Translations under genes and position numbers: made by a program
NCBI RefSeq assembly: GCF_000376825.1
Contig: NZ_AQXW01000004.1
Span: forward strand, 310,001-374,000
DNA: 64,000 nucleotides
Origin: Demetria terragena DSM 11295
GTDB taxonomy: Bacteria; Actinomycetota; Actinomycetes; Actinomycetales; Dermatophilaceae
Direction: 5' to 3'
Notes under the pieces: model-generated
Told to the model about the DNA's origin: nothing
Database searches by the model: none
What the model saw: only the letters and a program-made list of their open reading frames with translations
In this document: positions 1-64,000 of the stretch, piece by piece
Layout: each line of letters begins with the position of its first letter
How positions within the stretch are numbered: the stretch's first letter is position 1

Positions 1-685
1 GGTTGCGGCCGAGCGCGAACGACGTGAATTGGGCGCCCTCCGGCAGCATGTTGACCATGGTGTGCAGGAGTTCAGGGTTCGGCGGCGCACCGTAGGGAAT
101 CCCCATACACAACTGGAACAGCGGCGGTGCCTCGATGAGTCCTTCCTCCACCAGGACGTTCGCGAACCACAGGTTTCCGGTGTCAAAGATCTCCAACTCC
201 GGACGCACCCCAAGGGTTTGAATGCGTTTGGAGCCCTCGCGCAGCATGTCGGGAGTGGATACATAGAGGGTCGAGCCATCACCGAAGTTGAGTGACCCGC
301 AGTCCAGCGTGCAAATCTCCGGGAGGAGTTCCTCTACATGCGGCAGCCGGTCCAACGCGTTGATGAGGTCAGTGCCGGGCATGTGCTCCGTGGGTGCCTG
401 GGGATTCAGGATGAGATCCCCGCCCATTCCGGCCGTGAGGTTGATGACGGGGTCGACGTCGGAGGCCTTGATCTGTCGAACCACTTCGCGGTAGTACGCG
501 ACCTCCCGGGAGCTTTTCGTCGTCTCGATGTCGCGCACGTGGATATGGATCACCGATGCCCCAGCGCGAGCGGCCGCGATCGCGTCGGCGGCAATCTCAT
601 CGGGGCTCACGGGAACGTGCTCGCTCCGGCCGGCGGTGTCACCCGCCCCGGTGACGGCGCACGTCAGGACGACTTTGCGATTCAT
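1..685 (-). CDS. Beta-keto acid cleavage enzyme (BKACE, DUF849 family), 3' part cut by the window edge
   Basis: The frame stays open from ATG 685 to the window edge, giving about 228 residues of a family that is usually 270-310 residues, so the C-terminus is missing. BKACE enzymes cleave a beta-keto acid with acetyl-CoA to give acetoacetate and a CoA ester, using zinc. Visible family signatures are the zinc-binding HIHVRD near residue 46 and NLTAGMGGD near residue 80. AAGGAG lies about 6 bases before the ATG. The start overlaps the stop of the upstream regulator (ATGA), so the two are translationally coupled. The substrate cannot be told from the sequence; dehydrocarnitine and 3-keto-5-aminohexanoate are known substrates in the family. 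Confidence 0.88.
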
Positions 686-1557
686 GAGGACTCCTTATCG
701 GGAACGTGAATGAAAACTGCTCGGTCGAGGTAGGCGTCCATCTGTCGCCGCATCGCCGCCATGGAGAGGGTTCCGGTCAGCACTTTGAGGCCGTAGCCGT
801 CCAGAACCGAGGTGATCTCATCAGCCAGGGCGTCAGGCGCCGCGGGCCGAACGCACCCTTGAGTTTGACCGTCGACCACTGCTGCACGGACGGTGCTCCA
901 CCATCGCCGATAACTCTCGATGTACTCCGGGTCCGGTGCGCGCCCCCCAACCGAATTGCGCGCCCAGGCCTGCACCCAGATCGACCACTCCTGGCGAGCG
1001 GCCGCACCGATCGGCGACTGCAACTCCAGAAGGCGGCGCAGTCGCTCCTGCGCGTCGTCGAGATCGGAAAGCCAGGCCACTTGGCGGTCGAAGGCCAGCT
1101 TCACCGAGTACTTCAGCGCCGCACCGAAGAGGTCGCGCTTGTGTGGAAAGTGATGGTGAACGGTCGCGGTCGACACCCCTGCACGGCCCGCGATGTCGAG
1201 CACGCGCACCTCGTCGAACCCACGATCCGCCACGAGTTCCCACGCGGCCTCGACGATGGCGCGTTGGCGTGGTGAATGCTCGTGGGCTTCTTGCCCAGAT
1301 TCCTGGACGTCACTCCCCGACGGTGGCACCGAGACCAGAGCTTCTCCGCCCAGCAGCCACTGAACGGTCGCCCCGGTGACCGTGGCCAGGGAGAACAGTT
1401 CGGTCGCCGTCAGGCGGCGAACACCAGACAGAGATTTGGACAGTTTGGTCTCATCGAGCCCGAGATGCGCCGCAACCTCACGCTGCGATAGACCGCTGAG
1501 ATGGATCGCTTGGCGTGCTCGATCGGCCATGGCGAGACGATCCAGGGCGTGAGGCAT
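682..1557 (-). CDS. Fusion regulator: XRE-type HTH followed by a TetR-family repressor
   Basis: This 291-residue protein carries two DNA-binding modules. Residues about 10-70 resemble an XRE/Cro HTH ([20 protein letters not shown]). Residues about 95-145 form a TetR N-terminal HTH ([19 protein letters not shown]), followed by a TetR-like ligand-binding helical region. Its stop overlaps the start of the BKACE gene, so it probably controls that gene and responds to a related keto acid or its precursor. A perfect 17-base palindrome lies 20 bases upstream of the start, which suggests autorepression. ATG 1557 was chosen because the XRE helices need residues near the N-terminus. ATG 1530 is an alternative, and neither has a clear ribosome binding site. 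Confidence 0.85.
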
Positions 1558-1577
1558 GGCTCACACCGTAGGGACTA

Positions 1578-1594
1578 CTTGCGATTATCGCAAG
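1578..1594. promoter_or_regulatory. Perfect palindrome, likely operator of the XRE-TetR regulator
   Basis: CTTGCGAT-T-ATCGCAAG has perfect 8-base arms around a single central base. It sits 20 bases upstream of the regulator's ATG, inside the only region that could hold its promoter. Size and symmetry fit a TetR-dimer site. The functional role is inferred. Confidence 0.65.
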
Positions 1595-1603
1595 GCGACG
1601 AGT

Positions 1604-2110
1604 TCACCCACCGGCGGCGTAATACAGAACGTCCCAGTGGGTGGCTTCTTTGGTGTAGATGTTTCCCGAGGAGGCCTTCCAGTGCGGGTATCCGTCGCCA
1701 CGCACCCCCGCATAGGTGAAGTGCTCGCGGACATAGGACTCCAGACAGTCGGTGAGCCGATAGTCCAACTTCCAACCGTTCCAGTGGCTGTAGGTCGTAC
1801 TGGTGGAATGCCCAGTTTCCGTCGCACCGGTCACCGTGATGGCGCAGCCGCTGTATTTCTTCAGCACGATGGCTCCACTGATGGTGTCTTGGCGGACCTG
1901 CTCAAAGGAGGTGCACCGGGGGTCATCTCGGTCCGCGCAGTCATCAGGAGATACCCAGGGAATTCCTGCGGCCGTGAGTTGCCTGGTCGCCTCGGCGTGG
2001 CTGATGCGCTCAGCATCGGCCGTGGGGACCGCTACGGATGCGGCGGGGAAGATCAGTCCCGAGGCGACCATGCTGATCGCGAGGACTCGTCGAGCGGTGC
2101 GTACTGCCAT
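1604..2110 (-). CDS. Small secreted protein with a peptidase M15-like histidine/aspartate pattern
   Basis: The 168 residues begin with a typical Sec signal (positive MAVRTARR, hydrophobic core, cleavage probably after SVA near residue 27). The mature part has four cysteines likely to form disulfides. It shows SHWNGWKLD, a His-x6-Asp pattern like the first two zinc ligands of M15 D-Ala-D-Ala peptidases, and a later THWDVLYY that could supply the third His. This suggests a small M15/hedgehog-fold cell-wall enzyme, but the fold assignment is inference and the protein could be inactive. It stands alone between the regulator and a tRNA gene. Confidence 0.6.
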   Translation of the reverse strand: MAVRTARRVLAISMVASGLIFPAASVAVPTADAERISHAEATRQLTAAGIPWVSPDDCADRDDPRCTSFEQVRQDTISGAIVLKKYSGCAITVTGATETGHSTSTTYSHWNGWKLDYRLTDCLESYVREHFTYAGVRGDGYPHWKASSGNIYTKEATHWDVLYYAAGG

Positions 2111-2155
2111 GAGGTCTCCTGCCCTAGAGGCATTCGACGTTAGGCGAAGTGTGGG

Positions 2156-2229
2156 TGGATGTGAAGGGACTCGAACCCCTGACCTCTCGCGTGTGAAGCG
2201 AACGCTCTAACCAGCTGAGCTACACATCC
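2156..2229 (-). tRNA. tRNA-Val (anticodon CAC)
   Basis: The reverse strand folds into a cloverleaf: acceptor stem GGATGTG/CACATCC, D-arm GCTC...GAGC, anticodon loop TTCACAC giving CAC, and a T-loop with TTCGAGT. The discriminator base is A. CCA is not encoded. Confidence 0.95.
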
Positions 2230-2279
2230 TGGTGCGACGGGAAGGATAGCCCGCCGCCAGACTGAAACCGAAATCGGAC

Positions 2280-2723
2280 CTACCCGAGGCCCGGAAGATC
2301 CTTCAGCCAGTTCTCAATGCCATCGGGGAAGAAGCCGGGAACCCCGCTGATCGCGAAGAGCGCCCAGAAGATCGCCAGGACGACGATGAGCGTCGCCAGA
2401 CCCACCAACGCCGACACCCACCAAGGCTGAGCTCGCATCCAGAGTTCCCAGGACTTGACCTTGGCCTTGGCCCAGTCGAGCACGCGCTTGGCCCATTCAA
2501 ACTCGGTGGCCCAGATACCCAGTCCGGCGAAAATAATGAGCCAACCCGGCCCGGGCGCTGGCAGCGCGATGACGCCACCGATCACGACAATCAATCCGAG
2601 AATAAAAATGAAGGTGCGGTAGACCTTCGCCGTTGCCGGGTTCGAGCGGATCTTCCGTCGCCAGGCCCAATCGTCCTCTTCGGCGTCAATCAGAATGTTG
2701 TCATCTTCGTGGTGCTGGGTCAT
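2280..2723 (-). CDS. PGPGW-family transmembrane protein (TIGR02611 type)
   Basis: This 147-residue actinobacterial membrane protein has an acidic N-terminus, two adjacent hydrophobic segments around residues 38-75 and a third near residues 100-125. The diagnostic LPAPGPGWLIIFAGLGIWATE stretch is split here as PGPGW followed by LIIFAGLGIWATEFEWA. The molecular function of the family is unknown. The ATG overlaps the stop of pabC by four bases, so it is co-translated with a folate-pathway gene. That is probably positional only, since nothing in the sequence links it to PABA synthesis. Confidence 0.85.
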   Translation of the reverse strand: MTQHHEDDNILIDAEEDDWAWRRKIRSNPATAKVYRTFIFILGLIVVIGGVIALPAPGPGWLIIFAGLGIWATEFEWAKRVLDWAKAKVKSWELWMRAQPWWVSALVGLATLIVVLAIFWALFAISGVPGFFPDGIENWLKDLPGLG

Positions 2724-3559
2724 CCCGCCTCGTCCTCGTCATGGGCCGCCGCCGCAGCGAAGGCCTGCGCCATGGCCTCTGTCAGAGGACGATCGGAGGG
2801 CATTGATCGTTCCCCCACCGCGGTGATTCCCTGGATGTCCCGCGTCGAAGAAGTCAGGAAGGCCTCATCGCAGGAGTCGAGGATCGACAACTCCAGCGTC
2901 TTTTCCTGAACCGGTAGTCCCGCCGCACGTCCCCACTCCAGCGCGAGCTCGCGGGTAATTCCGGCTAGCGCACCGGACTCCAACGACGGGGTCACAATCT
3001 CGCCGTCCACGACGACAAAAATGTTAGATCCGGTGCCCTCACAGAGCTCACCGCGAGTGTTGGCCAGGATTGCCTCCGTCGCACCACGCTCACGTGCCGC
3101 GGCCAGCGCGACCGCGTTCTCGGCGTACGAGGTGGTCTTCAGCCCCGCGACGGCGCTGCGTTCGTTGCGCGTCCACGAGACGGGAATCACTGTCGTCGTC
3201 GCAGGCGGGACATCAATCGGTGTGGCCATGGCGATGTAGCTCATGGGGCTTCCAATGCGCTCTGAACCTAACGGACCGACACCAGCAGTCACCGTGTACC
3301 GCAGCCGGACCAGGCCATCGAGCCCATCAAGCACCGCGGCAATACCTTCATTGAGGAGTCCGCGGTCAGCCGTGGGCAAACCCAGCCCGGTCAAGGAACG
3401 GTCCATCCGGTCATGGTGGCGGGTACGCGCAAAAACCTTGCCGTCCACCACTTTGCACGTCTCAAACACTCCGTCGCCGACCGTCACTCCGTGATCGAGG
3501 GCACTGAGCGCGGGTTGGTCGCCAACGAGTGCACCGTTGACCCACACATTGATTGTCAT
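2720..3559 (-). CDS. pabC: Aminodeoxychorismate lyase, class IV aminotransferase fold
   Basis: The 279-residue protein releases pyruvate from 4-amino-4-deoxychorismate to give p-aminobenzoate for folate synthesis. It shows the class IV PLP fold: GDGVFET near residue 30, the likely Schiff-base lysine in LKTTSYAENA near residue 140, and the phosphate-binding LCEGTGSNIF and GALAGITRE stretches. Branched-chain or D-amino-acid transaminase is the alternative within the fold. The call is supported by pabB about 1 kb upstream on the same strand, with only a quinone oxidoreductase between them. Confidence 0.82.
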   Translation of the reverse strand: MTINVWVNGALVGDQPALSALDHGVTVGDGVFETCKVVDGKVFARTRHHDRMDRSLTGLGLPTADRGLLNEGIAAVLDGLDGLVRLRYTVTAGVGPLGSERIGSPMSYIAMATPIDVPPATTTVIPVSWTRNERSAVAGLKTTSYAENAVALAAARERGATEAILANTRGELCEGTGSNIFVVVDGEIVTPSLESGALAGITRELALEWGRAAGLPVQEKTLELSILDSCDEAFLTSSTRDIQGITAVGERSMPSDRPLTEAMAQAFAAAAAHDEDEAG

Positions 3560-3586
3560 GATGCGACCTTATCGAGGTGTCACCAG

Positions 3587-4549
3587 TCAGATCGTCAAGA
3601 CGACCTTTCCCGTCGCTGCTCGTTGCTCGATGCACTGCAGCGCATCGACGGCTCGCTCCAACGGGAAGGTCGCGCCCACGATCGGGGCCAATGCCCCGCT
3701 CGCCAAGGCACTCTCCATCGCGGTCCACTCCTTCGCGACGTGCCCGGGCCGAGACAAGGCGTATGCTCCCCATCCCACACCGACGGTCGAAATGTTATTC
3801 AGGAGTAGTCGATTCACCTTCACACTCGGGATGTCACCCGCAGTGAATCCGATGACCAACAGGCGTCCGTGCTCACGCAAGGTGCGCAGCGAGTCCGTGA
3901 ATCGATCGCCTCCGACGGGGTCAACCACGATGTCGACCGACTTGCCGACAGCGTCCTTAAAGCCCTCGCTCAGGACGAACTCATCGGCCCCTGCCTGTAT
4001 GGCGACGGCTCCCTTCTCCTCGCTGGAGACCACCGCGATGACCTTTCCTGCACCAAAGGCTTTCGCGACCTGGATGGAACTCGTACCAATCCCGCCAGCG
4101 GCTCCGTGCACCAGGACTGTCTCGCCACCTTCCAGGTGTCCGCGCTCGATCAGCGCGAAGTACGAGGTGCCGTAGTTGAAGATGAATGAGGCACCTGCCT
4201 CGAAACTCACCTGGTCCGGAAGCTTGAAAGTGAGGTCAGGCTGCGCCAGAACGCGCTCCGCGAAACCACCCAGCCTGGTGAGGGCACACACCCGATCGCC
4301 GACGTTGAGACCGCTGGATTCTGGCGCTGACACCACGATGCCCGCCACCTCCGCCCCTGGGATGAACGGCAACTCTGGCTTGAGCTGATACAGCCCACGA
4401 GTCTGGAGCAACTCCGGAAACGCGACGCCTGCAGCTTTGACCTCGATACTCACCATCGAGTCGTCTGTTGGTACGGGAACCTCGACACATTCGACCGCCG
4501 CGGGGCCGTCCAGGCTGGTGATCTGGATCGCGCGCATGTTGTCAGTCAC
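3587..4549 (-). CDS. Zinc-independent medium-chain oxidoreductase, NADPH:quinone reductase type
   Basis: This 320-residue MDR protein has the quinone-oxidoreductase layout: an N-terminal GroES-like domain (VAFPELLQTRGLYQ, PGAEVAGIV), then a Rossmann domain with the nucleotide motif HGAAGGIGTSSIQVAKAFGA near residue 150. The catalytic and structural zinc ligands of alcohol dehydrogenases are absent. It would reduce quinones or enones with NADPH in the cytoplasm. It lies between pabB and pabC with 52- and 27-base gaps, suggesting one transcript. ATG 4537 is an alternative start. Confidence 0.88.
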   Translation of the reverse strand: MTDNMRAIQITSLDGPAAVECVEVPVPTDDSMVSIEVKAAGVAFPELLQTRGLYQLKPELPFIPGAEVAGIVVSAPESSGLNVGDRVCALTRLGGFAERVLAQPDLTFKLPDQVSFEAGASFIFNYGTSYFALIERGHLEGGETVLVHGAAGGIGTSSIQVAKAFGAGKVIAVVSSEEKGAVAIQAGADEFVLSEGFKDAVGKSVDIVVDPVGGDRFTDSLRTLREHGRLLVIGFTAGDIPSVKVNRLLLNNISTVGVGWGAYALSRPGHVAKEWTAMESALASGALAPIVGATFPLERAVDALQCIEQRAATGKVVLTI

Positions 4550-4601
4550 TCCATCTCCTCGGGCTCATCGTCATGCCTAGACCAGGCATGACGATCATCT
4601 C

Positions 4602-5651
4602 CTACACCGCCGCATCGGAGGGTCCCAATGCGTGTCCGGCCAAAGAAATCAATCGTCGGGCCTTCAGTTCGGTCTCCGCCCATTCGCTCGACGGGTCTGA
4701 GCCCCAAGTAATTCCGGCCCCAGTACCGAAGCGAAGAAGGCGCTGGCCGCCAGCATCACGCTCTGCCCAGAAGGTGCGGATCCCGACCGCGAGGCGCGCC
4801 TCCCCTGCGTCACTGTCCACCCACCCGATTGCTCCGCAGTATGGCCCTCGCCGGACTGGCTCCAGACTCCGGATAGCTTCTAGCGCAGACGATTTCGGCG
4901 CACCGGAGACAGACCCGGGTGGGTAGGTGGCGGCCAAGATGTCGTGCCAGCCGGTCTGGGGACGAAGTCGGGACGCGATCGTCGAGACCAGGTGCACGAC
5001 GCCGGGGTGCGCCTCCTCAGCGCATAACTGCTCGACATCGACCGATCCGGGAAGACTCACGGCCGAGAGGTCGTTTCGGACCAGATCTGTGATCATGATG
5101 TTCTCGGTACGGTCTTTTTCCAGCATCTGATCTGCCGTCGGCGCGGTGCCCTTGATCGGGCCAGACACGAGACGGTCGCCTGCGCGCTCGAGAAACAGTT
5201 CAGGAGACGCACACACGACATCGAGGCGAGCAGCCGGTACGTCGATCCGCGCGGCGTACGGAGCTGGATTGCTCTGCTGGAGAACATCATTCAAACGGTC
5301 GAGGTCGAATGATTCGGAGATTCGACGAGAGAGCACGCGGCAGAGGTTGACCTGGTAGGTCTCGCCCGCGGCAATCGATCGGCGAATCCGCGAAACCCCC
5401 TCGAGGTAGGCCTCCTCAGTCAGCGACGACTCCCAGCCATCGAGGTAGTCCGCAACGGCTTGCAGCGGAGCGGCGGCCGGGCGTACCCGGTGTTCGACAT
5501 GTGCCATGCGCACCGCGGTGAGTTCACCTTCGAAGGTGACTACCACCGCCCAAAAGCCGGCCCGTTCGAGCTTGGCGGGGTCGGAGGTGACGTCGAGGAC
5601 CCCCGTGGCCACTCGATCCCCGAACTCGGCACGTCCCGGCGTCACCGGCAC
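4602..5651 (-). CDS. pabB: Aminodeoxychorismate synthase component I
   Basis: The 349-residue chorismate-binding enzyme aminates chorismate to aminodeoxychorismate, using ammonia from a PabA glutaminase that is not in this window. Motifs include PIKGTAP (the lysine favours PabB over TrpE, which has alanine there), RTENIMITDLVRNDLS, GSVSGAPKSSALEAI and the C-terminal GAGITWGSDPSSEWAET. The N-terminal part is shorter than in full-length E. coli PabB, as is common in actinomycetes. It is first in a same-strand series with the oxidoreductase and pabC. Confidence 0.9.
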   Translation of the reverse strand: MPVTPGRAEFGDRVATGVLDVTSDPAKLERAGFWAVVVTFEGELTAVRMAHVEHRVRPAAAPLQAVADYLDGWESSLTEEAYLEGVSRIRRSIAAGETYQVNLCRVLSRRISESFDLDRLNDVLQQSNPAPYAARIDVPAARLDVVCASPELFLERAGDRLVSGPIKGTAPTADQMLEKDRTENIMITDLVRNDLSAVSLPGSVDVEQLCAEEAHPGVVHLVSTIASRLRPQTGWHDILAATYPPGSVSGAPKSSALEAIRSLEPVRRGPYCGAIGWVDSDAGEARLAVGIRTFWAERDAGGQRLLRFGTGAGITWGSDPSSEWAETELKARRLISLAGHALGPSDAAV

Positions 5652-5709
5652 AGGGTGCCAGACTTGGTGGCGAATCGAACACCCTTTCCGTCACCTGGAG
5701 TCCTCCGTT

Positions 5710-6645
5710 ATGAAGCACGTGGAGTTGTTAAGCGGTCTGGTGGGTCGCTGGTTTGCCGTCATCGTGATCGCCGCAGGTGTCATTGCCTTTCTGCTTCCGG
5801 ACTTCTTTGCCTCCGGCGCACCCGCGGTGAATTGGCTGCTCGCGACCATCATGCTGGGAATGGGTATGACCTTGCGTGCGTCTGATTTTGCGATTGTCGC
5901 CAAGCGTCCGTGGGCGCTCATCACCGGCGTCGCGGCCCAGTTCATCGTGATGCCGTTGGCGGGCTACGGCTTGGCCGTCGCACTCGACCTCTCCCCCGCC
6001 CTTGCCGCCGGAATGGTGTTAGTCGGCGCGGCGCCGGGAGGCACCGCATCCAACGTCATCGTCTATCTAGCGCGTGGCGACACCGCCCTCTCCGTGGCGA
6101 TGACGACCGTATCCACCCTTCTCGCTCCCCTCCTCACGCCCGCCATCGTCCTCCTGCTTGCCGACGAATTCATGAATGTCGACGCCGGGTCGCTCTTCAC
6201 CTCCATCGCGCAGATCGTGCTCCTGCCAGTTCTACTGGGAGTCTTGTTGCGGACCTTGGCCGGCGGCCTGGTGGAGCGTGTTGTTCCGGCGCTACCACTC
6301 GTGTCCGTGTTCGGCATCGCGGTCGTCGTCGCGATCGTGATCGGTGGAAGTGCTGACACGTTGCGTACGGTCGGTCTCACGGTGGTGCTCGCGGTCATCC
6401 TGCACAACGCTCTTGGACTCAGCCTTGGCTACGCGATCGCGAAAGTATGCAGGCTGGATGTCCCGGGGCGCCGTGCGGTCAGCGTGGAGGTCGGCATGCA
6501 GAACTCGGGCCTCGCGGCCGCCTTAGCGAGCGCACACTTCAATCCCGCCGCGGCACTGCCCGCTGCGATCTTTTCGGTGTGGCACAACATCTCGGGTCCA
6601 ATCCTGGCTTCCCGCTGGTCCCGACGTCCCGTTCGGTCGGAGTAG
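5710..6645 (+). CDS. Bile acid:sodium symporter family (BASS) transporter
   Basis: The 311-residue membrane protein has about ten hydrophobic segments and the family signatures LGMGMTLRASDF near residue 57, GAAPGGTASNVIVYLARGD near residue 105 and EVGMQNSGLAAALA near residue 265. BASS proteins couple organic-anion uptake to Na+. Bacterial members often carry pantoate or keto acids, and the substrate here is unknown. ATG 5710 is preceded by GGAG at about 9 bases. The frame extends upstream into the pabB promoter and coding region, but that extension lacks family character. A strong hairpin terminator follows directly. Confidence 0.9.
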   Translation: MKHVELLSGLVGRWFAVIVIAAGVIAFLLPDFFASGAPAVNWLLATIMLGMGMTLRASDFAIVAKRPWALITGVAAQFIVMPLAGYGLAVALDLSPALAAGMVLVGAAPGGTASNVIVYLARGDTALSVAMTTVSTLLAPLLTPAIVLLLADEFMNVDAGSLFTSIAQIVLLPVLLGVLLRTLAGGLVERVVPALPLVSVFGIAVVVAIVIGGSADTLRTVGLTVVLAVILHNALGLSLGYAIAKVCRLDVPGRRAVSVEVGMQNSGLAAALASAHFNPAAALPAAIFSVWHNISGPILASRWSRRPVRSE

Positions 6646-6653
6646 CCACACGC

Positions 6654-6686
6654 AAGGGGCGCCGACCACGATGGTCGGCGCCCCTT
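6654..6686. terminator. Bidirectional intrinsic terminator
   Basis: A perfect 15-base-pair GC-rich stem (6654-6668 with 6672-6686) closes on a 3-base loop. A T-rich stretch follows on the plus strand. It lies between two convergent genes, so it can serve both. Confidence 0.88.
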
Positions 6687-6703
6687 TGGGTTGTTGTCGT
6701 TGC

Positions 6704-7993
6704 TTAGGAAGCGGCCTTTGCCTTCTTCAGGTATCCCGCGATGGTGGTCTTGGCGTCCGGAGCCGTGAGCCCCGGAAGTGCGGCCTCGAACCGGTCCTGC
6801 AGGGTCTGGCTCGGCTGGATGGCCGTCGGGTCATCCTGATTCTGAACCTCCGCAGCGCCCCACGATGACGCTGCCTTGCGCTGGTTTGGCGTTCCGTGGT
6901 GCTCCTCGCTTTCGAATCCACAGTCGCCGATGTTAAAGGCAACGTTCTGGTAAGTCGTCAGATCCGAGGCACTCGCGCCGAGTCCCTTGCTGTGGGCGCC
7001 GGCATAGTTTCCGAACGCGTCCGCACCAAGTTCGGTAGCGCGGGTCGCCTCCGGCGACGGCGGTACATTCGCACCCGTGCCGTTCTCGAACTGAACGTGG
7101 TGGGCCATCTCATGGCTCATCACGACATCTGGACCGACGGCACCGTGGCCAGTTTCGTTCAGTGACTCAAGAATTCCGTCACCGAAGATCACCTTGTCGG
7201 CACTGTCCGGCCCGGTGTAGGCGAAGGCATTCAAAGAGAAGAGCGCATGCTTGCCGCCCTTCAGTGCCGGGTCAGACTTCACCAGGCTCTGAATATCCTT
7301 GGCGATCGAGGTGGCGTCTGCGTCGCCGACCTTGAAGAGCACTTTCAGCGTACGGGCCATGTTCGACTGCTTAGTGAAGATGTTGCGGTCCATTGACATC
7401 AACTGGATGTCGTCAAGCGGAACATCCCAGAACCCCTGGATGGTCTCGAAGCTTGAGGCGAGGCGCGGCCCCTCGGCTGCCGGCAAGTCGTGGTCACCGT
7501 CGTCCGGTGCGCCGAAGAGCAGCGCGTCATAGGTAGGCACCTCGAGTGCGCCCAGGTCCTCCAAGTAGGTCAGCGTTGTCGACTCAATCGGCGCCAGTTC
7601 CTTGTCAATCCAGTCGTTGAACGGAGTCGGACCGCACTCGTAGTCCTCAGGATTGATCACCCGCTTGCCGGCCAAGGCGGCACGACCACGGTTCTGAATC
7701 TTGGTAATTGCCATCTGCTGTTGCGGCTGATGCTCAATTCCTGCCTTGGCGTTGAACGCCTTCAACTTGGCTCGGTAGTCCTTGGGCAACTTCGTCAGAA
7801 TCCGCTGGTAGATCTTCTTGGCTTCCTTGGCCTGCTTGACGTTCGCAGCCTGCTTCAGGTCAATCGGCTTGCCGTACGAGGAACCTGGTCCACTCAGGTC
7901 GACGCTCGGGGCGGCGAGTGCTGATGAGGTCCCCATACCGGTGGCGCCGATTGCGACGGCAGCGGCGAGTGACAGTGATTTGCTGGATCGCAC
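6704..7993 (-). CDS. Secreted neutral zinc metallopeptidase (HExxH)
   Basis: The 429-residue precursor begins with a Sec signal (MRSSKSLSLAAAVAIGATG, cleavage probably near ALA-AP at residue 28). The mature protein has SHEMAHHVQF near residue 280, a zincin HExxH, and downstream TELGADAFGNYAG, whose Glu/Asp fits a third zinc ligand. This matches putative neutral zinc metallopeptidases of the YpfJ-like type. It likely acts outside the cell. A 9-base direct repeat lies about 110 bases upstream and may be a regulator site. It stands alone between a terminator and the tRNA cluster. Confidence 0.82.
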   Translation of the reverse strand: MRSSKSLSLAAAVAIGATGMGTSSALAAPSVDLSGPGSSYGKPIDLKQAANVKQAKEAKKIYQRILTKLPKDYRAKLKAFNAKAGIEHQPQQQMAITKIQNRGRAALAGKRVINPEDYECGPTPFNDWIDKELAPIESTTLTYLEDLGALEVPTYDALLFGAPDDGDHDLPAAEGPRLASSFETIQGFWDVPLDDIQLMSMDRNIFTKQSNMARTLKVLFKVGDADATSIAKDIQSLVKSDPALKGGKHALFSLNAFAYTGPDSADKVIFGDGILESLNETGHGAVGPDVVMSHEMAHHVQFENGTGANVPPSPEATRATELGADAFGNYAGAHSKGLGASASDLTTYQNVAFNIGDCGFESEEHHGTPNQRKAASSWGAAEVQNQDDPTAIQPSQTLQDRFEAALPGLTAPDAKTTIAGYLKKAKAAS

Positions 7994-8100
7994 AACTTCT
8001 CCCTCAGGTTGAGCACACAGCCGTTCCCGTGCACTCCTTCGCCTACCCTGGCGCCCAGAGCACGCTGAGGTCGAGGGTCTTGGGGTAATTCATACCCGCC

Positions 8101-8120
8101 CTTTACCTTCTCTTTACCTT
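8101..8120. promoter_or_regulatory. 11-base-spaced direct repeat upstream of the secreted peptidase
   Basis: CTTTACCTT occurs at 8101-8109 and again at 8112-8120, an exact 9-base repeat with one-helical-turn spacing. Such spacing is typical of OmpR/PhoB-class response-regulator sites. The regulator is not identified. Confidence 0.4.
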
Positions 8121-8142
8121 CGGCGCCGAGCCGCAAAACAAA

Positions 8143-8182
8143 ATCGGCCCCTGATGTACATCTCTGCACATCAGGGGCCGAT
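8143..8182 (-). terminator. Intrinsic terminator of the tRNA cluster
   Basis: ATCGGCCCCTGATGT pairs perfectly with 8168-8182, closing a 15-bp stem on a 10-base loop. Read on the minus strand it is followed by a T-rich tail. It lies just after tRNA-Val, the last tRNA of the cluster. Confidence 0.9.
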
Positions 8183-8186
8183 CAAC

Positions 8187-8261
8187 TGGTGGGCGATACT
8201 GGGTTTGAACCAGTGACCTCTTCCGTGTCAAGGAAGCGCGCTACCACTGCGCCAATCGCCC
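8187..8261 (-). tRNA. tRNA-Val (anticodon GAC)
   Basis: The acceptor stem is GGGCGAT/ATCGCCC, the anticodon loop TTGACAC reads GAC, and the T-loop contains TTCAAAC. Unlike the other tRNAs here, CCA is encoded (8187-8189). It is the last tRNA in a four-gene minus-strand cluster. Confidence 0.95.
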
Positions 8262-8265
8262 TCGT

Positions 8266-8287
8266 GGCTCCCTCAACTGAGGGAGCC
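8266..8287. other. Perfect hairpin between tRNA-Gly and tRNA-Val
   Basis: GGCTCCCTCA pairs with TGAGGGAGCC around a 2-base loop. It fills the spacer between two tRNA genes and may be a processing structure or an attenuating hairpin. There is no T-tract. Confidence 0.6.
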
Positions 8288-8289
8288 AG

Positions 8290-8362
8290 AGCGGACAACC
8301 GGGCTCGAACCGGCGACCTCAACCTTGGCAAGGTTGCGCTCTACCAACTGAGCTATGTCCGC
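8290..8362 (-). tRNA. tRNA-Gly (anticodon GCC), copy 2
   Basis: The acceptor stem is GCGGACA/TGTCCGC, the anticodon loop contains GCC, and the discriminator is U. CCA is not encoded. It is base-identical to the copy at 8573-8645. Confidence 0.96.
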
Positions 8363-8464
8363 CTGCTACTCGGCGTGCCGAGCAACGAGTCAGAACTGTA
8401 ACTGACCTCCGTCGACTTCCCCAAAACGGGGCTGTCAACGTCAGCAGACGCCACAGTTCGCACG

Positions 8465-8535
8465 AGGTGGAGACGGGATTTGAACCCGTGTAGACGGCTT
8501 TGCAGGCCGTTGCCTCGCCTCTCGGCCACTCCACC
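8465..8535 (-). tRNA. tRNA-Cys (anticodon GCA)
   Basis: The acceptor stem is GGTGGAG/CTCCACC, the anticodon loop CTGCAAA gives GCA, and the discriminator is U as expected for tRNA-Cys. It lies between the two identical tRNA-Gly genes. Confidence 0.96.
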
Positions 8536-8572
8536 AGATGCCCAACATTCGGGCCTGTCCCACAAGGGGCAG

Positions 8573-8645
8573 AGCGGACAACCGGGCTCGAACCGGCGAC
8601 CTCAACCTTGGCAAGGTTGCGCTCTACCAACTGAGCTATGTCCGC
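8573..8645 (-). tRNA. tRNA-Gly (anticodon GCC), copy 1
   Basis: This is the first gene of the minus-strand tRNA cluster. Its sequence is identical to the second copy at 8290-8362, including the few bases after the 3' end, which points to a recent local duplication or gene conversion. Confidence 0.96.
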
Positions 8646-8655
8646 GGATGACACT

Positions 8656-8671
8656 GCGCCCAACTGGGCGC
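8656..8671. terminator. Short hairpin between yihY and the tRNA cluster
   Basis: GCGCCCA pairs with TGGGCGC around a 2-base loop. It lies between the end of the YihY gene and the first tRNA. It could end the YihY transcript, but there is no clear T-run. Confidence 0.4.
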
Positions 8672-8687
8672 TTCGTGCTCGTTGACC

Positions 8688-9728
8688 CTAGCCGATGGGT
8701 CGTGGGTCGTCCAAGCCGGATCGCCGCTTCGACGACTGCTCCTCAGCGACACCTTCGGACGGCTCCTTCTCATCCGCGGACTCGGGCCGCAATCGTTGGA
8801 CGCGACCCTCAACCCAGTCCCTGGCCCGCTGCTCAACTGCTGGCACCGTCGGGGGCCACAGACTGTGCGATGCAGCGTTCATCGCTGCGCCGATCAGGAC
8901 GCCAATTCCCAGGAAATACAGCCAGATCAGCACCACGATGGCTGCAGCGAGCGGGCCATAGATTGAGGTCCCGCCGATCGAGTTACCCATCACCACGCGC
9001 AGGACGTACGACGCCCCGAGCCAGATCACCAGCGTGAGCGCGGCTCCCGGCAGATCGCGCGTCCAACTGGCGCGCTGAGGAACCGCGATGTAGTACAGGG
9101 TGGCCAGGCCAAGGATGGTGAGGCCGCCGACGAACGGCCAATAGAACGTGACGAGGAACTGCACCCGCTCGGGAAGGAGCTGCTCGAGCAACCGTGGGCC
9201 AAGCACGATCAAGGGAAACAACACCGCACCGAAGAGCACCGTGACGCAATAGATCGACAGGCTCAGGACCCGCGTCTTGACGATGCCACGGACCCCGCCC
9301 TGGCCGTACATGATGGAAATGTTGTCCATCAACACATTGAGACACCGCGAACCCGACCAGAGGCTCAGCAGAAAACCTGCCGAGATCACATCGGGACGCC
9401 CGCCGGAGAGCGCGTCGTCGATCGTCGGCATCAGAACTTCATTGAGCCCCTCATCCGTGAGGAAGCGCGAGGCGTAGTTCTTGAGTGCGAGGGTGACCTG
9501 GTCGACGACGTCTGGGCCAAGCCAACCGCCGAGGTATCCCACGGCTCCTAAGAGTCCAAAGATCAAGGGCGGCAACGACAGCAGAGCAAAGAATCCGGCT
9601 TCCGCGGCGAGTCCGGTCACGCGCCACTTCATACAGACGCGTACTGTCTCGACCGTCAGCCGTGCAAGCCCAAGGAGCCCCGGCACCTGAGCCAGCACGC
9701 CCTTGAGTCGCGTCTTCCAGGTGCTCAC
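8688..9728 (-). CDS. YihY/virulence factor BrkB family inner-membrane protein
   Basis: The 346-residue protein has about six hydrophobic segments and family signatures: GLAAEAGFFALLSLPPLIF near residue 40, SGSRCLNVLMDNIS near residue 125 and SIYGPLAAAIVVLIWLYFLG near residue 285. A charged hydrophilic tail follows. BrkB-like proteins are poorly characterised envelope proteins and were once mis-annotated as ribonuclease BN. GTG 9728 is chosen because the frame upstream of it encodes low-complexity, Cys/Arg-rich sequence and runs into the glgX start region. It is divergent from glgX. Confidence 0.82.
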   Translation of the reverse strand: MSTWKTRLKGVLAQVPGLLGLARLTVETVRVCMKWRVTGLAAEAGFFALLSLPPLIFGLLGAVGYLGGWLGPDVVDQVTLALKNYASRFLTDEGLNEVLMPTIDDALSGGRPDVISAGFLLSLWSGSRCLNVLMDNISIMYGQGGVRGIVKTRVLSLSIYCVTVLFGAVLFPLIVLGPRLLEQLLPERVQFLVTFYWPFVGGLTILGLATLYYIAVPQRASWTRDLPGAALTLVIWLGASYVLRVVMGNSIGGTSIYGPLAAAIVVLIWLYFLGIGVLIGAAMNAASHSLWPPTVPAVEQRARDWVEGRVQRLRPESADEKEPSEGVAEEQSSKRRSGLDDPRPIG

Positions 9729-9853
9729 GGCGTCGCCGCAGCACGGTCGCTGATGGTCACAGGGACCACGGTAGCGGCGCGACCGTGCAGGTCCGTGCAG
9801 CACAATGCACACCGGGTGTCGAAGTACGTGCCTCGCAGTGAGAAGGAGAATGT

Positions 9854-11989
9854 GTGTCGTCGGTTGATGAGAACTGGCCGGGTATGGCTTACCCGCTTGG
9901 CGCAACGTACGACGGCTCAGGTGTCAACTTCGCACTCTTCTCAGAGGTGGCCGAGGCCGTGCACCTCTGCCTGATCGACGAGATCGACGGCGCGTACGTC
10001 GAGCGCCGGGTGGAACTGACCGAGGTCGACCATCACGTCTGGCATGCCTATCTGCCCGGCGTCCAGCCTGGACAGCGCTACGGATTCCGGGTCGATGGCC
10101 CGTACGACCCGGACAACGGCCACCGATGTGACCCATCGAAACTGTTGCTTGACCCCTATGCCAAGGCCGTCGACGGCCAGATCGATGGCGACCAGGCGCT
10201 CTTCAGCTACGAGTTCGATGACCGCACGAAGCGCAATCAGGACGACTCTCTCGGACACACGATGACGTCCGTCGTCATCAACCCCTACTTCGACTGGGGG
10301 CACGACCGCCCACCGCGGCGCGAATACCACGAGAGCGTGTTCTACGAGGCGCACGTCAAAGGCCTGACGATGACGCACCCCGATGTCCCGGATGACATCC
10401 GCGGGACGTACGCGGCCATCGCGCACCCGGCCATCATCGAGCACCTCACGACGCTGGGCATTACCGCGATCGAGTTGCTGCCGGTTCACCAGTTCGTCCA
10501 GGATTCGACGCTCGTCGACAAGGGTCTGTCCAACTATTGGGGCTACAACACCATCGGCTTCATGGCACCCCACAACGCCTACTCGGCCTCGGGCAGCCTC
10601 GGGCAGCAGGTCACCGAGTTCAAGTCGATGGTCAAGGCCCTGCACGCCGCCGACATCGAAGTGATCCTTGACGTGGTCTACAACCACACCGCCGAAGGCA
10701 ACCAACTCGGGCCAACCATCTGTTTCCGGGGCATCGACAATAAGGCGTACTACCGGTTGGTCGATGACTCCCCCGCGCACTATTACGACACCACAGGCAC
10801 CGGAAATAGTCTGTTGATGCGCAATCCCTATGTGCTGCAACTGATTATGGACTCGTTGCGCTACTGGGTCTCAGAGATGCATGTCGATGGTTTCCGTTTC
10901 GACCTTGCCGCGACTCTGGCGCGTCAGTTCCACGAAGTCGACAAACTGTCTGCCTTCTTCGACATCATTCAGCAGGACCCCGTCATATCCCAGGCCAAGT
11001 TGATCGCTGAGCCGTGGGACCTCGGTGACGGCGGCTACCAGGTCGGAAACTTCCCACCCCTGTGGACCGAATGGAACGGCCGCTATCGCGACACGGTGCG
11101 GGACTACTGGCGCGGCGAATCGGCGGCGCTGGGCGAGTTCGCGTCGCGGCTGACGGGCTCGAGTGACCTTTACGAGCACAGTGGCCGTCGGCCGATTGCC
11201 TCGATCAACTTCGTCACCTGTCACGACGGCTTCACGCTGCGCGACCTGGTCTCCTACAACGAGAAACACAACGAGGCGAACCTCGACGACAACGAGGACG
11301 GCGAGAATCACAACCGGTCCTGGAACTGTGGGATCGAAGGGCAGAGCGACGACGGCGAAGTACGCGCCCTGCGAGCACGACAGCAGCGAAACTTCATCGC
11401 CACGTTGCTCATGAGCCAGGGCGTGCCGATGCTTGCTCACGGCGATGAGTTGGGACGGACCCAAGGCGGCAACAACAACGGCTACTGCCAAGACAACGAA
11501 ATCACCTGGATTAATTGGGAACTCGACGACGAAGAGCAGTCACTTCTGGAGTTCACACAGCAGGCCATCGCGCTCCGCCGCAAGCACCCCACTTTCCGGC
11601 GCCGGCGGTTCTTCGCTGGGGCGGCCGACCACGGCGGCGCCAGCGAGCGCGGCGACATCTACTGGTACGGCTACGCGGGCACCCGCATGAGCGAGTTGGA
11701 TTGGCGCAATGGCGTCGCGCGCACCCTGACGGTCTATCTCAACGGCCAGGCCATTCTGACGCCCGATAAGCACGGGCGCCCGGTCACCGACGATGACTTC
11801 CTCATGATGTTCAACGTCGACAATGCCGACATCGACTTCACCGTTCCGGCCGATCTGCCGGGGCCGTGGCATACCGCGATTTCGACAGTGCCCGGCAGGG
11901 ATGACGTCGAGACGGCCTACAACTCTGGCGATTCGATCGCGGTGCCGCAAAGGTCACTCCTGGTGCTGCGCGCGGCACACCAGGAGTGA
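9854..11989 (+). CDS. glgX: Glycogen debranching enzyme (isoamylase type)
   Basis: The 711-residue GH13 enzyme hydrolyses alpha-1,6 branches in glycogen or limit dextrin. An N-terminal CBM48-like region comes first (YPLGATYDGSGVNFALFSE). The catalytic barrel follows with DVVYNHTAEGN near residue 275, VDGFRFDLAATLAR near residue 350 (nucleophile Asp), LIAEPWDLG near residue 385 (acid Glu) and FVTCHDGFTLRDL near residue 455. GTG 9854 follows AGAAGGAGA at ideal spacing. It belongs with the nearby glgA and glgC in glycogen turnover. Confidence 0.95.
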   Translation: MSSVDENWPGMAYPLGATYDGSGVNFALFSEVAEAVHLCLIDEIDGAYVERRVELTEVDHHVWHAYLPGVQPGQRYGFRVDGPYDPDNGHRCDPSKLLLDPYAKAVDGQIDGDQALFSYEFDDRTKRNQDDSLGHTMTSVVINPYFDWGHDRPPRREYHESVFYEAHVKGLTMTHPDVPDDIRGTYAAIAHPAIIEHLTTLGITAIELLPVHQFVQDSTLVDKGLSNYWGYNTIGFMAPHNAYSASGSLGQQVTEFKSMVKALHAADIEVILDVVYNHTAEGNQLGPTICFRGIDNKAYYRLVDDSPAHYYDTTGTGNSLLMRNPYVLQLIMDSLRYWVSEMHVDGFRFDLAATLARQFHEVDKLSAFFDIIQQDPVISQAKLIAEPWDLGDGGYQVGNFPPLWTEWNGRYRDTVRDYWRGESAALGEFASRLTGSSDLYEHSGRRPIASINFVTCHDGFTLRDLVSYNEKHNEANLDDNEDGENHNRSWNCGIEGQSDDGEVRALRARQQRNFIATLLMSQGVPMLAHGDELGRTQGGNNNGYCQDNEITWINWELDDEEQSLLEFTQQAIALRRKHPTFRRRRFFAGAADHGGASERGDIYWYGYAGTRMSELDWRNGVARTLTVYLNGQAILTPDKHGRPVTDDDFLMMFNVDNADIDFTVPADLPGPWHTAISTVPGRDDVETAYNSGDSIAVPQRSLLVLRAAHQE

Positions 11990-11995
11990 CCAGCA

Positions 11996-12067
11996 TCGCC
12001 GGTCGAGCCTTCGCCGGTCGAGCCTTCGCCGGTCGAGCCTTCGCCGGTCGAGCTTGTCGAGACCCGG
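11996..12067. repeat. Tandem 15-base repeat with GGTCGAGC core
   Basis: Three exact copies of TCGCCGGTCGAGCCT (11996-12040) are followed by a fourth (12041-12055) that diverges into GTCGAGACC. The terminal block GGTCGAGCTTGTCGAGACC also ends the array at 49968-50073. It fills the gap between convergent glgX and ppk2 and may form hairpins there. Confidence 0.9.
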
Positions 12068-12068
12068 T

Positions 12069-13094
12069 TTAGGTCGCGGCGAGCCGCTGCTTCTCCGACT
12101 CCACGTCGTAGGTGGCCGTTGGCCATTGCGGGTCGAGTTCGCGCAGGGTGCGAAGCAACAACTGCTGCACCGCGAGGCGCGCGTACCACTTGCGGTCTGC
12201 CGGAACGACGTACCACGGCGTCTCGTCCGTCGAGGTCTTTTCGAGCACCAGCTGGTACGCCTCCTGATAGGCATCCCAGTACTGGCGCTCATCCGTGTCA
12301 CCGGGGTTGAACTTCCAGTGCTTGTCCGGACGGTCGAGGCGCTCGGTCAGCCGTTCCTTCTGCTCCTCCGGAGAGACATGCAGCATGACCTTGATGATGT
12401 GAATGTCCTTGCGGCGCAGCGACCGCTCGAAAGTGTTGATCTGCGTGTAGCGGCCCTTGAGGGTCGATACCGGCGCCAAGTTGCGCACCCGGCCGATCAG
12501 CACGTCTTCATAGTGCGAGCGATCAAACACACCGATGAAGCCTGGCTCCGGGAGTGCTCGACGGATCCGCCAGAGGAACGGGTGCCGCTTCTCTTCGGTG
12601 GTCGGAGCCTTGAACGAGGTGAGCTGGACACCCTGAGGATCGACGGCGCCCACAACGTGGCGCACGATGCCGCCCTTGCCCGCGGTGTCCATCCCCTGCA
12701 GAACCAGCAGAACTGCCGGACCATCCCCATCACGACCGTTGGCATACAGGCGCTCCTGGAGGTCGGCGATCTCGTCCTCTACCGCGCTCATGGCCGCCGC
12801 TGCTGCGTCCTTATCACCCGAAAACCCTGGTGTATCACGAGAATCGAGCCCCGCAAGCTCAAACCCCGCCCCCACCCGAAGCGCTGACTCGAGGTCATCT
12901 GGGCGCACCTCGATCGGCACTGGCGCCGGCTTCGGAGCGGCCTGCGCCTCGGACTTGGCCTTGGCCTTGTCCTTGCCGGAGTCCTTATCCTTCTTCTTCG
13001 CTTTGGCCGTCTTCTCCTTGGACTTAGCCTTCAGCTTCTGGTCTTCCTTGGAGTTCTTCTTCTTGTCCGCTTTGCGTTCCTTCTTCTTAGCCAC
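12069..13094 (-). CDS. ppk2: Polyphosphate kinase 2 family protein with Lys-rich N-terminal tail
   Basis: The 341-residue protein has a PPK2 kinase core that moves phosphate between polyphosphate and nucleotides. It shows Walker A GMDTAGKGG near residue 145, FDRSHYEDVL near residue 200 and a lid region with HWKFNPGDTDERQYW near residue 265. The first 60 residues are mostly Lys, Asp and Ala and look disordered; they could bind polyphosphate or nucleic acid. GTG 13094 is preceded by GGGAGGA. A longer ATG form at 13154 would overlap the divergent gene. The nucleotide preference cannot be read from the sequence. Confidence 0.9.
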   Translation of the reverse strand: MAKKKERKADKKKNSKEDQKLKAKSKEKTAKAKKKDKDSGKDKAKAKSEAQAAPKPAPVPIEVRPDDLESALRVGAGFELAGLDSRDTPGFSGDKDAAAAAMSAVEDEIADLQERLYANGRDGDGPAVLLVLQGMDTAGKGGIVRHVVGAVDPQGVQLTSFKAPTTEEKRHPFLWRIRRALPEPGFIGVFDRSHYEDVLIGRVRNLAPVSTLKGRYTQINTFERSLRRKDIHIIKVMLHVSPEEQKERLTERLDRPDKHWKFNPGDTDERQYWDAYQEAYQLVLEKTSTDETPWYVVPADRKWYARLAVQQLLLRTLRELDPQWPTATYDVESEKQRLAAT

Positions 13095-13131
13095 CGTCGC
13101 ATCCTCCCACGCCACCCAGTTGGATGGACAG

Positions 13132-13785
13132 ATGCGCGTACTGATCAATGACACCGTCGAAGTGCCGCCATCGGCCGATCCCGACGCGATGGTCCAAGCC
13201 GTCTACGGCAGCAACGGCCCGCTCGTGCGGTGGAACATGGTGAGCACCCTCGATGGCTCGGCAGTCGGAGCGGACGGTGGGAGCGGATCCATCAACAACG
13301 CAGCCGACTTCCGAGTTTTTGGGTTTCTCCGCGGATGGGCCGATGTCGTGGTGGTGGGGGCTGGTACGGCGCGTGCTGAGGGATATCGCCCGCTCCGGCC
13401 GAATCGCTGGTCCGCCCTGCGCGAGGGGCGCTCGGACGCCCCGTTGCTCGCCGTCGTCTCGCGCCGAGCGGAGTTGCCCGACACGCTCCAAGGCCAACCG
13501 AAGGAACGGGTGCTGCTGCTGCACGGCGCCAAACTCGGCGGCCGCGACATCGTGAACACCCTCCGCACGCTCGGTCACCAACGCATTCTGTTCGAAGGTG
13601 GCCCGCGGCTTGCGGCACAGTTCCTCGACGCGGGAATCATTGACGAACTGTGCCTCACGATTGTCCCCACGCTGGTTGGTGGCGACGGCACCCGCATCAC
13701 CCAGGGCCCGGGTGTGGACCAGGGCGCGCAACTTGCGTCGCTACTCGAGGAGGATGGAACGTTGCTGTCGCGGTGGAGGCTCTAG
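13132..13785 (+). CDS. RibD C-terminal-like pyrimidine reductase family protein
   Basis: The 217-residue protein is a stand-alone RibD reductase fold (dihydrofolate-reductase-like). Signatures are VRWNMVSTLDGSAVG near residue 30, FLRGWADVVVVGAGTARAEGY near residue 68 and ILFEGGPRLAAQFLDAGIIDELCLT near residue 160. There is no deaminase domain. It may reduce a pyrimidine or pterin-like compound with NAD(P)H. No riboflavin genes are nearby, so a role in riboflavin synthesis is unproven. It is divergent from ppk2 by 37 bases. Confidence 0.85.
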   Translation: MRVLINDTVEVPPSADPDAMVQAVYGSNGPLVRWNMVSTLDGSAVGADGGSGSINNAADFRVFGFLRGWADVVVVGAGTARAEGYRPLRPNRWSALREGRSDAPLLAVVSRRAELPDTLQGQPKERVLLLHGAKLGGRDIVNTLRTLGHQRILFEGGPRLAAQFLDAGIIDELCLTIVPTLVGGDGTRITQGPGVDQGAQLASLLEEDGTLLSRWRL

Positions 13786-13794
13786 GCTCGACCC

Positions 13795-14562
13795 GTGCTC
13801 TCCCGGACCCAAGCAACCCGCTACGTCACGCCCCTTCGTGAGGGTGGTTCCTTGCCCGGGGTTATGGAAGGCGCCGATCTCGGCACCTGGGTGGTCAAGT
13901 TCCGCGGCGCCGGGCAAGGACTCAAAGTCCTGGTCGCTGAGGTGATTGTCGGCGAACTCGCCCGAGCACTGGAGTTGGACGTCCCGGTCCTCACAGTCAT
14001 CGACCTGCCTGAGGCCATCGCAAAGTACGAAGCGGACGAGGAAGTCCAGGATCTCTTGACCGCGAGCGTGGGCAGCAACCTTGGACTTGACCTGCTGCCT
14101 GGCGCGTTTCCCTACGACGGCTCCGCGCCGCCTCCCCCGGATGTCGCCGCACGCATCCTGTGCTTGGACGCCTTCACCGCCAACGTCGACCGGACTCCCC
14201 ACAACCCCAACCTGATTCGTTGGCATGGGCGCACCTGGCTGATCGATCATGGCGCTGCGTTGTACTTCCATCACGGGTGGCCCCGAAAGGCGCCCGATCC
14301 GCAGCGCTTTGCCCGTCAGCCCTTCGACTCCAGTACCCACATCCTGCGGGGTGTGGCGGATGGCGTACCCGATGCCCTCGGTGACCTGCGGAAGCGGGCG
14401 ACTGATGAGACTCTTCGCGCCGCAGTGGACTGCGTGCCCGAGGAGTGGCTGGAGACCACGTCGAGTCTCACCACAGCCGACGAAGTCCGGAACGCGTACG
14501 TCGCACACCTGATCGCGCGCCGGGATCAGCCCGAGGCATGGCAACCACGGGAGTCGGCATGA
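13795..14562 (+). CDS. HipA-like kinase (HipA_2 type)
   Basis: The 255-residue protein has kinase-fold motifs in HipA order: VVKFRGAGQG near residue 35 with a lysine fit for ATP binding, DAFTANVDRTPHNPNL near residue 130 as a HipA-like catalytic loop (NxDR...NxN), and LIDHGAAL near residue 150 as the metal-binding Asp. It lacks the N-terminal subdomain of E. coli HipA and is about half its length. GTG 13795 follows the previous stop by nine bases. Its stop overlaps the ATG of a DUF3037 gene, a recurrent pairing in bacteria. Substrate unknown. Confidence 0.8.
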   Translation: MLSRTQATRYVTPLREGGSLPGVMEGADLGTWVVKFRGAGQGLKVLVAEVIVGELARALELDVPVLTVIDLPEAIAKYEADEEVQDLLTASVGSNLGLDLLPGAFPYDGSAPPPPDVAARILCLDAFTANVDRTPHNPNLIRWHGRTWLIDHGAALYFHHGWPRKAPDPQRFARQPFDSSTHILRGVADGVPDALGDLRKRATDETLRAAVDCVPEEWLETTSSLTTADEVRNAYVAHLIARRDQPEAWQPRESA

Positions 14563-14945
14563 CCGACGCGCCCCTGGGCTACCAGTACGTCACCATCCGC
14601 CTTGTTCCCGATGTGGCCCGCGAAGAGTTCATCAACATTGCGGTCGTGCTCTATTGCCAATCGGCCGACTTCCTCGACGCGGACTACGTCTTGGACGCAC
14701 GCAGGTGGTCTGCACTGTCGGGCGCGATCGAGGCAGCCGAGGTAGAACGATCCCTCGACGTGATCCGCATGGTCTGCGCCGGCGAGCCGCTCCCTGGCCT
14801 GCCCGACCTCGGCCGACCGGGCCAACGGTTCGGCTGGATCGCCGCGCCGCGCAGCACCGTCCTGCAGCCGGGACCAGTCCACGGCGGCACCACCGATGGT
14901 CCTGCCGCCGAACTGGCCAGACTGACCGACTGCCTGGTGCGCTGA
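14559..14945 (+). CDS. DUF3037 protein paired with the HipA-like kinase
   Basis: The 128-residue protein starts with YQYVTIRLVPDVAREEFINIAVVLY, the typical DUF3037 opening, then a helical region and a Gly/Pro-rich segment (GQRFGWIAAPRSTVLQPGP). It has no signal peptide and no recognisable DNA-binding motif, so it is not a HipB-type antitoxin. The four-base ATGA overlap with the HipA-like gene implies equal translation and probably a shared process or complex. Function unknown. Confidence 0.8.
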   Translation: MTDAPLGYQYVTIRLVPDVAREEFINIAVVLYCQSADFLDADYVLDARRWSALSGAIEAAEVERSLDVIRMVCAGEPLPGLPDLGRPGQRFGWIAAPRSTVLQPGPVHGGTTDGPAAELARLTDCLVR

Positions 14946-14966
14946 GATTCGCTCCAGCCCACGGGC

Positions 14967-15776
14967 TTAGCGCAGAGCCCACATCGCAACGGCAGATGCT
15001 GCCGCCACGTTGAGGGAGTCGACTCCAGCGGCCATTGGTACGCGGACGGCTAGGTCAGCCGCAGCGACCGTCGCCGGCCGCAGACCATCTCCCTCAGCGC
15101 CCAGCACCAGGGCGAGGCGATGAGGCGGCTTCGCGGCAAGCTCGTCCAGCGTGCAGCCGTGGGGATCAAGGGCGAGCGCGGCAACGGTCCAGCCAGCGTT
15201 CTGCATCGCGCGAACGCCCCCTGGCCACGGGTCAACCCGCGTCCACGGGATCTGAAAGACCGTACCCATCGAGACACGCACGCTCCGCCGGTAGAGCGGG
15301 TCGGCGCAGCGGGGCGTCACGAGCACCGCGTCGACGCCGAGTGCCGCCGCCGAACGAAACACCGCTCCGACGTTGGTGTGATCAACGATGTCCTCCAACA
15401 CGACCACCCGCCGGGCATCGCGCAGCGCCTCCTCGAGGTCGGGGAGTTCGGGTCGGTGCATGGCCGCGAGCGCGCCACGGTGAAGGTGGAAGCCGGTCAT
15501 TTGCTCGATGACCGGCGCCTCTGCGACATAGACCGGGACGCCGTCTCGTGCCGCCTGCTCCACGACATCCGCCAGATCGTTGAGCCAGCGCTCCCCCATG
15601 AGGAAGGACCGAGGTCGGTGTCCAGCGGCGAGCGCCCGGCGGATGACCTTCTCGCTCTCGGCCAGGTAAAGCCCCTCGGCCGGTTCCAGCACACGCCGAA
15701 GTGCGACGTCGGTCAGGGAGAAGTAGTCCTTAACGCGGTCATCGTGGGGGTCGGTGATGTGGATGACATCGGTCAC
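14967..15776 (-). CDS. SpoU/TrmH-family RNA 2'-O-methyltransferase
   Basis: The 269-residue SPOUT methyltransferase has an N-terminal substrate-binding domain (residues 1-105) and a catalytic knot domain with VLEDIVDHTNVGAVFRSAAA near residue 125, LALVLGAEGDGL near residue 220 and VPMAAGVDSLNVAAASAV near residue 245. These are SpoU motifs 1-3 for S-adenosylmethionine binding and ribose methylation. The target could be rRNA or tRNA. It converges with DUF3037 and is not in an obvious operon. Confidence 0.92.
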   Translation of the reverse strand: MTDVIHITDPHDDRVKDYFSLTDVALRRVLEPAEGLYLAESEKVIRRALAAGHRPRSFLMGERWLNDLADVVEQAARDGVPVYVAEAPVIEQMTGFHLHRGALAAMHRPELPDLEEALRDARRVVVLEDIVDHTNVGAVFRSAAALGVDAVLVTPRCADPLYRRSVRVSMGTVFQIPWTRVDPWPGGVRAMQNAGWTVAALALDPHGCTLDELAAKPPHRLALVLGAEGDGLRPATVAAADLAVRVPMAAGVDSLNVAAASAVAMWALR

Positions 15777-15800
15777 GACCGAAACCGTACGTCCCGACCC

Positions 15801-16529
15801 TCAGGCGAGCAGAGTCGCCCGCACGATGACCGTGACTCCGGCGACTGCAGCGACCGTCAGGACGAGCGGGCGGATCTGGTCGGGGCGAACCCGCCGACGC
15901 AGTGGAATCGACAACAGCATCCCGGCGAGAACGAATGGCGTCCAGGCGAGGCCCACCACGAACTCGGTGGAGTCCAACTCACCGGCGAGGCCGAGGGCCG
16001 CGAGGGCGGTGGTCGCTCCGATGACGAAAAAGCCGGCGAGAGTTGCTCGGATCCGTGCCGGTCGCTCGTGCTGCACCACCAGTGCCAGGAACGGACCACC
16101 GATCGCTGCGGCCGTACCGCTCACTCCGGTAAGGATGCCCGCGGTCAGGGCCGGTATCCGTCCCGGCTTCACCTCGAACGCCCAGATCGATAGCGCGACG
16201 GCGATGAGGACCATCACTCCGACGACCACCGCGACGGCATTCGGCGACAGCACCGCGACCACCAGAACACCCAGCGGTGTCGTGAGGATTCTGCCTGCGA
16301 GCGCCCAGCTCAACACCGTCAGGTCGATATCACGCCACCGGCGGGCCACTTCGATCAGCGGCATCGGGAGGCTCGCGGCGAGCATGGCGCCCGGCATCAG
16401 GTCTGGGGCGAACATGACGACGAAGGGTGCCCCGACCACCGCGAGGCCGAAACCGGCGACCGACTGGGTGATCGCACCCACCACCAGGATGCATCCCAGC
16501 AGGATGACCACACCCCACGCGATCTCCAC
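15801..16529 (-). CDS. TauE/SafE family membrane permease (second of a pair)
   Basis: The 242-residue membrane protein has about eight hydrophobic segments with the two-fold TauE/SafE repeat (AITQSVAGFGLAVVGAPF near residue 15 and GVSGTAAAIGGPFLALV near residue 140). The family moves sulfite, sulfoacetate or other organosulfonates outward. GTG 16529 starts one base after the preceding stop, so it is coupled to the upstream paralogue. The longer frame upstream of the GTG is Cys/Ser-rich shadow sequence. Substrate unknown. Confidence 0.85.
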   Translation of the reverse strand: MEIAWGVVILLGCILVVGAITQSVAGFGLAVVGAPFVVMFAPDLMPGAMLAASLPMPLIEVARRWRDIDLTVLSWALAGRILTTPLGVLVVAVLSPNAVAVVVGVMVLIAVALSIWAFEVKPGRIPALTAGILTGVSGTAAAIGGPFLALVVQHERPARIRATLAGFFVIGATTALAALGLAGELDSTEFVVGLAWTPFVLAGMLLSIPLRRRVRPDQIRPLVLTVAAVAGVTVIVRATLLA

Positions 16530-16530
16530 T

Positions 16531-17307
16531 TCAGCCGCGCAGCAGGTTGACGATCGCCACGACGCCGACCAACACGATGAAGGCGCGCAAGAGCCATGGG
16601 GGGAGCTTGCGCCCGACCTTCGCTCCGATGACTCCACCGATCAGGGCCCCGACCGCGATGAGCGCCACCACAGCCCACTCGATTTGGTCCCACGCGACGA
16701 CGAGGAAGACCGCGGCAGCAACGGCATTGACGATGGTGCTCAGCAGGTTTTTCACACCGTTGAGTTGCTGCAGCGGATTGGCAAGCAACACACTCATCAT
16801 GCCCATCAGCAGCACGCCCTGGGCCGCACCGAAGTAGCCGCCATACACACCAGCCGCGAAGACACCGCCCGCCAACAGAACCCGGCGCCCCAGGCTCTCG
16901 CCCTCACTCTCAGAGTCTGAGCGCGATGCCGCAGCGCGACGCTGTAGCGCGGGTCCCACAAGCACCAGCAGCACTCCGGTGGCGATCAGAACCGGCACGA
17001 TCGTGCTGAACGCCTCCTCGGGAAGCACCAGCAACAACAGCGCCCCCACCACGCCGCCAGCAAACGACCAGGGCGCAAGCCGCTTCAGGAGATCCTTGAG
17101 CCCGCCCAACTCCTTGCGATAGCCCCAGGTGCCGCTCAGCCCTCCGGCCACCAAACCAACCGTGTTGGACATGTTGGCGGCCACGGGCGGGAAGCCCATC
17201 GCCAGAAGGGTCGGAAAGGTCACCAGCGTTCCCGAGCCCACGATCGTATTGATCGTCCCAGCTGCCATGCCCGCGAGCATGATGAGAACGGCTTCAATCA
17301 AAGACAC
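16531..17307 (-). CDS. TauE/SafE family membrane permease (first of a pair)
   Basis: The 258-residue membrane protein has about eight hydrophobic segments, the family signature GTINTIVGSGTLVTFPTLLA near residue 17 and its second-half counterpart GGYFGAAQGVLLMG near residue 155. A short charged loop with SDSESEGE separates the halves. It is predicted to export sulfite or related anions. It is directly followed by a diverged paralogue, and a two-subunit transporter is possible because small members of this family may act as dimers. Confidence 0.87.
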   Translation of the reverse strand: MSLIEAVLIMLAGMAAGTINTIVGSGTLVTFPTLLAMGFPPVAANMSNTVGLVAGGLSGTWGYRKELGGLKDLLKRLAPWSFAGGVVGALLLLVLPEEAFSTIVPVLIATGVLLVLVGPALQRRAAASRSDSESEGESLGRRVLLAGGVFAAGVYGGYFGAAQGVLLMGMMSVLLANPLQQLNGVKNLLSTIVNAVAAAVFLVVAWDQIEWAVVALIAVGALIGGVIGAKVGRKLPPWLLRAFIVLVGVVAIVNLLRG

Positions 17308-17348
17308 CCTGGCACCCTAACGACGTGCGTCGGGTGCCGCAGATGCGG

Positions 17349-18143
17349 TCAAAGCGCAGACGTTGCCGCGCGGGCAGACCAACGATCGCCATGCCGGTCA
17401 AGCACCAGAGGTGTGTCAAAGGTTGCGGAAAGATTCTCCGCGGTCAGCGTGAGTTCCAACGGTCCCGCCGCAACGACCCCGCCGTCTCGGATCATGAGCA
17501 CGTCGGTGAAGCCCGGAGGAATCTCTTCGACGTGATGGGTGACCAACACCATTGCGGGCGCGGCCAGGTCGGCGGCAAGCGCTCCCAGGCGACGCACCAG
17601 ATCCTCGCGACCGCCCAGGTCAAGACCCGCCGCTGGCTCATCCAGCAGCATCAACTCGGGGTCGGTCATCAGCGCCCTGGCAATCTGAACGCGCTTGCGC
17701 TCACCTTCGCTCAGCGTGCCGTACGTGCGATCGATGAGATGGGTCGCGCCCAGTGCGGCGAGAAGTTCAGTCGCCCGCTCATAGTCGAGTTCGTCGTACG
17801 CCTCGCGCCAACGACCTACAACGCCGTAGGAAGCCGTCACCACCACGTCTCGGACTCGCTCCCGCGCGGGAATCCGGTCGGCGAGCACCGCTGAAGCAAG
17901 GCCAACCCGGGGCCGCAACTCAAAGACATCAACAGCGCCTAGGACTTCGCCTAGAACGCCCGCAACACCACTCGTGGGGTGCATCCGGCCGGCAGCGACC
18001 TGCAGCAAGGTGGTTTTGCCAGCCCCGTTAGGGCCTAACACAACCCAGCGTTCACCTTCTTCGATCTCCCAGGAGACCTCGTCCAGCAAACGTCGCCCGC
18101 CGCGGACGACGCTGACGCCCGCCATCGCCAGTACGTCGCTCAT
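17349..18143 (-). CDS. ABC transporter ATPase, stand-alone
   Basis: The 264-residue ATPase has Walker A GPNGAGKTT near residue 38, signature LSEGERKRV near residue 150, Walker B LMLLDEPAAGLD near residue 165 and switch His in LVTHHVEEIP near residue 205. It resembles the small iron/molybdate-type (ModF/YlmA-like) ATPases found without a permease. No membrane partner lies next to it, so it may serve a distant transporter or act in translation or regulation. ATG 18143 is used; the longer frame is a shadow of the divergent gene. Confidence 0.87.
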   Translation of the reverse strand: MSDVLAMAGVSVVRGGRRLLDEVSWEIEEGERWVVLGPNGAGKTTLLQVAAGRMHPTSGVAGVLGEVLGAVDVFELRPRVGLASAVLADRIPARERVRDVVVTASYGVVGRWREAYDELDYERATELLAALGATHLIDRTYGTLSEGERKRVQIARALMTDPELMLLDEPAAGLDLGGREDLVRRLGALAADLAAPAMVLVTHHVEEIPPGFTDVLMIRDGGVVAAGPLELTLTAENLSATFDTPLVLDRHGDRWSARAATSAL

Positions 18144-18194
18144 GAGTGGCAACCCTAGAGGTTGGCTATGCGGGGGTGTTGGCCGAGTCCTAGC

Positions 18195-18965
18195 ATGTCG
18201 GCGATGTCGACACTTCCAGCCTCGGTCCGGCTCGCGCTCTGGGCAACCTACGCGTACGCCGGTCACGTCGACCTGAGCGAGGCAGTCCGCCGCGCGCTGC
18301 CGGATCTGGACTTCGTTGACGGCGCACTTGAGCCGTTGCAGCTGTGGGCCGATCTGGGCGAACAGGTCGTCTGCGTTGCCCTCCCCCGTCCAGGTCAGAT
18401 CGCCACGATGCCACTGTCCGACGGCGAACTCACGAAGGCTGCGACCGTAGCGGGCGAATGCGTTTTTGTGCCTGCCCTCGGTGGCGCTTTGGTCCCCACG
18501 ATCGACGTCTTTGGTCCCGAAGGAGACACCGGGTGGCAGGCGACGTGGCAACGATTCGACGCCGCACCAGTGCCCGTGCACCAACTCGCGGCGCTTGACG
18601 CGCGGGAAATTGACCGGTCCCTGCGCGCCCATGTCCTTGACCTCACCCAGGAGTTGAACTCCCTCGATGTCACCCCCTGGGCTGGGTCAAGCCTTCGTCA
18701 AGAAGCTGACGATCGTTCGGCGGTCACGACGTGGGGGCTACCCCCGGGCCTCCCAGCGCCATCGCTACGAGCCATCATCCTGGCCGGAACGCTCGCTGCC
18801 GCAGCTGAATTCGGCCTTGAGCAGCCGCCGAGCCTTGACGTGACCTCTCACGCCCGACGAGAACGATTGCTGCGTGACCTCCTCGCGGTCGCCGAGACCG
18901 CGCTAGCCGGCGCGGCGACGGCCGCGGCACAGAGCATCGCAGGACTGCGGCATACGCGTAGCTAG
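18195..18965 (+). CDS. Conserved actinobacterial protein of unknown function
   Basis: The 256-residue cytoplasmic-looking protein starts with LPASVRLALWATYAYAGH. Its middle is acidic, with VVCVALPRPGQIATMP, VFVPALGGALVPTIDVFGP and TTWGLPPGLPAPSLRAIILAG. I recall similar proteins in other actinomycetes but no assigned function. There is no signal peptide, membrane segment or catalytic motif that I recognise. It is divergent from the ABC ATPase with about 50 bases between them. The start is either ATG 18195 or 18204. Confidence 0.7.
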   Translation: MSAMSTLPASVRLALWATYAYAGHVDLSEAVRRALPDLDFVDGALEPLQLWADLGEQVVCVALPRPGQIATMPLSDGELTKAATVAGECVFVPALGGALVPTIDVFGPEGDTGWQATWQRFDAAPVPVHQLAALDAREIDRSLRAHVLDLTQELNSLDVTPWAGSSLRQEADDRSAVTTWGLPPGLPAPSLRAIILAGTLAAAAEFGLEQPPSLDVTSHARRERLLRDLLAVAETALAGAATAAAQSIAGLRHTRS

Positions 18966-19077
18966 TTGCCTCGACCTGAAGACACATCAGTCGCTCCTCG
19001 CTCAAACATCCATCGCATGGCAGTCTGAGGTTTCAGCCCAGCCCATGACGGGCTACGGCAGGGAATGAGGGGACATC

Positions 19078-19488
19078 ATGACGACACCACCGCAGGGACC
19101 ACCCCAGGGACCTCCGTATGGATCACCACCAAGCGGCCCGCCGCCAGGTCCACCACAGGGCCCACCCCCAGGGCACGGAGGCCCGCCACCAGTCACTGGT
19201 GGAAGTTTCTTCAGCAAACTGTTCGACTTCTCGTTCCGGACCTACATCACCCCGAGCATCGTCAAGGTCGTCTATATCCTGACGATCGCGATCAGCGTGC
19301 TGGGTTGGCTGTCCGTTTCGCTCCTGATGTTCAACAACAGCCCCGTGCTGGGGATGCTCACCATGTTCATCATCGGACCGCTGTATGCACTCTTCATCAT
19401 CGTGCTCGTGCGTATCACCCTGGAGTTCTATTCCGCCGTGATTCGCATCGCCGAAGATGTGTCCATCATGCGGGGCGGGCGTATGTAA
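19078..19488 (+). CDS. DUF4282 membrane protein with Pro/Gly-rich N-terminus
   Basis: The 136 residues begin with a 40-residue Pro/Gly/Gln tail (repeats like PPQGPP and PPPGPP). Then FFSKLFDFSFRTYITPSIVKVVY leads into two hydrophobic segments at about residues 60-85 and 92-118, the DUF4282 arrangement, ending in a short basic tail. The Pro-rich tail faces the cytoplasm if the hairpin topology holds and may bind partners. A GAGGGGA ribosome site precedes ATG 19078. It converges with glgA, whose stop is only six bases away. Confidence 0.85.
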   Translation: MTTPPQGPPQGPPYGSPPSGPPPGPPQGPPPGHGGPPPVTGGSFFSKLFDFSFRTYITPSIVKVVYILTIAISVLGWLSVSLLMFNNSPVLGMLTMFIIGPLYALFIIVLVRITLEFYSAVIRIAEDVSIMRGGRM

Positions 19489-19493
19489 CGCGT

Positions 19494-20720
19494 CTACTCG
19501 CTCTCGCCGAGCACCTGCCGGTAGACAGCCTCGGTCTGGCTTCCGATGCTGGCCCAACTGAAGTGCTCGACTGCCCGAGTCCGACCCGCAACTCCACGGC
19601 GACGGCACTCCTGCGGATCCGACACCGCCTGCGACAGTGCACGGCCAAGGTCGTTGACGAACTTCTCGGGATCAACCGGGACGCCGGTGCCGTCGGTGAC
19701 CTGCTCAATGGGGACTAACCAGCCGGTTGGTTCGGCGTCTGCGTCGGAGTCGACCACTACCTCAGGGATTCCACCGGTGGCAGTGGCCACCACCGCGGCT
19801 TCACATGCCATGGCTTCAAGGTTGACGATGCCGAGCGGCTCATAGACCGAGGGGCACGCAAAGACGGTGGCGGCCGAGAGCAGCGCGACAACTTCCTCGC
19901 GCGGGAGCATCTCGGCGATCCAGATCACGCCGTCGCGCTCCTTGCGCAACTCGGCAACCAACTCTTCTACCTCGCGCTCGATCTGTGGCGTATCGGGCGC
20001 GCCAGCGCACAGCACCAACTGCGCCTCCGGGGGCAGTTGTGCGGCCGCGCGCAGCAGATAGGGCAAACCCTTTTGCCGTGTCATACGACCAACAAAAACC
20101 ACGCTGGGACGGTCGGGGTCGACTCCGTGCCGACGGCAGGTTTCCAGTGCCGTCTCCGACCGATCCGTCTTCCACAGCTCGCTGTCAATTCCGTTGTGCA
20201 CCACGTGCACTCGGGCGGGGTCGAGGCTCGGATAGCTACGCAACACGTCCTCGCGCATCCCGTGTGAGACGGCGATGACCGCCGCGGCTGACTCGTACGC
20301 CGTCTTCTCGACATAGGACGACACGCGGTACCCACCACCCAACTGTTCGGCCTTCCACGGGCGCAACGGCTCCAGGCTATGGGCGGTGATGACATGAGGA
20401 ATTCCGTGCAGCAAGGACGCCATCTGGCCGGCGAAATTGGCGTACCACGTGTGCGAGTGGACCAGATCTGCACCGGCGCAGTCGTCGGCAATCGTGAGGT
20501 CAACGGCCATCGTGCGCAACGCAGCGTTGGCCTCGGCGAGCTCCGGCAGATCGGGGTACCCAACGGTCCCAGGCTCATCGACGGGCTCACCGAAAGCCCG
20601 CACGCGGACCTCGATGCCGTCGGCGCGCAGAGCTCGTACGAGCTCCTGGACGTGAACCCCCGCCCCGCCGTAGATGTTGGGTGGGTACTCCTTGGACAGC
20701 AAGTCGACTCTCACACGCAC
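19494..20720 (-). CDS. glgA: Glycogen synthase, actinobacterial GT4 type
   Basis: The 408-residue GT-B enzyme adds glucose from a nucleotide sugar to glycogen. In mycobacteria the equivalent GlgM/GlgA also makes maltose-1-phosphate. The N-terminal domain has LLSKEYPPNIYGGAGVHVQ near residue 5. The C-terminal domain has FVGRMTRQKGLPYLLRA near residue 210 and the nucleotide-sugar motif VYEPLGIVNLEAMACEAAVVA near residue 295. It is divergent from glgC with a 64-base shared promoter region, the usual actinobacterial layout. Confidence 0.93.
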   Translation of the reverse strand: MRVRVDLLSKEYPPNIYGGAGVHVQELVRALRADGIEVRVRAFGEPVDEPGTVGYPDLPELAEANAALRTMAVDLTIADDCAGADLVHSHTWYANFAGQMASLLHGIPHVITAHSLEPLRPWKAEQLGGGYRVSSYVEKTAYESAAAVIAVSHGMREDVLRSYPSLDPARVHVVHNGIDSELWKTDRSETALETCRRHGVDPDRPSVVFVGRMTRQKGLPYLLRAAAQLPPEAQLVLCAGAPDTPQIEREVEELVAELRKERDGVIWIAEMLPREEVVALLSAATVFACPSVYEPLGIVNLEAMACEAAVVATATGGIPEVVVDSDADAEPTGWLVPIEQVTDGTGVPVDPEKFVNDLGRALSQAVSDPQECRRRGVAGRTRAVEHFSWASIGSQTEAVYRQVLGESE

Positions 20721-20784
20721 ACGCTAGTTGATTACTGGTTGAGATTCGGCCCACTCGGGGCGCAATTGCTCATAGGGTCGGTGC

Positions 20785-22035
20785 ATGGCTGCACGCGGAG
20801 GTCCCAAGGTTCTAGCTGTCGTTCTCGCGGGTGGGGAAGGTAAGCGCCTCATGCCGCTCACCGCCGACCGCGCCAAACCGGCGGTGCCGTTCGGGGGGAT
20901 CTATCGACTCATCGATTTCGCCCTGTCCAATCTGGCCAACAGCGGCTACCTCCAGATGGTCGTGCTGACGCAGTACAAGTCACACAGTCTCGACCGTCAC
21001 GTCACCAAGACCTGGCGCATGTCGACTCTGCTCGGAAACTATGTTGCGCCAGTTCCTGCACAGCAGCGCGTTGGTAAGCAGTGGTTCGCCGGTTCCGCCG
21101 ACGCAATCTTCCAGAGCCTGAACCTGATTCACGACGAGAAGCCTGACTACGTCGTGGTCGTCGGCGCGGACCACGTGTATCGCATGGACTTCAGCGACAT
21201 GCTCGAACAGCACATCGCGAGCGGCAAGAGCGTGACCGTCGCCGCGATCCGCCAGCCGATCGGCATGGCCGACCAGTTCGGTGTGATCGACGTCGACCGT
21301 GAAGATCAGACAAAGATCTCTCAGTTCCTTGAGAAGCCCTCTGATCCGCAGGGCCTCCCTGACAGTCCCGGCGAAATCCTCGCCTCCATGGGCAACTACA
21401 TTTTCACTGCTGCAGACCTGGTGGACGCGGTCACCAAAGACACCGAGATCGAAGGGTCAAAGCACGACATGGGCGGCGATATCGTGCCCTGGTTCGTGAA
21501 CCAGGATTCCGCGGGAGTGTTCGACTTCAGCGCCTCCACGATCCCCGGTGCGACCGACCGCGACCGCGGCTACTGGCGCGACGTCGGAACCCTCGACTCC
21601 TACTACGACGCGCACATGGACCTGGTCTCGATTCACCCGGTCTTCAACCTCTACAACTACGAGTGGCCGATCCTCACGCAGTCGGGCTGGCTCCCACCGG
21701 CCAAGTTCGTCGTCGGTGCAAGTGAGCGGGCTGGCACGGCGATCAACTCCATCGTGTCCCCGGGATGCATCGTGTCCGGTTCGACCGTCCTGGACTCGGT
21801 CCTGTCCCCCAACGTCAATACGCACAGTTTCGCGACGATCAACGCTTCAGTCCTCATGGACAACGTCGTGATCGGCCGAAACTGCGAGATCAACCGAGCC
21901 ATCATCGACAAGGACGTCACCGTTCCAGACGGGGTGTCCATTGGGATCGACCCAGAGCACGACCGGGCCAGGGGGTTCACCGTCACCGACTCCGGCCTGA
22001 CGGTCCTGGGCAAGGGCACGGTCATCACGCGTTGA
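20785..22035 (+). CDS. glgC: Glucose-1-phosphate adenylyltransferase (ADP-glucose synthase)
   Basis: The 416-residue enzyme makes ADP-glucose from ATP and glucose-1-phosphate, the committed step of glycogen synthesis. It has the nucleotidyltransferase motif [20 protein letters not shown] near residue 15, [13 protein letters not shown] near residue 125, and a C-terminal left-handed beta-helix part ([18 protein letters not shown]). The family is normally allosterically controlled. Its stop overlaps the TTG start of serB (TTGA), so the two are transcribed together. Confidence 0.96.
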
Positions 22036-23228
22036 GCCAGGACGAACCCACCACTCTTCTCCTCACTCTGACCGGGGCTGACCGCCCAGGCGTCACCGCG
22101 GCCATCTGTGGTGTGGTGGACGACCATGGTGGCGCGACAGTTCTGGACGTCGAGCAAGTTGTCGTACGCGGCCAGCTCACCCTGGCCGTCCTACTCACCG
22201 CGCGGGAATGCGTACCTCTTCGTGATGCTGTCGTCGCCAAGGCGACTGCACTTGGGTACGCCGTGACCGCAGTGATCGGCGAGGGCGACAACGAGTCGCG
22301 GCAGGCCGGTCGAGCGCAGGTGGTCGTCCTGGGCGCCCCACTCACGGCGCGGGCGGTGGGCGCCGTCGCCGGGGCGGTGAGCGGCCATGGTGCCAACATC
22401 GACCGCATCCGCCGACTCGCCCGCAATCCCGTCACCACCCTCGAACTCGACGCCTCAGGGGCCGATGTTGAGCGCCTCCGTCGCGAGCTTTCCCTGATCG
22501 CCGCGCAGGAGAACGTTGACATCGCAGTCTCCCCTGGCGGGCTCGCTCGCCGGGGTAGGCGACTCGTCGTGATGGATGTCGACAGCACGCTGATTCAAGA
22601 CGAGGTCATCGAACTCCTCGCTCGCCATGCTGACCGCGAAGCCGAAGTCGCGGCCGTCACCGAAGCCGCCATGCGCGGCGAACTCGACTTCACCCAAAGC
22701 CTGCACCAGCGGGTAGCGGCGCTCGCCGGCCTACCCGAATCAGTCATCGACGAAGTGCGCGCAGCCGTTCGGCTGACTCCCGGGGCGCGCACCCTGGTTC
22801 GTACGTTGAAGCAGTTGGGGTTCACGGTCGCGGTGGTATCCGGAGGATTTATCGAGGTCGTTGCACCACTGGCTCACGAACTCGGTATCCATCACGCGCA
22901 CGCCAACGCACTCGAGATTGTCGATGGTCACCTCACCGGGCGGGTCAAGGGCCAGGTGGTGGACCGGGCCGAAAAGGCCGCTGCCCTGCGGAGATTCGCA
23001 GCGGCCGAGGGGCTACCACTGACCCGCACGGTGGCGATCGGGGACGGCGCGAACGACCTCGACATGCTGGCGATTGCCGGACTCGGTGTCGCGTTCAACG
23101 CCAAGCCGACCGTCCAGCAGCAGGCACACACGACCGTGAACGTGCCCCACCTCGACGCCGTGCTCTTCATGCTCGGCATCTCGCGAGATGAGATTGAAGC
23201 GGCGGGGTTCGCCTCGACGAACGAGTGA
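22032..23228 (+). CDS. serB: Phosphoserine phosphatase with two N-terminal ACT domains
   Basis: The 398-residue enzyme removes phosphate from L-phosphoserine in serine synthesis. Two ACT-like regulatory domains come first ([19 protein letters not shown] near residue 15 and [20 protein letters not shown] near residue 100). The HAD domain follows with the nucleophile motif [11 protein letters not shown] near residue 180, VVSGGFIEV near residue 270 and [14 protein letters not shown] near residue 335. TTG 22032 is chosen because it gives the full first ACT domain and overlaps the glgC stop. Serine feedback through the ACT domains is known in related enzymes. Confidence 0.93.
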
Positions 23229-23287
23229 CCTAGGTGGCTGAGGGGGTTTCGCTGAGCGCACCGGGTTCGCCTCCTAGACTCGTGCGC

Positions 23288-24178
23288 ATGCCCGACGACA
23301 CGCCGCTCTCTCGAAACCTGCTGATCATTGGAGGCGCCGAGGACAAGGTCGGCCGGGTCACGATCTTGCGGAGGTTCGTACGCCTCGCGGGCGGCCGAAA
23401 GTCCAGTCTCGTCATCATCCCAACCGCGTCGTCGGTTCCGGACGAGGTCGTTGATGTCTACGGCACGATTTTCTCTCGGCTCGGTTCAGCGACCGTGGAC
23501 TCGGTCGACCCGCCGACTCGACAGGCCAGTTCGGATCCTGACCTGGTCGCGACGATCGACCGCGCGACAGGCGTATTCATCTCGGGCGGAAACCAACTCA
23601 AGTTGTCCCAGCTCATTGTGGGTACGCCACTGGGTGCCGCACTCCAGCGTGCCTACCAACGAGGCGCGGTCGTCGCGGGAACCTCGGCTGGAGCCTCGAT
23701 CATGAGCACCTTCATGATCTCGATGGGTGATGAAGGCGTGACCCCTCGCCAACGGTCCAGCCAACTCACGGCCGGTCTAGGTCTCCTCCCCGGCGTCATC
23801 ATCGATCAGCATTTCGACCAACGCGCTCGCTACGGCCGGCTGCTCTCCCTCGTCGCTGGCTCGCCGAACCTGCTGGGCATGGGCATCGATGAAGATACTG
23901 CCGCCGAGATTCAAGACGAACGCACGATGACCGTCGTCGGCTCGGGTGCAGTCTTCGTGGTCGATGCCCGCGCGGCCACCACCGATGCACATCTGGCCCG
24001 GCGCGACGCTCCGCTGCTCGTCAGTGGCGCCACCGTTCATACCCTCCCGCTTGGCGCGACCTTCGACCTGGAGACCGCCACGTTGACCTCCTTCGATGAG
24101 AACTACGCAGACGCCTCGATCGCCTCCTCGAGGGACCGGCACGACACCGCCACTGCGGCGGCCGCGCTCCACCACTGA
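23288..24178 (+). CDS. cphB: Cyanophycinase (peptidase S51)
   Basis: The 296-residue serine exopeptidase degrades cyanophycin to beta-Asp-Arg dipeptides. It shows NLLIIGGAEDKVG at the N-terminus, FISGGNQLKLSQ near residue 95, the nucleophile elbow GTSAGASIM near residue 130 and the DQHFDQRARYGRL stretch near residue 175. All are typical of CphB. No signal peptide is seen, so it acts inside the cell. It directly precedes cphA with a 35-base gap. ATG 23288 is preferred over GTG 23234 because homologues begin close to the GGAED motif. Confidence 0.93.
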   Translation: MPDDTPLSRNLLIIGGAEDKVGRVTILRRFVRLAGGRKSSLVIIPTASSVPDEVVDVYGTIFSRLGSATVDSVDPPTRQASSDPDLVATIDRATGVFISGGNQLKLSQLIVGTPLGAALQRAYQRGAVVAGTSAGASIMSTFMISMGDEGVTPRQRSSQLTAGLGLLPGVIIDQHFDQRARYGRLLSLVAGSPNLLGMGIDEDTAAEIQDERTMTVVGSGAVFVVDARAATTDAHLARRDAPLLVSGATVHTLPLGATFDLETATLTSFDENYADASIASSRDRHDTATAAAALHH

Positions 24179-24213
24179 ACTCCATCCCTAGCACTCTGGA
24201 AGACGAGGCTCGC

Positions 24214-27009
24214 GTGACCACCGATCGACCCGTACCCACCCGACCGGCCGCCCCCGAACTCCGGATCGTGGAGCAGCGGGTCTACCGCGGCCCCAACGTG
24301 TGGTCTTATGCGCCCGCGATTCACCTAGTCGTCGATCTCGGCGTGTTGGAGGAGTATCCCTCCGACACCCTTCCCCACTTCACCGACCAATTGCTGGAGT
24401 TCCTGCCCGGCCTCGACGGGCACACCTGCTCGCGCGGACACCGCGGCGGGTTCATCGAGCGGCTACGCGAAGGAACCTGGCTGGGGCACGTCGCGGAGCA
24501 CGTCGCGTTGCAGTTGCAGCAGGAAGTCGGCCATGACATGCGGCGGGGGAAAACCCGCGGGGTCAAGGACCGTCCCGGTGTCTACAACGTCATCTATGCC
24601 TTTACCGATGAGCGGGTGGCGCTCGCTGCAGGCGAGTTGGCAGTGCGACTGGTCAACCATTTGGTGCAACCCGAATCCGGATTCGACGTCGAGGAGGCGT
24701 TCGAGCAGTTCCAGTTGCGCGCGCAGCGGAGCACTTTTGGTCCATCGACTGCAGCCATTCTTGAGGAAGCCACCGCTCGCGATATTCCCTTCAGCCGGTT
24801 GAACGAACGCTCGCTGGTGCAGTTGGGCCAGGGTGTGCACGCCCAGCGCATCCGCGCGACGATGACCTCGCGGACCTCCGCGCTGGCCGTCGACATTGCA
24901 GGCGACAAAGACCTCACGACCCGACTTCTCAGTTCGGCGGGGTTGCCGGTTCCCAAGGCGCAGTCCGTACGCACCGCCGACGGTGCCGTCGAAGCCGCGC
25001 GACGTATCGGTTATCCGGTGGTGCTCAAACCACTGGACGGCAATCACGGGCGTGGAGTGTGCCTGGACCTCACGTCCGAGGAAGAGGTACGAGCGGCGTT
25101 TGAGATCGCCGTTTCCGAGACGAGGCGCGGCGTGGTGCAGGTCGAGTCGCACATCACCGGCAAGGACTATCGCTGCCTCATCGTCGGCGGACGCATGGTG
25201 GCTATTGCCGAGCGCGTCCCAGCCCACGTCGTCGGCGACGGGGAACACACTGTCACTGAACTCGTCGACATCACTAACGCTGATCCGCGTCGGGGATTCG
25301 GGCACGAGAAGGTCCTGACCCGAATCAAGGTTGACGACGATGCCATCGCGTTGGTGCGCGAGCAAGGCTTCGCGATGGATGAAGTGCCTCCCGTCGGCAC
25401 CATGGTCAAGATGGTGCTGACCGGCAACATGTCGACGGGCGGCATTAGCGTCGACCGCACCTTCGATGCGCACCCCGACAACGTCGAAATCGCCGAAGAG
25501 GCAGCACAACTCATTGGTTTGGACGTCGCGGGTATCGACTTCATCTGCCCAGATATTGCCGTGCCCGTCCGCGAAACCGGCGGTGCGATCTGTGAGGTCA
25601 ACGCGGCCCCAGGATTCCGGATGCACACCCATCCCACCGAGGGTGAACCGCAGTTCATTGCCAAGCCAGTGGTCGACTTGCTGTTCCCACCGGGGTCGCC
25701 ATCGCGTGTTCCGATCGTCGCGGTGACCGGCACCAACGGCAAGACGACGACATCGCGCATGCTTGCTCACATCATGAAGGGCCTGGGCCGCAAGGTTGGC
25801 ATGACCTCGACTGATGGCATCGTGATCGATGAGCGCTTGGTCATTAAGGCTGACGCGTCCGGCCCACGCTCGGCCAGGATGGTGTTGCAGAACCCGCGGG
25901 TCGACCTGGCCGTCATGGAGGTCGCGCGCGGCGGGATTCTGCGGGAGGGCTTGGGCTATGACCGCAACGATGTCGCGATCGTCACCAATGTCCAGGCCGA
26001 TCACCTGGGCCAACGCGGCATCGACACTGTCGAACAACTCGCACGGGTGAAATCCGTTGTTGTTGAAGCAGTTCCACGTGATGGCTTCGCAGTTCTCAAC
26101 GCTGATGACCCCCTCGTACGCGCGATGCGACGCCGCTGCTCCGGCACCGTGATCTGGTTCAGCCTGGCTGCACCCGGCAGCGATGTGCGCGAGTTCATCG
26201 ACGGGCAACTCCGGCGCGGAGCGCGAGCCGTTGTCCTCGATCCGAGCGAACGCGGCGAAATGATCGTCTTGAAACAGGGCAAGCGGTCCATGCCCTTGGC
26301 CTGGACGCACCTGCTGCCCTCAACCTTTGGCGGCACGGCGCGGATGAACGTGGCGAACGCCCTAGCAGCCACTGGCGCGGCTTTTGCGCTCGACGCGCCG
26401 CTGCACGACGTGCGCCAGGGTCTACGCACCTTCGACACCACCTACTACCAGTCCCCAGGCCGCCTCAATCGCCTTGATGTCAACAACATTGAAGTGTTCG
26501 TTGACTACTGCCACAACCCACCCGGAATGGAGCGGGTCGGCGAGTTCGTTGACGGCTATGTCAAGCACCGCCAAGGCTCGACGAGTCATCGCATTTCGCG
26601 GATCGGCATGGTCGGCGCGGCGGGCGACCGGCGCGATGACGACATCCGCGAACTCGGTCGAGTCGCTGCACGATTCTTCGATGTGCTGGTTGTCCGCGAG
26701 GACGAGAATCTGCGTCGGCGCACGCCGGGCGAGGCTGCCGAGCTTCTCGCAGAGGGTGCGCGCGAATCCATGGCCGACGGTGCCCGCTGCCGCGTCCTCG
26801 ACATCGTCCCTCAGGAGACCGAAGCGACCCGGCACGCGATTGTGCGGGCCAACGCCGGCGACCTAGTCATGTTGTGCGTCGACAAGCACGCGCAGGTGCT
26901 GGCGCAGTTGGAGGACTACACGCATCAAGCCACGGCCGGCAGCCGCTCTGACGAGGACCAAGTGGGCGACCCCGACCTGGACGCTGCGGACCTGCTCCCG
27001 AGATCTTGA
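24214..27009 (+). CDS. cphA: Cyanophycin synthetase (ATP-grasp plus Mur ligase)
   Basis: The 931-residue enzyme builds cyanophycin, a poly-Asp backbone with Arg side chains, using two ATP sites. The N domain has YRGPNVWSYAPAIHLVVDLG near residue 25. The ATP-grasp domain (about 160-480) has YPVVLKPLDGNHGRGVCLD near residue 270 and ICEVNAAPGFRMH near residue 465. The Mur-ligase domain begins about residue 495 with P-loop GTNGKTTTS near 507 and EVARGGILREGLG near 570. The length matches the family. GTG 24214 gives the complete N domain. A paralogue lacking the ATP-grasp part lies 1.3 kb away on the other strand. Confidence 0.95.
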   Translation: MTTDRPVPTRPAAPELRIVEQRVYRGPNVWSYAPAIHLVVDLGVLEEYPSDTLPHFTDQLLEFLPGLDGHTCSRGHRGGFIERLREGTWLGHVAEHVALQLQQEVGHDMRRGKTRGVKDRPGVYNVIYAFTDERVALAAGELAVRLVNHLVQPESGFDVEEAFEQFQLRAQRSTFGPSTAAILEEATARDIPFSRLNERSLVQLGQGVHAQRIRATMTSRTSALAVDIAGDKDLTTRLLSSAGLPVPKAQSVRTADGAVEAARRIGYPVVLKPLDGNHGRGVCLDLTSEEEVRAAFEIAVSETRRGVVQVESHITGKDYRCLIVGGRMVAIAERVPAHVVGDGEHTVTELVDITNADPRRGFGHEKVLTRIKVDDDAIALVREQGFAMDEVPPVGTMVKMVLTGNMSTGGISVDRTFDAHPDNVEIAEEAAQLIGLDVAGIDFICPDIAVPVRETGGAICEVNAAPGFRMHTHPTEGEPQFIAKPVVDLLFPPGSPSRVPIVAVTGTNGKTTTSRMLAHIMKGLGRKVGMTSTDGIVIDERLVIKADASGPRSARMVLQNPRVDLAVMEVARGGILREGLGYDRNDVAIVTNVQADHLGQRGIDTVEQLARVKSVVVEAVPRDGFAVLNADDPLVRAMRRRCSGTVIWFSLAAPGSDVREFIDGQLRRGARAVVLDPSERGEMIVLKQGKRSMPLAWTHLLPSTFGGTARMNVANALAATGAAFALDAPLHDVRQGLRTFDTTYYQSPGRLNRLDVNNIEVFVDYCHNPPGMERVGEFVDGYVKHRQGSTSHRISRIGMVGAAGDRRDDDIRELGRVAARFFDVLVVREDENLRRRTPGEAAELLAEGARESMADGARCRVLDIVPQETEATRHAIVRANAGDLVMLCVDKHAQVLAQLEDYTHQATAGSRSDEDQVGDPDLDAADLLPRS

Positions 27010-27048
27010 TTTGGGTCAGCGAACCCGGCGATAGTGCGGGCCGGGACA

Positions 27049-27699
27049 TTACGCCAGTGCCGACTGCCAGAACTGCGCTTCACATCGTGTTGCGGTCGCA
27101 AACGTGCGCTCCAGTTGTGAACGGCGAGACGAGCTGAGGGGCTGATCCATCAAATCATCCAGTCGTGCCGTCGCCACGTCTGCGGAATGTTGGTACGCCT
27201 CGCCCGCGTACTCAGCAATCCATTCGCCAAACCGGTGTTCAGGGTTCGCCGCTAGCCGCGGAGCAAGCGCCTGGCCAATCTCGGCGTAGCCGATGACGCA
27301 AGGGGCAAGAGCGACATTCAGATCGAGCAGGTCGCCACTCATGCCGACATCGAGCACGAACCTCGTGTAGGCCACTGTCGCGGACTTCTCCTCCGCCATA
27401 GCGAGTTCGTCTGGCGTCAGATCCCAACGGGCACAGAGCCTTTCGTGCAGGGGTAGTTCATTAAGGATGGCGCCCAACGCCTCGTGCGCGCCCCGCAGGT
27501 CGTCCACTGACTGCGCCTTGTAACCCGATAGGGCATAGGCGCGAGCAAACTGGATCAAGAACAGGTAGTCCTGGACGAGATAGTCCTTGAAAGCGCCCTC
27601 GGGCAGGCTGCCATCGCCGAGACAACGGACGAATTCATGGTCGACATACGCCTGCCACGTCGGCGCACACGCATCGCGAAGCTCAGCGAACAGTCCCAT
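27049..27699 (-). CDS. tenA: TenA-family aminopyrimidine aminohydrolase, Cys-type (TenA_C)
   Basis: The 216-residue all-helical protein resembles thiaminase II/TenA, which hydrolyses amino-HMP to HMP for thiamin salvage. The nucleophile Cys is in LAPCVIGYAEIG near residue 135, and the late Glu is in EYAGEAYQHS near residue 170-180. GAFKDYLVQDYLFLIQFARAYAL near residue 45 is also typical. ATG 27699 gives the usual TenA N-terminus and overlaps the 3' end of the neighbouring tenA-like gene by 17 bases. No TPP riboswitch was recognised upstream. Confidence 0.9.
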   Translation of the reverse strand: MGLFAELRDACAPTWQAYVDHEFVRCLGDGSLPEGAFKDYLVQDYLFLIQFARAYALSGYKAQSVDDLRGAHEALGAILNELPLHERLCARWDLTPDELAMAEEKSATVAYTRFVLDVGMSGDLLDLNVALAPCVIGYAEIGQALAPRLAANPEHRFGEWIAEYAGEAYQHSADVATARLDDLMDQPLSSSRRSQLERTFATATRCEAQFWQSALA

Positions 27700-28345
27700 C
27701 CTCAGCTCCCTCGTAAGCCGCTTCAAAGAACGCGAGCTCCAGATCAACCGCACGCGTGAAAAGCGTTGTCACATTTGGACTTTCCAGGCCTACGCGATCG
27801 AGCTCAGCACGCAGGAGCGAGACGATCGGCCCCAACGACGGCTCGTCATGGATCTCGATCCACTCCGCATGAACGAAGGAGGAGGGACGCCTGCTTGGAC
27901 AGCGCACTGCCCAGTCCAGATAGAGCCACTCGGCGACAAGCAGCACCGTGAGCGCACTTGCGTAATCGCGGCTGTCCGCCGCCTCCTGCATGAGAGCAAT
28001 GAACCCTGAGGTCGGTGGCGCATCGGGTGTCGCGCTCCGCACGTCCTCACTGATACCGAGCGCGTCGAATGCCCGGAGGAAGTAGTCGTTCTCACCTCCA
28101 CACACCACGCCGAGGTAACGACCGAAAGCCAGTCTGGCGACCAGGGTGTCGGCAGTGGTGACAGCCGCTCCGAGAAGCCCGACGAATGCATCCAGAAAGC
28201 GATGATCCTGGACCAGATAACGTCCCATGACCACGTCAGGGACCGTCCCGGCCCCGAGTTCCTCAACAAAACGATGAGTCACGGCGGCTTCCCAGGTCGA
28301 TGCGTTCGCATCACGAAGGTCGCCGGTAAAGCCATTGTCAGACAT
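27683..28345 (-). CDS. TenA-family protein lacking the Cys (TenA_E type)
   Basis: The 220-residue protein has the TenA fold pattern (TWEAAVTHRFVEELGAGTVP, RYLVQDHRFLDAFVGLLGAAV). Where TenA_C has Pro-Cys, it reads LVAEWLYLDWA near residue 142, so the catalytic Cys is absent and a Glu-Trp takes that place. This is the hallmark of the TenA_E group, whose plant members hydrolyse formylamino-HMP and amino-HMP. It lies between the CphA-like Mur ligase (13-base gap) and the Cys-type tenA (17-base overlap), so the pair is translated together. Confidence 0.85.
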   Translation of the reverse strand: MSDNGFTGDLRDANASTWEAAVTHRFVEELGAGTVPDVVMGRYLVQDHRFLDAFVGLLGAAVTTADTLVARLAFGRYLGVVCGGENDYFLRAFDALGISEDVRSATPDAPPTSGFIALMQEAADSRDYASALTVLLVAEWLYLDWAVRCPSRRPSSFVHAEWIEIHDEPSLGPIVSLLRAELDRVGLESPNVTTLFTRAVDLELAFFEAAYEGAEDGTVR

Positions 28346-28358
28346 GAATATTCAGTCC

Positions 28359-30224
28359 CTAGCCGCTGATCAAGCTGTCCAGAATCTGCAGTGCGGCGTC
28401 CTGGTCCCCGAAGCGTAGGCGCCTGGCCGCCTCAGCGACCTGCTCTCGGTGGTATGCGTCCAGTTGCGTGGGTGCAACCGCGATGACGTCGTGTTCCACG
28501 GCGTGCGCAGCGACGACCTTCTGCCGGAGTGCTTCCGCGTCATCAACGCTCGCCCCGTGTTGGATCAACCAGTCGTGAACCTGCTCCTGGTGCTCGTGCA
28601 CCATCACGGGCAAGACATCGCCGTCCACCGCGGTGGCCAACATTCCCTTAACTGCCGCGAGTTCGGTGTCCCACACCGCAACTGGAGCTGCGCCGGCCCG
28701 CGCGAGTCCCTCCACGAAGAAGTGCGTCAGTTCTTCACGCGTACGACCACGCAGGTACTTCTCTTTGTGCTCGATGTGCACAAGGTCGGCTCGAATGCCA
28801 GCCATCTCCCCCAGATCGCGCAGGATGTCGTCGGTTCGGTCACCACCCGTACCCAAGCCGAGCACGATCCGCTGACCGGTAGCGCGCAGACCTTCGGCCA
28901 CCGTGAGCAGCGCATCCAATCCACTCTCGTTGTGCGCCATGTCGAGGACCAATGTCGCGACTTCACCGCGCGGCAGTGGAACGCTATAGACGTTCATCCG
29001 GCCCGGATTGAGTCGCGCATCCGGGGTGAAAGTGCGCAACCCGTCGATGACCGCCTCGACGGGGAGTCCAAGACCAAGCGCACCAGCGGCACCGGCCAGG
29101 GCGTTGGCGACGTTGTGCTTTGACAGACCAGCCAGCGTCATCGGGATGTCCGTGACCGGCAGCAAATGCTCGGGGTCATGGCCCGGGCGCAGCACCACAA
29201 TGTCCCCGTCCATCACCGTGATTCCACGTCCGCCCGCCTGCACGGCCTCGCGCAACGACGGGGAATCTGGATCGGGAGTGAAACACCAGACACGCGACTT
29301 GGTCCCGGTACGCATCGCCCAGACGCGCGGGTCATCGCCGTTGAGGACAGTCCATCCGCCAGGCTTCGTGACGCGCGTGATGATCGCTTTGACCTCAGCG
29401 AGCTGGTCGAGCGTCTCGATGCCACCTTCGCCCAGGTGGTCGGCGCTCACATTGGTGACGACGCTGACGTCGTTGACCGACGTACCCAGGCCGCGGCGCA
29501 ACATGCCGCCTCGCGCTGTTTCAAGCACAGCGATCTCAACGCCTGCGTCCAGCACGGCGCGCGCGCCGGCTGGGCCGGAGTAGTCACCCTTTTCGATGAG
29601 TTCGCCCTGCACGAGCACGCCGTCGGTCGAACTCCAGCCCGTACGCCGCCCGGCCGTCATGCTGATGTGCGCCACGAGCCGGGTCGTCGTGGTCTTCCCG
29701 TTGGTTCCAGTGATTGCAATGACCGGCACCTTCGGGACCTGCCGGCGCGGCGCTCGTTCTACCGGAACCGCCGCAAGCGAACGGGCAGCATCCTCGAAAA
29801 GCGCTGTGTCAGCGCCTGATTCAAGGATGCTGGCAAGGAGTGGGCCAAGCCCATTGCCGATCGCGGTAGCACGCGCCCTGGAGTTCCACGGGACCGCGAC
29901 GACGACCTGCCCGGGCTCTGCCGTCGACCGCACCCGCACCCCCAGCCGCGTGCTGCCAGCAGCCTTAGCGACCCTTCGAACAACCCGCTCTACTAGTCGC
30001 AGCAGGAAACGCCCTCGGGTCTCGGTTCCGGCTTCACCGGGTGCAGAGCGAGGCAGTCCCAGCTGAGCCGCGATTTCCTGAAGCCGACTCTCCTCCGCAT
30101 CGAGGTACCCAGTCAGGCTGAGCGATACCCGCAGGGCAGGTCGGGTGAAGTACAGATTCGGACCATCGAGAAGCCGGAGATCCGTGGTGGCCACGGACGT
30201 TCCCGGGGTGTCACGCGCTGACAT
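28359..30224 (-). CDS. CphA-like Mur ligase family protein without ATP-grasp domain
   Basis: The 621-residue protein starts with LRLLDGPNLYFTRPALRVSLSL, which resembles the N domain of the nearby cyanophycin synthetase (YRGPNVWSYAPAIHLVVDL). After about 165 residues it goes straight into a Mur-ligase domain: P-loop TGTNGKTTTTR near residue 172, ETARGGMLRRGLG near residue 245, NVSADHLGEGG near residue 265 and LVLDMAHNESGLDAL near residue 440. The roughly 320-residue ATP-grasp domain of CphA is missing. It could amidate or ligate an amino acid to a carboxylate, but the substrate is unknown. It shares a tight operon with fabI upstream and two tenA genes downstream. Confidence 0.85.
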   Translation of the reverse strand: MSARDTPGTSVATTDLRLLDGPNLYFTRPALRVSLSLTGYLDAEESRLQEIAAQLGLPRSAPGEAGTETRGRFLLRLVERVVRRVAKAAGSTRLGVRVRSTAEPGQVVVAVPWNSRARATAIGNGLGPLLASILESGADTALFEDAARSLAAVPVERAPRRQVPKVPVIAITGTNGKTTTTRLVAHISMTAGRRTGWSSTDGVLVQGELIEKGDYSGPAGARAVLDAGVEIAVLETARGGMLRRGLGTSVNDVSVVTNVSADHLGEGGIETLDQLAEVKAIITRVTKPGGWTVLNGDDPRVWAMRTGTKSRVWCFTPDPDSPSLREAVQAGGRGITVMDGDIVVLRPGHDPEHLLPVTDIPMTLAGLSKHNVANALAGAAGALGLGLPVEAVIDGLRTFTPDARLNPGRMNVYSVPLPRGEVATLVLDMAHNESGLDALLTVAEGLRATGQRIVLGLGTGGDRTDDILRDLGEMAGIRADLVHIEHKEKYLRGRTREELTHFFVEGLARAGAAPVAVWDTELAAVKGMLATAVDGDVLPVMVHEHQEQVHDWLIQHGASVDDAEALRQKVVAAHAVEHDVIAVAPTQLDAYHREQVAEAARRLRFGDQDAALQILDSLISG

Positions 30225-30246
30225 AGGTCGAGCGTACTGAGTCCGG

Positions 30247-31008
30247 CTACTGCCCCATCGCGTGCACGCCACCATCAACATGCACGATCTCGCCTGTCGT
30301 CGCGGGGAACCAGTCCGACATCAGCGCCGCGCAGGCCCGAGCGGCTGGTTCGGGGTCGGATATATCCCACCCCAACGGCGCCCGGTCGTCCCAGATCTCC
30401 TCGAACTTGACGAAGTCGGGAATCGACCTGGCCGCGGTGGTGCGAATGGGCCCGGCTGCGACCAGGTTGCACCGAATGCCCTGCGCTCCCAGATCGCGCG
30501 CGAGATAGCGGTTGGTCGACTCGAACGCCGCCTTGGCGACGCCCATCCAGTCATAGACCGGCCAGGCGAATTTTGCATCGAAGGTCAGGCCCACCAGAGA
30601 AGCCTTGTCGGTCATCAACGGCAGCGTCGCGGTCGCTAGTGCCTTAAGCGAGTACGCCGACGTGTGGACCGCGGTGCTGACGTCTTCCCACGTGCCGGAC
30701 ATAAAGTCGAATGCTCCCGGCGGCGCGAAGCCGATGGAGTGCAAGACACCGTCGAGGTGGTCAACCTGCTCCCCGACGCGCTCCGCGAGCGAGTCGAGAT
30801 GCTCCTGGTCGGTGACATCGAGCTCCAGGACCTCGGGCGTGCTCGGGAGCCGCTTGGCAATGGTCTTCGTGATCTTCATCGTGCGGCCAAAGGAGGTCAG
30901 CACGACCTCTGCGCCCTCTTGCTGCGCGAGTTTGGCGACGTGAAAGGCGATCGATGAGTCCATCAGGACTCCGGTCACCAGAATCTTCTTTCCTTCAAGC
31001 AAGCCCAT
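30247..31008 (-). CDS. fabI: Enoyl-ACP reductase (NADH), InhA/FabI type
   Basis: The 253-residue short-chain dehydrogenase performs the last reduction of fatty-acid elongation. It has FabI hallmarks: GKKILVTGVLMDSSIAFHVAKL at the N-terminus, LHSIGFAPPGAF near residue 95, the catalytic Tyr/Lys pair in WPVYDWMGVAKAAFES near residue 155 and a C-terminal GEIVHVDGGVHAMGQ. The sequence is closer to mycobacterial InhA than to E. coli FabI in the catalytic segment (YDWMGVAK). ATG 31008 follows GGGAGA. It sits 49 bases after fabG, the mabA-inhA arrangement. Confidence 0.93.
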   Translation of the reverse strand: MGLLEGKKILVTGVLMDSSIAFHVAKLAQQEGAEVVLTSFGRTMKITKTIAKRLPSTPEVLELDVTDQEHLDSLAERVGEQVDHLDGVLHSIGFAPPGAFDFMSGTWEDVSTAVHTSAYSLKALATATLPLMTDKASLVGLTFDAKFAWPVYDWMGVAKAAFESTNRYLARDLGAQGIRCNLVAAGPIRTTAARSIPDFVKFEEIWDDRAPLGWDISDPEPAARACAALMSDWFPATTGEIVHVDGGVHAMGQ

Positions 31009-31057
31009 CAATGATCTCCCGTGAGGTGTACGGATAGTTGGTTGGTTGGTTGGTCGC

Positions 31058-32152
<1,095 letters not shown>

Positions 32153-32156
<4 letters not shown>

Positions 32157-32362
32157 CCGAGCACCTTTGCAGCGCCAAAGGCTGCCGCCAGGACGCCACC
32201 TGGGCGATTCGCTGGAACAATCCCACCCTGCACGAGCCCACGCGTCGCAAGGTCTGGCTCGCGTGTGATGACCATCGCGAGTCACTGCGTGACTTTCTCG
32301 CGCTCCGTGGCTTCGTGAAGGACGTCGTACGCATCGACGAACTGCTCCCCACCGACGGCTGA
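32153..32362 (+). CDS. Small conserved actinobacterial Cys/His protein
   Basis: The 69-residue protein has CSAKGCRQDATWAIRWNNP near the start and LACDDHRESLRDFLALRGF later. The spacing of Cys6, Cys11, Cys41 and His44 would suit a small zinc site. Similar proteins in other actinomycetes are often labelled acetone carboxylase, a name with no support here. It overlaps DUF3099 by ATGA and is probably co-translated with it. Confidence 0.75.
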
Positions 32363-32389
32363 CCACCAGAACTGACTGCGTTAGTTCGG

Positions 32390-32875
32390 TCAGGCGGCGA
32401 GGAGTGCGTCGATCTGGTTTGCGGCTTGGGTGGAGCCTTCCACCATGCCCATTTCCAGCACCTGCTTGAACTGGTCGGCGCTGGCGTACGTCGTCGTTGA
32501 CGTCATGCGCGTTCCGCCTTCGTGCTCGGTCAGTTCGACCTGGGTCACGGATACCGGCATGGCCTCCGTGGGGTTGCCGTCCTTGTCCCCGAAGCCGTCC
32601 CGCAGCTCAAGAGAGTGCGGCGCCTCGGCCGCGAGGACTTCCCACCACCCGTGGTGCTTGACACCTTCGGGGGATGTCATGAAGTAGCGAACCTTTCCGC
32701 CGGCCGTCAGGTCGTGCTCGGTCACCGCGGCCGGGTAGCCGGGAGGACCCCACCACTGCTCGAGCTGGCGCGGGTCAGACCAGACCTGCCACACGCGCTC
32801 AACCGGCGCGGCGAAGTCCGAGATCATTGTCAGCTGGTTGTTGTCCAGGTCTTGCTGCACGTCGACGACGGCCAT
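32390..32875 (-). CDS. SRPBCC (AHSA1-like) domain protein
   Basis: The 161-residue protein has the START-like/AHSA1 fold signatures FAAPVERVWQVWSDPRQLEQWWGP near residue 20 and MTSTTTYASADQFKQVLEMGM near residue 125. Such proteins bind small hydrophobic ligands, and ArsR-linked members are otherwise uncharacterised. ATG 32875 follows AAGGAGAT. It begins two bases after the ArsR stop, so the two form a regulator-effector operon, the usual arrangement for this family. Confidence 0.88.
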   Translation of the reverse strand: MAVVDVQQDLDNNQLTMISDFAAPVERVWQVWSDPRQLEQWWGPPGYPAAVTEHDLTAGGKVRYFMTSPEGVKHHGWWEVLAAEAPHSLELRDGFGDKDGNPTEAMPVSVTQVELTEHEGGTRMTSTTTYASADQFKQVLEMGMVEGSTQAANQIDALLAA

Positions 32876-32877
32876 GA

Positions 32878-33222
32878 TCAATCTCCTTGAGAATCGTGTG
32901 TTTCGTTCAGCAACTCTTCGATGCGACCGATGCGGCCGCGCCACACCGCCTCGAACTCCGCCAAAGTGTCGGCGACCTCACGTACGGCGTCCATCTCCCC
33001 GCGGGCTAGCTGCTCACGCCCGTTGCGGCGTTTGGTGAGCAGACCAGAGCGCTCAAGCACGGCGACGTGACGTTGCACGGCCGCAAAGCTCATGGGATAC
33101 AACTCCGCCAAAGTCGACACCGAGTGCTCCTCGCGCATCACTCGACGGAGGATGTCCCGCCGGGTGCTGTCGGAGAGCGCCTGGAAGAGGCGATCCGCCC
33201 GCTCCTCGTCGTCCCTGGCCAT
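32878..33222 (-). CDS. ArsR-family winged-helix regulator
   Basis: The 114-residue protein has the ArsR fold: LFQALSDSTRRDILRRV near residue 12, and MSFAAVQRHVAVLERSGLLTKRRNGREQ as the recognition helix and wing near residues 43-70. It has no obvious metal-binding Cys cluster, so it may sense a ligand or rely on the downstream SRPBCC protein. A 22-base inverted repeat lies eight bases upstream of the ATG and is the likely operator. Confidence 0.88.
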   Translation of the reverse strand: MARDDEERADRLFQALSDSTRRDILRRVMREEHSVSTLAELYPMSFAAVQRHVAVLERSGLLTKRRNGREQLARGEMDAVREVADTLAEFEAVWRGRIGRIEELLNETHDSQGD

Positions 33223-33230
33223 GACTGAAA

Positions 33231-33252
33231 CATACAACACTTTGGTTGTATG
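33231..33252. promoter_or_regulatory. Inverted repeat upstream of the ArsR gene, likely operator
   Basis: CATACAAC and GTTGTATG form perfect 8-base arms around a 6-base spacer. The repeat lies just upstream of the arsR start and within the shared region with divergent msrB. ArsR-type dimers bind such sites, and binding here would repress the regulator itself. Confidence 0.65.
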
Positions 33253-33303
33253 TTGTCAAGGCTTGCTGGGAATCAGTTTCGAGTCCTTTGCGTTGTCCCC
33301 AAC

Positions 33304-33720
33304 ATGACTGATCGCACTTACTCCGTTTCCAAGTCCGATGACCAGTGGCGCCAGGAACTCTCGCCCGCCGAGTACGACGTCCTGCGCAAAGCGGGCACCG
33401 AGCGCCCGTTCACCGGGGAGTACACCGACACCGAAACCACCGGTGTTTATAGCTGCCGCGCGTGCGATGCCGAGTTGTTCACCAGCGACGCCAAGTTCCA
33501 CAGCGGCTGCGGATGGCCGTCGTTCTACCAGCCCACGACCGATGACAACGTGGAACTCATCGAAGATCGGTCAATGGGGACCGTCCGTACCGAAGTCCGT
33601 TGCGGTAGTTGCGGATCCCACCTCGGACACGTCTTTGAGGGCGAGGGCTACAACGTCCCGACCGACCAGCGGTGGTGCATCAACTCCGTCAGCCTGAAAC
33701 TCAAGCCGACGGAGCGCTGA
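33304..33720 (+). CDS. msrB: Peptide-methionine (R)-S-oxide reductase
   Basis: The 138-residue MsrB repairs oxidised methionine in proteins. It has two CxxC zinc motifs (CRACDAELF near residue 57 and CGSCGSHLGH near residue 103), GCGWPSFYQP near residue 73 and the catalytic Cys in RWCINSVSLKL near residue 125. It has no signal peptide and so acts in the cytoplasm. It is divergent from arsR and convergent with hemQ. Confidence 0.95.
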   Translation: MTDRTYSVSKSDDQWRQELSPAEYDVLRKAGTERPFTGEYTDTETTGVYSCRACDAELFTSDAKFHSGCGWPSFYQPTTDDNVELIEDRSMGTVRTEVRCGSCGSHLGHVFEGEGYNVPTDQRWCINSVSLKLKPTER

Positions 33721-33750
33721 GCCAGCGCTCCCTCATGGCGCGCCTTTCCC

Positions 33751-34485
33751 CTATGGAAGGCGAATCACGAACTCATCCAAGGAGATTCGCGGTCCGGTGA
33801 AGAATGGGGTCTCTTCCCGGACGTGGCGTCGCGCCTCGGTGGCTCGTAGGTCCCGCATGAGATCGACGATGCGGTGCAGTTCGTCACCCTCAAATGCCAG
33901 CAGCCATTCGTAGTCGCCGAGGGCGAACGCTGGCACGGTGTTTGCGCGTACGTCTGGGTAGTCCCGGGCAGCCAGACCGTGGTCCTTCAGCATGGTGCGC
34001 CGCTCCTCATCGGGCAGGAGATACCAGTCGTAGGAGCGCACGAATGGGTAGAGGCACATATATGCCTTGGGGTTCGGGTCCACCAGGAAATCCGGAACAT
34101 GCGACTTGTTGAACTCGGCGGGGCGATGAACGGCGGCGTTGGACCATACGGGCTTCAGGTGCCGCCCCAGCACGGTGCTCTGGAATCCGCGGTAAGCGGC
34201 CTGGAGCGACTCAATCTCGGGCGCATGCCACCAAATCATCAGATCAGCGTCACCGCGCAAGCCGCCGAGGTCATAAAGACCTCGCACCACGACATCGTGC
34301 TCACCGATCGCATCGAAATAGCCGTTGACCTCAGCGACCAACCTCGAGCGGTCCTGTGGGAGTTCGCGATCGACCCGGAAGATCGAGTACATCGTGTAAC
34401 GCACGGTCGCGTTGATCTCGTTGATCTGGGCTGCACCCGGGCGTACGGCGCGTGGCCCGCTACTGGAATCCGTCGACTCGGTCAT
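33751..34485 (-). CDS. hemQ: Coproheme decarboxylase, chlorite dismutase fold
   Basis: The 244-residue protein is an actinobacterial HemQ (ChdC), the last enzyme of coproporphyrin-dependent heme synthesis, which turns coproheme into heme b with peroxide. Signatures are [12 protein letters not shown] near residue 33, [15 protein letters not shown] near residue 75, [13 protein letters not shown] near residue 145 (with the catalytic Tyr) and the proximal-His region [14 protein letters not shown] near residue 165. ATG 34494 is an alternative start. It follows hemG(Y) by 23 bases on the same strand. Confidence 0.92.
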
Positions 34486-34508
34486 GCAGGCCATTCTCGC
34501 CGGTCACG

Positions 34509-35891
34509 TCAACCATGAGACAGGTGGGGCAACAACATCTCCGCTGCGCGGGTCCCGGATCCAATGCACGCTGGGATGCCCACTCCCTCATAGGCTGCGC
34601 CCGCGACCTCCAGGCCGGGAAGGGCCTCGACCGCTCGGCGAACGCGCCCGATCCGGTCCTGGTGTCCGAGGAGGTACTGCGGCAGTCCGCCGCCCCAGCG
34701 TTGTAAGTGCGTCTCGACTGGACGCGGCAAGGTCGTGCCGAGAGCCGCGCCAAGATCAGCAAGACCGGCAGCCGTCAGGTCTTCGTCCGAGGTCTGCAGG
34801 GAGACCTCCTCACGGTGGCGACCCAAAGACACCCGAACATAGGTCACGTCCGAAGCGGCCTCTGACAGCCATGGCCACTTGGCCGAGCTAAAGGTCGCGG
34901 CCTTGATCCGCTGTCCGTCGACAGGTGGCACCAGAAAGCCACTTCGGTCTGTCATCGTGGACGGAACATCGCCCCGGCCAAACGCGTAGGTAACGATCGC
35001 CATAGAGGCGTATTCGATTGCAGTTAAGGCCGATCCAGCGGTCGCATCATGCGGGCCGAGCAGGCGAGCCGTTGGTGCAGACGGCGTCGCGAGGACGACC
35101 GCGTCGGCGCATATCCGCTCCGGTGCTCGCGTCTCCCCCACGGTCAGTTCCCAACGTGTACCGACTCGGTTCAGCGCGCGAACCACGGCACCCGTTCGCA
35201 CGACCGCACTGGCTGCGCGCAGCCGTTCTGTCAGGATGCCCGGCAGCTGACCCAAGCCACCCGGAAGTGTCGCAAAGACCGGATCGTGCCGCCTGTCCCC
35301 TGCGGCTGTTGCCGCGGAGGACGCCAGGGAGATCAACGAATCCCCTCGGGCCACAGCACTATTGACCTGAGGCAAGCACGCGGATGCCGACAACAGTCGG
35401 GCATGGCCCGCGTAGACACCCCCTAGGAGCGGCTCCACCAATCGGTCCACCACGGCATCCCCAAGAGCGCCGGAGATGAGGTCACCGAGTGAGCTATCAC
35501 CGCTGGACTCGACCGGCCGCTCAGCTACCGCACGAGCGACTTCCGCTGGCGTCAGCAAGCCAGACAGCGCGCTCGGATCACTCGGAATGCCCATTAACGT
35601 CCCAGTCGGCATCGGGTGCAGGGCGCCGCGGCTCCAGATCGAAGCGCTCAACTGCGCCGGGTGGGTGACCCGCACATGGAGATCATCGACCAACCGCCGT
35701 CCCTCCGGTCGCCGCCACAACAGCGACTCAGCCCCGACGTCGATCAGCTGACCAGCGAGTTCCGCCTGGCGCAGTTTGCCGCCTACCCGATCAGTCGACT
35801 CCAGGAGGAGGACATCGACGCCCCGCTGCATCAGAGTCCAGGCAGCCGACAGACCGGCAACTCCACCACCTACCACCACGACATCCGGCAC
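34509..35891 (-). CDS. hemY: Coproporphyrinogen/protoporphyrinogen oxidase (HemY type)
   Basis: The 460-residue FAD enzyme oxidises coproporphyrinogen III to coproporphyrin III in Gram-positive heme synthesis. It has the dinucleotide motif VVVVGGGVAGLSAAW at the N-terminus, TDRVGGKLRQ near residue 35, GGLGQLPGILTERL near residue 215 and a C-terminal VAGAAYEGVGIPACIGSGTRAA. GTG 35891 puts the FAD motif at residue 4. The frame continues upstream, but that part opposes the divergent SPFH gene and lacks family character. It is usually next to hemE, which here lies 5.6 kb away. Confidence 0.9.
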   Translation of the reverse strand: MPDVVVVGGGVAGLSAAWTLMQRGVDVLLLESTDRVGGKLRQAELAGQLIDVGAESLLWRRPEGRRLVDDLHVRVTHPAQLSASIWSRGALHPMPTGTLMGIPSDPSALSGLLTPAEVARAVAERPVESSGDSSLGDLISGALGDAVVDRLVEPLLGGVYAGHARLLSASACLPQVNSAVARGDSLISLASSAATAAGDRRHDPVFATLPGGLGQLPGILTERLRAASAVVRTGAVVRALNRVGTRWELTVGETRAPERICADAVVLATPSAPTARLLGPHDATAGSALTAIEYASMAIVTYAFGRGDVPSTMTDRSGFLVPPVDGQRIKAATFSSAKWPWLSEAASDVTYVRVSLGRHREEVSLQTSDEDLTAAGLADLGAALGTTLPRPVETHLQRWGGGLPQYLLGHQDRIGRVRRAVEALPGLEVAGAAYEGVGIPACIGSGTRAAEMLLPHLSHG

Positions 35892-36014
35892 GCGATCAAC
35901 GATGTCACAACCGCGAAATCCGCCAACGGTGGCGCGCAATGTGTGGGGCTCGGATATTCTCCGGACATCGTGGCGCGGCGATCGGCCCGCCCGAATTTCG
36001 GGAGGCGAACCAAC

Positions 36015-37247
36015 GTGGGACTCTTTCAGGCAGTGGCTGGTGCCATCGGTGGAACGCTGGCAGACCAGTGGGTTGACTTCTTCACCGTTCCCGCGGACGT
36101 CGGGTCCACGACGGCGATCTTCCCCGCAGTGCAGCGCGGCGAAAATTCCGGACGAGGCGGCAACGATCGTCCCTCCGAGGGTGTGATCACCAACGGGTCG
36201 AAGATCATCGTCCCCGAGGGCTACGCACTCGCTCTCTTGGAGGACGGTGCCTTCACCGGTCTTGCCGCTCAAGCTGGTGCCTACATCTGGAACTCCGACG
36301 AACCCGCCTCCCAGTCGGTATTCACCGGCGGCGGCCTGGTCGATGCCGTGCTCAAGCAGAGCTGGGAACGATTCAAGTTCGGCGGTCGGCCTAGCGCGCA
36401 GCAGAATGCGGTCTTCGTCTCGCTCAAGGAATTGCCCAACAACAAGTTCGGCACCCAGTCGGAGATCTATTGGAATGACGCGTTCCTCAACACCCAGGTC
36501 GGGGCGGTCACGCGCGGAACGTACACCCTGAAAATCACTGATCCGTTGACCTTCATTCGCAATTTCGTGCCAGCCGATGTCATCACGGGGCGCGCCCGCT
36601 TCGACTTCACCGACATGGACAACCCCGCAGGCGAGCAGCTGTTCAATGAGGTCATCAGCTCGTTGGCACCGGCCTTCTCGATGTATACCAACGACCCGGC
36701 CAAGGGCAATCGAATCGCCCGCCTCCAACAGGATTCCATCGGCTTCGCCGAGTCGCTCTCGGCCGCGGTGGAGCAGAACTACCAGTGGAAGACCGACCGC
36801 GGACTGGAGATCATCAAGACCGCGATCATTTCCATCGAGTACGACGCCAATACCCGTGAATTGCTCAAGACTGTGCAGCGCGCCGATGCCCTGTCTGGCG
36901 CTCGCGGCAATGCGAACCTGCAGGCTTCGGTCGCCGCGGGTGTCGAATCAGCCGGCGAGAATGCCGGCCCCGGCGGCCTCATCGGCATGGGAATGGCGAC
37001 CTCCGGTCTTGGAGTGAGCGGACTGCAGCAGCCGGTCGCCGGTCAGCAAGCGGCCGCTCCCCCGGCCCAACAGCCCGCGCAGCAGGCACCGCCGGCTGCT
37101 GCGCCCCCGGCTGCCGCTGCGCCCGCCGAAGCGCCTGCGGCGGATGACCCGATGGCTGTCCTCAAGCGTGCCAAGGACATGCTCGACGCTGGCCTGATCA
37201 CCCAAGAGGACTACGACGCCGCCAAGGCCAAGGCCCTGGGGTTGTGA
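36015..37247 (+). CDS. SPFH-domain protein with C-terminal SHOCT-like motif (YdjI/virion-core type)
   Basis: The 410-residue protein begins GLFQAVAGAIGGTLADQW and contains an SPFH-like core (VPEGYALALLEDGAFTG, then YTLKITDPLTFIRNFVP). A Pro/Ala/Gln-rich linker at about residues 335-375 follows. The end, DPMAVLKRAKDMLDAGLITQEDYDAAKAKAL, matches a SHOCT oligomerisation motif; it is split here as DPMAVLKRAKDMLDAGL and ITQEDYDAAKAKALGL. Members are sometimes named virion core protein, which is misleading. B. subtilis YdjI belongs to this group. GTG 36015 follows GGAGGCG. It leads a three-gene operon. Confidence 0.85.
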   Translation: MGLFQAVAGAIGGTLADQWVDFFTVPADVGSTTAIFPAVQRGENSGRGGNDRPSEGVITNGSKIIVPEGYALALLEDGAFTGLAAQAGAYIWNSDEPASQSVFTGGGLVDAVLKQSWERFKFGGRPSAQQNAVFVSLKELPNNKFGTQSEIYWNDAFLNTQVGAVTRGTYTLKITDPLTFIRNFVPADVITGRARFDFTDMDNPAGEQLFNEVISSLAPAFSMYTNDPAKGNRIARLQQDSIGFAESLSAAVEQNYQWKTDRGLEIIKTAIISIEYDANTRELLKTVQRADALSGARGNANLQASVAAGVESAGENAGPGGLIGMGMATSGLGVSGLQQPVAGQQAAAPPAQQPAQQAPPAAAPPAAAAPAEAPAADDPMAVLKRAKDMLDAGLITQEDYDAAKAKALGL

Positions 37248-37248
37248 A

Positions 37249-38517
37249 GTGAGCACCGAAGAGTCTGGTTCTTCGGCTGACCACCACCCACCACCGTTCG
37301 ATGGCCCGCCCAACTCCCTAGAAGAAGAACTCGCCGCCGCGCGCGCCGAGCCGGCGCCGAAGCCAGACATCAACACGGTCAACGAATCCCTGCGGGACGG
37401 CGTCAACCGATGCCCGCGGTGTGGATCGACCGAGGTCCGGCAACGTGCGTCAACCACCGCCTTGCGCTGCCTTTTTTGTCGCTACGAGTGGGAAGAGGCC
37501 CGGGTCGAGGAGGAGTTCGGGCTCGGCGACGGAATCACTGACCTGGAGGGTCAGGTCGTGTCCACCGGTGCCGCAGCCATCGACGCCGATGCATCAGCGG
37601 TCGTGACGCTCAAATGCGACGGGTGCGGTGCCGAGGTAGTTGTCGACACCAAAAACACCATGAATGCTCGATGCCACTGGTGTCGCCACACGCTCAACGT
37701 CAGCCAACAAGTACCCAACGGCGCGGTCCCTGACGCGGTGTTGCCGTTCAAACTGACCAAGGAGGAAGCGGTCGAGAAGATTCGGGAATTCGCTTCATCT
37801 CGTCGGTTGTTCGCCCATCGCGCGTTCAAGGCGGAGTTCGTTCCCGAGAATGTGCTGGGTGTCTTCTTGCCCTACCTCGTGATCGACGCTCATGCGGAGT
37901 CGACCTTCTGGGGCGCCGGTGAGATCCAGACCAGGCGCTGGACCGAAGGAACGGACAACAACAAAACGACCTACTACAGCGCCGACGTCTATCACGTGCA
38001 GCGTCAGGTCGGATTCACCGTCGATGACCTCACGGTCGAAAGCTCCAGCGCTCGGGGCACTTTCGGGGAAGAAAACACCAACAACATCATCAATACGGTC
38101 TTGCCTTTCGACACCAAGAACGCGGTCAAGTGGAACGCGAACTATCTCGTGGGCTACACCAGTGAGAAGCGAGACCTCAACGTCGAGGGAGTCATACCGC
38201 GATTCGAGGATCAACTGCTCTCGATCGGTCGATCTCGGGTCGAACCCTCGATCTCAAGGTTCGACCGTGGAGTTCGGTGGGAACAGGAAAAACTCGATGT
38301 CGGGGGCTCCCGGTGGATCGCGATGTATCTGCCGGTCTGGATCTACTCCCACCAAGACGACAAGTCCGGAATGATTCACTACATCGCCGTAAATGCTCGT
38401 ACGGGCGAAACCATGGGAAGTGTCCCGGTCTCCCAACCCAAGCTGATTTTGGCGGCACTGACGGTGGGCACCTTCCTTGAAGGCGCGGCCGGCGCATTCT
38501 TGGTGGCTGCGTCATGA
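37249..38517 (+). CDS. Zinc-ribbon protein of the SPFH operon (YdjG-like)
   Basis: The 422-residue protein has an acidic N-terminus and two zinc ribbons: CPRCGSTEV...CLFCRYEW near residues 55-78 and CDGCGAEV...CHWCRHTL near residues 122-147. A long beta-rich domain and one C-terminal hydrophobic segment (LILAALTVGTFLEGAAGAFLV) complete it. It begins one base after the SPFH stop. B. subtilis YdjG, which recruits PspA with YdjH and YdjI, has a comparable layout. No phage context exists here. Function by analogy: membrane-stress platform. Confidence 0.8.
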   Translation: MSTEESGSSADHHPPPFDGPPNSLEEELAAARAEPAPKPDINTVNESLRDGVNRCPRCGSTEVRQRASTTALRCLFCRYEWEEARVEEEFGLGDGITDLEGQVVSTGAAAIDADASAVVTLKCDGCGAEVVVDTKNTMNARCHWCRHTLNVSQQVPNGAVPDAVLPFKLTKEEAVEKIREFASSRRLFAHRAFKAEFVPENVLGVFLPYLVIDAHAESTFWGAGEIQTRRWTEGTDNNKTTYYSADVYHVQRQVGFTVDDLTVESSSARGTFGEENTNNIINTVLPFDTKNAVKWNANYLVGYTSEKRDLNVEGVIPRFEDQLLSIGRSRVEPSISRFDRGVRWEQEKLDVGGSRWIAMYLPVWIYSHQDDKSGMIHYIAVNARTGETMGSVPVSQPKLILAALTVGTFLEGAAGAFLVAAS

Positions 38518-38831
38518 TCGTCGACCTCATCCCCATCGTGACCGATTACGCGTCCCTCGCGGCGGCCGCCGACACAAGCAGCACGCAAAGCGGCCCACCG
38601 TGGTGGATTCTGGCGGCCGGTCCGGTCGGCGGAGCTGGGACCTACTGGGCGATCTACAAGTACTACCGAAACCAGGACAAGTCCCACCATTTCGAGCGAG
38701 ACACCTTGATCAGCGAGAAGCCGGTGGAAGGAACGGAGAAGGTCATCGACCAGATCCGGAAGACCAGCGATCCCGACATTGACGGGGGCAATGGCTCGAG
38801 TCACCGGGAGCGAGTCAAGCGGGTGACCTGA
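38514..38831 (+). CDS. Small membrane protein, third gene of the SPFH operon
   Basis: The 105-residue protein has one clear hydrophobic segment (PPWWILAAGPVGGAGTYWAIY near residues 30-50) followed by YRNQDKSHHFERDTLI and a charged tail. It overlaps the zinc-ribbon gene by ATGA and is therefore part of the same translational unit. I do not recognise a named family. Its place suggests a third component of the membrane complex. Confidence 0.7.
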   Translation: MIVDLIPIVTDYASLAAAADTSSTQSGPPWWILAAGPVGGAGTYWAIYKYYRNQDKSHHFERDTLISEKPVEGTEKVIDQIRKTSDPDIDGGNGSSHRERVKRVT

Positions 38832-38850
38832 CCCGGCCGCGAGACCAGCC

Positions 38851-40275
38851 TCACGTCACCCGGGCCCACGCTCGGGCGAGCCGCACAACAGCCTCGGTGA
38901 GGTCGGCCTCGGGAAGGGCGAACGGCGTACGCACCCAATGCTCTAGGCCACTCTCCGCGACCGCGAACGTCGACCCGGGGAGCATCAACAGGCCTTCCTC
39001 GCGTGCTGCGCGTACCAACGCGGTGGAACGTGGCACCGGAAGTCGCCACCAGAGCCACAGCCCGCCAGGCGGCGCGACAGTCGTCCAGTCGGGAAGTGCT
39101 TCATGGATGCCGTCCATCACGACACGGCGCCGGGAACGCAGGCTGTCCCGGCGCTCGTTATCGGACCCCACCCCGCGGCGAATCAGATCCGCGGCGACCA
39201 TCTGCTCCATCACCGGCCCTCCGAGTCCAATACTCATCCGCGCCTGGGTGAGTGGCCCAATAAGGTTGCGCGGCGCGCGAATCCACGCCACGCGCAACCC
39301 TCCCCACAGCATCTTGCTCACGCTCCCCACCGTGACCGCACTGGTCGCAAAAGCTGCCATGGGCGCCGGCATCGTGAGGTCGTCGATCACGAGCTCGGCA
39401 AGCGTCTCGTCAACTAACCCGGTGAGCTTGTGGCGCCGCCACAGTGCCGCCAGCTGGTCGCGCCGCTCAGCATCCAGCAACGCGCCCGTCGGGTTGTGGA
39501 AGTCCGGTGTAAGGAACGCGGCCCGCGCACCGGACCCCACTGTCGCGCTCTCCCACGCACCCACATCACTGCCGTCCCAGGTGATCGGAACTGGCACGAC
39601 ACGCGATACCTCACGTCGCAAGGTGACCAGTGAGTTCGGATAGGCCGGCGTCTCGGCGATCACCCGGCTCCCCCGACCCAACAGCACCTGAGCGGCTGCC
39701 GCGGTCCCCTCGGTTGCGCCCGTGGTCACGATGATCTGGTCGGGCGAGGTGGCCAAACCTCGTTCGGTATAGCGCTGCGCCACGGCCTCCCTGATCTCCG
39801 GGATGCCCACTGGGAAATATCCCATCCCGCTGACAAAGCGACCAATGTGTTCCCCCGCTCGGGCATAGGCCGAGGTCAGCCCAGCCACCGCTGGTGGAGC
39901 CGCCGAGCGCCAGTCGATGGCACCGGCAGGTGCCGAGCCCGGCACACCCATCGGGACCGGCTCGGCTCCCCCGGCCGCCGGACCTCCAGGCAACACGGCA
40001 ATCGTTCCTGATCCCTGTCGGGCGGTGGCATAGCCACGATCTCGAAGTTCGGCGTACGCGCGTGTCACCGTGGTCCGACTCAACCCGAGTGCGGCGACCA
40101 TGCTTCGTTCGCTGGGCAACCGCGTGCCGTGCAGGAGTCGACCGTCGGCCACCAGCGAGCGCACCGCTTCGCTCAGCCACTGATAGGCCGGCCGGTCTAC
40201 TTCGGGGGTACCAACCATCACGACCAGTCGCGTGGCCGAGATGGAAGCGGTTGAGGCGCTCGTCGCGGGCTCCAT
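38851..40275 (-). CDS. MocR-type GntR/aminotransferase regulator (YczR-like)
   Basis: The 474-residue protein joins a GntR winged helix (LPSERSMVAALGLSRTTVTRAYAELRDRGYATARQGSGT near residues 55-95, quoted here in two parts: LPSERSMVAALGLS and RTTVTRAYAELRDRGY) to a class I aminotransferase fold. The PLP lysine is in VGSVSKMLWGGLRVAW near residue 320. MocR proteins use PLP or amino acids as effectors. It is divergent from a YczE-type membrane gene, which defines the YczR subgroup. An imperfect inverted repeat lies between the two starts. Confidence 0.9.
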   Translation of the reverse strand: MEPATSASTASISATRLVVMVGTPEVDRPAYQWLSEAVRSLVADGRLLHGTRLPSERSMVAALGLSRTTVTRAYAELRDRGYATARQGSGTIAVLPGGPAAGGAEPVPMGVPGSAPAGAIDWRSAAPPAVAGLTSAYARAGEHIGRFVSGMGYFPVGIPEIREAVAQRYTERGLATSPDQIIVTTGATEGTAAAAQVLLGRGSRVIAETPAYPNSLVTLRREVSRVVPVPITWDGSDVGAWESATVGSGARAAFLTPDFHNPTGALLDAERRDQLAALWRRHKLTGLVDETLAELVIDDLTMPAPMAAFATSAVTVGSVSKMLWGGLRVAWIRAPRNLIGPLTQARMSIGLGGPVMEQMVAADLIRRGVGSDNERRDSLRSRRRVVMDGIHEALPDWTTVAPPGGLWLWWRLPVPRSTALVRAAREEGLLMLPGSTFAVAESGLEHWVRTPFALPEADLTEAVVRLARAWARVT

Positions 40276-40291
40276 CAGGCCAGTGTTTCAC

Positions 40292-40317
40292 AATTGGCCC
40301 TTTATTTCGGGACCATT
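40292..40317. promoter_or_regulatory. Imperfect inverted repeat between the MocR and YczE genes
   Basis: AATTGGCCC and GGGACCATT pair at 7 of 9 positions across an 8-base AT-rich spacer. The site lies between divergent starts (40275 and 40336) and is a candidate MocR operator. Role inferred. Confidence 0.4.
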
Positions 40318-40335
40318 TTCCGCGAAGGTGGGAGC

Positions 40336-41052
40336 ATGGCCTGCACTTCCACCACTCGGCCGCGCCTCTCCGGGCGACGCCTCCCCCGACGATTCCTTCA
40401 ACTCATGGTCGGTCTGACGTTGTACGGCGTCTCCGTCGCACTCCTGGTGCGGGCCGGGCTCGGCACGATGCCATGGAGCGTGCTCGAGGTCGGGATCGCC
40501 GAACGGCTGGATCGCGACCTCGGCGTGGTCATCGTTGCGGTCAGCTTCATCGTGCTGTTGCTGTGGATTCCGTTACGACAGCGGGTCGGCATCGGCACGC
40601 TAGCCAACTCACTATGGGTCGGCCCCGCGGCCGGTGTGACCTTGGCGAAAGTGCCCACCATGCACGATCTCGTGCCGCAGGTCGGCCTCCTGCTCCTCGG
40701 GATTGTCCTCAACGGCCTGGCGACCGCGATGTATATCGGCACCCGCCTTGGCCCCGGTCCGCGCGATGGGCTCATGACCGGACTGCATGCGCGAACCGGC
40801 CGGAGCCTGCGCCTCATTCGCACCGGCATCGAAGTCACCGTCGTGGCGGTGGGCATCCTGCTCGGTGGAGTGGCTGGCATCGGGACGGTCCTCTACGCCC
40901 TTGCCATCGGCCCCATCGTCCAGCTTTTTCTGCCACGCTTCACCGTCGCGGAGACCGCTGGCTCGAGCCGAGACTCGATCAGGCGGAGTAACCCTTCGGA
41001 GGAATCAGGCTTGCCAGCAGGTCAAAACCGATCCAGTACTGTCCCTGGCTGA
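40336..41052 (+). CDS. YczE/YyaS/YitT-family membrane protein
   Basis: The 238-residue protein has about five hydrophobic segments. Typical YczE features are LYGVSVALLVRAGLGTMPWSVLE near residue 25, split as LYGVSVALLVRAGLG and TMPWSVLEVG, and RLGPGPRDGLMTGLHARTG near residue 135. Function is unknown in the family, though in B. subtilis yczE is needed for bacillaene production. ATG 40336 follows AAGGTGGGAG. The last 25 codons overlap the 3' end of a convergent C39 peptidase gene by 74 bases. Confidence 0.87.
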   Translation: MACTSTTRPRLSGRRLPRRFLQLMVGLTLYGVSVALLVRAGLGTMPWSVLEVGIAERLDRDLGVVIVAVSFIVLLLWIPLRQRVGIGTLANSLWVGPAAGVTLAKVPTMHDLVPQVGLLLLGIVLNGLATAMYIGTRLGPGPRDGLMTGLHARTGRSLRLIRTGIEVTVVAVGILLGGVAGIGTVLYALAIGPIVQLFLPRFTVAETAGSSRDSIRRSNPSEESGLPAGQNRSSTVPG

Positions 41053-41497
41053 ACTGAGCAGAATCGACGACGAAGACATCACGCGAATCGGGCTGATAGC
41101 CGACCACCGTGAAGTAGTGGTAGATCGTCTGGTCAGAGGGGTAGCCCGGCGGGTGATTTCCAGGCGGGGCGACAATGTTGGCGACCAAGCCGTAACCGTT
41201 GTCGACATTGTGGGTCACATCGCGCCACAACAGATCCCGCTGCTCTGGTGACGGCGGGTCCGAGGGCATCTCCTTGGTCTCGTACCAACCGACGAGACTG
41301 CCCAACACCCTGGTGATCTGCCCGATGTGGTCGGTTCCGTCCCCATCCGTCCCGAGTTGCCCGGCGAGTTCGGCCTGGGTCAGGTGAATACCACGACAGG
41401 ACAACGCAACTCGGGCCGCTGCCGGACCGCACCAGTACTTGGTCTCCTGCCACTGATGCTCGTACTGAAGGACCACTGCCAAGTCCGACGGAGTCAT
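40979..41497 (-). CDS. C39-like (papain-fold) peptidase domain protein, no signal peptide
   Basis: The 172-residue protein is essentially one C39_2 domain: the catalytic Cys in KYWCGPAAARVAL near residue 22, the His in TIYHYFTVVGYQP near residue 128 and the Asp in FVVDSAQ near residue 144. Secreted relatives carry a signal, but here the domain starts about 10 residues in and no signal is visible. It starts eight bases after hemE on the same strand. Its 3' end overlaps convergent yczE by 74 bases. No ribosome site is obvious, so the start or expression is uncertain. Confidence 0.75.
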   Translation of the reverse strand: MTPSDLAVVLQYEHQWQETKYWCGPAAARVALSCRGIHLTQAELAGQLGTDGDGTDHIGQITRVLGSLVGWYETKEMPSDPPSPEQRDLLWRDVTHNVDNGYGLVANIVAPPGNHPPGYPSDQTIYHYFTVVGYQPDSRDVFVVDSAQFSQGQYWIGFDLLASLIPPKGYSA

Positions 41498-41505
41498 AAG
41501 GGTGG

Positions 41506-42582
41506 CTATTCCACTGGGGAATGCACGAGTTCCACGACACGGGTCAGCACACCGGGGTCAGTCGTCGGAAGCACGCCATGGCCAAGATTGAAAATGTGCC
41601 CGGGCGCCTTGGCCCCGGAAGCCAGTACATCTCCGACAGCTCGTTCCAGGACCGACGCTGGCGCGAACAGCAGCGCCGGATCGAGATTTCCCTGGACGGT
41701 ATGACCGCCACCAGCGCGTCGAGCTCCCTCCTGTAACGGCAGGCGAAAGTCGATCCCGATCACTTCGCACCCGGCACCCGCCATTGCCCCGAGGAGTTCC
41801 CCGGTGCCGACGCCAAAGTGGATGCGAGGAACACCTGAACCCTTTACTGCCGCAAGTGCTTTCGCTGAATGGTTGCGAACATAGGTTAGGTAGTCGGCGT
41901 GTGACAGGCACCCTGCCCAGGAGTCGAAGAGCTGAACCGCACTGGCGCCGGCATCGACCTGCACCTTCAAGAACGTGCCCGAGATCTGGGCCAGCCGTGC
42001 GCAGAGATCGTTCCAGAGCTCGGGGTCGCCATGCATGAGCGCTTTGGTCTGCTCGTGGTTACGCGAGGGGCCGCCCTCAATGAGGTAGGACGCCAGAGTG
42101 AACGGCGCACCGGCGAACCCGATGAGTGGGGTGCCACCTAATGCTGCGACCAACCGCGTGACCGACTCGGTGATGTCTTCTACGTGTTCAGCCGTGAGTT
42201 CGGGAAGCCGGTCAAGATCTGCGCGTGTGCGGATCGGGTCGGTCAGCACCGGACCGACTCCCGGGCGGATCTCGATGTCCAAACCCACCGCCTGCAACGG
42301 CACCACGATGTCGCTGAAGAAAATGGCCGCGTCGGTGCCGTGGCGACGCACTGGCTGGAGCGTGATCTCGGTGACCAGGTCGGGCGTACGGCACGCTTCG
42401 AGCATCGTGACGTCGGCCCGTAACGCCCGATACTCCGGGAGCGAGCGCCCGGCCTGTCGCATGAACCACACCGGCGTGCGGTCGACGGGGAGACCACGCG
42501 CAGCACGGACCAGCCGGCTATCCGCGGTATCGCCGGGGGTGGGAAGCGTCAGGGACTGCGGGACATCGATCGCTGCTGGCAC
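41506..42582 (-). CDS. hemE: Uroporphyrinogen decarboxylase
   Basis: The 358-residue enzyme removes four carboxyl groups from uroporphyrinogen III to give coproporphyrinogen III. It shows PVWFMRQAGRSLPEYRALR near residue 37 (substrate-binding Arg), FFSDIVVPLQAVGLDIE near residue 88, GFAGAPFTLASYLIEGG near residue 153 and FGVGTGELL near residue 255. It feeds the hemY/hemQ branch encoded 5.6 kb away on the same strand. A C39 peptidase gene follows within eight bases. Confidence 0.96.
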   Translation of the reverse strand: MPAAIDVPQSLTLPTPGDTADSRLVRAARGLPVDRTPVWFMRQAGRSLPEYRALRADVTMLEACRTPDLVTEITLQPVRRHGTDAAIFFSDIVVPLQAVGLDIEIRPGVGPVLTDPIRTRADLDRLPELTAEHVEDITESVTRLVAALGGTPLIGFAGAPFTLASYLIEGGPSRNHEQTKALMHGDPELWNDLCARLAQISGTFLKVQVDAGASAVQLFDSWAGCLSHADYLTYVRNHSAKALAAVKGSGVPRIHFGVGTGELLGAMAGAGCEVIGIDFRLPLQEGARRAGGGHTVQGNLDPALLFAPASVLERAVGDVLASGAKAPGHIFNLGHGVLPTTDPGVLTRVVELVHSPVE

Positions 42583-42628
42583 ATGCCAATCCTCCCAGGT
42601 CGTGTTCCAGCCGACCGCATCGCCGTGC

Positions 42629-43765
42629 TCAGGTGAGGCGCAACCGAGCAGCTTGCTTCATGAGGTGGTCTCGTTCAGGTGTGCTGGTCGCCAGCGCGGA
42701 CGCCTCGACATAGAGCTGACGCGCCTTCGCGTGATGGCCGTCCCGCTCGGTGAGATAGGCAAGGACGGACATATACCGCGGCATGCTGGCATCAAGACCG
42801 GCAAGCGCCGCCAGACCGCCCCGAGGCCCCTCGGCCTCTCCGACCGCGACTGCGCGGTTAAGGCGTGCCACTGGGTTGTCGGTCAGGTCGATGAGCTCGT
42901 CGTACCACTCAACGATCTGGACCCAGTCGGTTTCGTCCGCCGATTGCGCGTCGGCATGCAGCGCGGCAATCGCCGCCTGCGCTTGGAACTCACCGAGTCG
43001 GTCGCGGGCGAGTGCGGCGCGGAGGACCGTGATGCCTTCCCGGATCAAAGTCGTGTCCCACAACGTTCGATCCTGCTCGGCCAGCGGCACCAGACTGCCG
43101 TCGACTCGGGTACGCGCCGGTCGCCTCGCGTGATGCAGCACCATCAGCGCCAGCAGGCCTGCCACCTCGGGGTGGTTGGTATGAACCCTGAGCTCACGGG
43201 CAAGGCGGATGGCTTCGACGGCCAAGTCGACGTCCCCGGAATACCCTTCATTGAAGACGAGGTACAGCACTCGCGCGACAGTCCTTAGGTCTCCTGCACG
43301 GTCCAACTCCACGTCGGCGAGGGTGCGCTTAGCGCGGCTAATCCGTTGGGCCATAGTCGATTCCGGCACCAGATAGGCGTCAGCGATCTGCTGAGTCGTG
43401 AGGCCGCCCACCGCACGCAGCGTGAGCGCGACGGCCGACGCCGGGGTCAGAGACGGGTGCGCGCATAACAGGTACATCTGGAGGGTGTCGTCGGCGGGTA
43501 TGCCCGCCCCGGGTGCTGGCTGCGAGGCCAGCCGCTCCTCCCGCGAGCGTCGAGCCTGCCCAGAGCGCTCGGCGTCAAGGAACTTTCGCCAGGCGACCGT
43601 CACCAACCAGGCTTTCTGGCTGCGCGGAGTTTCTCGCGGCCAGACGCGGATGGCTTCGACCAGCGCATCCTGGACGGCGTCCTCAGCCGCCGCGAAATCC
43701 GCTCCACGACGGACGAGGACGCCGTTCACCTCAGGAATGAGCGCGCGCAACTCGTTCAGGTCCAC
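42629..43765 (-). CDS. RNA polymerase sigma factor, ECF42 group
   Basis: The 378-residue ECF sigma factor has region 2 (AAEDAVQDALVEAIRVWP near residue 25), region 4 (LTTQQIADAYLVPESTMAQRISRAKRTL near residue 120, quoted in part as TTQQIADAYLVPESTMAQR) and a long C-terminal TPR-like helical domain. That extension replaces a classic anti-sigma factor in ECF42. The adjacent upstream gene encodes a DGPF protein, the known genetic partner of this group. Targets are usually the DGPF gene itself. Confidence 0.9.
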   Translation of the reverse strand: MDLNELRALIPEVNGVLVRRGADFAAAEDAVQDALVEAIRVWPRETPRSQKAWLVTVAWRKFLDAERSGQARRSREERLASQPAPGAGIPADDTLQMYLLCAHPSLTPASAVALTLRAVGGLTTQQIADAYLVPESTMAQRISRAKRTLADVELDRAGDLRTVARVLYLVFNEGYSGDVDLAVEAIRLARELRVHTNHPEVAGLLALMVLHHARRPARTRVDGSLVPLAEQDRTLWDTTLIREGITVLRAALARDRLGEFQAQAAIAALHADAQSADETDWVQIVEWYDELIDLTDNPVARLNRAVAVGEAEGPRGGLAALAGLDASMPRYMSVLAYLTERDGHHAKARQLYVEASALATSTPERDHLMKQAARLRLT

Positions 43766-43774
43766 GGACCACGC

Positions 43775-44182
43775 TCACTCGACTGCGGTCGGCTCGTGGC
43801 CCATGACCGCACGCAGCTCCAACCATTCGTGGATGGGCTTCCCACCGAGCCCAGGAGCGGCGGACAGCTCACCGGCGAGTTCGACGGCTCGCTCGTGGCT
43901 GTCGACATCGATGATCATGTATCCGGCGACGAGGTCCTTGGTCTCGGCGAACGGACCATCGGTGGCTGGCGGCTTGCCCTCGCCGTCGTACCGGACCCAG
44001 GATCCTTCCGGTGTGAGCGCAACGCTGTCCACGAACTCGCCGCTCTCCCGAAGCCGGTCTGCGAACTCATCCATGTAGCGGATATGCGCAGTGATCTCCT
44101 CGGGAGTCCACTCGTCCATCGGAGCGTCGTTCACGCCTTCCGGGGCGCCGCGGTAGTGCTTCAACATCAGGTACTTAGCCAT
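43775..44182 (-). CDS. YCII-related DGPF-domain protein, ECF42 partner
   Basis: The 135-residue protein has a ferredoxin-like YCII fold (KYLMLKHYRG at the start) and the name-giving DGPFAETKDLVAGYMIIDVDS near residue 90, quoted in part as TDGPFAETKDLV. DGPF proteins are nearly always encoded beside ECF42 sigma factors and are thought to be their regulated targets. The function itself is unknown. The sigma gene follows after nine bases. Confidence 0.9.
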   Translation of the reverse strand: MAKYLMLKHYRGAPEGVNDAPMDEWTPEEITAHIRYMDEFADRLRESGEFVDSVALTPEGSWVRYDGEGKPPATDGPFAETKDLVAGYMIIDVDSHERAVELAGELSAAPGLGGKPIHEWLELRAVMGHEPTAVE

Positions 44183-44276
44183 CGTGCTCTCCTCTGCTGG
44201 TGCCGCCCATTCTGGCGGCGCTCACTCAGGAGACGGCGCTGATCGGACGTTCTCGACATCGCTCGGACATTGAATC

Positions 44277-45116
44277 TCAAGATCCGCCCGACACCAGCAC
44301 GACGCCGACGACCGCGAGAGCCACCCCGACCAATTGAATGCGCCGCATCCGTTCGTGCAAGACGAACCGGGCAAGCAGCAGTGTCATGACGGGAAACAGG
44401 GAGCCGAGCACGGCCGCGACACTCACCGCGCCATACGCCGTGGCCAGGCCATAGAGGGCGTTGGCCCCGAGGTCACCCAGGCCGATCACCGCGAGCATCG
44501 GGATGTCGCTGCGCATCGGACGCCCGCTGCCGAGCGCTCCCCGCGCCCGAACGACGGTGATGAGGACACCCAGCACCACGAGGTCTGCAGAGCGCATCAT
44601 CATCAACGATGGTGCGACCGCCACTTCACTGGCGCGGTCAATGAAGAACAACGTGAGCCCGAAGCAGCATGCTGCGAGCACCGCGTATGCGACCGGGCGC
44701 GCGCCGACGCCGCCCGAGATTTCAGGGCCTGCGGCCAGCACACATCCGCCGATGGCGCAGGCAATGCCGATGCCGAGCGCGGCGCCCATGGGATCGCCAG
44801 TCGCCAGACCTAACGCGACGGGCACGACGGCCGACAGTGCAGCGATCGGCGACACCACGCCCATGGCCCCAGACGACAACGCGGTGTAGAAGGCCGCCAA
44901 ACCGATGGAGCCGACCGCGCCAGCCAGAATCGCAGGGAGCCAGCCTCCCCAACGCTGGTCACCACTGATCAGCACCATCACGATGGTCGCGGACAGCCCG
45001 AAGATCTGAGACGAGGCGACGACAAGGAGCGCCGGGATGCGCTTGGTCAGCAGGCCGCCGAGAAAGTCCGAGGTACCCCACACCACGCTGGAACCGAGAG
45101 CCAGGAGAGCAAGCAC
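44277..45116 (-). CDS. EamA/DMT-family permease
   Basis: The 279-residue membrane protein has ten hydrophobic segments arranged as two five-helix repeats, with SSVVWGTSDFLGGLLTKRI at the N-terminus and FPVMTLLLARFVLHERMRRIQ near residue 245, a typical EamA ending. It would export or import a small metabolite. It begins with GTG. The upstream neighbour is the divergent DUF3000 gene, with 125 bases between them. Confidence 0.87.
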   Translation of the reverse strand: MLALLALGSSVVWGTSDFLGGLLTKRIPALLVVASSQIFGLSATIVMVLISGDQRWGGWLPAILAGAVGSIGLAAFYTALSSGAMGVVSPIAALSAVVPVALGLATGDPMGAALGIGIACAIGGCVLAAGPEISGGVGARPVAYAVLAACCFGLTLFFIDRASEVAVAPSLMMMRSADLVVLGVLITVVRARGALGSGRPMRSDIPMLAVIGLGDLGANALYGLATAYGAVSVAAVLGSLFPVMTLLLARFVLHERMRRIQLVGVALAVVGVVLVSGGS

Positions 45117-45241
45117 GCCCTGAGGCTAGTCAGGGTGGCGCTGGCGCTCTGCGCCGGTGGCGGACCTACCGGAAGAAAAGCCTCGCCCGGTCGTGGCGAG
45201 TCTCCTGCGCAGCGACGGTGCTTCGACTTAGGCTGCCGAGC

Positions 45242-45829
45242 GTGAGCACGCGTAGCCTTTCCGGAGACCCCTCGGCAGCCTTTGACGCTGCAGCGGCTCA
45301 GGTGTCGCGAGCGCAACTGCGCCCGGAGCTTCGGCTGACCGAGGTGCCTGCGCCGACGCGCGTCGCACCCTACGCGCTCGCCCTCACCGCCGAGGTCGTG
45401 TCCGATCACCACGACGAAGATGACGACCTGGCCTCAGGACGCTTCGTTCTGCTACACGACCCGTCCGCTCCCGAGCCGTGGGCTGGACAGTGGCGCGTCG
45501 TGTCATTCGCGCGTGCGGAGTTGGAGCCCGAGACCGCACCCGACCCACTCCTGGGCGAAGTGGGCTGGTCCTGGTTGGCCGATTCGCTGCGTGATGAGGG
45601 CGCTGAGTACACGGCTGAGGGCGGCACAGTCACTCGGGTCGTGTCCGAGAGTTTTGCGGCCTTGTCCGAGCGTCCGCCATCGATCGAGATGGAGGTACGC
45701 GCCTCCTGGACTCCGACCAACACCGACTTTGGTGCCCACCTTCGAGCCTGGGGCGCATTGCTGTGCACCATCGCTGGGCTGCCACCACTGCCGGATGGCG
45801 TCGTGGCATTGCCCAGCCAGCGACGATGA
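45242..45829 (+). CDS. DUF3000 protein
   Basis: The 195-residue protein belongs to an actinobacteria-specific family of unknown function. Typical stretches are LRLTEVPAPTRVAPYALALTAEV near residue 30, given here in part as LTEVPAPTRVAPYALAL, then GRFVLLHDP near residue 65, EVGWSWLADSL near residue 103 and HLRAWGALLCTIAGLPPLPDG near residue 168. The stop overlaps the ATG of the ribonuclease D gene, an arrangement common in actinomycetes and a hint of shared function. Confidence 0.9.
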   Translation: MSTRSLSGDPSAAFDAAAAQVSRAQLRPELRLTEVPAPTRVAPYALALTAEVVSDHHDEDDDLASGRFVLLHDPSAPEPWAGQWRVVSFARAELEPETAPDPLLGEVGWSWLADSLRDEGAEYTAEGGTVTRVVSESFAALSERPPSIEMEVRASWTPTNTDFGAHLRAWGALLCTIAGLPPLPDGVVALPSQRR

Positions 45830-47211
45830 GTCGACGGGCGACGTCCGCAGCTGGTCCTCCTCGGAGGGCCGCAGGCGCCACCATGCCCGCGGTTCCTGAC
45901 GCTGAGGTACCTGTGGCTGACGTTCCCGCCCCTGACGTCCCGGCGACAGAGGAGACCGTCCTCGCCCCGCCCGTTCCCGTTCTCGATGAACCAGCGGACG
46001 GGCTTCCCGAGGTCGTCACGACCGAACGTGGTCTCACTCTCGCGGCGGAGGCTATCGCGGGTGGCACCGGCCCGGTGGCGTTGGACGCCGAGCGGGCCAG
46101 TGGCTTTCGATACTCCAGCCGCGCCTATCTGGTCCAGATGCGCCGCAAGGGCGCCGGTACCTGGCTGATTGACCCGATCGCCTGCCCGGACCTGAGCCCT
46201 CTCCAGGAGGCCATCGGTGACACCGAGTGGGTGTTGCACGCGGCCACCCAGGACCTCATGTGTCTCGCCGAGGTGGGCTTGCGCCCGACCCGCCTGTTCG
46301 ACACCGAGCTCGGCGGACGGCTCGCCGGGTTGCCGCGAGTGGGCCTGTCCGCGGTCGTCGAGCACTATCTCGGGCTCTCACTCGCGAAGGAGCACTCCGC
46401 CGCCGATTGGTCCGAGCGCCCCCTTCCAGAGCCCTGGCTGCGTTATGCCGCACTCGATGTCGAAGTCCTAGTCGAGGTACGCGACTTGATGGCCGAGCAT
46501 CTCGAGCAGCAAGGAAAGAGTGAACTCGCTGCCCAAGAGTTCGACGCGCTGACACGCTTCACCGGGCCTCCAGTACGCACCGACCCCTGGCGGCGCACGA
46601 CGGGCGCACCGACCATTCGCGATCGGCGGGGGCTGGCCCGGCTTCGGGCTCTCTGGCACATGCGCGATGACATCGCCCAACGGCGTGACATCGCACCGGG
46701 GCGCATCCTGCCGGACCGCATCCTGTCGCAGATCGCGGCGGCGAACCCCACGACCGACGATGAGCTGCAGGCAGTTGCGAGTACGCCCGGCCGCACGGCG
46801 CAGAGTCGGCCACGCCCAGCTCATCGGGCGGTCGTGCGCCATCGCGCCGCGATCCTCGACGCCATCAAAGCCTCCAACGCGGTCCCGGAGCGGAGCCTGC
46901 CTCCGCGCTCGATCCGCAGCGATGCACCGCCCCCTGCACGCGCCTGGGCCGACCGGGACCCGGAGGCCGCCGCCCGCCTTCAGGCGGTCCGCGCCGCACT
47001 TGCCGTTGAGTCGGAGCGACTCGCCATCCCTGTGGAGAACCTGTTGACTCCAGACACCCTTCGCCGTGTCTTGTGGCAACCTCCGGGGCCGTACGACATC
47101 GAGTCGCTGACGCATGCGCTGTCAGATCTTGGAGCCCGACCGTGGCAGGTCGAACTCGTGGTTCCGCACATCATGAGCGCGGTCACCGAGCACCCAATGA
47201 CGGACGAATAA
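45826..47211 (+). CDS. rnd: HRDC-domain ribonuclease D
   Basis: The 461-residue 3'-5' exoribonuclease processes tRNA and other RNAs. After a Pro/Val-rich 60-residue N-terminus, DEDD motifs appear: VALDAERASGFRY near residue 85, HAATQDLMCLAEVG near residue 137 and LRYAALDVEVLVEV near residue 205. The HRDC domain covers about residues 265-345 (ALWHMRDDIAQRRDIAPGRIL), and a C-terminal actinobacterial extension follows. It overlaps DUF3000 by ATGA. Confidence 0.92.
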   Translation: MSRRATSAAGPPRRAAGATMPAVPDAEVPVADVPAPDVPATEETVLAPPVPVLDEPADGLPEVVTTERGLTLAAEAIAGGTGPVALDAERASGFRYSSRAYLVQMRRKGAGTWLIDPIACPDLSPLQEAIGDTEWVLHAATQDLMCLAEVGLRPTRLFDTELGGRLAGLPRVGLSAVVEHYLGLSLAKEHSAADWSERPLPEPWLRYAALDVEVLVEVRDLMAEHLEQQGKSELAAQEFDALTRFTGPPVRTDPWRRTTGAPTIRDRRGLARLRALWHMRDDIAQRRDIAPGRILPDRILSQIAAANPTTDDELQAVASTPGRTAQSRPRPAHRAVVRHRAAILDAIKASNAVPERSLPPRSIRSDAPPPARAWADRDPEAAARLQAVRAALAVESERLAIPVENLLTPDTLRRVLWQPPGPYDIESLTHALSDLGARPWQVELVVPHIMSAVTEHPMTDE

Positions 47212-47222
47212 CTACCGAGCGA

Positions 47223-48233
47223 TCACCAACCCATCGAGTCGTACATCGCCATGGTCAGTTCGCCGGGGTCACGAATCGTCTCACCGCGGCCGAGACTCGG
47301 GGTCATCAGCGAGTTCGGGTTCCCTGCCGGGTAGGTGTTCTCATCAAGGTGGGTGTAACTACTCCCCGGCTCGAACGGTCTGGGCGAGTAGAGCCTGGCC
47401 GGCTCACCTCCGTTGACGGCGCGCACCTGCGGACTGTCGAACTTGACGATCCATTGGAGGTGGTTGCCCAGCGCCACCGAATTGGTCGCATGCTTCGTGA
47501 GGAATCCGCCGTCTCCGGTGGTGGTGAAATGATCGAACGGCGTCAGGTACGACTGCCCGCCGATCACGGTCTTCACCCGTCCGAGGCCCTTGCTGACCGT
47601 GCCGAAACCAGCCGACCCGAGGCCGTGACCCAATTCGTGCAGCACTGTGGTGGTGAAGTCCACCTTGTCTGCGGGTGCCGGGTCCGCACCGAAGTGGAAG
47701 TCCGGCGCGTAGTTCTTGTTGAGCATGACCTTGATGTCTGGCCGCGTACCGTCGATCTGTTTGCGCTGCAGATGGTTGGCGATAGACGCCGGATAAATCG
47801 TGTTGCGCTTCTCCGCACCTGCGAAGTTGACCTGCAGTTCATTTGGCCCGGCCTGGGCCAGAACCTTGTCGGGAAGGTCCGCCCACACCGCCGCGACGGT
47901 AATCGGAGCGTTGGAGGTCAGCTTCCTCGACCAGATATCAACAGCTCGCTGGAACGCTGCTTGCACCTCAGGCGTGAAGCCCTGGTAGTAAACCTTCCAG
48001 TACGAGCCGGCCACAGCGCGTGCCGCACGACCCGACTTAGCTGGGCTCTTTGCTACCTGCTCTCGGACATAGGTCGGCTTCGTTGGCGACGGCCCAATCT
48101 GGAGCGTTTTCATGCCGGGAACCGGCAGATCCTGTGGTTCGGATTCACCCTGCTGCGCGCTTGCGGTGGGGCCGGACAATCCGGTGGTCGTGATCGCCAT
48201 CGCGGCCATGCACGACAAAATTCGGCGCTTCAT
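47223..48233 (-). CDS. Secreted zinc metalloprotease-like protein
   Basis: The 336-residue precursor has a Sec signal (MKRRILSCMAAMAITTTG, cleavage probably after ASA near residue 27). The mature part has a zinc helix HELGHGLGSAGFG near residue 195. The usual metzincin third ligand ten residues after the first His is Gly here. A downstream SYTHLDE near residue 290 could supply the third His, and NPNSLMTPSLG resembles a Met-turn region. The C-terminus GELTMAMYDSMGW is typical of this group of extracellular proteases. It converges with ribonuclease D. Confidence 0.78.
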   Translation of the reverse strand: MKRRILSCMAAMAITTTGLSGPTASAQQGESEPQDLPVPGMKTLQIGPSPTKPTYVREQVAKSPAKSGRAARAVAGSYWKVYYQGFTPEVQAAFQRAVDIWSRKLTSNAPITVAAVWADLPDKVLAQAGPNELQVNFAGAEKRNTIYPASIANHLQRKQIDGTRPDIKVMLNKNYAPDFHFGADPAPADKVDFTTTVLHELGHGLGSAGFGTVSKGLGRVKTVIGGQSYLTPFDHFTTTGDGGFLTKHATNSVALGNHLQWIVKFDSPQVRAVNGGEPARLYSPRPFEPGSSYTHLDENTYPAGNPNSLMTPSLGRGETIRDPGELTMAMYDSMGW

Positions 48234-48427
48234 CTCTCTCAACTTCCTGTGAACCTGCAATGGGATCGAGTCAGGATGATCATGGGCGCTGGTCCCCACG
48301 CTGATCGGCTCACGGCAGGTCACGATCCGATCTCACCGGGCGCAGCTGCGTACTGCCGGGGTCCACGTGCCGAACACCACATCGAACAGAGCGCATCGAT
48401 ATCTCATATGTGATCTATGGTGGAGAA

Positions 48428-49957
48428 ATGGCGAACAGTCAACTCGCGAAGGTGGGACACCTCATCCGCGACGCTCGGCGTCAACGTGATTTGACTCAGA
48501 CTGAACTCGCTGCTGCGCTGGGTACCAGCCAGAGTGCAGTTGCCCGGATCGAACAGGGCAAGCAAAACCTCAGTCTGGACACCCTCGCCCGTATTAGCGA
48601 AGCACTCGACTCGGAGATCGTGACTGTGGCATCTAACGCACCCGTGAACCTACGCATCGAAGGCGGCCGCAAGCTGTCCGGCGAGATTGACGTCAGGACA
48701 TCTAAGAACGCGGCAGTCGCTGGCCTGTGCGCCGCGCTGCTGAACAAGGGGCGCACCACGCTGCGCGACCTGGCCCGCATCGAGGAGGTCAATCGCATCA
48801 CCGAAGTCCTGGACTCCATCGGAGTGAAGACGCGGTGGTTGCCTGGCACCAATGACCTGGAGATCGTGCCGCCCAAGACCGTCAACCTCGACGCCATTGA
48901 CGAAGCTGCGGCGCGGCGTACGCGCACCATCTTGATGTTCCTTGGGCCGCTGCTCCACGAGTTCGATGACTTCAAGCTTCCGAACGCCGGTGGCTGTGAC
49001 CTCGGTTCGCGTTCAGTTGAGCCACACCTGCACGCGCTGCGCGCCTTTGGTCTCAACGTCGTGGCGTCGCACGGCTACTACCACGCCACGGTCGACAAAG
49101 ATGTTCACCCGGAGAAGCCGATCATCCTGACCGAGCGCGGCGACACGGTCACTGAAAACGCGCTCTTCGCCGCCGCGAAGCACCCCGGCACGACGATCAT
49201 TCGCAACGCCAGCCCCAACTACATGGTGCAGGACCTCTGCGTCTTCCTGCAGAAGCTCGGGGTACAGATCGAAGGCATCGGTACGACGACCCTTACCGTG
49301 ACGGGCGTCGAGGAGATCAACCAGGACGTGGAGTTCTTCCCCTCGGAAGACCCCATCGAGGCCATGTCGCTGCTTGCCGCCGCCGTGGTGACCGAATCTG
49401 AGATCACGATCAAGCGCGTACCCATCGAGTTCATGGAGATCGAACTCACCCTGCTTGCTGACATGGGGATGAAGTACGAAACCACCGACGAGTACGTGTC
49501 GAACAACCAGCACACTCGGCTCGTTGACCTGCGCACGATCCCCGGACCGCTGCACGCACCCAAGGACAAGATTCACCCGATGCCCTTCCCGGGCCTCAAC
49601 ATTGACAACTTGCCCTTCTTCGCGGCGATTGCCGCTGTCGCCGAAGGCCAAACCCAGTTGCATGACTGGGTTTATGAGAATCGCGCCATCTATCTGACGG
49701 AACTCACTCCGCTCGGCGTGAAGGTTCAGCTCATGGACCCGCACCGTGTCCTGATCGAGGGACCGACGCGCTGGCGCCCGGCCGAGGTGATGTGCCCACC
49801 CGCTCTTCGTCCGGCCATGGTTGTCCTCCTGGCCATGCTGGCCGCTCCCGGCGAGTCGGTTCTTCGCAACATCTACGTCATTAGCCGCGGCTATGAGGAA
49901 CTCGACTCCCGGCTGAACGCGCTCGGTGCCAACATTCAGACCTTCCGCGACGTCTAA
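48428..49957 (+). CDS. XRE HTH fused to a divergent MurA (UDP-GlcNAc enolpyruvyl transferase)
   Basis: The 509-residue protein begins with an XRE HTH (LTQTELAAALGTSQSAVARI near residue 25; end near 65), followed by a full EPSP-synthase-fold MurA domain. Lys-Asn (RTSKNAAV), the catalytic Cys and Arg of the loop (AGGCDLGSR near residue 195) and VYENRAIYL near residue 420 are kept. The conserved Asp-Leu-Arg of the C-terminal domain reads Ala-Leu-Arg (PALRPAM). It may combine cell-wall enzyme and DNA binding. GTG 48410 is an alternative start. Confidence 0.88.
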   Translation: MANSQLAKVGHLIRDARRQRDLTQTELAAALGTSQSAVARIEQGKQNLSLDTLARISEALDSEIVTVASNAPVNLRIEGGRKLSGEIDVRTSKNAAVAGLCAALLNKGRTTLRDLARIEEVNRITEVLDSIGVKTRWLPGTNDLEIVPPKTVNLDAIDEAAARRTRTILMFLGPLLHEFDDFKLPNAGGCDLGSRSVEPHLHALRAFGLNVVASHGYYHATVDKDVHPEKPIILTERGDTVTENALFAAAKHPGTTIIRNASPNYMVQDLCVFLQKLGVQIEGIGTTTLTVTGVEEINQDVEFFPSEDPIEAMSLLAAAVVTESEITIKRVPIEFMEIELTLLADMGMKYETTDEYVSNNQHTRLVDLRTIPGPLHAPKDKIHPMPFPGLNIDNLPFFAAIAAVAEGQTQLHDWVYENRAIYLTELTPLGVKVQLMDPHRVLIEGPTRWRPAEVMCPPALRPAMVVLLAMLAAPGESVLRNIYVISRGYEELDSRLNALGANIQTFRDV

Positions 49958-49967
49958 TGCCCGCAAT

Positions 49968-50073
49968 GCCGGTCGAGCACCCAACGCCGGTCGAGCGCCC
50001 AACGCCGGTCGAGCACCCAACGCCGGTCGAGCACCCAACGCCGGTCGAGCTTGTCGAGACCCCGGTCGAGACC
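49968..50073. repeat. Tandem 18-base repeat with GGTCGAGC core
   Basis: Four copies of GCCGGTCGAGCACCCAAC (49968-50039, one with a single change) are followed by GCCGGTCGAGCTTGTCGAGACC and a further CCGGTCGAGACC. The GGTCGAGCTTGTCGAGACC block also ends the 15-base array near 12 kb. It fills the gap between the murA-like gene and the GDPD gene, on which it directly abuts. Confidence 0.92.
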
Positions 50074-50075
50074 TG

Positions 50076-50846
50076 ATGCGCACCGCCTACTTCGACCATG
50101 ACGGCCCGATCGCCATGGCGCATCGTGGTTTCTCTCTCGACGGTCTCGAGAACACGATGGTGGCCTTCGCTGCCGCGGTGGACCTTGGCTTCCGCTACGT
50201 CGAAACGGATGTCCACGCCACCGCGGACGGCGAACTCATCGCCTTCCACGATGTGGCGCTGGACCGGGTGACCGACGGCTCTGGGATGGTGGCAAACCAC
50301 ACCTGGGATCAGTTGCGCGGGCTACGAATTGGCGGCTCGGAGCCGATACCCCACATGGACACGCTGTTCGGTGCCTGGCCCGACCTGCGCATCAATATCG
50401 ACCTCAAGGCCGCCTCGGCGGTCGAGCCGCTGGTGACGCTCATCGAACGCCATCAGGCACACGACCGGGTCTGCGTGACCTCCTTCTCCGACCGACGGCG
50501 ACGCGCGGCCCTGCGCCTACTTTCACGCCCGGTGGCCACGTCGGCGGGCCAGTCGCGGACGACCGCCTTCACGCTCGGCGCCGGCAGCCGGGCCCCTGGG
50601 GTGCCCAGAATGGTGACCCGCAAGATCGATTGCCTGCAGATTCCGGTGTCCCACAGAGGAATACCGCTAGTCACGCCTCGCTTCATCCGTAGTGCGCACG
50701 CATCCAACACTCAGGTTCACGTGTGGACGATCAACGACACAGATGAAATGCACCGACTGCTCGACCTCGGCGTCGACGGACTCATTTCTGATCGCGCCGA
50801 TCTCCTCAAGGACGTGCTCGTGGCGCGTGACGGGTGGCCCGCCTGA
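50076..50846 (+). CDS. Glycerophosphodiester phosphodiesterase
   Basis: The 256-residue TIM-barrel enzyme splits glycerophosphodiesters to glycerol-3-phosphate and an alcohol. It has AHRGFSLDGLENTMVAF near residue 14, the metal-binding VETDVHATADGELIAFHD near residue 37 (catalytic His pair and Glu/Asp), NIDLKA near residue 108 and VHVWTINDTDEM near residue 217. No signal peptide is visible, so it is cytoplasmic. ATG 50076 is used. Reading the repeat array as an N-terminal extension would add Asn-Ala-Gly-Arg-Ala-Pro repeats, which is unlikely. Confidence 0.92.
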   Translation: MRTAYFDHDGPIAMAHRGFSLDGLENTMVAFAAAVDLGFRYVETDVHATADGELIAFHDVALDRVTDGSGMVANHTWDQLRGLRIGGSEPIPHMDTLFGAWPDLRINIDLKAASAVEPLVTLIERHQAHDRVCVTSFSDRRRRAALRLLSRPVATSAGQSRTTAFTLGAGSRAPGVPRMVTRKIDCLQIPVSHRGIPLVTPRFIRSAHASNTQVHVWTINDTDEMHRLLDLGVDGLISDRADLLKDVLVARDGWPA

Positions 50847-50906
50847 AATCTGGGAAGCGAATTCCGATGCGCTACCAACGAACCCGGCGGCCATACCTCT
50901 AGCGCT

Positions 50907-50922
50907 TCGTACACGTGTTCGA
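50907..50922. promoter_or_regulatory. LexA (SOS) box-like site upstream of the DUF222/HNH gene
   Basis: TCGTACACGTGTTCGA matches the actinobacterial SOS box TCGAAC-N4-GTTCGA at 11 of 12 defined positions. It is followed by CATAAT, a possible -10, and lies 12 bases before the ATG. LexA control of DUF222 (REP13E12) genes is established in mycobacteria. Confidence 0.65.
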
Positions 50923-50934
50923 CATAATGAATGC

Positions 50935-52302
50935 ATGTCCAGCCCCGAGATTGGCCAGTTGCACGAGATCCTCGCGTGCGCGCAGGATGGGGTGACGCGG
51001 CGACGCCAAGCTGAGGTTGACGACCTGAAGTTGTTGCTGACCTGGGCTGACTCTCACGGCGCAGATCCGCAGTCTGAGCCGAACCCTGTCCCGGTCAAAC
51101 GCGGTGGGCCACGCTTAGTCGCTATAGGCGGCCAGGGAACCCCAGCGGTGGTCGATCTGTGCTTTGCGGAGATGGCGATCGCACGGCGAGCCAGTGAGAT
51201 TGCAACTCGCCATGCGACGGCGGACGCGCTCGACCTGCGGCATCGGCTGCCACTGGTATGGGCACAGATGCAGGACCTGGCGTGTGAGACCTGGGTCGCA
51301 CGGAAGGTCGCTCGGATGTCTCGGCCACTGTCCCGCGCTGCTGTGCAAGTAGTGGACCAAGCTGTGGCCGACGCCATCAGTCAGTCACCGTCGCGACTGC
51401 TGGCTATTGCCGAGGCCAAGGTGGTCGAAGCCGACCAGACCGCACACGCCGCCCGGGTCGCGGAGAGTCGCACGCGCCGGGGTGTGTGGTTCCCGAAGCC
51501 GCGGCCGGGCGATCTCCTCGAGGACGACGGGGCCGCCGGCGTCCGATCTGTGTTCGGGCGCCTCGACGAGGCAGACGCCGTCGAGCTTGAGCAAGCGATT
51601 GACGACGTCGCAGAACTACTCGTTCAACACGGCGCCTACGACGATGTAGATCAACCGACGTGGGACCAGTTGCGCGCCGAAAGCCTGGGCCTCCTCGCGC
51701 GGCCCGCCGACGTTTTGGCGTTGCTGCGCGGCGAGAACCCGAACGCGGCCCGTACATCTTCTCGCTCGCGACGGAAAGCTCGGTTGGTCGTGCACGTGAC
51801 CGACACCACCTTGTGCGGCACAGCAGCCGGCATCGCACGTACGGAACATCTCGGCCCCATGGTTCTCGATCAGGTCGCCCGGGTTCTCGGCCACCGCGAC
51901 ATCGAGATCCTGCCTGTCATCGATCTGCGCGAGGTCCGCGCTGTCAATGGTTACGAACACCCCACCGATGTCCGCAACCGCACCATGATGCGCACCCTCG
52001 GTGATGTGTTCCCACACTCAGCTGCACGCCCGGAAGCCCGGGTCGATCACGATCATCCGATTCCCTACGACCCAACGGGGCCGCCAGCACAAACCGGTGA
52101 CCGTCATGACGCACCCCTGACCCGACGACATCACCGGGTGAAGACCCACCGTGGCTACCGCGTCGACCAACTCGCCCCCGGCATTTATCGATGGGCTACG
52201 CCGAACGGACTCGTCCGTTTCGTCACCCCGGCGGGCACGACCCTTGACCCGCCTCAGCCCGCCCCGCTACGCCGCATTCCCCTCAACATCACAACCGCTT
52301 AA
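50935..52302 (+). CDS. DUF222 / HNH-endonuclease family protein (REP13E12-like)
   Basis: The 455-residue protein has the DUF222 helical domain (residues about 60-260) with repeated ARKVARMSRPLSR-like stretches. Near the C-terminus a degenerate HNH segment reads ARVDHDHPIPYDP, with spaced His in RRHHRVKTHRGY, but the usual CxxC zinc knuckle is absent. Such genes occur in many copies in actinomycete genomes and may be mobile or DNA-damage linked. The box at 50907 supports SOS control. Nuclease activity is uncertain. Confidence 0.87.
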   Translation: MSSPEIGQLHEILACAQDGVTRRRQAEVDDLKLLLTWADSHGADPQSEPNPVPVKRGGPRLVAIGGQGTPAVVDLCFAEMAIARRASEIATRHATADALDLRHRLPLVWAQMQDLACETWVARKVARMSRPLSRAAVQVVDQAVADAISQSPSRLLAIAEAKVVEADQTAHAARVAESRTRRGVWFPKPRPGDLLEDDGAAGVRSVFGRLDEADAVELEQAIDDVAELLVQHGAYDDVDQPTWDQLRAESLGLLARPADVLALLRGENPNAARTSSRSRRKARLVVHVTDTTLCGTAAGIARTEHLGPMVLDQVARVLGHRDIEILPVIDLREVRAVNGYEHPTDVRNRTMMRTLGDVFPHSAARPEARVDHDHPIPYDPTGPPAQTGDRHDAPLTRRHHRVKTHRGYRVDQLAPGIYRWATPNGLVRFVTPAGTTLDPPQPAPLRRIPLNITTA

Positions 52303-52402
52303 CGCAATCTCCAAAACCAGGGCTGTGTGACCTGTACGACCTCAAGGATTCGAGCCCGTGCTTGCGTAAGGTCAGGCACGAGCGTCTGCAGATCCTCGTC
52401 GT

Positions 52403-53398
52403 TCACCCTGCTTCCGCCATGATCTCGGCGGCCCACTGGTCCGTGTGCGGAGCCCACTGCTCGCGCTCCCCCTCGTCGGCACGAGCCAACGCCCGCTCCC
52501 AGCCGATGAGTCGGCCGACTCTGGCCAGGAGGAGTGCGTCAGGAAGCGCAGCAGTCAAAGCCGACGGTGTCGCGAGGTCTGACCATCCCGAGAAATAGGC
52601 GCGCGCCAACCGCGCGTCTCGCTCGGAGTCGGCAGGGAGATCGAAGTGGTAGCTCGGGTTGCGCAGCGCAACCAGCAACGAGCACAACGGATTTCCGACG
52701 TATGCATCGCCCCAGTCAAACACCCGGGCGTCCTGCAACGCTCTGGTGCTGACATCGGCACAGAACACATTGCCAGCGTGCAGATCATCGTGCTGAATCG
52801 TCGGCGGCAAGCCGAGCGAGTCAAGCCGATCAGCGGCCTCACGGAGCGAGGCATCTGCCGCGCGCTCCTCCGGTCGCGCCCGGGCAATCCATCTGGTCAC
52901 TAGGTCCTGCGGCGCCAGTTTTGGCACACCCGCCGCGACCAAATCCTCGGCGATCGAGGCCGACGCCCGCTGAAGACGGGCATACCCACGAAGCACGCCC
53001 GACCAGGCCGACACGATCGTGTCCGCCGTGGCGACATCGCGCAGCAGTTTCCCGTGGTCCGGCTGCAGCAACCAGCCTCGCTCGGCATCTGCCGCCCAGG
53101 TAGGAATGACCGCATCAGGCGCTACCCGGCGCAGCAGGTCCAGCACCGCGGCTTCGGGTGATTGCTCAGGCACTCCAGCCTTGAACCAGGCTCTGCCCTG
53201 GTCTGTTTCGACGACGAGCAAGGTCGACCAAGGACGAATCCGCGGCTGCCGGGGTGAGGTCGGGATCCGGGTTAGGCCGCGGCGGTCAAGTGCTGCGTCA
53301 ATCCACCGAGTCGCCTCCCAGCGCCAATCATCGGTGTCCCAGACCGTGCTGGATGGTCCCCACCGACTGCTGCCGGGTAGCGGACCAGTGTCAGTCAC
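52403..53398 (-). CDS. Aminoglycoside phosphotransferase-fold protein
   Basis: The 331-residue protein is an APH/choline-kinase fold: [13 protein letters not shown] near residue 203 is the catalytic loop, and [13 protein letters not shown] near residue 228 carries the metal-binding Asp. The N-terminal ATP-binding lobe is at about residues 55-110. The natural substrate is unknown, and nothing ties it to antibiotic resistance. Its start overlaps the end of dxs by eight bases on the same strand, so it is translated from the dxs transcript. Confidence 0.85.
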
Positions 53399-55286
53399 TG
53401 CGCCCAGATGCCGTCGGGCCGAGGCGATCGAGCATAGTGGTGCTCACCACATCGGCCGTGAGACCGACCTCTTCGAGGACCTGTCCGCGCGACGCATGCT
53501 CGAGGAACCGCTTTGGCACGCCGAAGGTATGCACCGGCTGCCACTGGTCATCCTCCTGCAGCGCACTGCGCAAGGAGGCCCCGATTCCGCCCGTGACTAG
53601 ATTGTCTTCAATCACGACAACATGCTGCGCTTGGCTCGCCAACCGAAGTAGGTCGTCGCTGATGGGGAGGACCCAACGGGGATCGACAACCATGGTCGAA
53701 TGTCCTTGTGCGACAAGCTTATCCGCGGCTGTTAGCGCCAACGAGCACATCGCCCCGACTCCGACTATCAGCACTTCTGGGTTGCCTTGCACATCAAGCA
53801 GAACGTCTAGCGAGCCATCCTGCCGCTGTGCAGTGATCGACTCCCCCACATCGCCCTTAGGAAAGCGCACGACTGTCGGTGCGTCATCGACGTCCACGGC
53901 CTCGCGCAGTTGTTGCTTGACCTGTTCCCCGTCGCGTGGCGCAGCCAACTGCAAGCCGGGCACGATCGAGGAGATCGTCATATCCCACATGCCGTTGTGC
54001 GATGGGCCGTCGCTGCCGGTGATGCCGGCGCGGTCGAGCACAAAGGTGACGCCCTGCTTGTGCAACGCGCAGTCCATCAGCAACTGATCGAAGGCTCGGT
54101 TGAGGAAGGTGGCGTAGACCGCAACGACCGGATGCATCCCGGCGAACGCGAGACCGGACGCCATGGTGACGGCGTGCTGCTCAGCAATACCGACATCGAA
54201 GACCCGATCTGGGTACGCCGCAGCAAACCCGTCCAAACCCACCGGGATGAGCATTGCGGCCGTGATCGCGACCAGATCCGGGCGCTCGGCACCCAGACGC
54301 ACCATCTCTTCGTTGAACTCGTCAGTCCAGATTCGCCCGGACACCTCAAACGGCAAACCGGTCTCTGGATTGAACTTGCCGATCCCGTGCCACTGATCAC
54401 CATCGATGTCCGAGGCCGCCGGAGCATAACCGCGGCCCTTTTCGGTGATGGCGTGGACGATGACGGGTCCGCCGAAGTCGCGTGCCAGGGTCAACGCTTC
54501 TTCGAGCGCGGGAGTGTCGTGGCCGTTGATCGGACCAAGGTATTTGATCCCCAAGTCCTCAAACATGCCCTCCTGCGGCGCCACGATGTCCTTGAGGCCC
54601 TTCTTGACCCCGTGGAGCGTCTCGTACATCGCCGCGCCCACCACGGGGGTACGGGTCAGCGTCTCGCGGCCCCAGTCCAGGACCTTCTCGTAACGTCGTG
54701 TCGCGCGAAGGGATGCCAAGTGGTGGGAAATGCCACCGATCGTGGGCGCATACGAGCGCTCGTTGTCATTGACCACGATGGTCAACGGCAGGTCTTTGTC
54801 CACGGCGATATTGTTGAGCGCCTCCCAGGCCATCCCACCGGTCAGTGCTCCATCGCCGATCACCGCGACCGTGTGACGGTCACGCTCGCCGGAGAGGCGG
54901 CGAGCGGCAGCGATGCCCTCGGCCCAGGACAATGAGGTCGACGCGTGTGAGTTCTCGACTACGTCATGCTCAGACTCGGCCCGACTGGGATATCCCGACA
55001 GCCCGCCTTGCTTCTTGAGCGCGGAGAAATCATGCCGCCCGGTCAACAATTTATGCACGTATGCCTGATGCCCGGTGTCGAAGACCAACGTGTCGTGCGG
55101 CGAGTCAAAGACGCGATGCATGGCCAACGTGAGCTCGACGACCCCAAGGTTCGGCCCCAGGTGCCCGCCGGTCTTGGAGACCGACTCCACCAAAAAGTCG
55201 CGGATCTCCTGGGCGAGGGCCTCCACCTGGGGGGCGGACAGGCCTTTGAGATCAGCCGGGGAACTGACGTTCTGGAGTAATGACAC
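53391..55286 (-). CDS. dxs: 1-deoxy-D-xylulose-5-phosphate synthase
   Basis: The 631-residue thiamin-diphosphate enzyme condenses pyruvate and glyceraldehyde-3-phosphate, the first step of the MEP isoprenoid pathway. It shows [18 protein letters not shown] near residue 38, the TPP-magnesium motif [16 protein letters not shown] near residue 147, the catalytic Glu in [16 protein letters not shown] near residue 365 and [15 protein letters not shown] near residue 415. The length is normal. GTG 55286 gives the standard N-terminus. The longer ATG form would add Cys-rich residues of no family character. Confidence 0.96.
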
Positions 55287-55400
55287 CAGGCAGACCTCTT
55301 TCACGCATTCAGGAACATCTGAGTCTAGTTGACACCAGTCGGTACGCCCTCCAGGGCTCACGCTGACGGCTCTGTCGCACTAGGCATCTACAGTCGACGC

Positions 55401-56057
55401 ATGCCCGAGAAGAACATCCTGTGCTTCGGTGACTCCTTGACGTGGGGCTGGGTTCCCGTACTCGAAGGCGCGCCCACCCAGCGATACACCCGCGATGTGC
55501 GATGGACCGGCGTGCTCACCGAGCATCTCGGTCCGGGCTATCACGTCATCGAAGAAGGACTCAGCGCACGGACGACCACGGCGGATGACCCAACTGATCC
55601 GAGACTGAATGGGTCTGCCTACCTGCCCGCGACGATCGCCAGTCACCTTCCGCTAGATCTGGTTGTCGTCATGCTCGGCACCAATGACACCAAGACCTAT
55701 CTGCGACGTAGCCCCGAGGAGATCGCCGTCGGAATGTCGACGCTGGTTGGGCAGATTCTGAGCTCCGGCGGCGGCGTGGGGACGATTTATCCGGCGCCGC
55801 AGGTGCTGCTCGTGGCCCCGCCAGCGCTGGGCACCATGGGCCACGACTGGTTCGCCACGATCTTCGCCGATGCGCACGAAAAGTCCCGCGCCCTAGCCCA
55901 TCACTACCGCGCCCTGGCCGACTTCATGAACATTGGATTCCTGGACGCCGGGTCGGTCATCACGACCGACGGAGTCGATGGCATCCACTTCACCCCCGAG
56001 AACAACCGCGAGCTCGGACAAGCGGTCGCGCGACGCGTACTCGAGATTCTCGATTGA
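55401..56057 (+). CDS. SGNH/GDSL-family hydrolase
   Basis: The 218-residue esterase-fold protein has block I FGDSLTWG near residue 9 (nucleophile Ser), block III LGTNDTK near residue 93 and block V DGIHFTPENN near residue 193 with the Asp-His pair. No signal is present, so it is intracellular. Relatives act as aryl or acyl esterases; the substrate is unknown. Its stop overlaps the TTG start of the following permease gene. Confidence 0.9.
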   Translation: MPEKNILCFGDSLTWGWVPVLEGAPTQRYTRDVRWTGVLTEHLGPGYHVIEEGLSARTTTADDPTDPRLNGSAYLPATIASHLPLDLVVVMLGTNDTKTYLRRSPEEIAVGMSTLVGQILSSGGGVGTIYPAPQVLLVAPPALGTMGHDWFATIFADAHEKSRALAHHYRALADFMNIGFLDAGSVITTDGVDGIHFTPENNRELGQAVARRVLEILD

Positions 56058-56998
56058 GGCTGTCCGCCCAGAGCACTTCGACGAGCGCCTACGCCACGCG
56101 AGGCTCGGTCCTCGCCCTCGTCTTGGCGGGGTTGTGTCTCGGCATATCACCAGTCCTCGTCAAAGCTGCAGCCAGTGAGCCGGTGACCGTCGCGATGCTT
56201 CGAGCTGGGATCGCGGCGCTGGCCGTGCTGCCATTCGCGGTCCGAGAAATGAAGCGTCGCGGACTGATTCCCCGCCGACAAGTCGTCTTCGCCACGTCCG
56301 CTGGCATCGCCCTTGGCCTGGATTTTTGCTGCTGGAACATCGCAGTGCAGGAGGCAGGCGCAGGCATTGCCACCGTGCTGGTCAACGTGCAGGTCCTCTT
56401 GATGCCGCTTTTGGTGTTGCTGGTGGAGCGCATCCGACCTGAGCCCGTCACGTGGGTTCTCGCGCCCATGATGCTGCTGGGAGTGGGGCTCGCTGGCGGC
56501 CTGGGAAGCGCCTCCGTGGGCACCTCTCCGACCACCATCGGGGTCGTGCTCGGAGTCGCGGCTGGCGCGGGCTATACCGGTTACCTCTACCTGCTCCGAC
56601 GAGGCGCCGTCGGACAAAACCACTGGCCGATCACGGTGCTGTGCACAGCGTGCGGCTCGGCCGCGGTTACGGCCATGATCGTCGGGGTCGTCGCCGGCGT
56701 CCTGAGCATGCCCACGAGCGCCGAGGCATGGGCGTTGATCGTCGTGCTGGCCCTGGTCAGCCAATTGCTGGCGTTCGTCCTGATCAATCGTGGCGTCGTT
56801 GGCCTTCCGCACAGCACAAGCGGGGTGCTACTCCTGCTCCCGTCCGTCTTCGCGCTCTCACTGGCTGCCGTCGTGCTGGACCAGATTCCATCGCTGAGCC
56901 AGGTGATTGGTTGCGCCGTCATCCTGACGGGCGCGGCGTACGCCGCGATCAGGGGCGGCCGGAACCGCACAGTGCGAGTCCGGCCGGTCCCGTCCTAG
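56054..56998 (+). CDS. EamA/DMT-family permease
   Basis: The 314-residue membrane protein has ten hydrophobic segments in two EamA repeats, including GLCLGISPVLVKAAASEPVTVAML near residue 25, given in part as LGISPVLVKAAASEPVT, and GVVGLPHSTSGVLLLLPSVFAL near residue 250, given in part as HSTSGVLLLLPSVFAL. TTG 56054 overlaps the SGNH stop (TTGA). It probably exports a small metabolite. It converges with the ABC-transporter operon, leaving only four bases. Confidence 0.85.
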   Translation: MRLSAQSTSTSAYATRGSVLALVLAGLCLGISPVLVKAAASEPVTVAMLRAGIAALAVLPFAVREMKRRGLIPRRQVVFATSAGIALGLDFCCWNIAVQEAGAGIATVLVNVQVLLMPLLVLLVERIRPEPVTWVLAPMMLLGVGLAGGLGSASVGTSPTTIGVVLGVAAGAGYTGYLYLLRRGAVGQNHWPITVLCTACGSAAVTAMIVGVVAGVLSMPTSAEAWALIVVLALVSQLLAFVLINRGVVGLPHSTSGVLLLLPSVFALSLAAVVLDQIPSLSQVIGCAVILTGAAYAAIRGGRNRTVRVRPVPS

Positions 56999-57002
56999 CG
57001 CG

Positions 57003-58298
57003 TCACTCGGAGCTGTCTGCTTGTTCCTTGCCCTGGAACGGGGTCTTGTACTCCAGCGCCTCATCCGAAGGCACCGGATCGCCGGTGATCTTCAGGCCAC
57101 CAGGAACCTTGGCAGGCAACGTCGGGTAGCCCGCACGGGTCGAGGGCTGGCCCGGCTTGGTGAAGTCCAGCGCCGGCGTCAGACCGCGGGTATCGACCGA
57201 GGTCTTTCGGATGGCCTTGAGAATCCCACCACGAGTCAGGTCGCCGTCCGAGCACGCCTGCTTGAGGATGGCGCCCCACACCAGGCCATTGGCATAACCC
57301 TGGTTCTGACCGTAGGTCGGGACCTGTTTGGGGTACTTGGCCTTAGTGCGCCTCGCGAGTTCCTGAGCCAGCGGTGCCTTCTCGTAGTTGTAGGGCACCT
57401 GCAGCGCTGAGGTTTCGAACTGACCGCTCAGCAGCACTGGGGCAGCAGGAGTCTCCAGCAACTGCGGGGTGTAGGACGGGCCGCTGCCAAAGATCGGCAC
57501 CTTCACGCCCTGCGCCCGGGCGACGCCGAGAGCCGACGCCGACTGGGCGGGCGTGCCCGTGATGAGCATCGCCTTGACCCCCTGTGCCTTGAGCTGGGTC
57601 ACCGCCGAGGTGAGATCGGCCTCGGTCGACGTCACGGACGAACGCACCAGGCGCATCTTGTGCTTCTTGGCGTAGTAGATGCTGCCCTTGAGTGCGTTCT
57701 TGCCGTATTCGGAGTCGACGTAGATGTGACCGATGGTGTCGCCGTCCTTGATCTTGTCCCGGCGCTGCAGTTCGGCGAGCCCGTTGATCATCTCCACGTC
57801 ATAGGTGGGGCCGACCATGACCACGTTGGGGACATCAAGGTTGTCCGAGGCCCAGGAGGCCGGGATCGCCGCCACCTTGTCATTGACGATGGGCTGCTTG
57901 AGAGCTGCGAGAACGGGCGAACCGAGCAACTGGATCAGCCCGAGCACGTCGGTTTTCATCCGGTTGTACTGCGGAACGGCCTTCTCCGCGGTGTATCCGT
58001 GATCGGCCGTGGTCACCTTGATCTTGCGACCACAGATACCGCCCTCGGCGTTGATGTCGGAGGCCCAGAGTTGGGTGCCCTGGGTAATCGCCAGCCCGAG
58101 GGTCTTGAAGACGCCGGAGGTGTCGGTGAGGTTGCCGAGGGTGATGGTGTCTTCGGTGACGCCTTCGCCGGTCTTCACGCCGCGCGCACCTTCACCTCCT
58201 CCGCCAGCGTTTTCCGGAGTCTTCAAACTGCATCCAGACACCACCAGGGTGAGAGAGGCAAGGGCGACCGCGAACGTTGTGGGGTGTCGTCGGTTCAT
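57003..58298 (-). CDS. Branched-chain amino acid type ABC transporter, substrate-binding lipoprotein
   Basis: The 431-residue precursor has a lipoprotein signal with lipobox VVSGC near residue 22, then a Gly-rich linker and a LivJ-like periplasmic-binding fold (TITLGNLTDTSGVFKTLGLAI near residue 52, given in part as LGNLTDTSGVFKTLG; INAEGGICGRKIKV near residue 85). The ligand could be a branched-chain amino acid, urea or an amide. It is last in the livFGHM-type operon, 34 bases after livM. Confidence 0.9.
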   Translation of the reverse strand: MNRRHPTTFAVALASLTLVVSGCSLKTPENAGGGGEGARGVKTGEGVTEDTITLGNLTDTSGVFKTLGLAITQGTQLWASDINAEGGICGRKIKVTTADHGYTAEKAVPQYNRMKTDVLGLIQLLGSPVLAALKQPIVNDKVAAIPASWASDNLDVPNVVMVGPTYDVEMINGLAELQRRDKIKDGDTIGHIYVDSEYGKNALKGSIYYAKKHKMRLVRSSVTSTEADLTSAVTQLKAQGVKAMLITGTPAQSASALGVARAQGVKVPIFGSGPSYTPQLLETPAAPVLLSGQFETSALQVPYNYEKAPLAQELARRTKAKYPKQVPTYGQNQGYANGLVWGAILKQACSDGDLTRGGILKAIRKTSVDTRGLTPALDFTKPGQPSTRAGYPTLPAKVPGGLKITGDPVPSDEALEYKTPFQGKEQADSSE

Positions 58299-58332
58299 GA
58301 GACGAAGGTCCTTTCCAGGGACTGAGAAACGT

Positions 58333-59487
58333 TCATCGGCGGACCATTCCGCGTAGGCGGCGGCCAATTCCGGCGGCGCCGCCGGGTTCGAAAATGATGA
58401 TGAACACGATTAATCCGCCGTACAACAGATTGGTGATCACCACGGGTGTGAAGCCGGTCCCGGACAAGTCACCGGACTCCCCCTGCAACAGGGGAATGAG
58501 CAACGGAAGTCCGAATACGACGGCCGCACCAAGGACGGCACCGGGCAGAGACCCCAGCCCACCAATGACACACATCGCCAAGAAACTGATCGCGACGACG
58601 GTGCTGTAGGTGCCGGCGTCGACCGACTCGTCTGGCTTGAGCAGACCGTCGTACCACCAGACGACCATGACACCGGCAAGACCCGCGTAGGCCGACGAGA
58701 TCGCGAAGGCGTTGGCCCGCTGTCGAGCGACAGGCACGCCCATCACGGTCGCCACGGCCTCGTTGTCCCGCAGCGCACGCCATCCACGGCCGATGCGCCC
58801 ATTGAGCGTTCCTCGGCCGATGAAATACGCCAGCGCGGTGATTCCGGCGAACAGCCAGAACATCCGCTCGTCCTTGCCGATGTGGACACCAAGGACGTGC
58901 AACTGCCCTTGGGCTTCACCAAAATTGAACCCGAAGATCTCCAGGCGAGGGGCGTACCGACCACTGGAGGTCGACCCAAAGAAGTCCGGGAAGGTCCGGG
59001 CCAACCAGTAGCCAAGGAATACCAGGCTCAGGGAGGCCACGCCGAGGTAGATGCCGCGCACCCGACCTGAGATCGGAGCGAACGCAGCACCCACTCCGCC
59101 GGTGATGGCCACGGCACCAATCGCCGCGATCCAGGCCGGCAGGCCAAAGCCGATATATGCGTCCCCGTCAGTGGGGCCGGCGAGGACTGCGTAGGACATT
59201 CCGCCGATCAGGATGAAGAACGAGTGCGCCAAGGACAGTTGTCCGGCTTGCCCGATGAGCATGGTGAGTCCGAGCGCTCCGACCGCACCGACCATGACCC
59301 AGTTGAGAACGAGGAGATAGGGATCGGTCACGAAGAGCGGCGTGGCCCACACCACGAGAACTCCGAGCGCGGCGAGTACCAGGTTGCGTACGCGGCGCTG
59401 TCCGGCGCCAGCATCGAGGGCTTGGACTGCGCGCGAAGCGGGAACGTCCCGGGTGGTTTCTGTCGTGGTCGCTGTGGTGTCAGACAC
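58333..59487 (-). CDS. livM: Branched-chain amino acid type ABC transporter permease (LivM)
   Basis: The 384-residue membrane protein has about ten hydrophobic segments and LivM features: MLIGQAGQLSLAHSFFILIGG near residue 75 (given in part as GQAGQLSLAHSFF) and the ATPase-coupling loop GRGWRALRDNEAVATVMGV near residue 232. A charged 30-residue N-terminus precedes the first helix. Its ATG overlaps the livH stop by eight bases. It pairs with LivH to form the channel. Confidence 0.92.
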   Translation of the reverse strand: MSDTTATTTETTRDVPASRAVQALDAGAGQRRVRNLVLAALGVLVVWATPLFVTDPYLLVLNWVMVGAVGALGLTMLIGQAGQLSLAHSFFILIGGMSYAVLAGPTDGDAYIGFGLPAWIAAIGAVAITGGVGAAFAPISGRVRGIYLGVASLSLVFLGYWLARTFPDFFGSTSSGRYAPRLEIFGFNFGEAQGQLHVLGVHIGKDERMFWLFAGITALAYFIGRGTLNGRIGRGWRALRDNEAVATVMGVPVARQRANAFAISSAYAGLAGVMVVWWYDGLLKPDESVDAGTYSTVVAISFLAMCVIGGLGSLPGAVLGAAVVFGLPLLIPLLQGESGDLSGTGFTPVVITNLLYGGLIVFIIIFEPGGAAGIGRRLRGMVRR

Positions 59488-60364
59488 GCACCTGCTCCAT
59501 TCTTCCGAACAAGCCAGCTGGGCGGACGACCAATACGGCGAGCATGACGAGGTAGACCGCCACGACGGCGAAGTCCCGGTCGATGTATTGAGCCGCGAGG
59601 GCCTCCGTCAAGCCGACCACCACCCCACCGACGACCGCGCCGCCGGGGGAGGTCAGGCCGCCGATGATGGCCGCAGGGAAGGCGGCGAACGCCAACGTGT
59701 GGCTCGACACGAGGCCGTTGCCACCTCCAAGCGCATTGGTTGCGAGAAACAGCACGGCGATACCGGCCAGCAACCCGCCGACGAACCACGCGCTTGAGGT
59801 CACCCGCCAACTCCGGATGCCCATGAGCGCCGCGGCCTCCTTGTTCTCAGCCTGTGCACGCATCGACAAGCCCCAGGACGTGTAGCGGAACGCTGCGAAG
59901 AACACGCCGAGAAGAATGAGGGCGACAGCCAAGGCGACGATGTAGGTCAGGGCAACGCTGGCCCCGAGGAAAGACACCGACTCACCGTCGTAGGGCTCGC
60001 CCAGGAAGGGTGGCGTGCCTGTACCGATCCGCCGAAGTATCTCGGTGAAGATCACCACGTCTAACCCGATGGTCAGAATGGCCAGGCTGTCTGAGTGGGC
60101 GCCCTTGGCATTCGACAGGAAAACCCGCTCGATGAAGAGGCCGAGGAGACCACCCGCGAGGACACCGACGAACGCGCCCACCAACCAATTGGTGTGCTCC
60201 ATCACGGAGTAGGCGATGTAGCCGGAGAATATTGCCATCGATCCGTGCGCGAAGTTCACGGTCTCGGTGGCCTTGAAGATGACCACGAAACCGACGGCCA
60301 GCAGCGCGAGAACGGCGCCCTTGCCGAGTCCGTTCACGAGGACCTGGACCAGCGTATCCATCAC
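59480..60364 (-). CDS. livH: Branched-chain amino acid type ABC transporter permease (LivH)
   Basis: The 294-residue membrane protein has eight to nine hydrophobic segments and LivH marks: ATETVNFAHGSMAIFSGYIA near residue 32 and GLSMRAQAENKEAAALMGI near residue 168, the EAA-like loop that docks the ATPases. Its start overlaps the livG stop by four bases. The start may be the second of two Met codons at 60361. Confidence 0.93.
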   Translation of the reverse strand: MMDTLVQVLVNGLGKGAVLALLAVGFVVIFKATETVNFAHGSMAIFSGYIAYSVMEHTNWLVGAFVGVLAGGLLGLFIERVFLSNAKGAHSDSLAILTIGLDVVIFTEILRRIGTGTPPFLGEPYDGESVSFLGASVALTYIVALAVALILLGVFFAAFRYTSWGLSMRAQAENKEAAALMGIRSWRVTSSAWFVGGLLAGIAVLFLATNALGGGNGLVSSHTLAFAAFPAAIIGGLTSPGGAVVGGVVVGLTEALAAQYIDRDFAVVAVYLVMLAVLVVRPAGLFGRMEQVRV

Positions 60365-61221
60365 GCCTCCTTGTCGTTGGGTGTGGATTCCTCCGAGGAA
60401 TCGACTCCCAGGTAGGCACGAATGACTTCGGGGTCTTGTTGAACGACGCTCGGGATGTCGTCGGCGATACGGCGCCCGAAGTCAAGAACCGTTACCCGGT
60501 CGGCAACTCCCATCACCAGGCTCATGTCGTGCTCAACCAACAAGATCGAGATACCAAGTTGGTCGCGAATCTGAGTGATCAAGCTGGCCATCTCGGCGGT
60601 CTCGCTTGAGTTCATGCCGGCGGCTGGCTCGTCCAACAGGAGCACGGTCGGCTCGACGTTGAGCGCCCGCGCGATATCCACTCTCTTCTGGTCGCCATAC
60701 GACAACGCACCGGCGGGCTTGTGGAGGTGATCAACCAGTCCCAAGAATTCGCAGATCTCCGCGGCCCGCACCTGGTGGCGCCGCTCTTCACGCATCGTCC
60801 ACGGTGCGCGCAGCGCGTACTGCACGAAGCCGCCCTTGGTGAGCGCGTACCGCCCCAGCATGACGTTATCCAGGACTGAGGAAGTGTCGACCAATGCGAG
60901 GTTCTGAAACGCGCGCCCAATGCCAAGGCGGGCGATCCGGTGCGCTGGGATTTTGGTGAGTTCGGTGTCGCCGAGGTGAACGTGCCCTGAGGCGATGCCA
61001 TACACACCAGTGATCGCGTTGAAACAGGTGGACTTGCCGGCACCATTGGGGCCAATCAGCGCGTGAACAGTGCCGGGCTCGACAGTAAAAGACACATCGT
61101 CCAACGCGACGATGCCACCGAATCTGACGGTCACGCCCTCGACGTGCAGAGGCCGGACATCGCGTCCAACGCCCGTCGGCGCAGTGGACTCATGAGTATC
61201 GACATGGCTCATCCTCGCCAC
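60361..61221 (-). CDS. livG: Branched-chain amino acid type ABC transporter ATPase (LivG)
   Basis: The 286-residue ATPase has Walker A GPNGAGKST near residue 57, signature LSYGDQKRV near residue 170, Walker B VLLLDEPAAG near residue 190 and switch His LVEHDM near residue 225. The inserted region between Walker A and the signature is typical of LivG. Its start overlaps the livF stop by 13 bases. ATG 61209 is an alternative start. Confidence 0.93.
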   Translation of the reverse strand: MARMSHVDTHESTAPTGVGRDVRPLHVEGVTVRFGGIVALDDVSFTVEPGTVHALIGPNGAGKSTCFNAITGVYGIASGHVHLGDTELTKIPAHRIARLGIGRAFQNLALVDTSSVLDNVMLGRYALTKGGFVQYALRAPWTMREERRHQVRAAEICEFLGLVDHLHKPAGALSYGDQKRVDIARALNVEPTVLLLDEPAAGMNSSETAEMASLITQIRDQLGISILLVEHDMSLVMGVADRVTVLDFGRRIADDIPSVVQQDPEVIRAYLGVDSSEESTPNDKEA

Positions 61222-62018
61222 ACCTCCAAACCGCGTTGGCTACGGATCGAACTCGTCGCATCGGACAACTCCGCCTCAGCTTCTTCGTCGCTCTCGGCAT
61301 GCCCGCCCAGATAGAGCCGCTGAACGTCTTCGGACGCGGCCAACTCGTCGGCAGGACCTTCCAACTTCAGTTCGCCTACCTCAAGGACAACGGCCAAGTC
61401 GGAGACCCGCAGCGCCATACTGGCGTTCTGCTCGACGAGGACGACTGCCGTCCCCGAAGCATTGATGTCACGGACAATTTCGCCGATGCGGGCCACCATC
61501 TGCGGCGCGAGGCCGAGTGATGGCTCATCCAGAAGCAATACCTCAGGTGCGGCCATCATCGCCCGCCCGATGGCCAACATTTGCTGCTCGCCACCCGACA
61601 GCAGTCCGCCAGCTTGCTTGGCGCGTTCTTTCAGCACGGGGAACAGGTCATAAATGCGGTCGCGCGCGGCATCGCGCCCTGCGGCGGGGCTCGCCAACCC
61701 ACCAGCTCGCAGGTTCTCCTCGACGCTCATGCGTCCAAAAATCTGACGCCCCTCGGGTACCTGCAGCACTTTGTGGCGTACGACACCGGCTGGATCCATT
61801 TGATCCAACCGAGTCTCGCCATAGGCGACCGAGCCGCTCGTAATGGTTCCACCATGCAAACCCAGCGTTCCTGAGATAGCGCGAAGCAGCGTGGTTTTGC
61901 CCGCACCGTTGCTGCCCAGCACCGCGACAACTTTGCCGTCGGGCACGGTGATGTTCACACCATGGAGGGCTTTGACTGAACGGCCGTAACGCACTGATAG
62001 GTCAGTGATCTGAAGCAT
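61209..62018 (-). CDS. livF: Branched-chain amino acid type ABC transporter ATPase (LivF)
   Basis: The 269-residue ATPase has Walker A GSNGAGKTT near residue 36, signature LSGGEQQML near residue 140, Walker B VLLLDEPSLG near residue 160 and the LivF-type VLVEQNASMALRVSDLAVVLE near residue 195 (given in part as VLVEQNASMALRV). An acidic tail with DEEAEAE follows. ATG 62018 follows AGGGAG. It is the first gene of the operon, so the promoter must lie in the 167 bases upstream. Confidence 0.93.
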   Translation of the reverse strand: MLQITDLSVRYGRSVKALHGVNITVPDGKVVAVLGSNGAGKTTLLRAISGTLGLHGGTITSGSVAYGETRLDQMDPAGVVRHKVLQVPEGRQIFGRMSVEENLRAGGLASPAAGRDAARDRIYDLFPVLKERAKQAGGLLSGGEQQMLAIGRAMMAAPEVLLLDEPSLGLAPQMVARIGEIVRDINASGTAVVLVEQNASMALRVSDLAVVLEVGELKLEGPADELAASEDVQRLYLGGHAESDEEAEAELSDATSSIRSQRGLEVWRG

Positions 62019-62137
62019 CGGACTCCCTTGTCCCGCAGGTGGATCCACGCTTCAGCGCGCAGGGCGGCTCACCGGCATATGGGTCGATGGCTCAGCATGG
62101 CTATCCGGGTGCCTTCTCGACGCCCGGATTCACATTC

Positions 62138-62154
62138 CGTGACCTTTTCGTTAC
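62138..62154. promoter_or_regulatory. Direct repeat CGTGAC-N5-CGTTAC upstream of the liv operon
   Basis: CGTGAC (62138-62143) and CGTTAC (62149-62154) differ by one base and start 11 bases apart. They lie about 120 bases before livF. The layout suits an OmpR-type regulator or a CRP-like site. Role inferred. Confidence 0.4.
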
Positions 62155-62185
62155 CGGAGGTTTTGCCTTTGAGATCTGCTTCAGT

Positions 62186-63523
62186 TCAGATGCCAAAGTT
62201 CTTTGGCATCTGTGTTCCTTCGGGATAGATGGCGTAGACCAGGCCGCCCGAATGTGGCAGCCAGGCGTTCTCGACCGCGGCACGGTCGTAGGTGACCCGA
62301 ACTTCGTTGTTGCTGGGGATCAGATGACTGGCCGGGTCATTGATCACCGGGTTGCCTGCCGCGGTGAATCCGCAGAGAACCATCAGGTGACCACTCGTGG
62401 AGTAGCCAGCTCCCGGCATGTCCTCCTTCTTGAAGGACACCGACATGACTAGCGGGATGCCTGCTGCGATGTATGCCTCAGCGTCGCGAAGGCTTCGGAG
62501 CCGGGTGACATACCCGCGCAGGCCCAGGGTGGCGGCGTAAGCCACGTTGAACGGCCAGTTCCCGCACCCTTGATATTCATGGTCGAAGGACTGCCGTGCG
62601 GCGTGATCGACTTGCTCGTCAGGGGCCACAGTCACCCAGGACGTGGCCTTCGCACTCGGGCCGCGCTTCCAGTAGTCAGCGATCATGGCCACCGACGTCG
62701 GGGAACACCATGCCTCTCCCCCGTTATCCCACTCGGGGTAGTGACCGACGTGAACCTCTTGGGACAGTGTGGGCACGTCCAGCACGGTGCCTGCCGTCTT
62801 CCCGGGGGTGCTCGTCGTGACGGCCCCGTCTGGAAGCGCCGAGGCCATACCGGTCAACTGTGCGACGCGCGGCGTGCAGTCACTGTCCGTGCGCCGCATT
62901 AACGTGATGCGCAGAAAGTAGGACGCCAGGGTATTGCCGCCCTCAAAGACGACAGTGTCGGTCTTGACCGAGGCGAGCGCGCCCTCCTGATCGTCGACGC
63001 TCGTCCGGTGAATCGCCCCGCCCTCAGCGGGGTTTGCCGAACTCCACCGACCCACGACAAGCCACTCGGTCTCCTCACCACCAGTCGTCGCGCCTTGGAC
63101 CGCAACCTCAACCCAGGTGCCGGGTGGAGTGTCGACATTCCAGGACGCGATGACTTCTGTCGCAGGAAAGCCCACCGTGATCCGCGGGGAGGTCCACGCG
63201 CCAGCCTCCCAGACGGTCGCCGCACCAGAATCAGCGTGCGGATCGGTGTAGGACCGTGTTGTCGAGGGGGACGCGATGACCAACTGTCCCTGCGAAACTG
63301 CAACGCCGGAACATTTACCCCGAGCCCAATGCGCGGCGCACCGGAAGCTCTGCAGGTGAATCTCGCGCTCCGCTGGAGCCGTCGCGGACTGAGCGGACGC
63401 GGCGGTCATCTCGGCGCTGTGGGCAAGGCCTCCGACCACCAAGCCTGCCCCGAGAACGACCCGTCGGCTGAACGTTGGCTGTGGCACGCCAGTCGTGGTC
63501 TGTCTGGTGCACCTGTCGCTCAT
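62186..63523 (-). CDS. Tat-exported C39-family peptidase
   Basis: The 445-residue precursor has a twin-arginine signal (FSRRVVLGAGLVVGGLAHS, cleavage probably near ASA at residue 45). A beta-rich domain (residues about 50-240) comes first, then a C39_2 papain-like domain with the Cys in GEAWCSPTSVAM near residue 273, the His in SGHLMVLCGF near residue 385 and the Asp/Asn in NPVINDPAS near residue 400. It would act outside the cell on peptides or cell wall. The last codons and stop lie inside a perfect hairpin. Confidence 0.88.
   Translation of the reverse strand: MSDRCTRQTTTGVPQPTFSRRVVLGAGLVVGGLAHSAEMTAASAQSATAPAEREIHLQSFRCAAHWARGKCSGVAVSQGQLVIASPSTTRSYTDPHADSGAATVWEAGAWTSPRITVGFPATEVIASWNVDTPPGTWVEVAVQGATTGGEETEWLVVGRWSSANPAEGGAIHRTSVDDQEGALASVKTDTVVFEGGNTLASYFLRITLMRRTDSDCTPRVAQLTGMASALPDGAVTTSTPGKTAGTVLDVPTLSQEVHVGHYPEWDNGGEAWCSPTSVAMIADYWKRGPSAKATSWVTVAPDEQVDHAARQSFDHEYQGCGNWPFNVAYAATLGLRGYVTRLRSLRDAEAYIAAGIPLVMSVSFKKEDMPGAGYSTSGHLMVLCGFTAAGNPVINDPASHLIPSNNEVRVTYDRAAVENAWLPHSGGLVYAIYPEGTQMPKNFGI
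62187..62212. terminator. Hairpin covering the stop codon of the C39 peptidase gene
   Basis: CAGATGCCAAAG pairs perfectly with CTTTGGCATCTG around a 2-base loop. Two of the three stop-codon bases are inside the stem. There is no T-run on the minus strand, so it may stabilise the 3' end or slow translation rather than terminate. Confidence 0.6.
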
Positions 63524-63607
63524 CCTGACTCCCCAAACGTCGGTTCATCACCACGCTAGCTCAGATTCACGAACGCGTGACGAGGAACGCCTCACCCATT
63601 TCAACGT

Positions 63608-63637
63608 GGCGCCTTGGCGCCCGCAGTCGCCTGCGGG
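63608..63637. other. Two short perfect hairpins beside the acnA terminator
   Basis: GGCGCC-TT-GGCGCC (63608-63621) overlaps by two bases CCCGCAG-TCGC-CTGCGGG (63620-63637). Both lie between the acnA terminator and the C39 gene start. They may fold in the 5' leader or as backup termination structures. Confidence 0.6.
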
Positions 63638-63640
63638 AGC

Positions 63641-63680
63641 GCGAACACCCCGCCAGGCTTCGGCCTGGCGGGGTGTTCGC
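63641..63680 (-). terminator. Strong terminator after acnA, 18-bp stem with TTCG loop
   Basis: GCGAACACCCCGCCAGGC pairs perfectly with 63663-63680 and closes on a TTCG tetraloop. It lies 14 bases after the acnA stop on the minus strand. There is no clear T-run, as is usual in actinomycete terminators. Confidence 0.88.
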
Positions 63681-63694
63681 GTGCTGCGATCGGA

Positions 63695-64000
63695 TTATTG
63701 CTTGACGAGCGAGCGCAGGACGTACTGCAGGATGCCGTCGTTGCGGAAGTAGTCCGCCTCACCTGGGGTGTCGATGCGCACGACTGCGTCGAACTCCACG
63801 ACGTTGCCGTTCTCGTGAGTTGCCTTGACGTGCACCGTCTTTGGCGTCCGGCCCTCGTTGAGTTCGGTCACACCGGAGATGTCGAACGTCTCAGTGCCGT
63901 CCAGGCCCAACGACTCGGCGTTCTGGCCCTGCGGGAACTGCAGCGGCAGCACACCCATACCAATGAGATTGGAGCGGTGAATGCGCTCGAACGACTCGGT
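63695..64000 (-). CDS. acnA: Aconitate hydratase, C-terminal part (cut by the window edge)
   Basis: The last 101 residues of an AcnA-type aconitase are present, from [20 protein letters not shown] to the stop at 63695. [14 protein letters not shown] and the swivel-domain ending ([22 protein letters not shown]) are diagnostic. The enzyme interconverts citrate and isocitrate in the TCA cycle, with a 4Fe-4S cluster held by the missing part. A strong TTCG-loop terminator follows. Confidence 0.95.

What the first reader, a model, noticed from the sequence alone, without database searches (positions are those of the whole stretch)
28359..30224. A CphA-like Mur ligase without the ATP-grasp domain, beside a full cyanophycin locus
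The protein keeps a CphA-type N domain (GPNLYFTRPALRV against GPNVWSYAPAIHL in CphA) fused directly to an intact Mur-ligase domain, while the roughly 320-residue ATP-grasp part that adds Asp in CphA is gone. With full cphA and cphB 1.3 kb away, it may amidate or ligate an amino acid to the same polymer, or make a different peptide. I know CphA2 as a truncated CphA, but that form keeps ATP-grasp, so this architecture differs.
Basis: partly seen in the sequence, partly recalled or inferred. Interest (0 to 1): 0.75.

Follow-up and report, generated by a model that had tools for sequence, protein, structure and literature searches.

The report
Companion ligase of cyanophycin synthetase
Beside the genes that make and break down the nitrogen-storage polymer cyanophycin sits a second, shorter relative of the polymer-making enzyme that keeps two of its three domains and was never found without the full enzyme in the genomes surveyed, so these bacteria probably use an extra, uncharacterised ligation step in cyanophycin metabolism.

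Summary
The gene (28359-30224, minus strand, 621 aa) encodes a CphA-type N domain joined directly to a complete Mur-ligase (M) domain, with no ATP-grasp domain. A predicted structure of the N domain alone matches only cyanophycin synthetases among solved structures. The gene lies 1.35 kb from intact cphA and cphB.

It is not a truncated CphA. It belongs to an old sister lineage ("X" here) whose M domain forms its own clade, with every ATP and catalytic residue invariant in 38 relatives. It differs from CphA at fixed positions: the N-domain metallopeptidase motif is gone (0/38 against 23/23), N-domain charge is reversed, the acceptor-loop Ser is Gly, and the lid loop that in MurE binds the incoming amino acid is rebuilt.

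In surveyed Actinomycetota and Chloroflexota, all 48 genomes with X also have full CphA. In Actinomycetota only one CphA genome of 33 lacks X, and that assembly is 61% complete. A related gene follows cphA in alphaproteobacterial cphB-cphA operons.

Best explanation: an active ATP-dependent ligase that modifies cyanophycin or its precursors, probably with an amine other than arginine. Substrate and product are inferred, not shown. I found no published description.

The parts
28359..30224 (-). X gene: N-domain + Mur-ligase protein without ATP-grasp domain (621 aa, P0001)
   Evidence: ORF and translation; Pfam/NCBIfam; AF2 model pLDDT 89.8 with CphA1 as top Foldseek hit, TM-score 0.74 by query length
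29751..30224 (-). CphA-type N domain, residues 1-158, without the Cx19HxxEH metallopeptidase motif, net positive charge
   Evidence: hhalign, model and Foldseek of the domain alone, motif and charge counts
30135..30164 (-). GPNLYFTRPA motif, residues 21-30; the corresponding CphA loop packs on the M domain
   Evidence: G21 P22 N23 F26 P29 invariant in 38 relatives; role of the loop in SuCphA1 from PMC9262961
28500..29750 (-). Mur-ligase M core and lid, residues 159-575, all ATP/catalytic residues kept
29682..29708 (-). P-loop GTNGKTTTT, residues 173-181
   Evidence: K177 38/38
28362..28499 (-). C-terminal tail, residues 576-621, helical and lower confidence; Intrasporangiaceae relatives have a TPR_5 domain here
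24214..27009 (+). cphA: full cyanophycin synthetase (931 aa), N, G and M active-site motifs intact
   Evidence: TIGR02068 1146 bits; alignment to SuCphA1; motif residues invariant
23234..24178 (+). cphB: cyanophycinase (TIGR02069)
27683..28345 (-). TenA-like protein between X and cphA; not found at the other X loci
27049..27753 (-). TenA (TIGR04306 over cut-off) between X and cphA; not found at the other X loci
30247..31083 (-). fabI-like gene 22 nt upstream of X on the same strand; conserved beside X in Dermacoccaceae and Intrasporangiaceae but not in Chloroflexota

Best explanation
X is a catalytically active accessory ligase of cyanophycin metabolism. Shown here: it has a CphA N domain and a complete MurE-like M domain, keeps all ATP-binding and catalytic residues, and was found only in genomes that also have CphA, mostly beside it. 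Inferred: the N domain holds a cyanophycin chain or chain end (or docks on CphA); the M domain phosphorylates a carboxylate of it with ATP and joins an amine to the acyl phosphate. Because the acceptor loop and the lid loop that reads the incoming amino acid differ from CphA in a fixed way, the amine is probably not arginine. X would thus modify, cap or initiate the polymer after or beside CphA. It does not replace a lost CphA function, since the partner CphA is intact.
For: Catalytic set invariant in 38/38 relatives: P-loop K177, Mg-binding E235, D262-H263 (SuCphA1 D585-H586, whose mutation kills the M site), K279, R409, H431. N domain homologous to CphA only; whole-model top hits are CphA1, aligned over both N and M. 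Co-occurrence: 32/32 Actinomycetota and 16/16 Chloroflexota genomes with X have CphA; 61 of 65 X loci carry cphA in the fetched stretch, tail to tail with X. Alphaproteobacterial cphB-cphA-'Mur ligase' operons have a relative with the same specific residues, starting 12-14 nt after cphA. Specificity changes: CphA Ser542 (SuCphA1) is Gly in X and in that relative; CphA Asp830 (20/20) is not kept and the loop is one residue longer with an invariant Tyr; CphA Asp890 (18/20) is lost; the loop maps to the DNPR motif of E. coli MurE. Partner CphA has all three sites.
Against: No biochemical data. The arginine-binding residues of the CphA M domain have not been shown in the papers I could read, so the 'not arginine' inference rests on the MurE analogy. 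X is convergent with cphBA in Actinomycetota and next to fabGI there, so it is not in the cphBA operon in this lineage. About eight Chloroflexota genomes have CphA without X, so X is not needed for cyanophycin as such.
Confidence: 0.48

Rival explanations
1. X does the same chemistry as the CphA M domain (arginine onto an Asp beta-carboxylate) but on free or short substrates, so that it makes primers or repairs bare Asp residues.
For: M domain about 37% identical to CphA M with the same catalytic residues and the conserved Arg of the DNPR-like loop; CphA needs primers of at least (beta-Asp-Arg)-Asp (PMC9262961).
Against: The partner CphA already has an arginine-adding M domain and an intact Cx19HxxEH primer-making site. 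Residues conserved in CphA at the acceptor and incoming-amino-acid loops are changed in X in a fixed way across three phyla.
Confidence: 0.2
2. X is mainly a partner or regulator of CphA (mixed oligomer, chain-length control or granule scaffold); catalysis is secondary.
For: X N domains are net positive (+2 to +18) and CphA N domains net negative (-1 to -11), which would suit direct contact; many X proteins carry a TPR_5 domain; CphA1 is a tetramer built through N, G and M contacts (PMC9427784).
Against: Invariant catalytic residues argue for use of the active site.
Confidence: 0.15
3. X makes a separate small peptide not derived from cyanophycin and is linked to cphA only by shared nitrogen regulation.
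For: Substrate loops differ from CphA; X is transcribed convergently to cphBA and beside fabGI in this lineage.
Against: The CphA-only type of N domain is kept; no genome with X lacked CphA; operon with cphBA in Alphaproteobacteria.
Confidence: 0.12
4. X is a decaying truncated CphA copy with no function.
For: The architecture equals CphA minus its G domain; Deinococcus has CphA-derived 'Mur ligase' genes that do fall inside CphA in the tree.
Against: X is its own clade across Actinomycetota and Chloroflexota (98% SH-aLRT) with an intact active site and a long conserved ORF.
Confidence: 0.03

Closest known systems
Cyanophycin synthetase 1 (CphA1; TIGR02068, PF18921 N domain)
   Same: N-domain fold with the GPN loop; M domain 37% identical; same ATP and DH catalytic residues; top structural match
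   Different: No ATP-grasp G domain; no Cx19HxxEH; N-domain charge reversed; S542G, N406, YLRGR loop; below PF18921 and TIGR02068 cut-offs; separate clade
CphA2 (cyanobacterial beta-Asp-Arg polymerase)
   Same: A reduced CphA-family protein whose N domain lacks the HxxEH motif (PMC9262961)
   Different: CphA2 keeps ATP-grasp and lacks the M P-loop and lid (PMC9427784); X is the reverse
MurE and other Mur ligases
   Same: M core and lid fold, P-loop, catalytic residues; structural hits after CphA
   Different: The N domain is not a Mur-type N domain; NCBIfam MurE cut-offs far from met
DUF4938 (PF16292) in Chloroflexota
   Same: N-terminal GPNIYY motif and a weak Mur-middle-like stretch
   Different: No P-loop; 11 of 18 surveyed genomes with it lack CphA
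'Shorter copy of cphA' in Tetrasphaera MAGs (PMC10687191)
   Same: Neighbouring shorter cphA-annotated gene in the same bacterial group, expressed less than the long copy; Tetrasphaera/Nostocoides loci here carry CphA plus X
   Different: That paper treats it as a second cphA; whether it is X was not checked on its MAGs

Membership tests
CphA1 | N domain of the Cyanophycin_syn type | tested here: met
   hhalign E 3e-6, Foldseek top 15 all CphA; PF18921 itself does not reach E 0.1
CphA1 | ATP-grasp G domain that adds Asp | tested here: not met
   Absent from sequence and models
CphA1 | Complete Mur-ligase M domain | tested here: met
   Residues 159-548, catalytic residues invariant
CphA1 | TIGR02068 equivalog cut-off of 850 bits | tested here: not met
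   364 bits
CphA1 | Cx19HxxEH N-domain site (present in most, not all, CphA1) | tested here: not met
   HxxEH 0/38 X against Cx19HxxEH 23/23 partner CphA
CphA1 | Polymerises Asp and Arg | not testable with these tools
   Needs purified enzyme
CphA2 | ATP-grasp kept, M P-loop and lid lost | tested here: not met
   P-loop and lid present, no ATP-grasp
MurE | Mur-type N-terminal UDP-binding domain | tested here: not met
   No Mur N domain among matches to the N-domain model
MurE | NCBIfam MurE cut-offs | tested here: not met
   About 82-89 bits against 257-476 for the best MurE models

The most novel reading that the evidence does not exclude
X is a third biosynthetic enzyme of cyanophycin metabolism, alongside CphA1 and CphA2, that ligates an amine other than arginine to the polymer or its ends, so that Actinomycetota, Chloroflexota and Alphaproteobacteria that carry it store a chemically distinct cyanophycin.
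Probability: 0.33. Interest if true: 0.8.

Novelty: new variant of a known kind. Interest (0 to 1): 0.63.

Why it matters
Cyanophycin is a widespread nitrogen store with industrial interest, and its synthesis is described as complete with CphA1 (plus CphA2 in some cyanobacteria). A conserved companion found with nearly every CphA surveyed in Actinomycetota implies a missing step: a modification, an end cap, a primer or a regulator. It names a gene to delete and an enzyme to assay in culturable hosts such as Knoellia, Terrabacter or Flexivirga, and it warns that a short 'cphA' copy in activated-sludge surveys may not be a polymerase. The N-M layout also bears on whether CphA arose by inserting an ATP-grasp domain between N and M, which the present tree does not decide.

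Tried and rejected
Recent truncation of CphA: rejected by the M-domain tree. Deinococcus plasmid 'Mur ligase' genes as orthologues: rejected, they fall inside CphA and carry a truncated or degenerate G region. DUF4938 as a CphA-linked form of X: rejected, 11 of its 18 genomes lack CphA. A functional link between X and the TenA pair: rejected, TenA was not found at the other X loci. Replacement of a defective CphA M domain: rejected, the partner CphA is intact. Tandem-duplication repeats and promoter or terminator signals around the gene: nothing beyond chance. PMC9974463 is not held. Literature: nothing naming this architecture in the held library; subscription papers, including the original survey of neighbouring cphA genes (Fuser and Steinbuchel 2007, cited in PMC10687191), could not be read.

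Full report
What is there. The gene runs from 30224 to 28359 on the minus strand and encodes 621 residues. Pfam sees only the Mur-ligase middle and C-terminal domains. TIGR02068 (cyanophycin synthetase) matches residues 159-548 to its M-domain part at 364 bits, far below its cut-off of 850. Residues 1-158 have no Pfam match. Profile-profile comparison of 38 relatives with 23 CphA proteins shows that this part is a CphA N domain: 138 collinear columns, probability 88%, E 3e-6, and nothing against the CphA G or M domain. The N-domain profile also finds CphA N domains by itself in whole-genome searches. A model of the whole protein has mean pLDDT 89.8 and its best PDB match is CphA1, TM-score 0.74 by query length, over an alignment long enough to span N, the missing G domain and M. 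A model of the N domain alone (pLDDT 93) matches CphA1 and CphA2 in the 15 best hits and then only noise.

Neighbours. cphB and a full-length cphA with intact N, G and M motifs lie on the opposite strand, pointing at the gene. Two TenA-like genes fill the 1.35 kb between them; tblastn found no TenA at the other X loci. Upstream on the same strand, 22 nt away, is a fabI-like gene preceded by a fabG-like gene; this order is kept in Dermacoccaceae and Intrasporangiaceae but not in Chloroflexota.

Relatives and co-occurrence. One scan gave 79 loci, of which 65 carry a clear relative of the whole protein; 61 of the 65 have cphA in the fetched stretch. Of the other four, L048 has a CphA piece cut by the contig end, L058 and L063 stop at contig ends, and L045's genome has CphA on another contig. 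In an even draw of 198 genomes of the window's order, 13 have the N domain of this family and the same 13 have CphA. In 347 genomes of the phylum, 23 have it and all 23 have full-length CphA; the one further CphA genome, G478, is 61% complete. In 221 Chloroflexota genomes, 16 have a clear copy and all 16 have CphA. Together, allowing for four genomes drawn in both actinobacterial sets, this is 48 of 48. These genomes are related, so the counts are not independent events, but they span many families and two phyla. CphA without X does occur, in about eight Chloroflexota genomes; in the two I checked by tblastn around cphA there is no X.

A third group. On plasmids of Shinella, Ruegeria and a Roseateles record the order is cphB, cphA, 'Mur ligase family protein' on one strand, with 12-14 nt between the last two genes. 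That protein (578-601 aa) begins with a GPN- or GPG-containing region that my N-domain profile matches only marginally, and has a full M domain. It shares with X the residues that separate X from CphA. Deinococcus 'Mur ligase' genes are different: they are CphA derivatives.

Evolution. In a tree of M domains, X is one clade (98% SH-aLRT), CphA with the Deinococcus genes another (99%), and the alphaproteobacterial companion a third, with MurE as outgroup. The order of the three is not resolved. X is therefore an old sister of CphA rather than a recent truncation. Whether N-M is the ancestral layout into which ATP-grasp was inserted cannot be told.

Active site. P-loop, Mg-binding, DH, lysine, lid Arg and His residues are conserved throughout the X proteins (K177, E235, D262, H263, K279, R409, H431 in 38/38). 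D262-H263 are the equivalents of SuCphA1 D585-H586, whose mutation inactivates the M domain (PMC9262961). The N-domain metallopeptidase motif is absent (HxxEH 0/38) while all 23 partner CphA proteins have Cx19HxxEH, and the N-domain net charge is +2 to +18 in X against -1 to -11 in CphA. In the acceptor loop, CphA Ser542 (SuCphA1 numbering, 20/20) is Gly in X (38/38) and in the alphaproteobacterial companion (3/3). In the lid loop that maps to the DNPR motif of E. coli MurE, X has one extra residue, an invariant Tyr before LRGR, and no conserved counterpart of the invariant CphA Asp830; near the C-terminus CphA Asp890 (18/20) is also lost. The role of DNPR in reading the incoming amino acid in MurE is established knowledge, not tested here. 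By that analogy X probably takes an amine other than arginine; this is inference.

Reading. The most economical account is an active accessory ligase that works on cyanophycin or its building blocks beside an intact CphA. An arginine ligase for primers, a partner or regulator of CphA, and an unrelated peptide ligase remain possible.

Known or new. The RefSeq label for the alphaproteobacterial relatives is 'Mur ligase family protein'. A bioinformatic survey of cyanophycin gene clusters (PMC10206079) does not use the word 'ligase'. A metatranscriptome paper (PMC10687191) reports two neighbouring cphA copies in Tetrasphaera MAGs, the shorter expressed less; this may be X, but I did not check those MAGs. 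No held paper names the architecture, but most subscription papers could not be searched.

Noticed in passing
27049-27753 and 27683-28345 (minus strand): Two overlapping TenA-family genes, one over the thiaminase II cut-off and one divergent, inserted between cphA and X; tblastn did not find them at the other X loci.
   Followed up: partly
L118:5015-6022, L119:4080-5108; G575, G642, G690 and others: DUF4938 (PF16292) proteins of Chloroflexota begin with the same GPN motif and have a Mur-middle-like stretch without a P-loop: a possible pseudo-ligase. 11 of 18 genomes with it lack CphA.
   Followed up: partly
G208, G223, G262, G326, G379 and others: Short ORFs of about 140-350 aa in several Actinomycetota families match PF18921 weakly (20-54 bits) without a full-length CphA match: stand-alone N-domain-like proteins.
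   Followed up: no
L129:3702-6218 and L130:4026-6200 (Deinococcus plasmids): CphA derivatives with a truncated or degenerate ATP-grasp region and a changed HxxEH motif, annotated as Mur ligases, in genomes that also have full cphA: an independent case of CphA reduction.
   Followed up: partly
L011:2319-4490, L030:7989-10193 and other Intrasporangiaceae X genes: X carries a C-terminal TPR_5 domain of about 120 residues in Intrasporangiaceae and, by length and sequence, most Dermacoccaceae; the window's copy has only a short tail and Chloroflexota copies lack it.
   Followed up: partly
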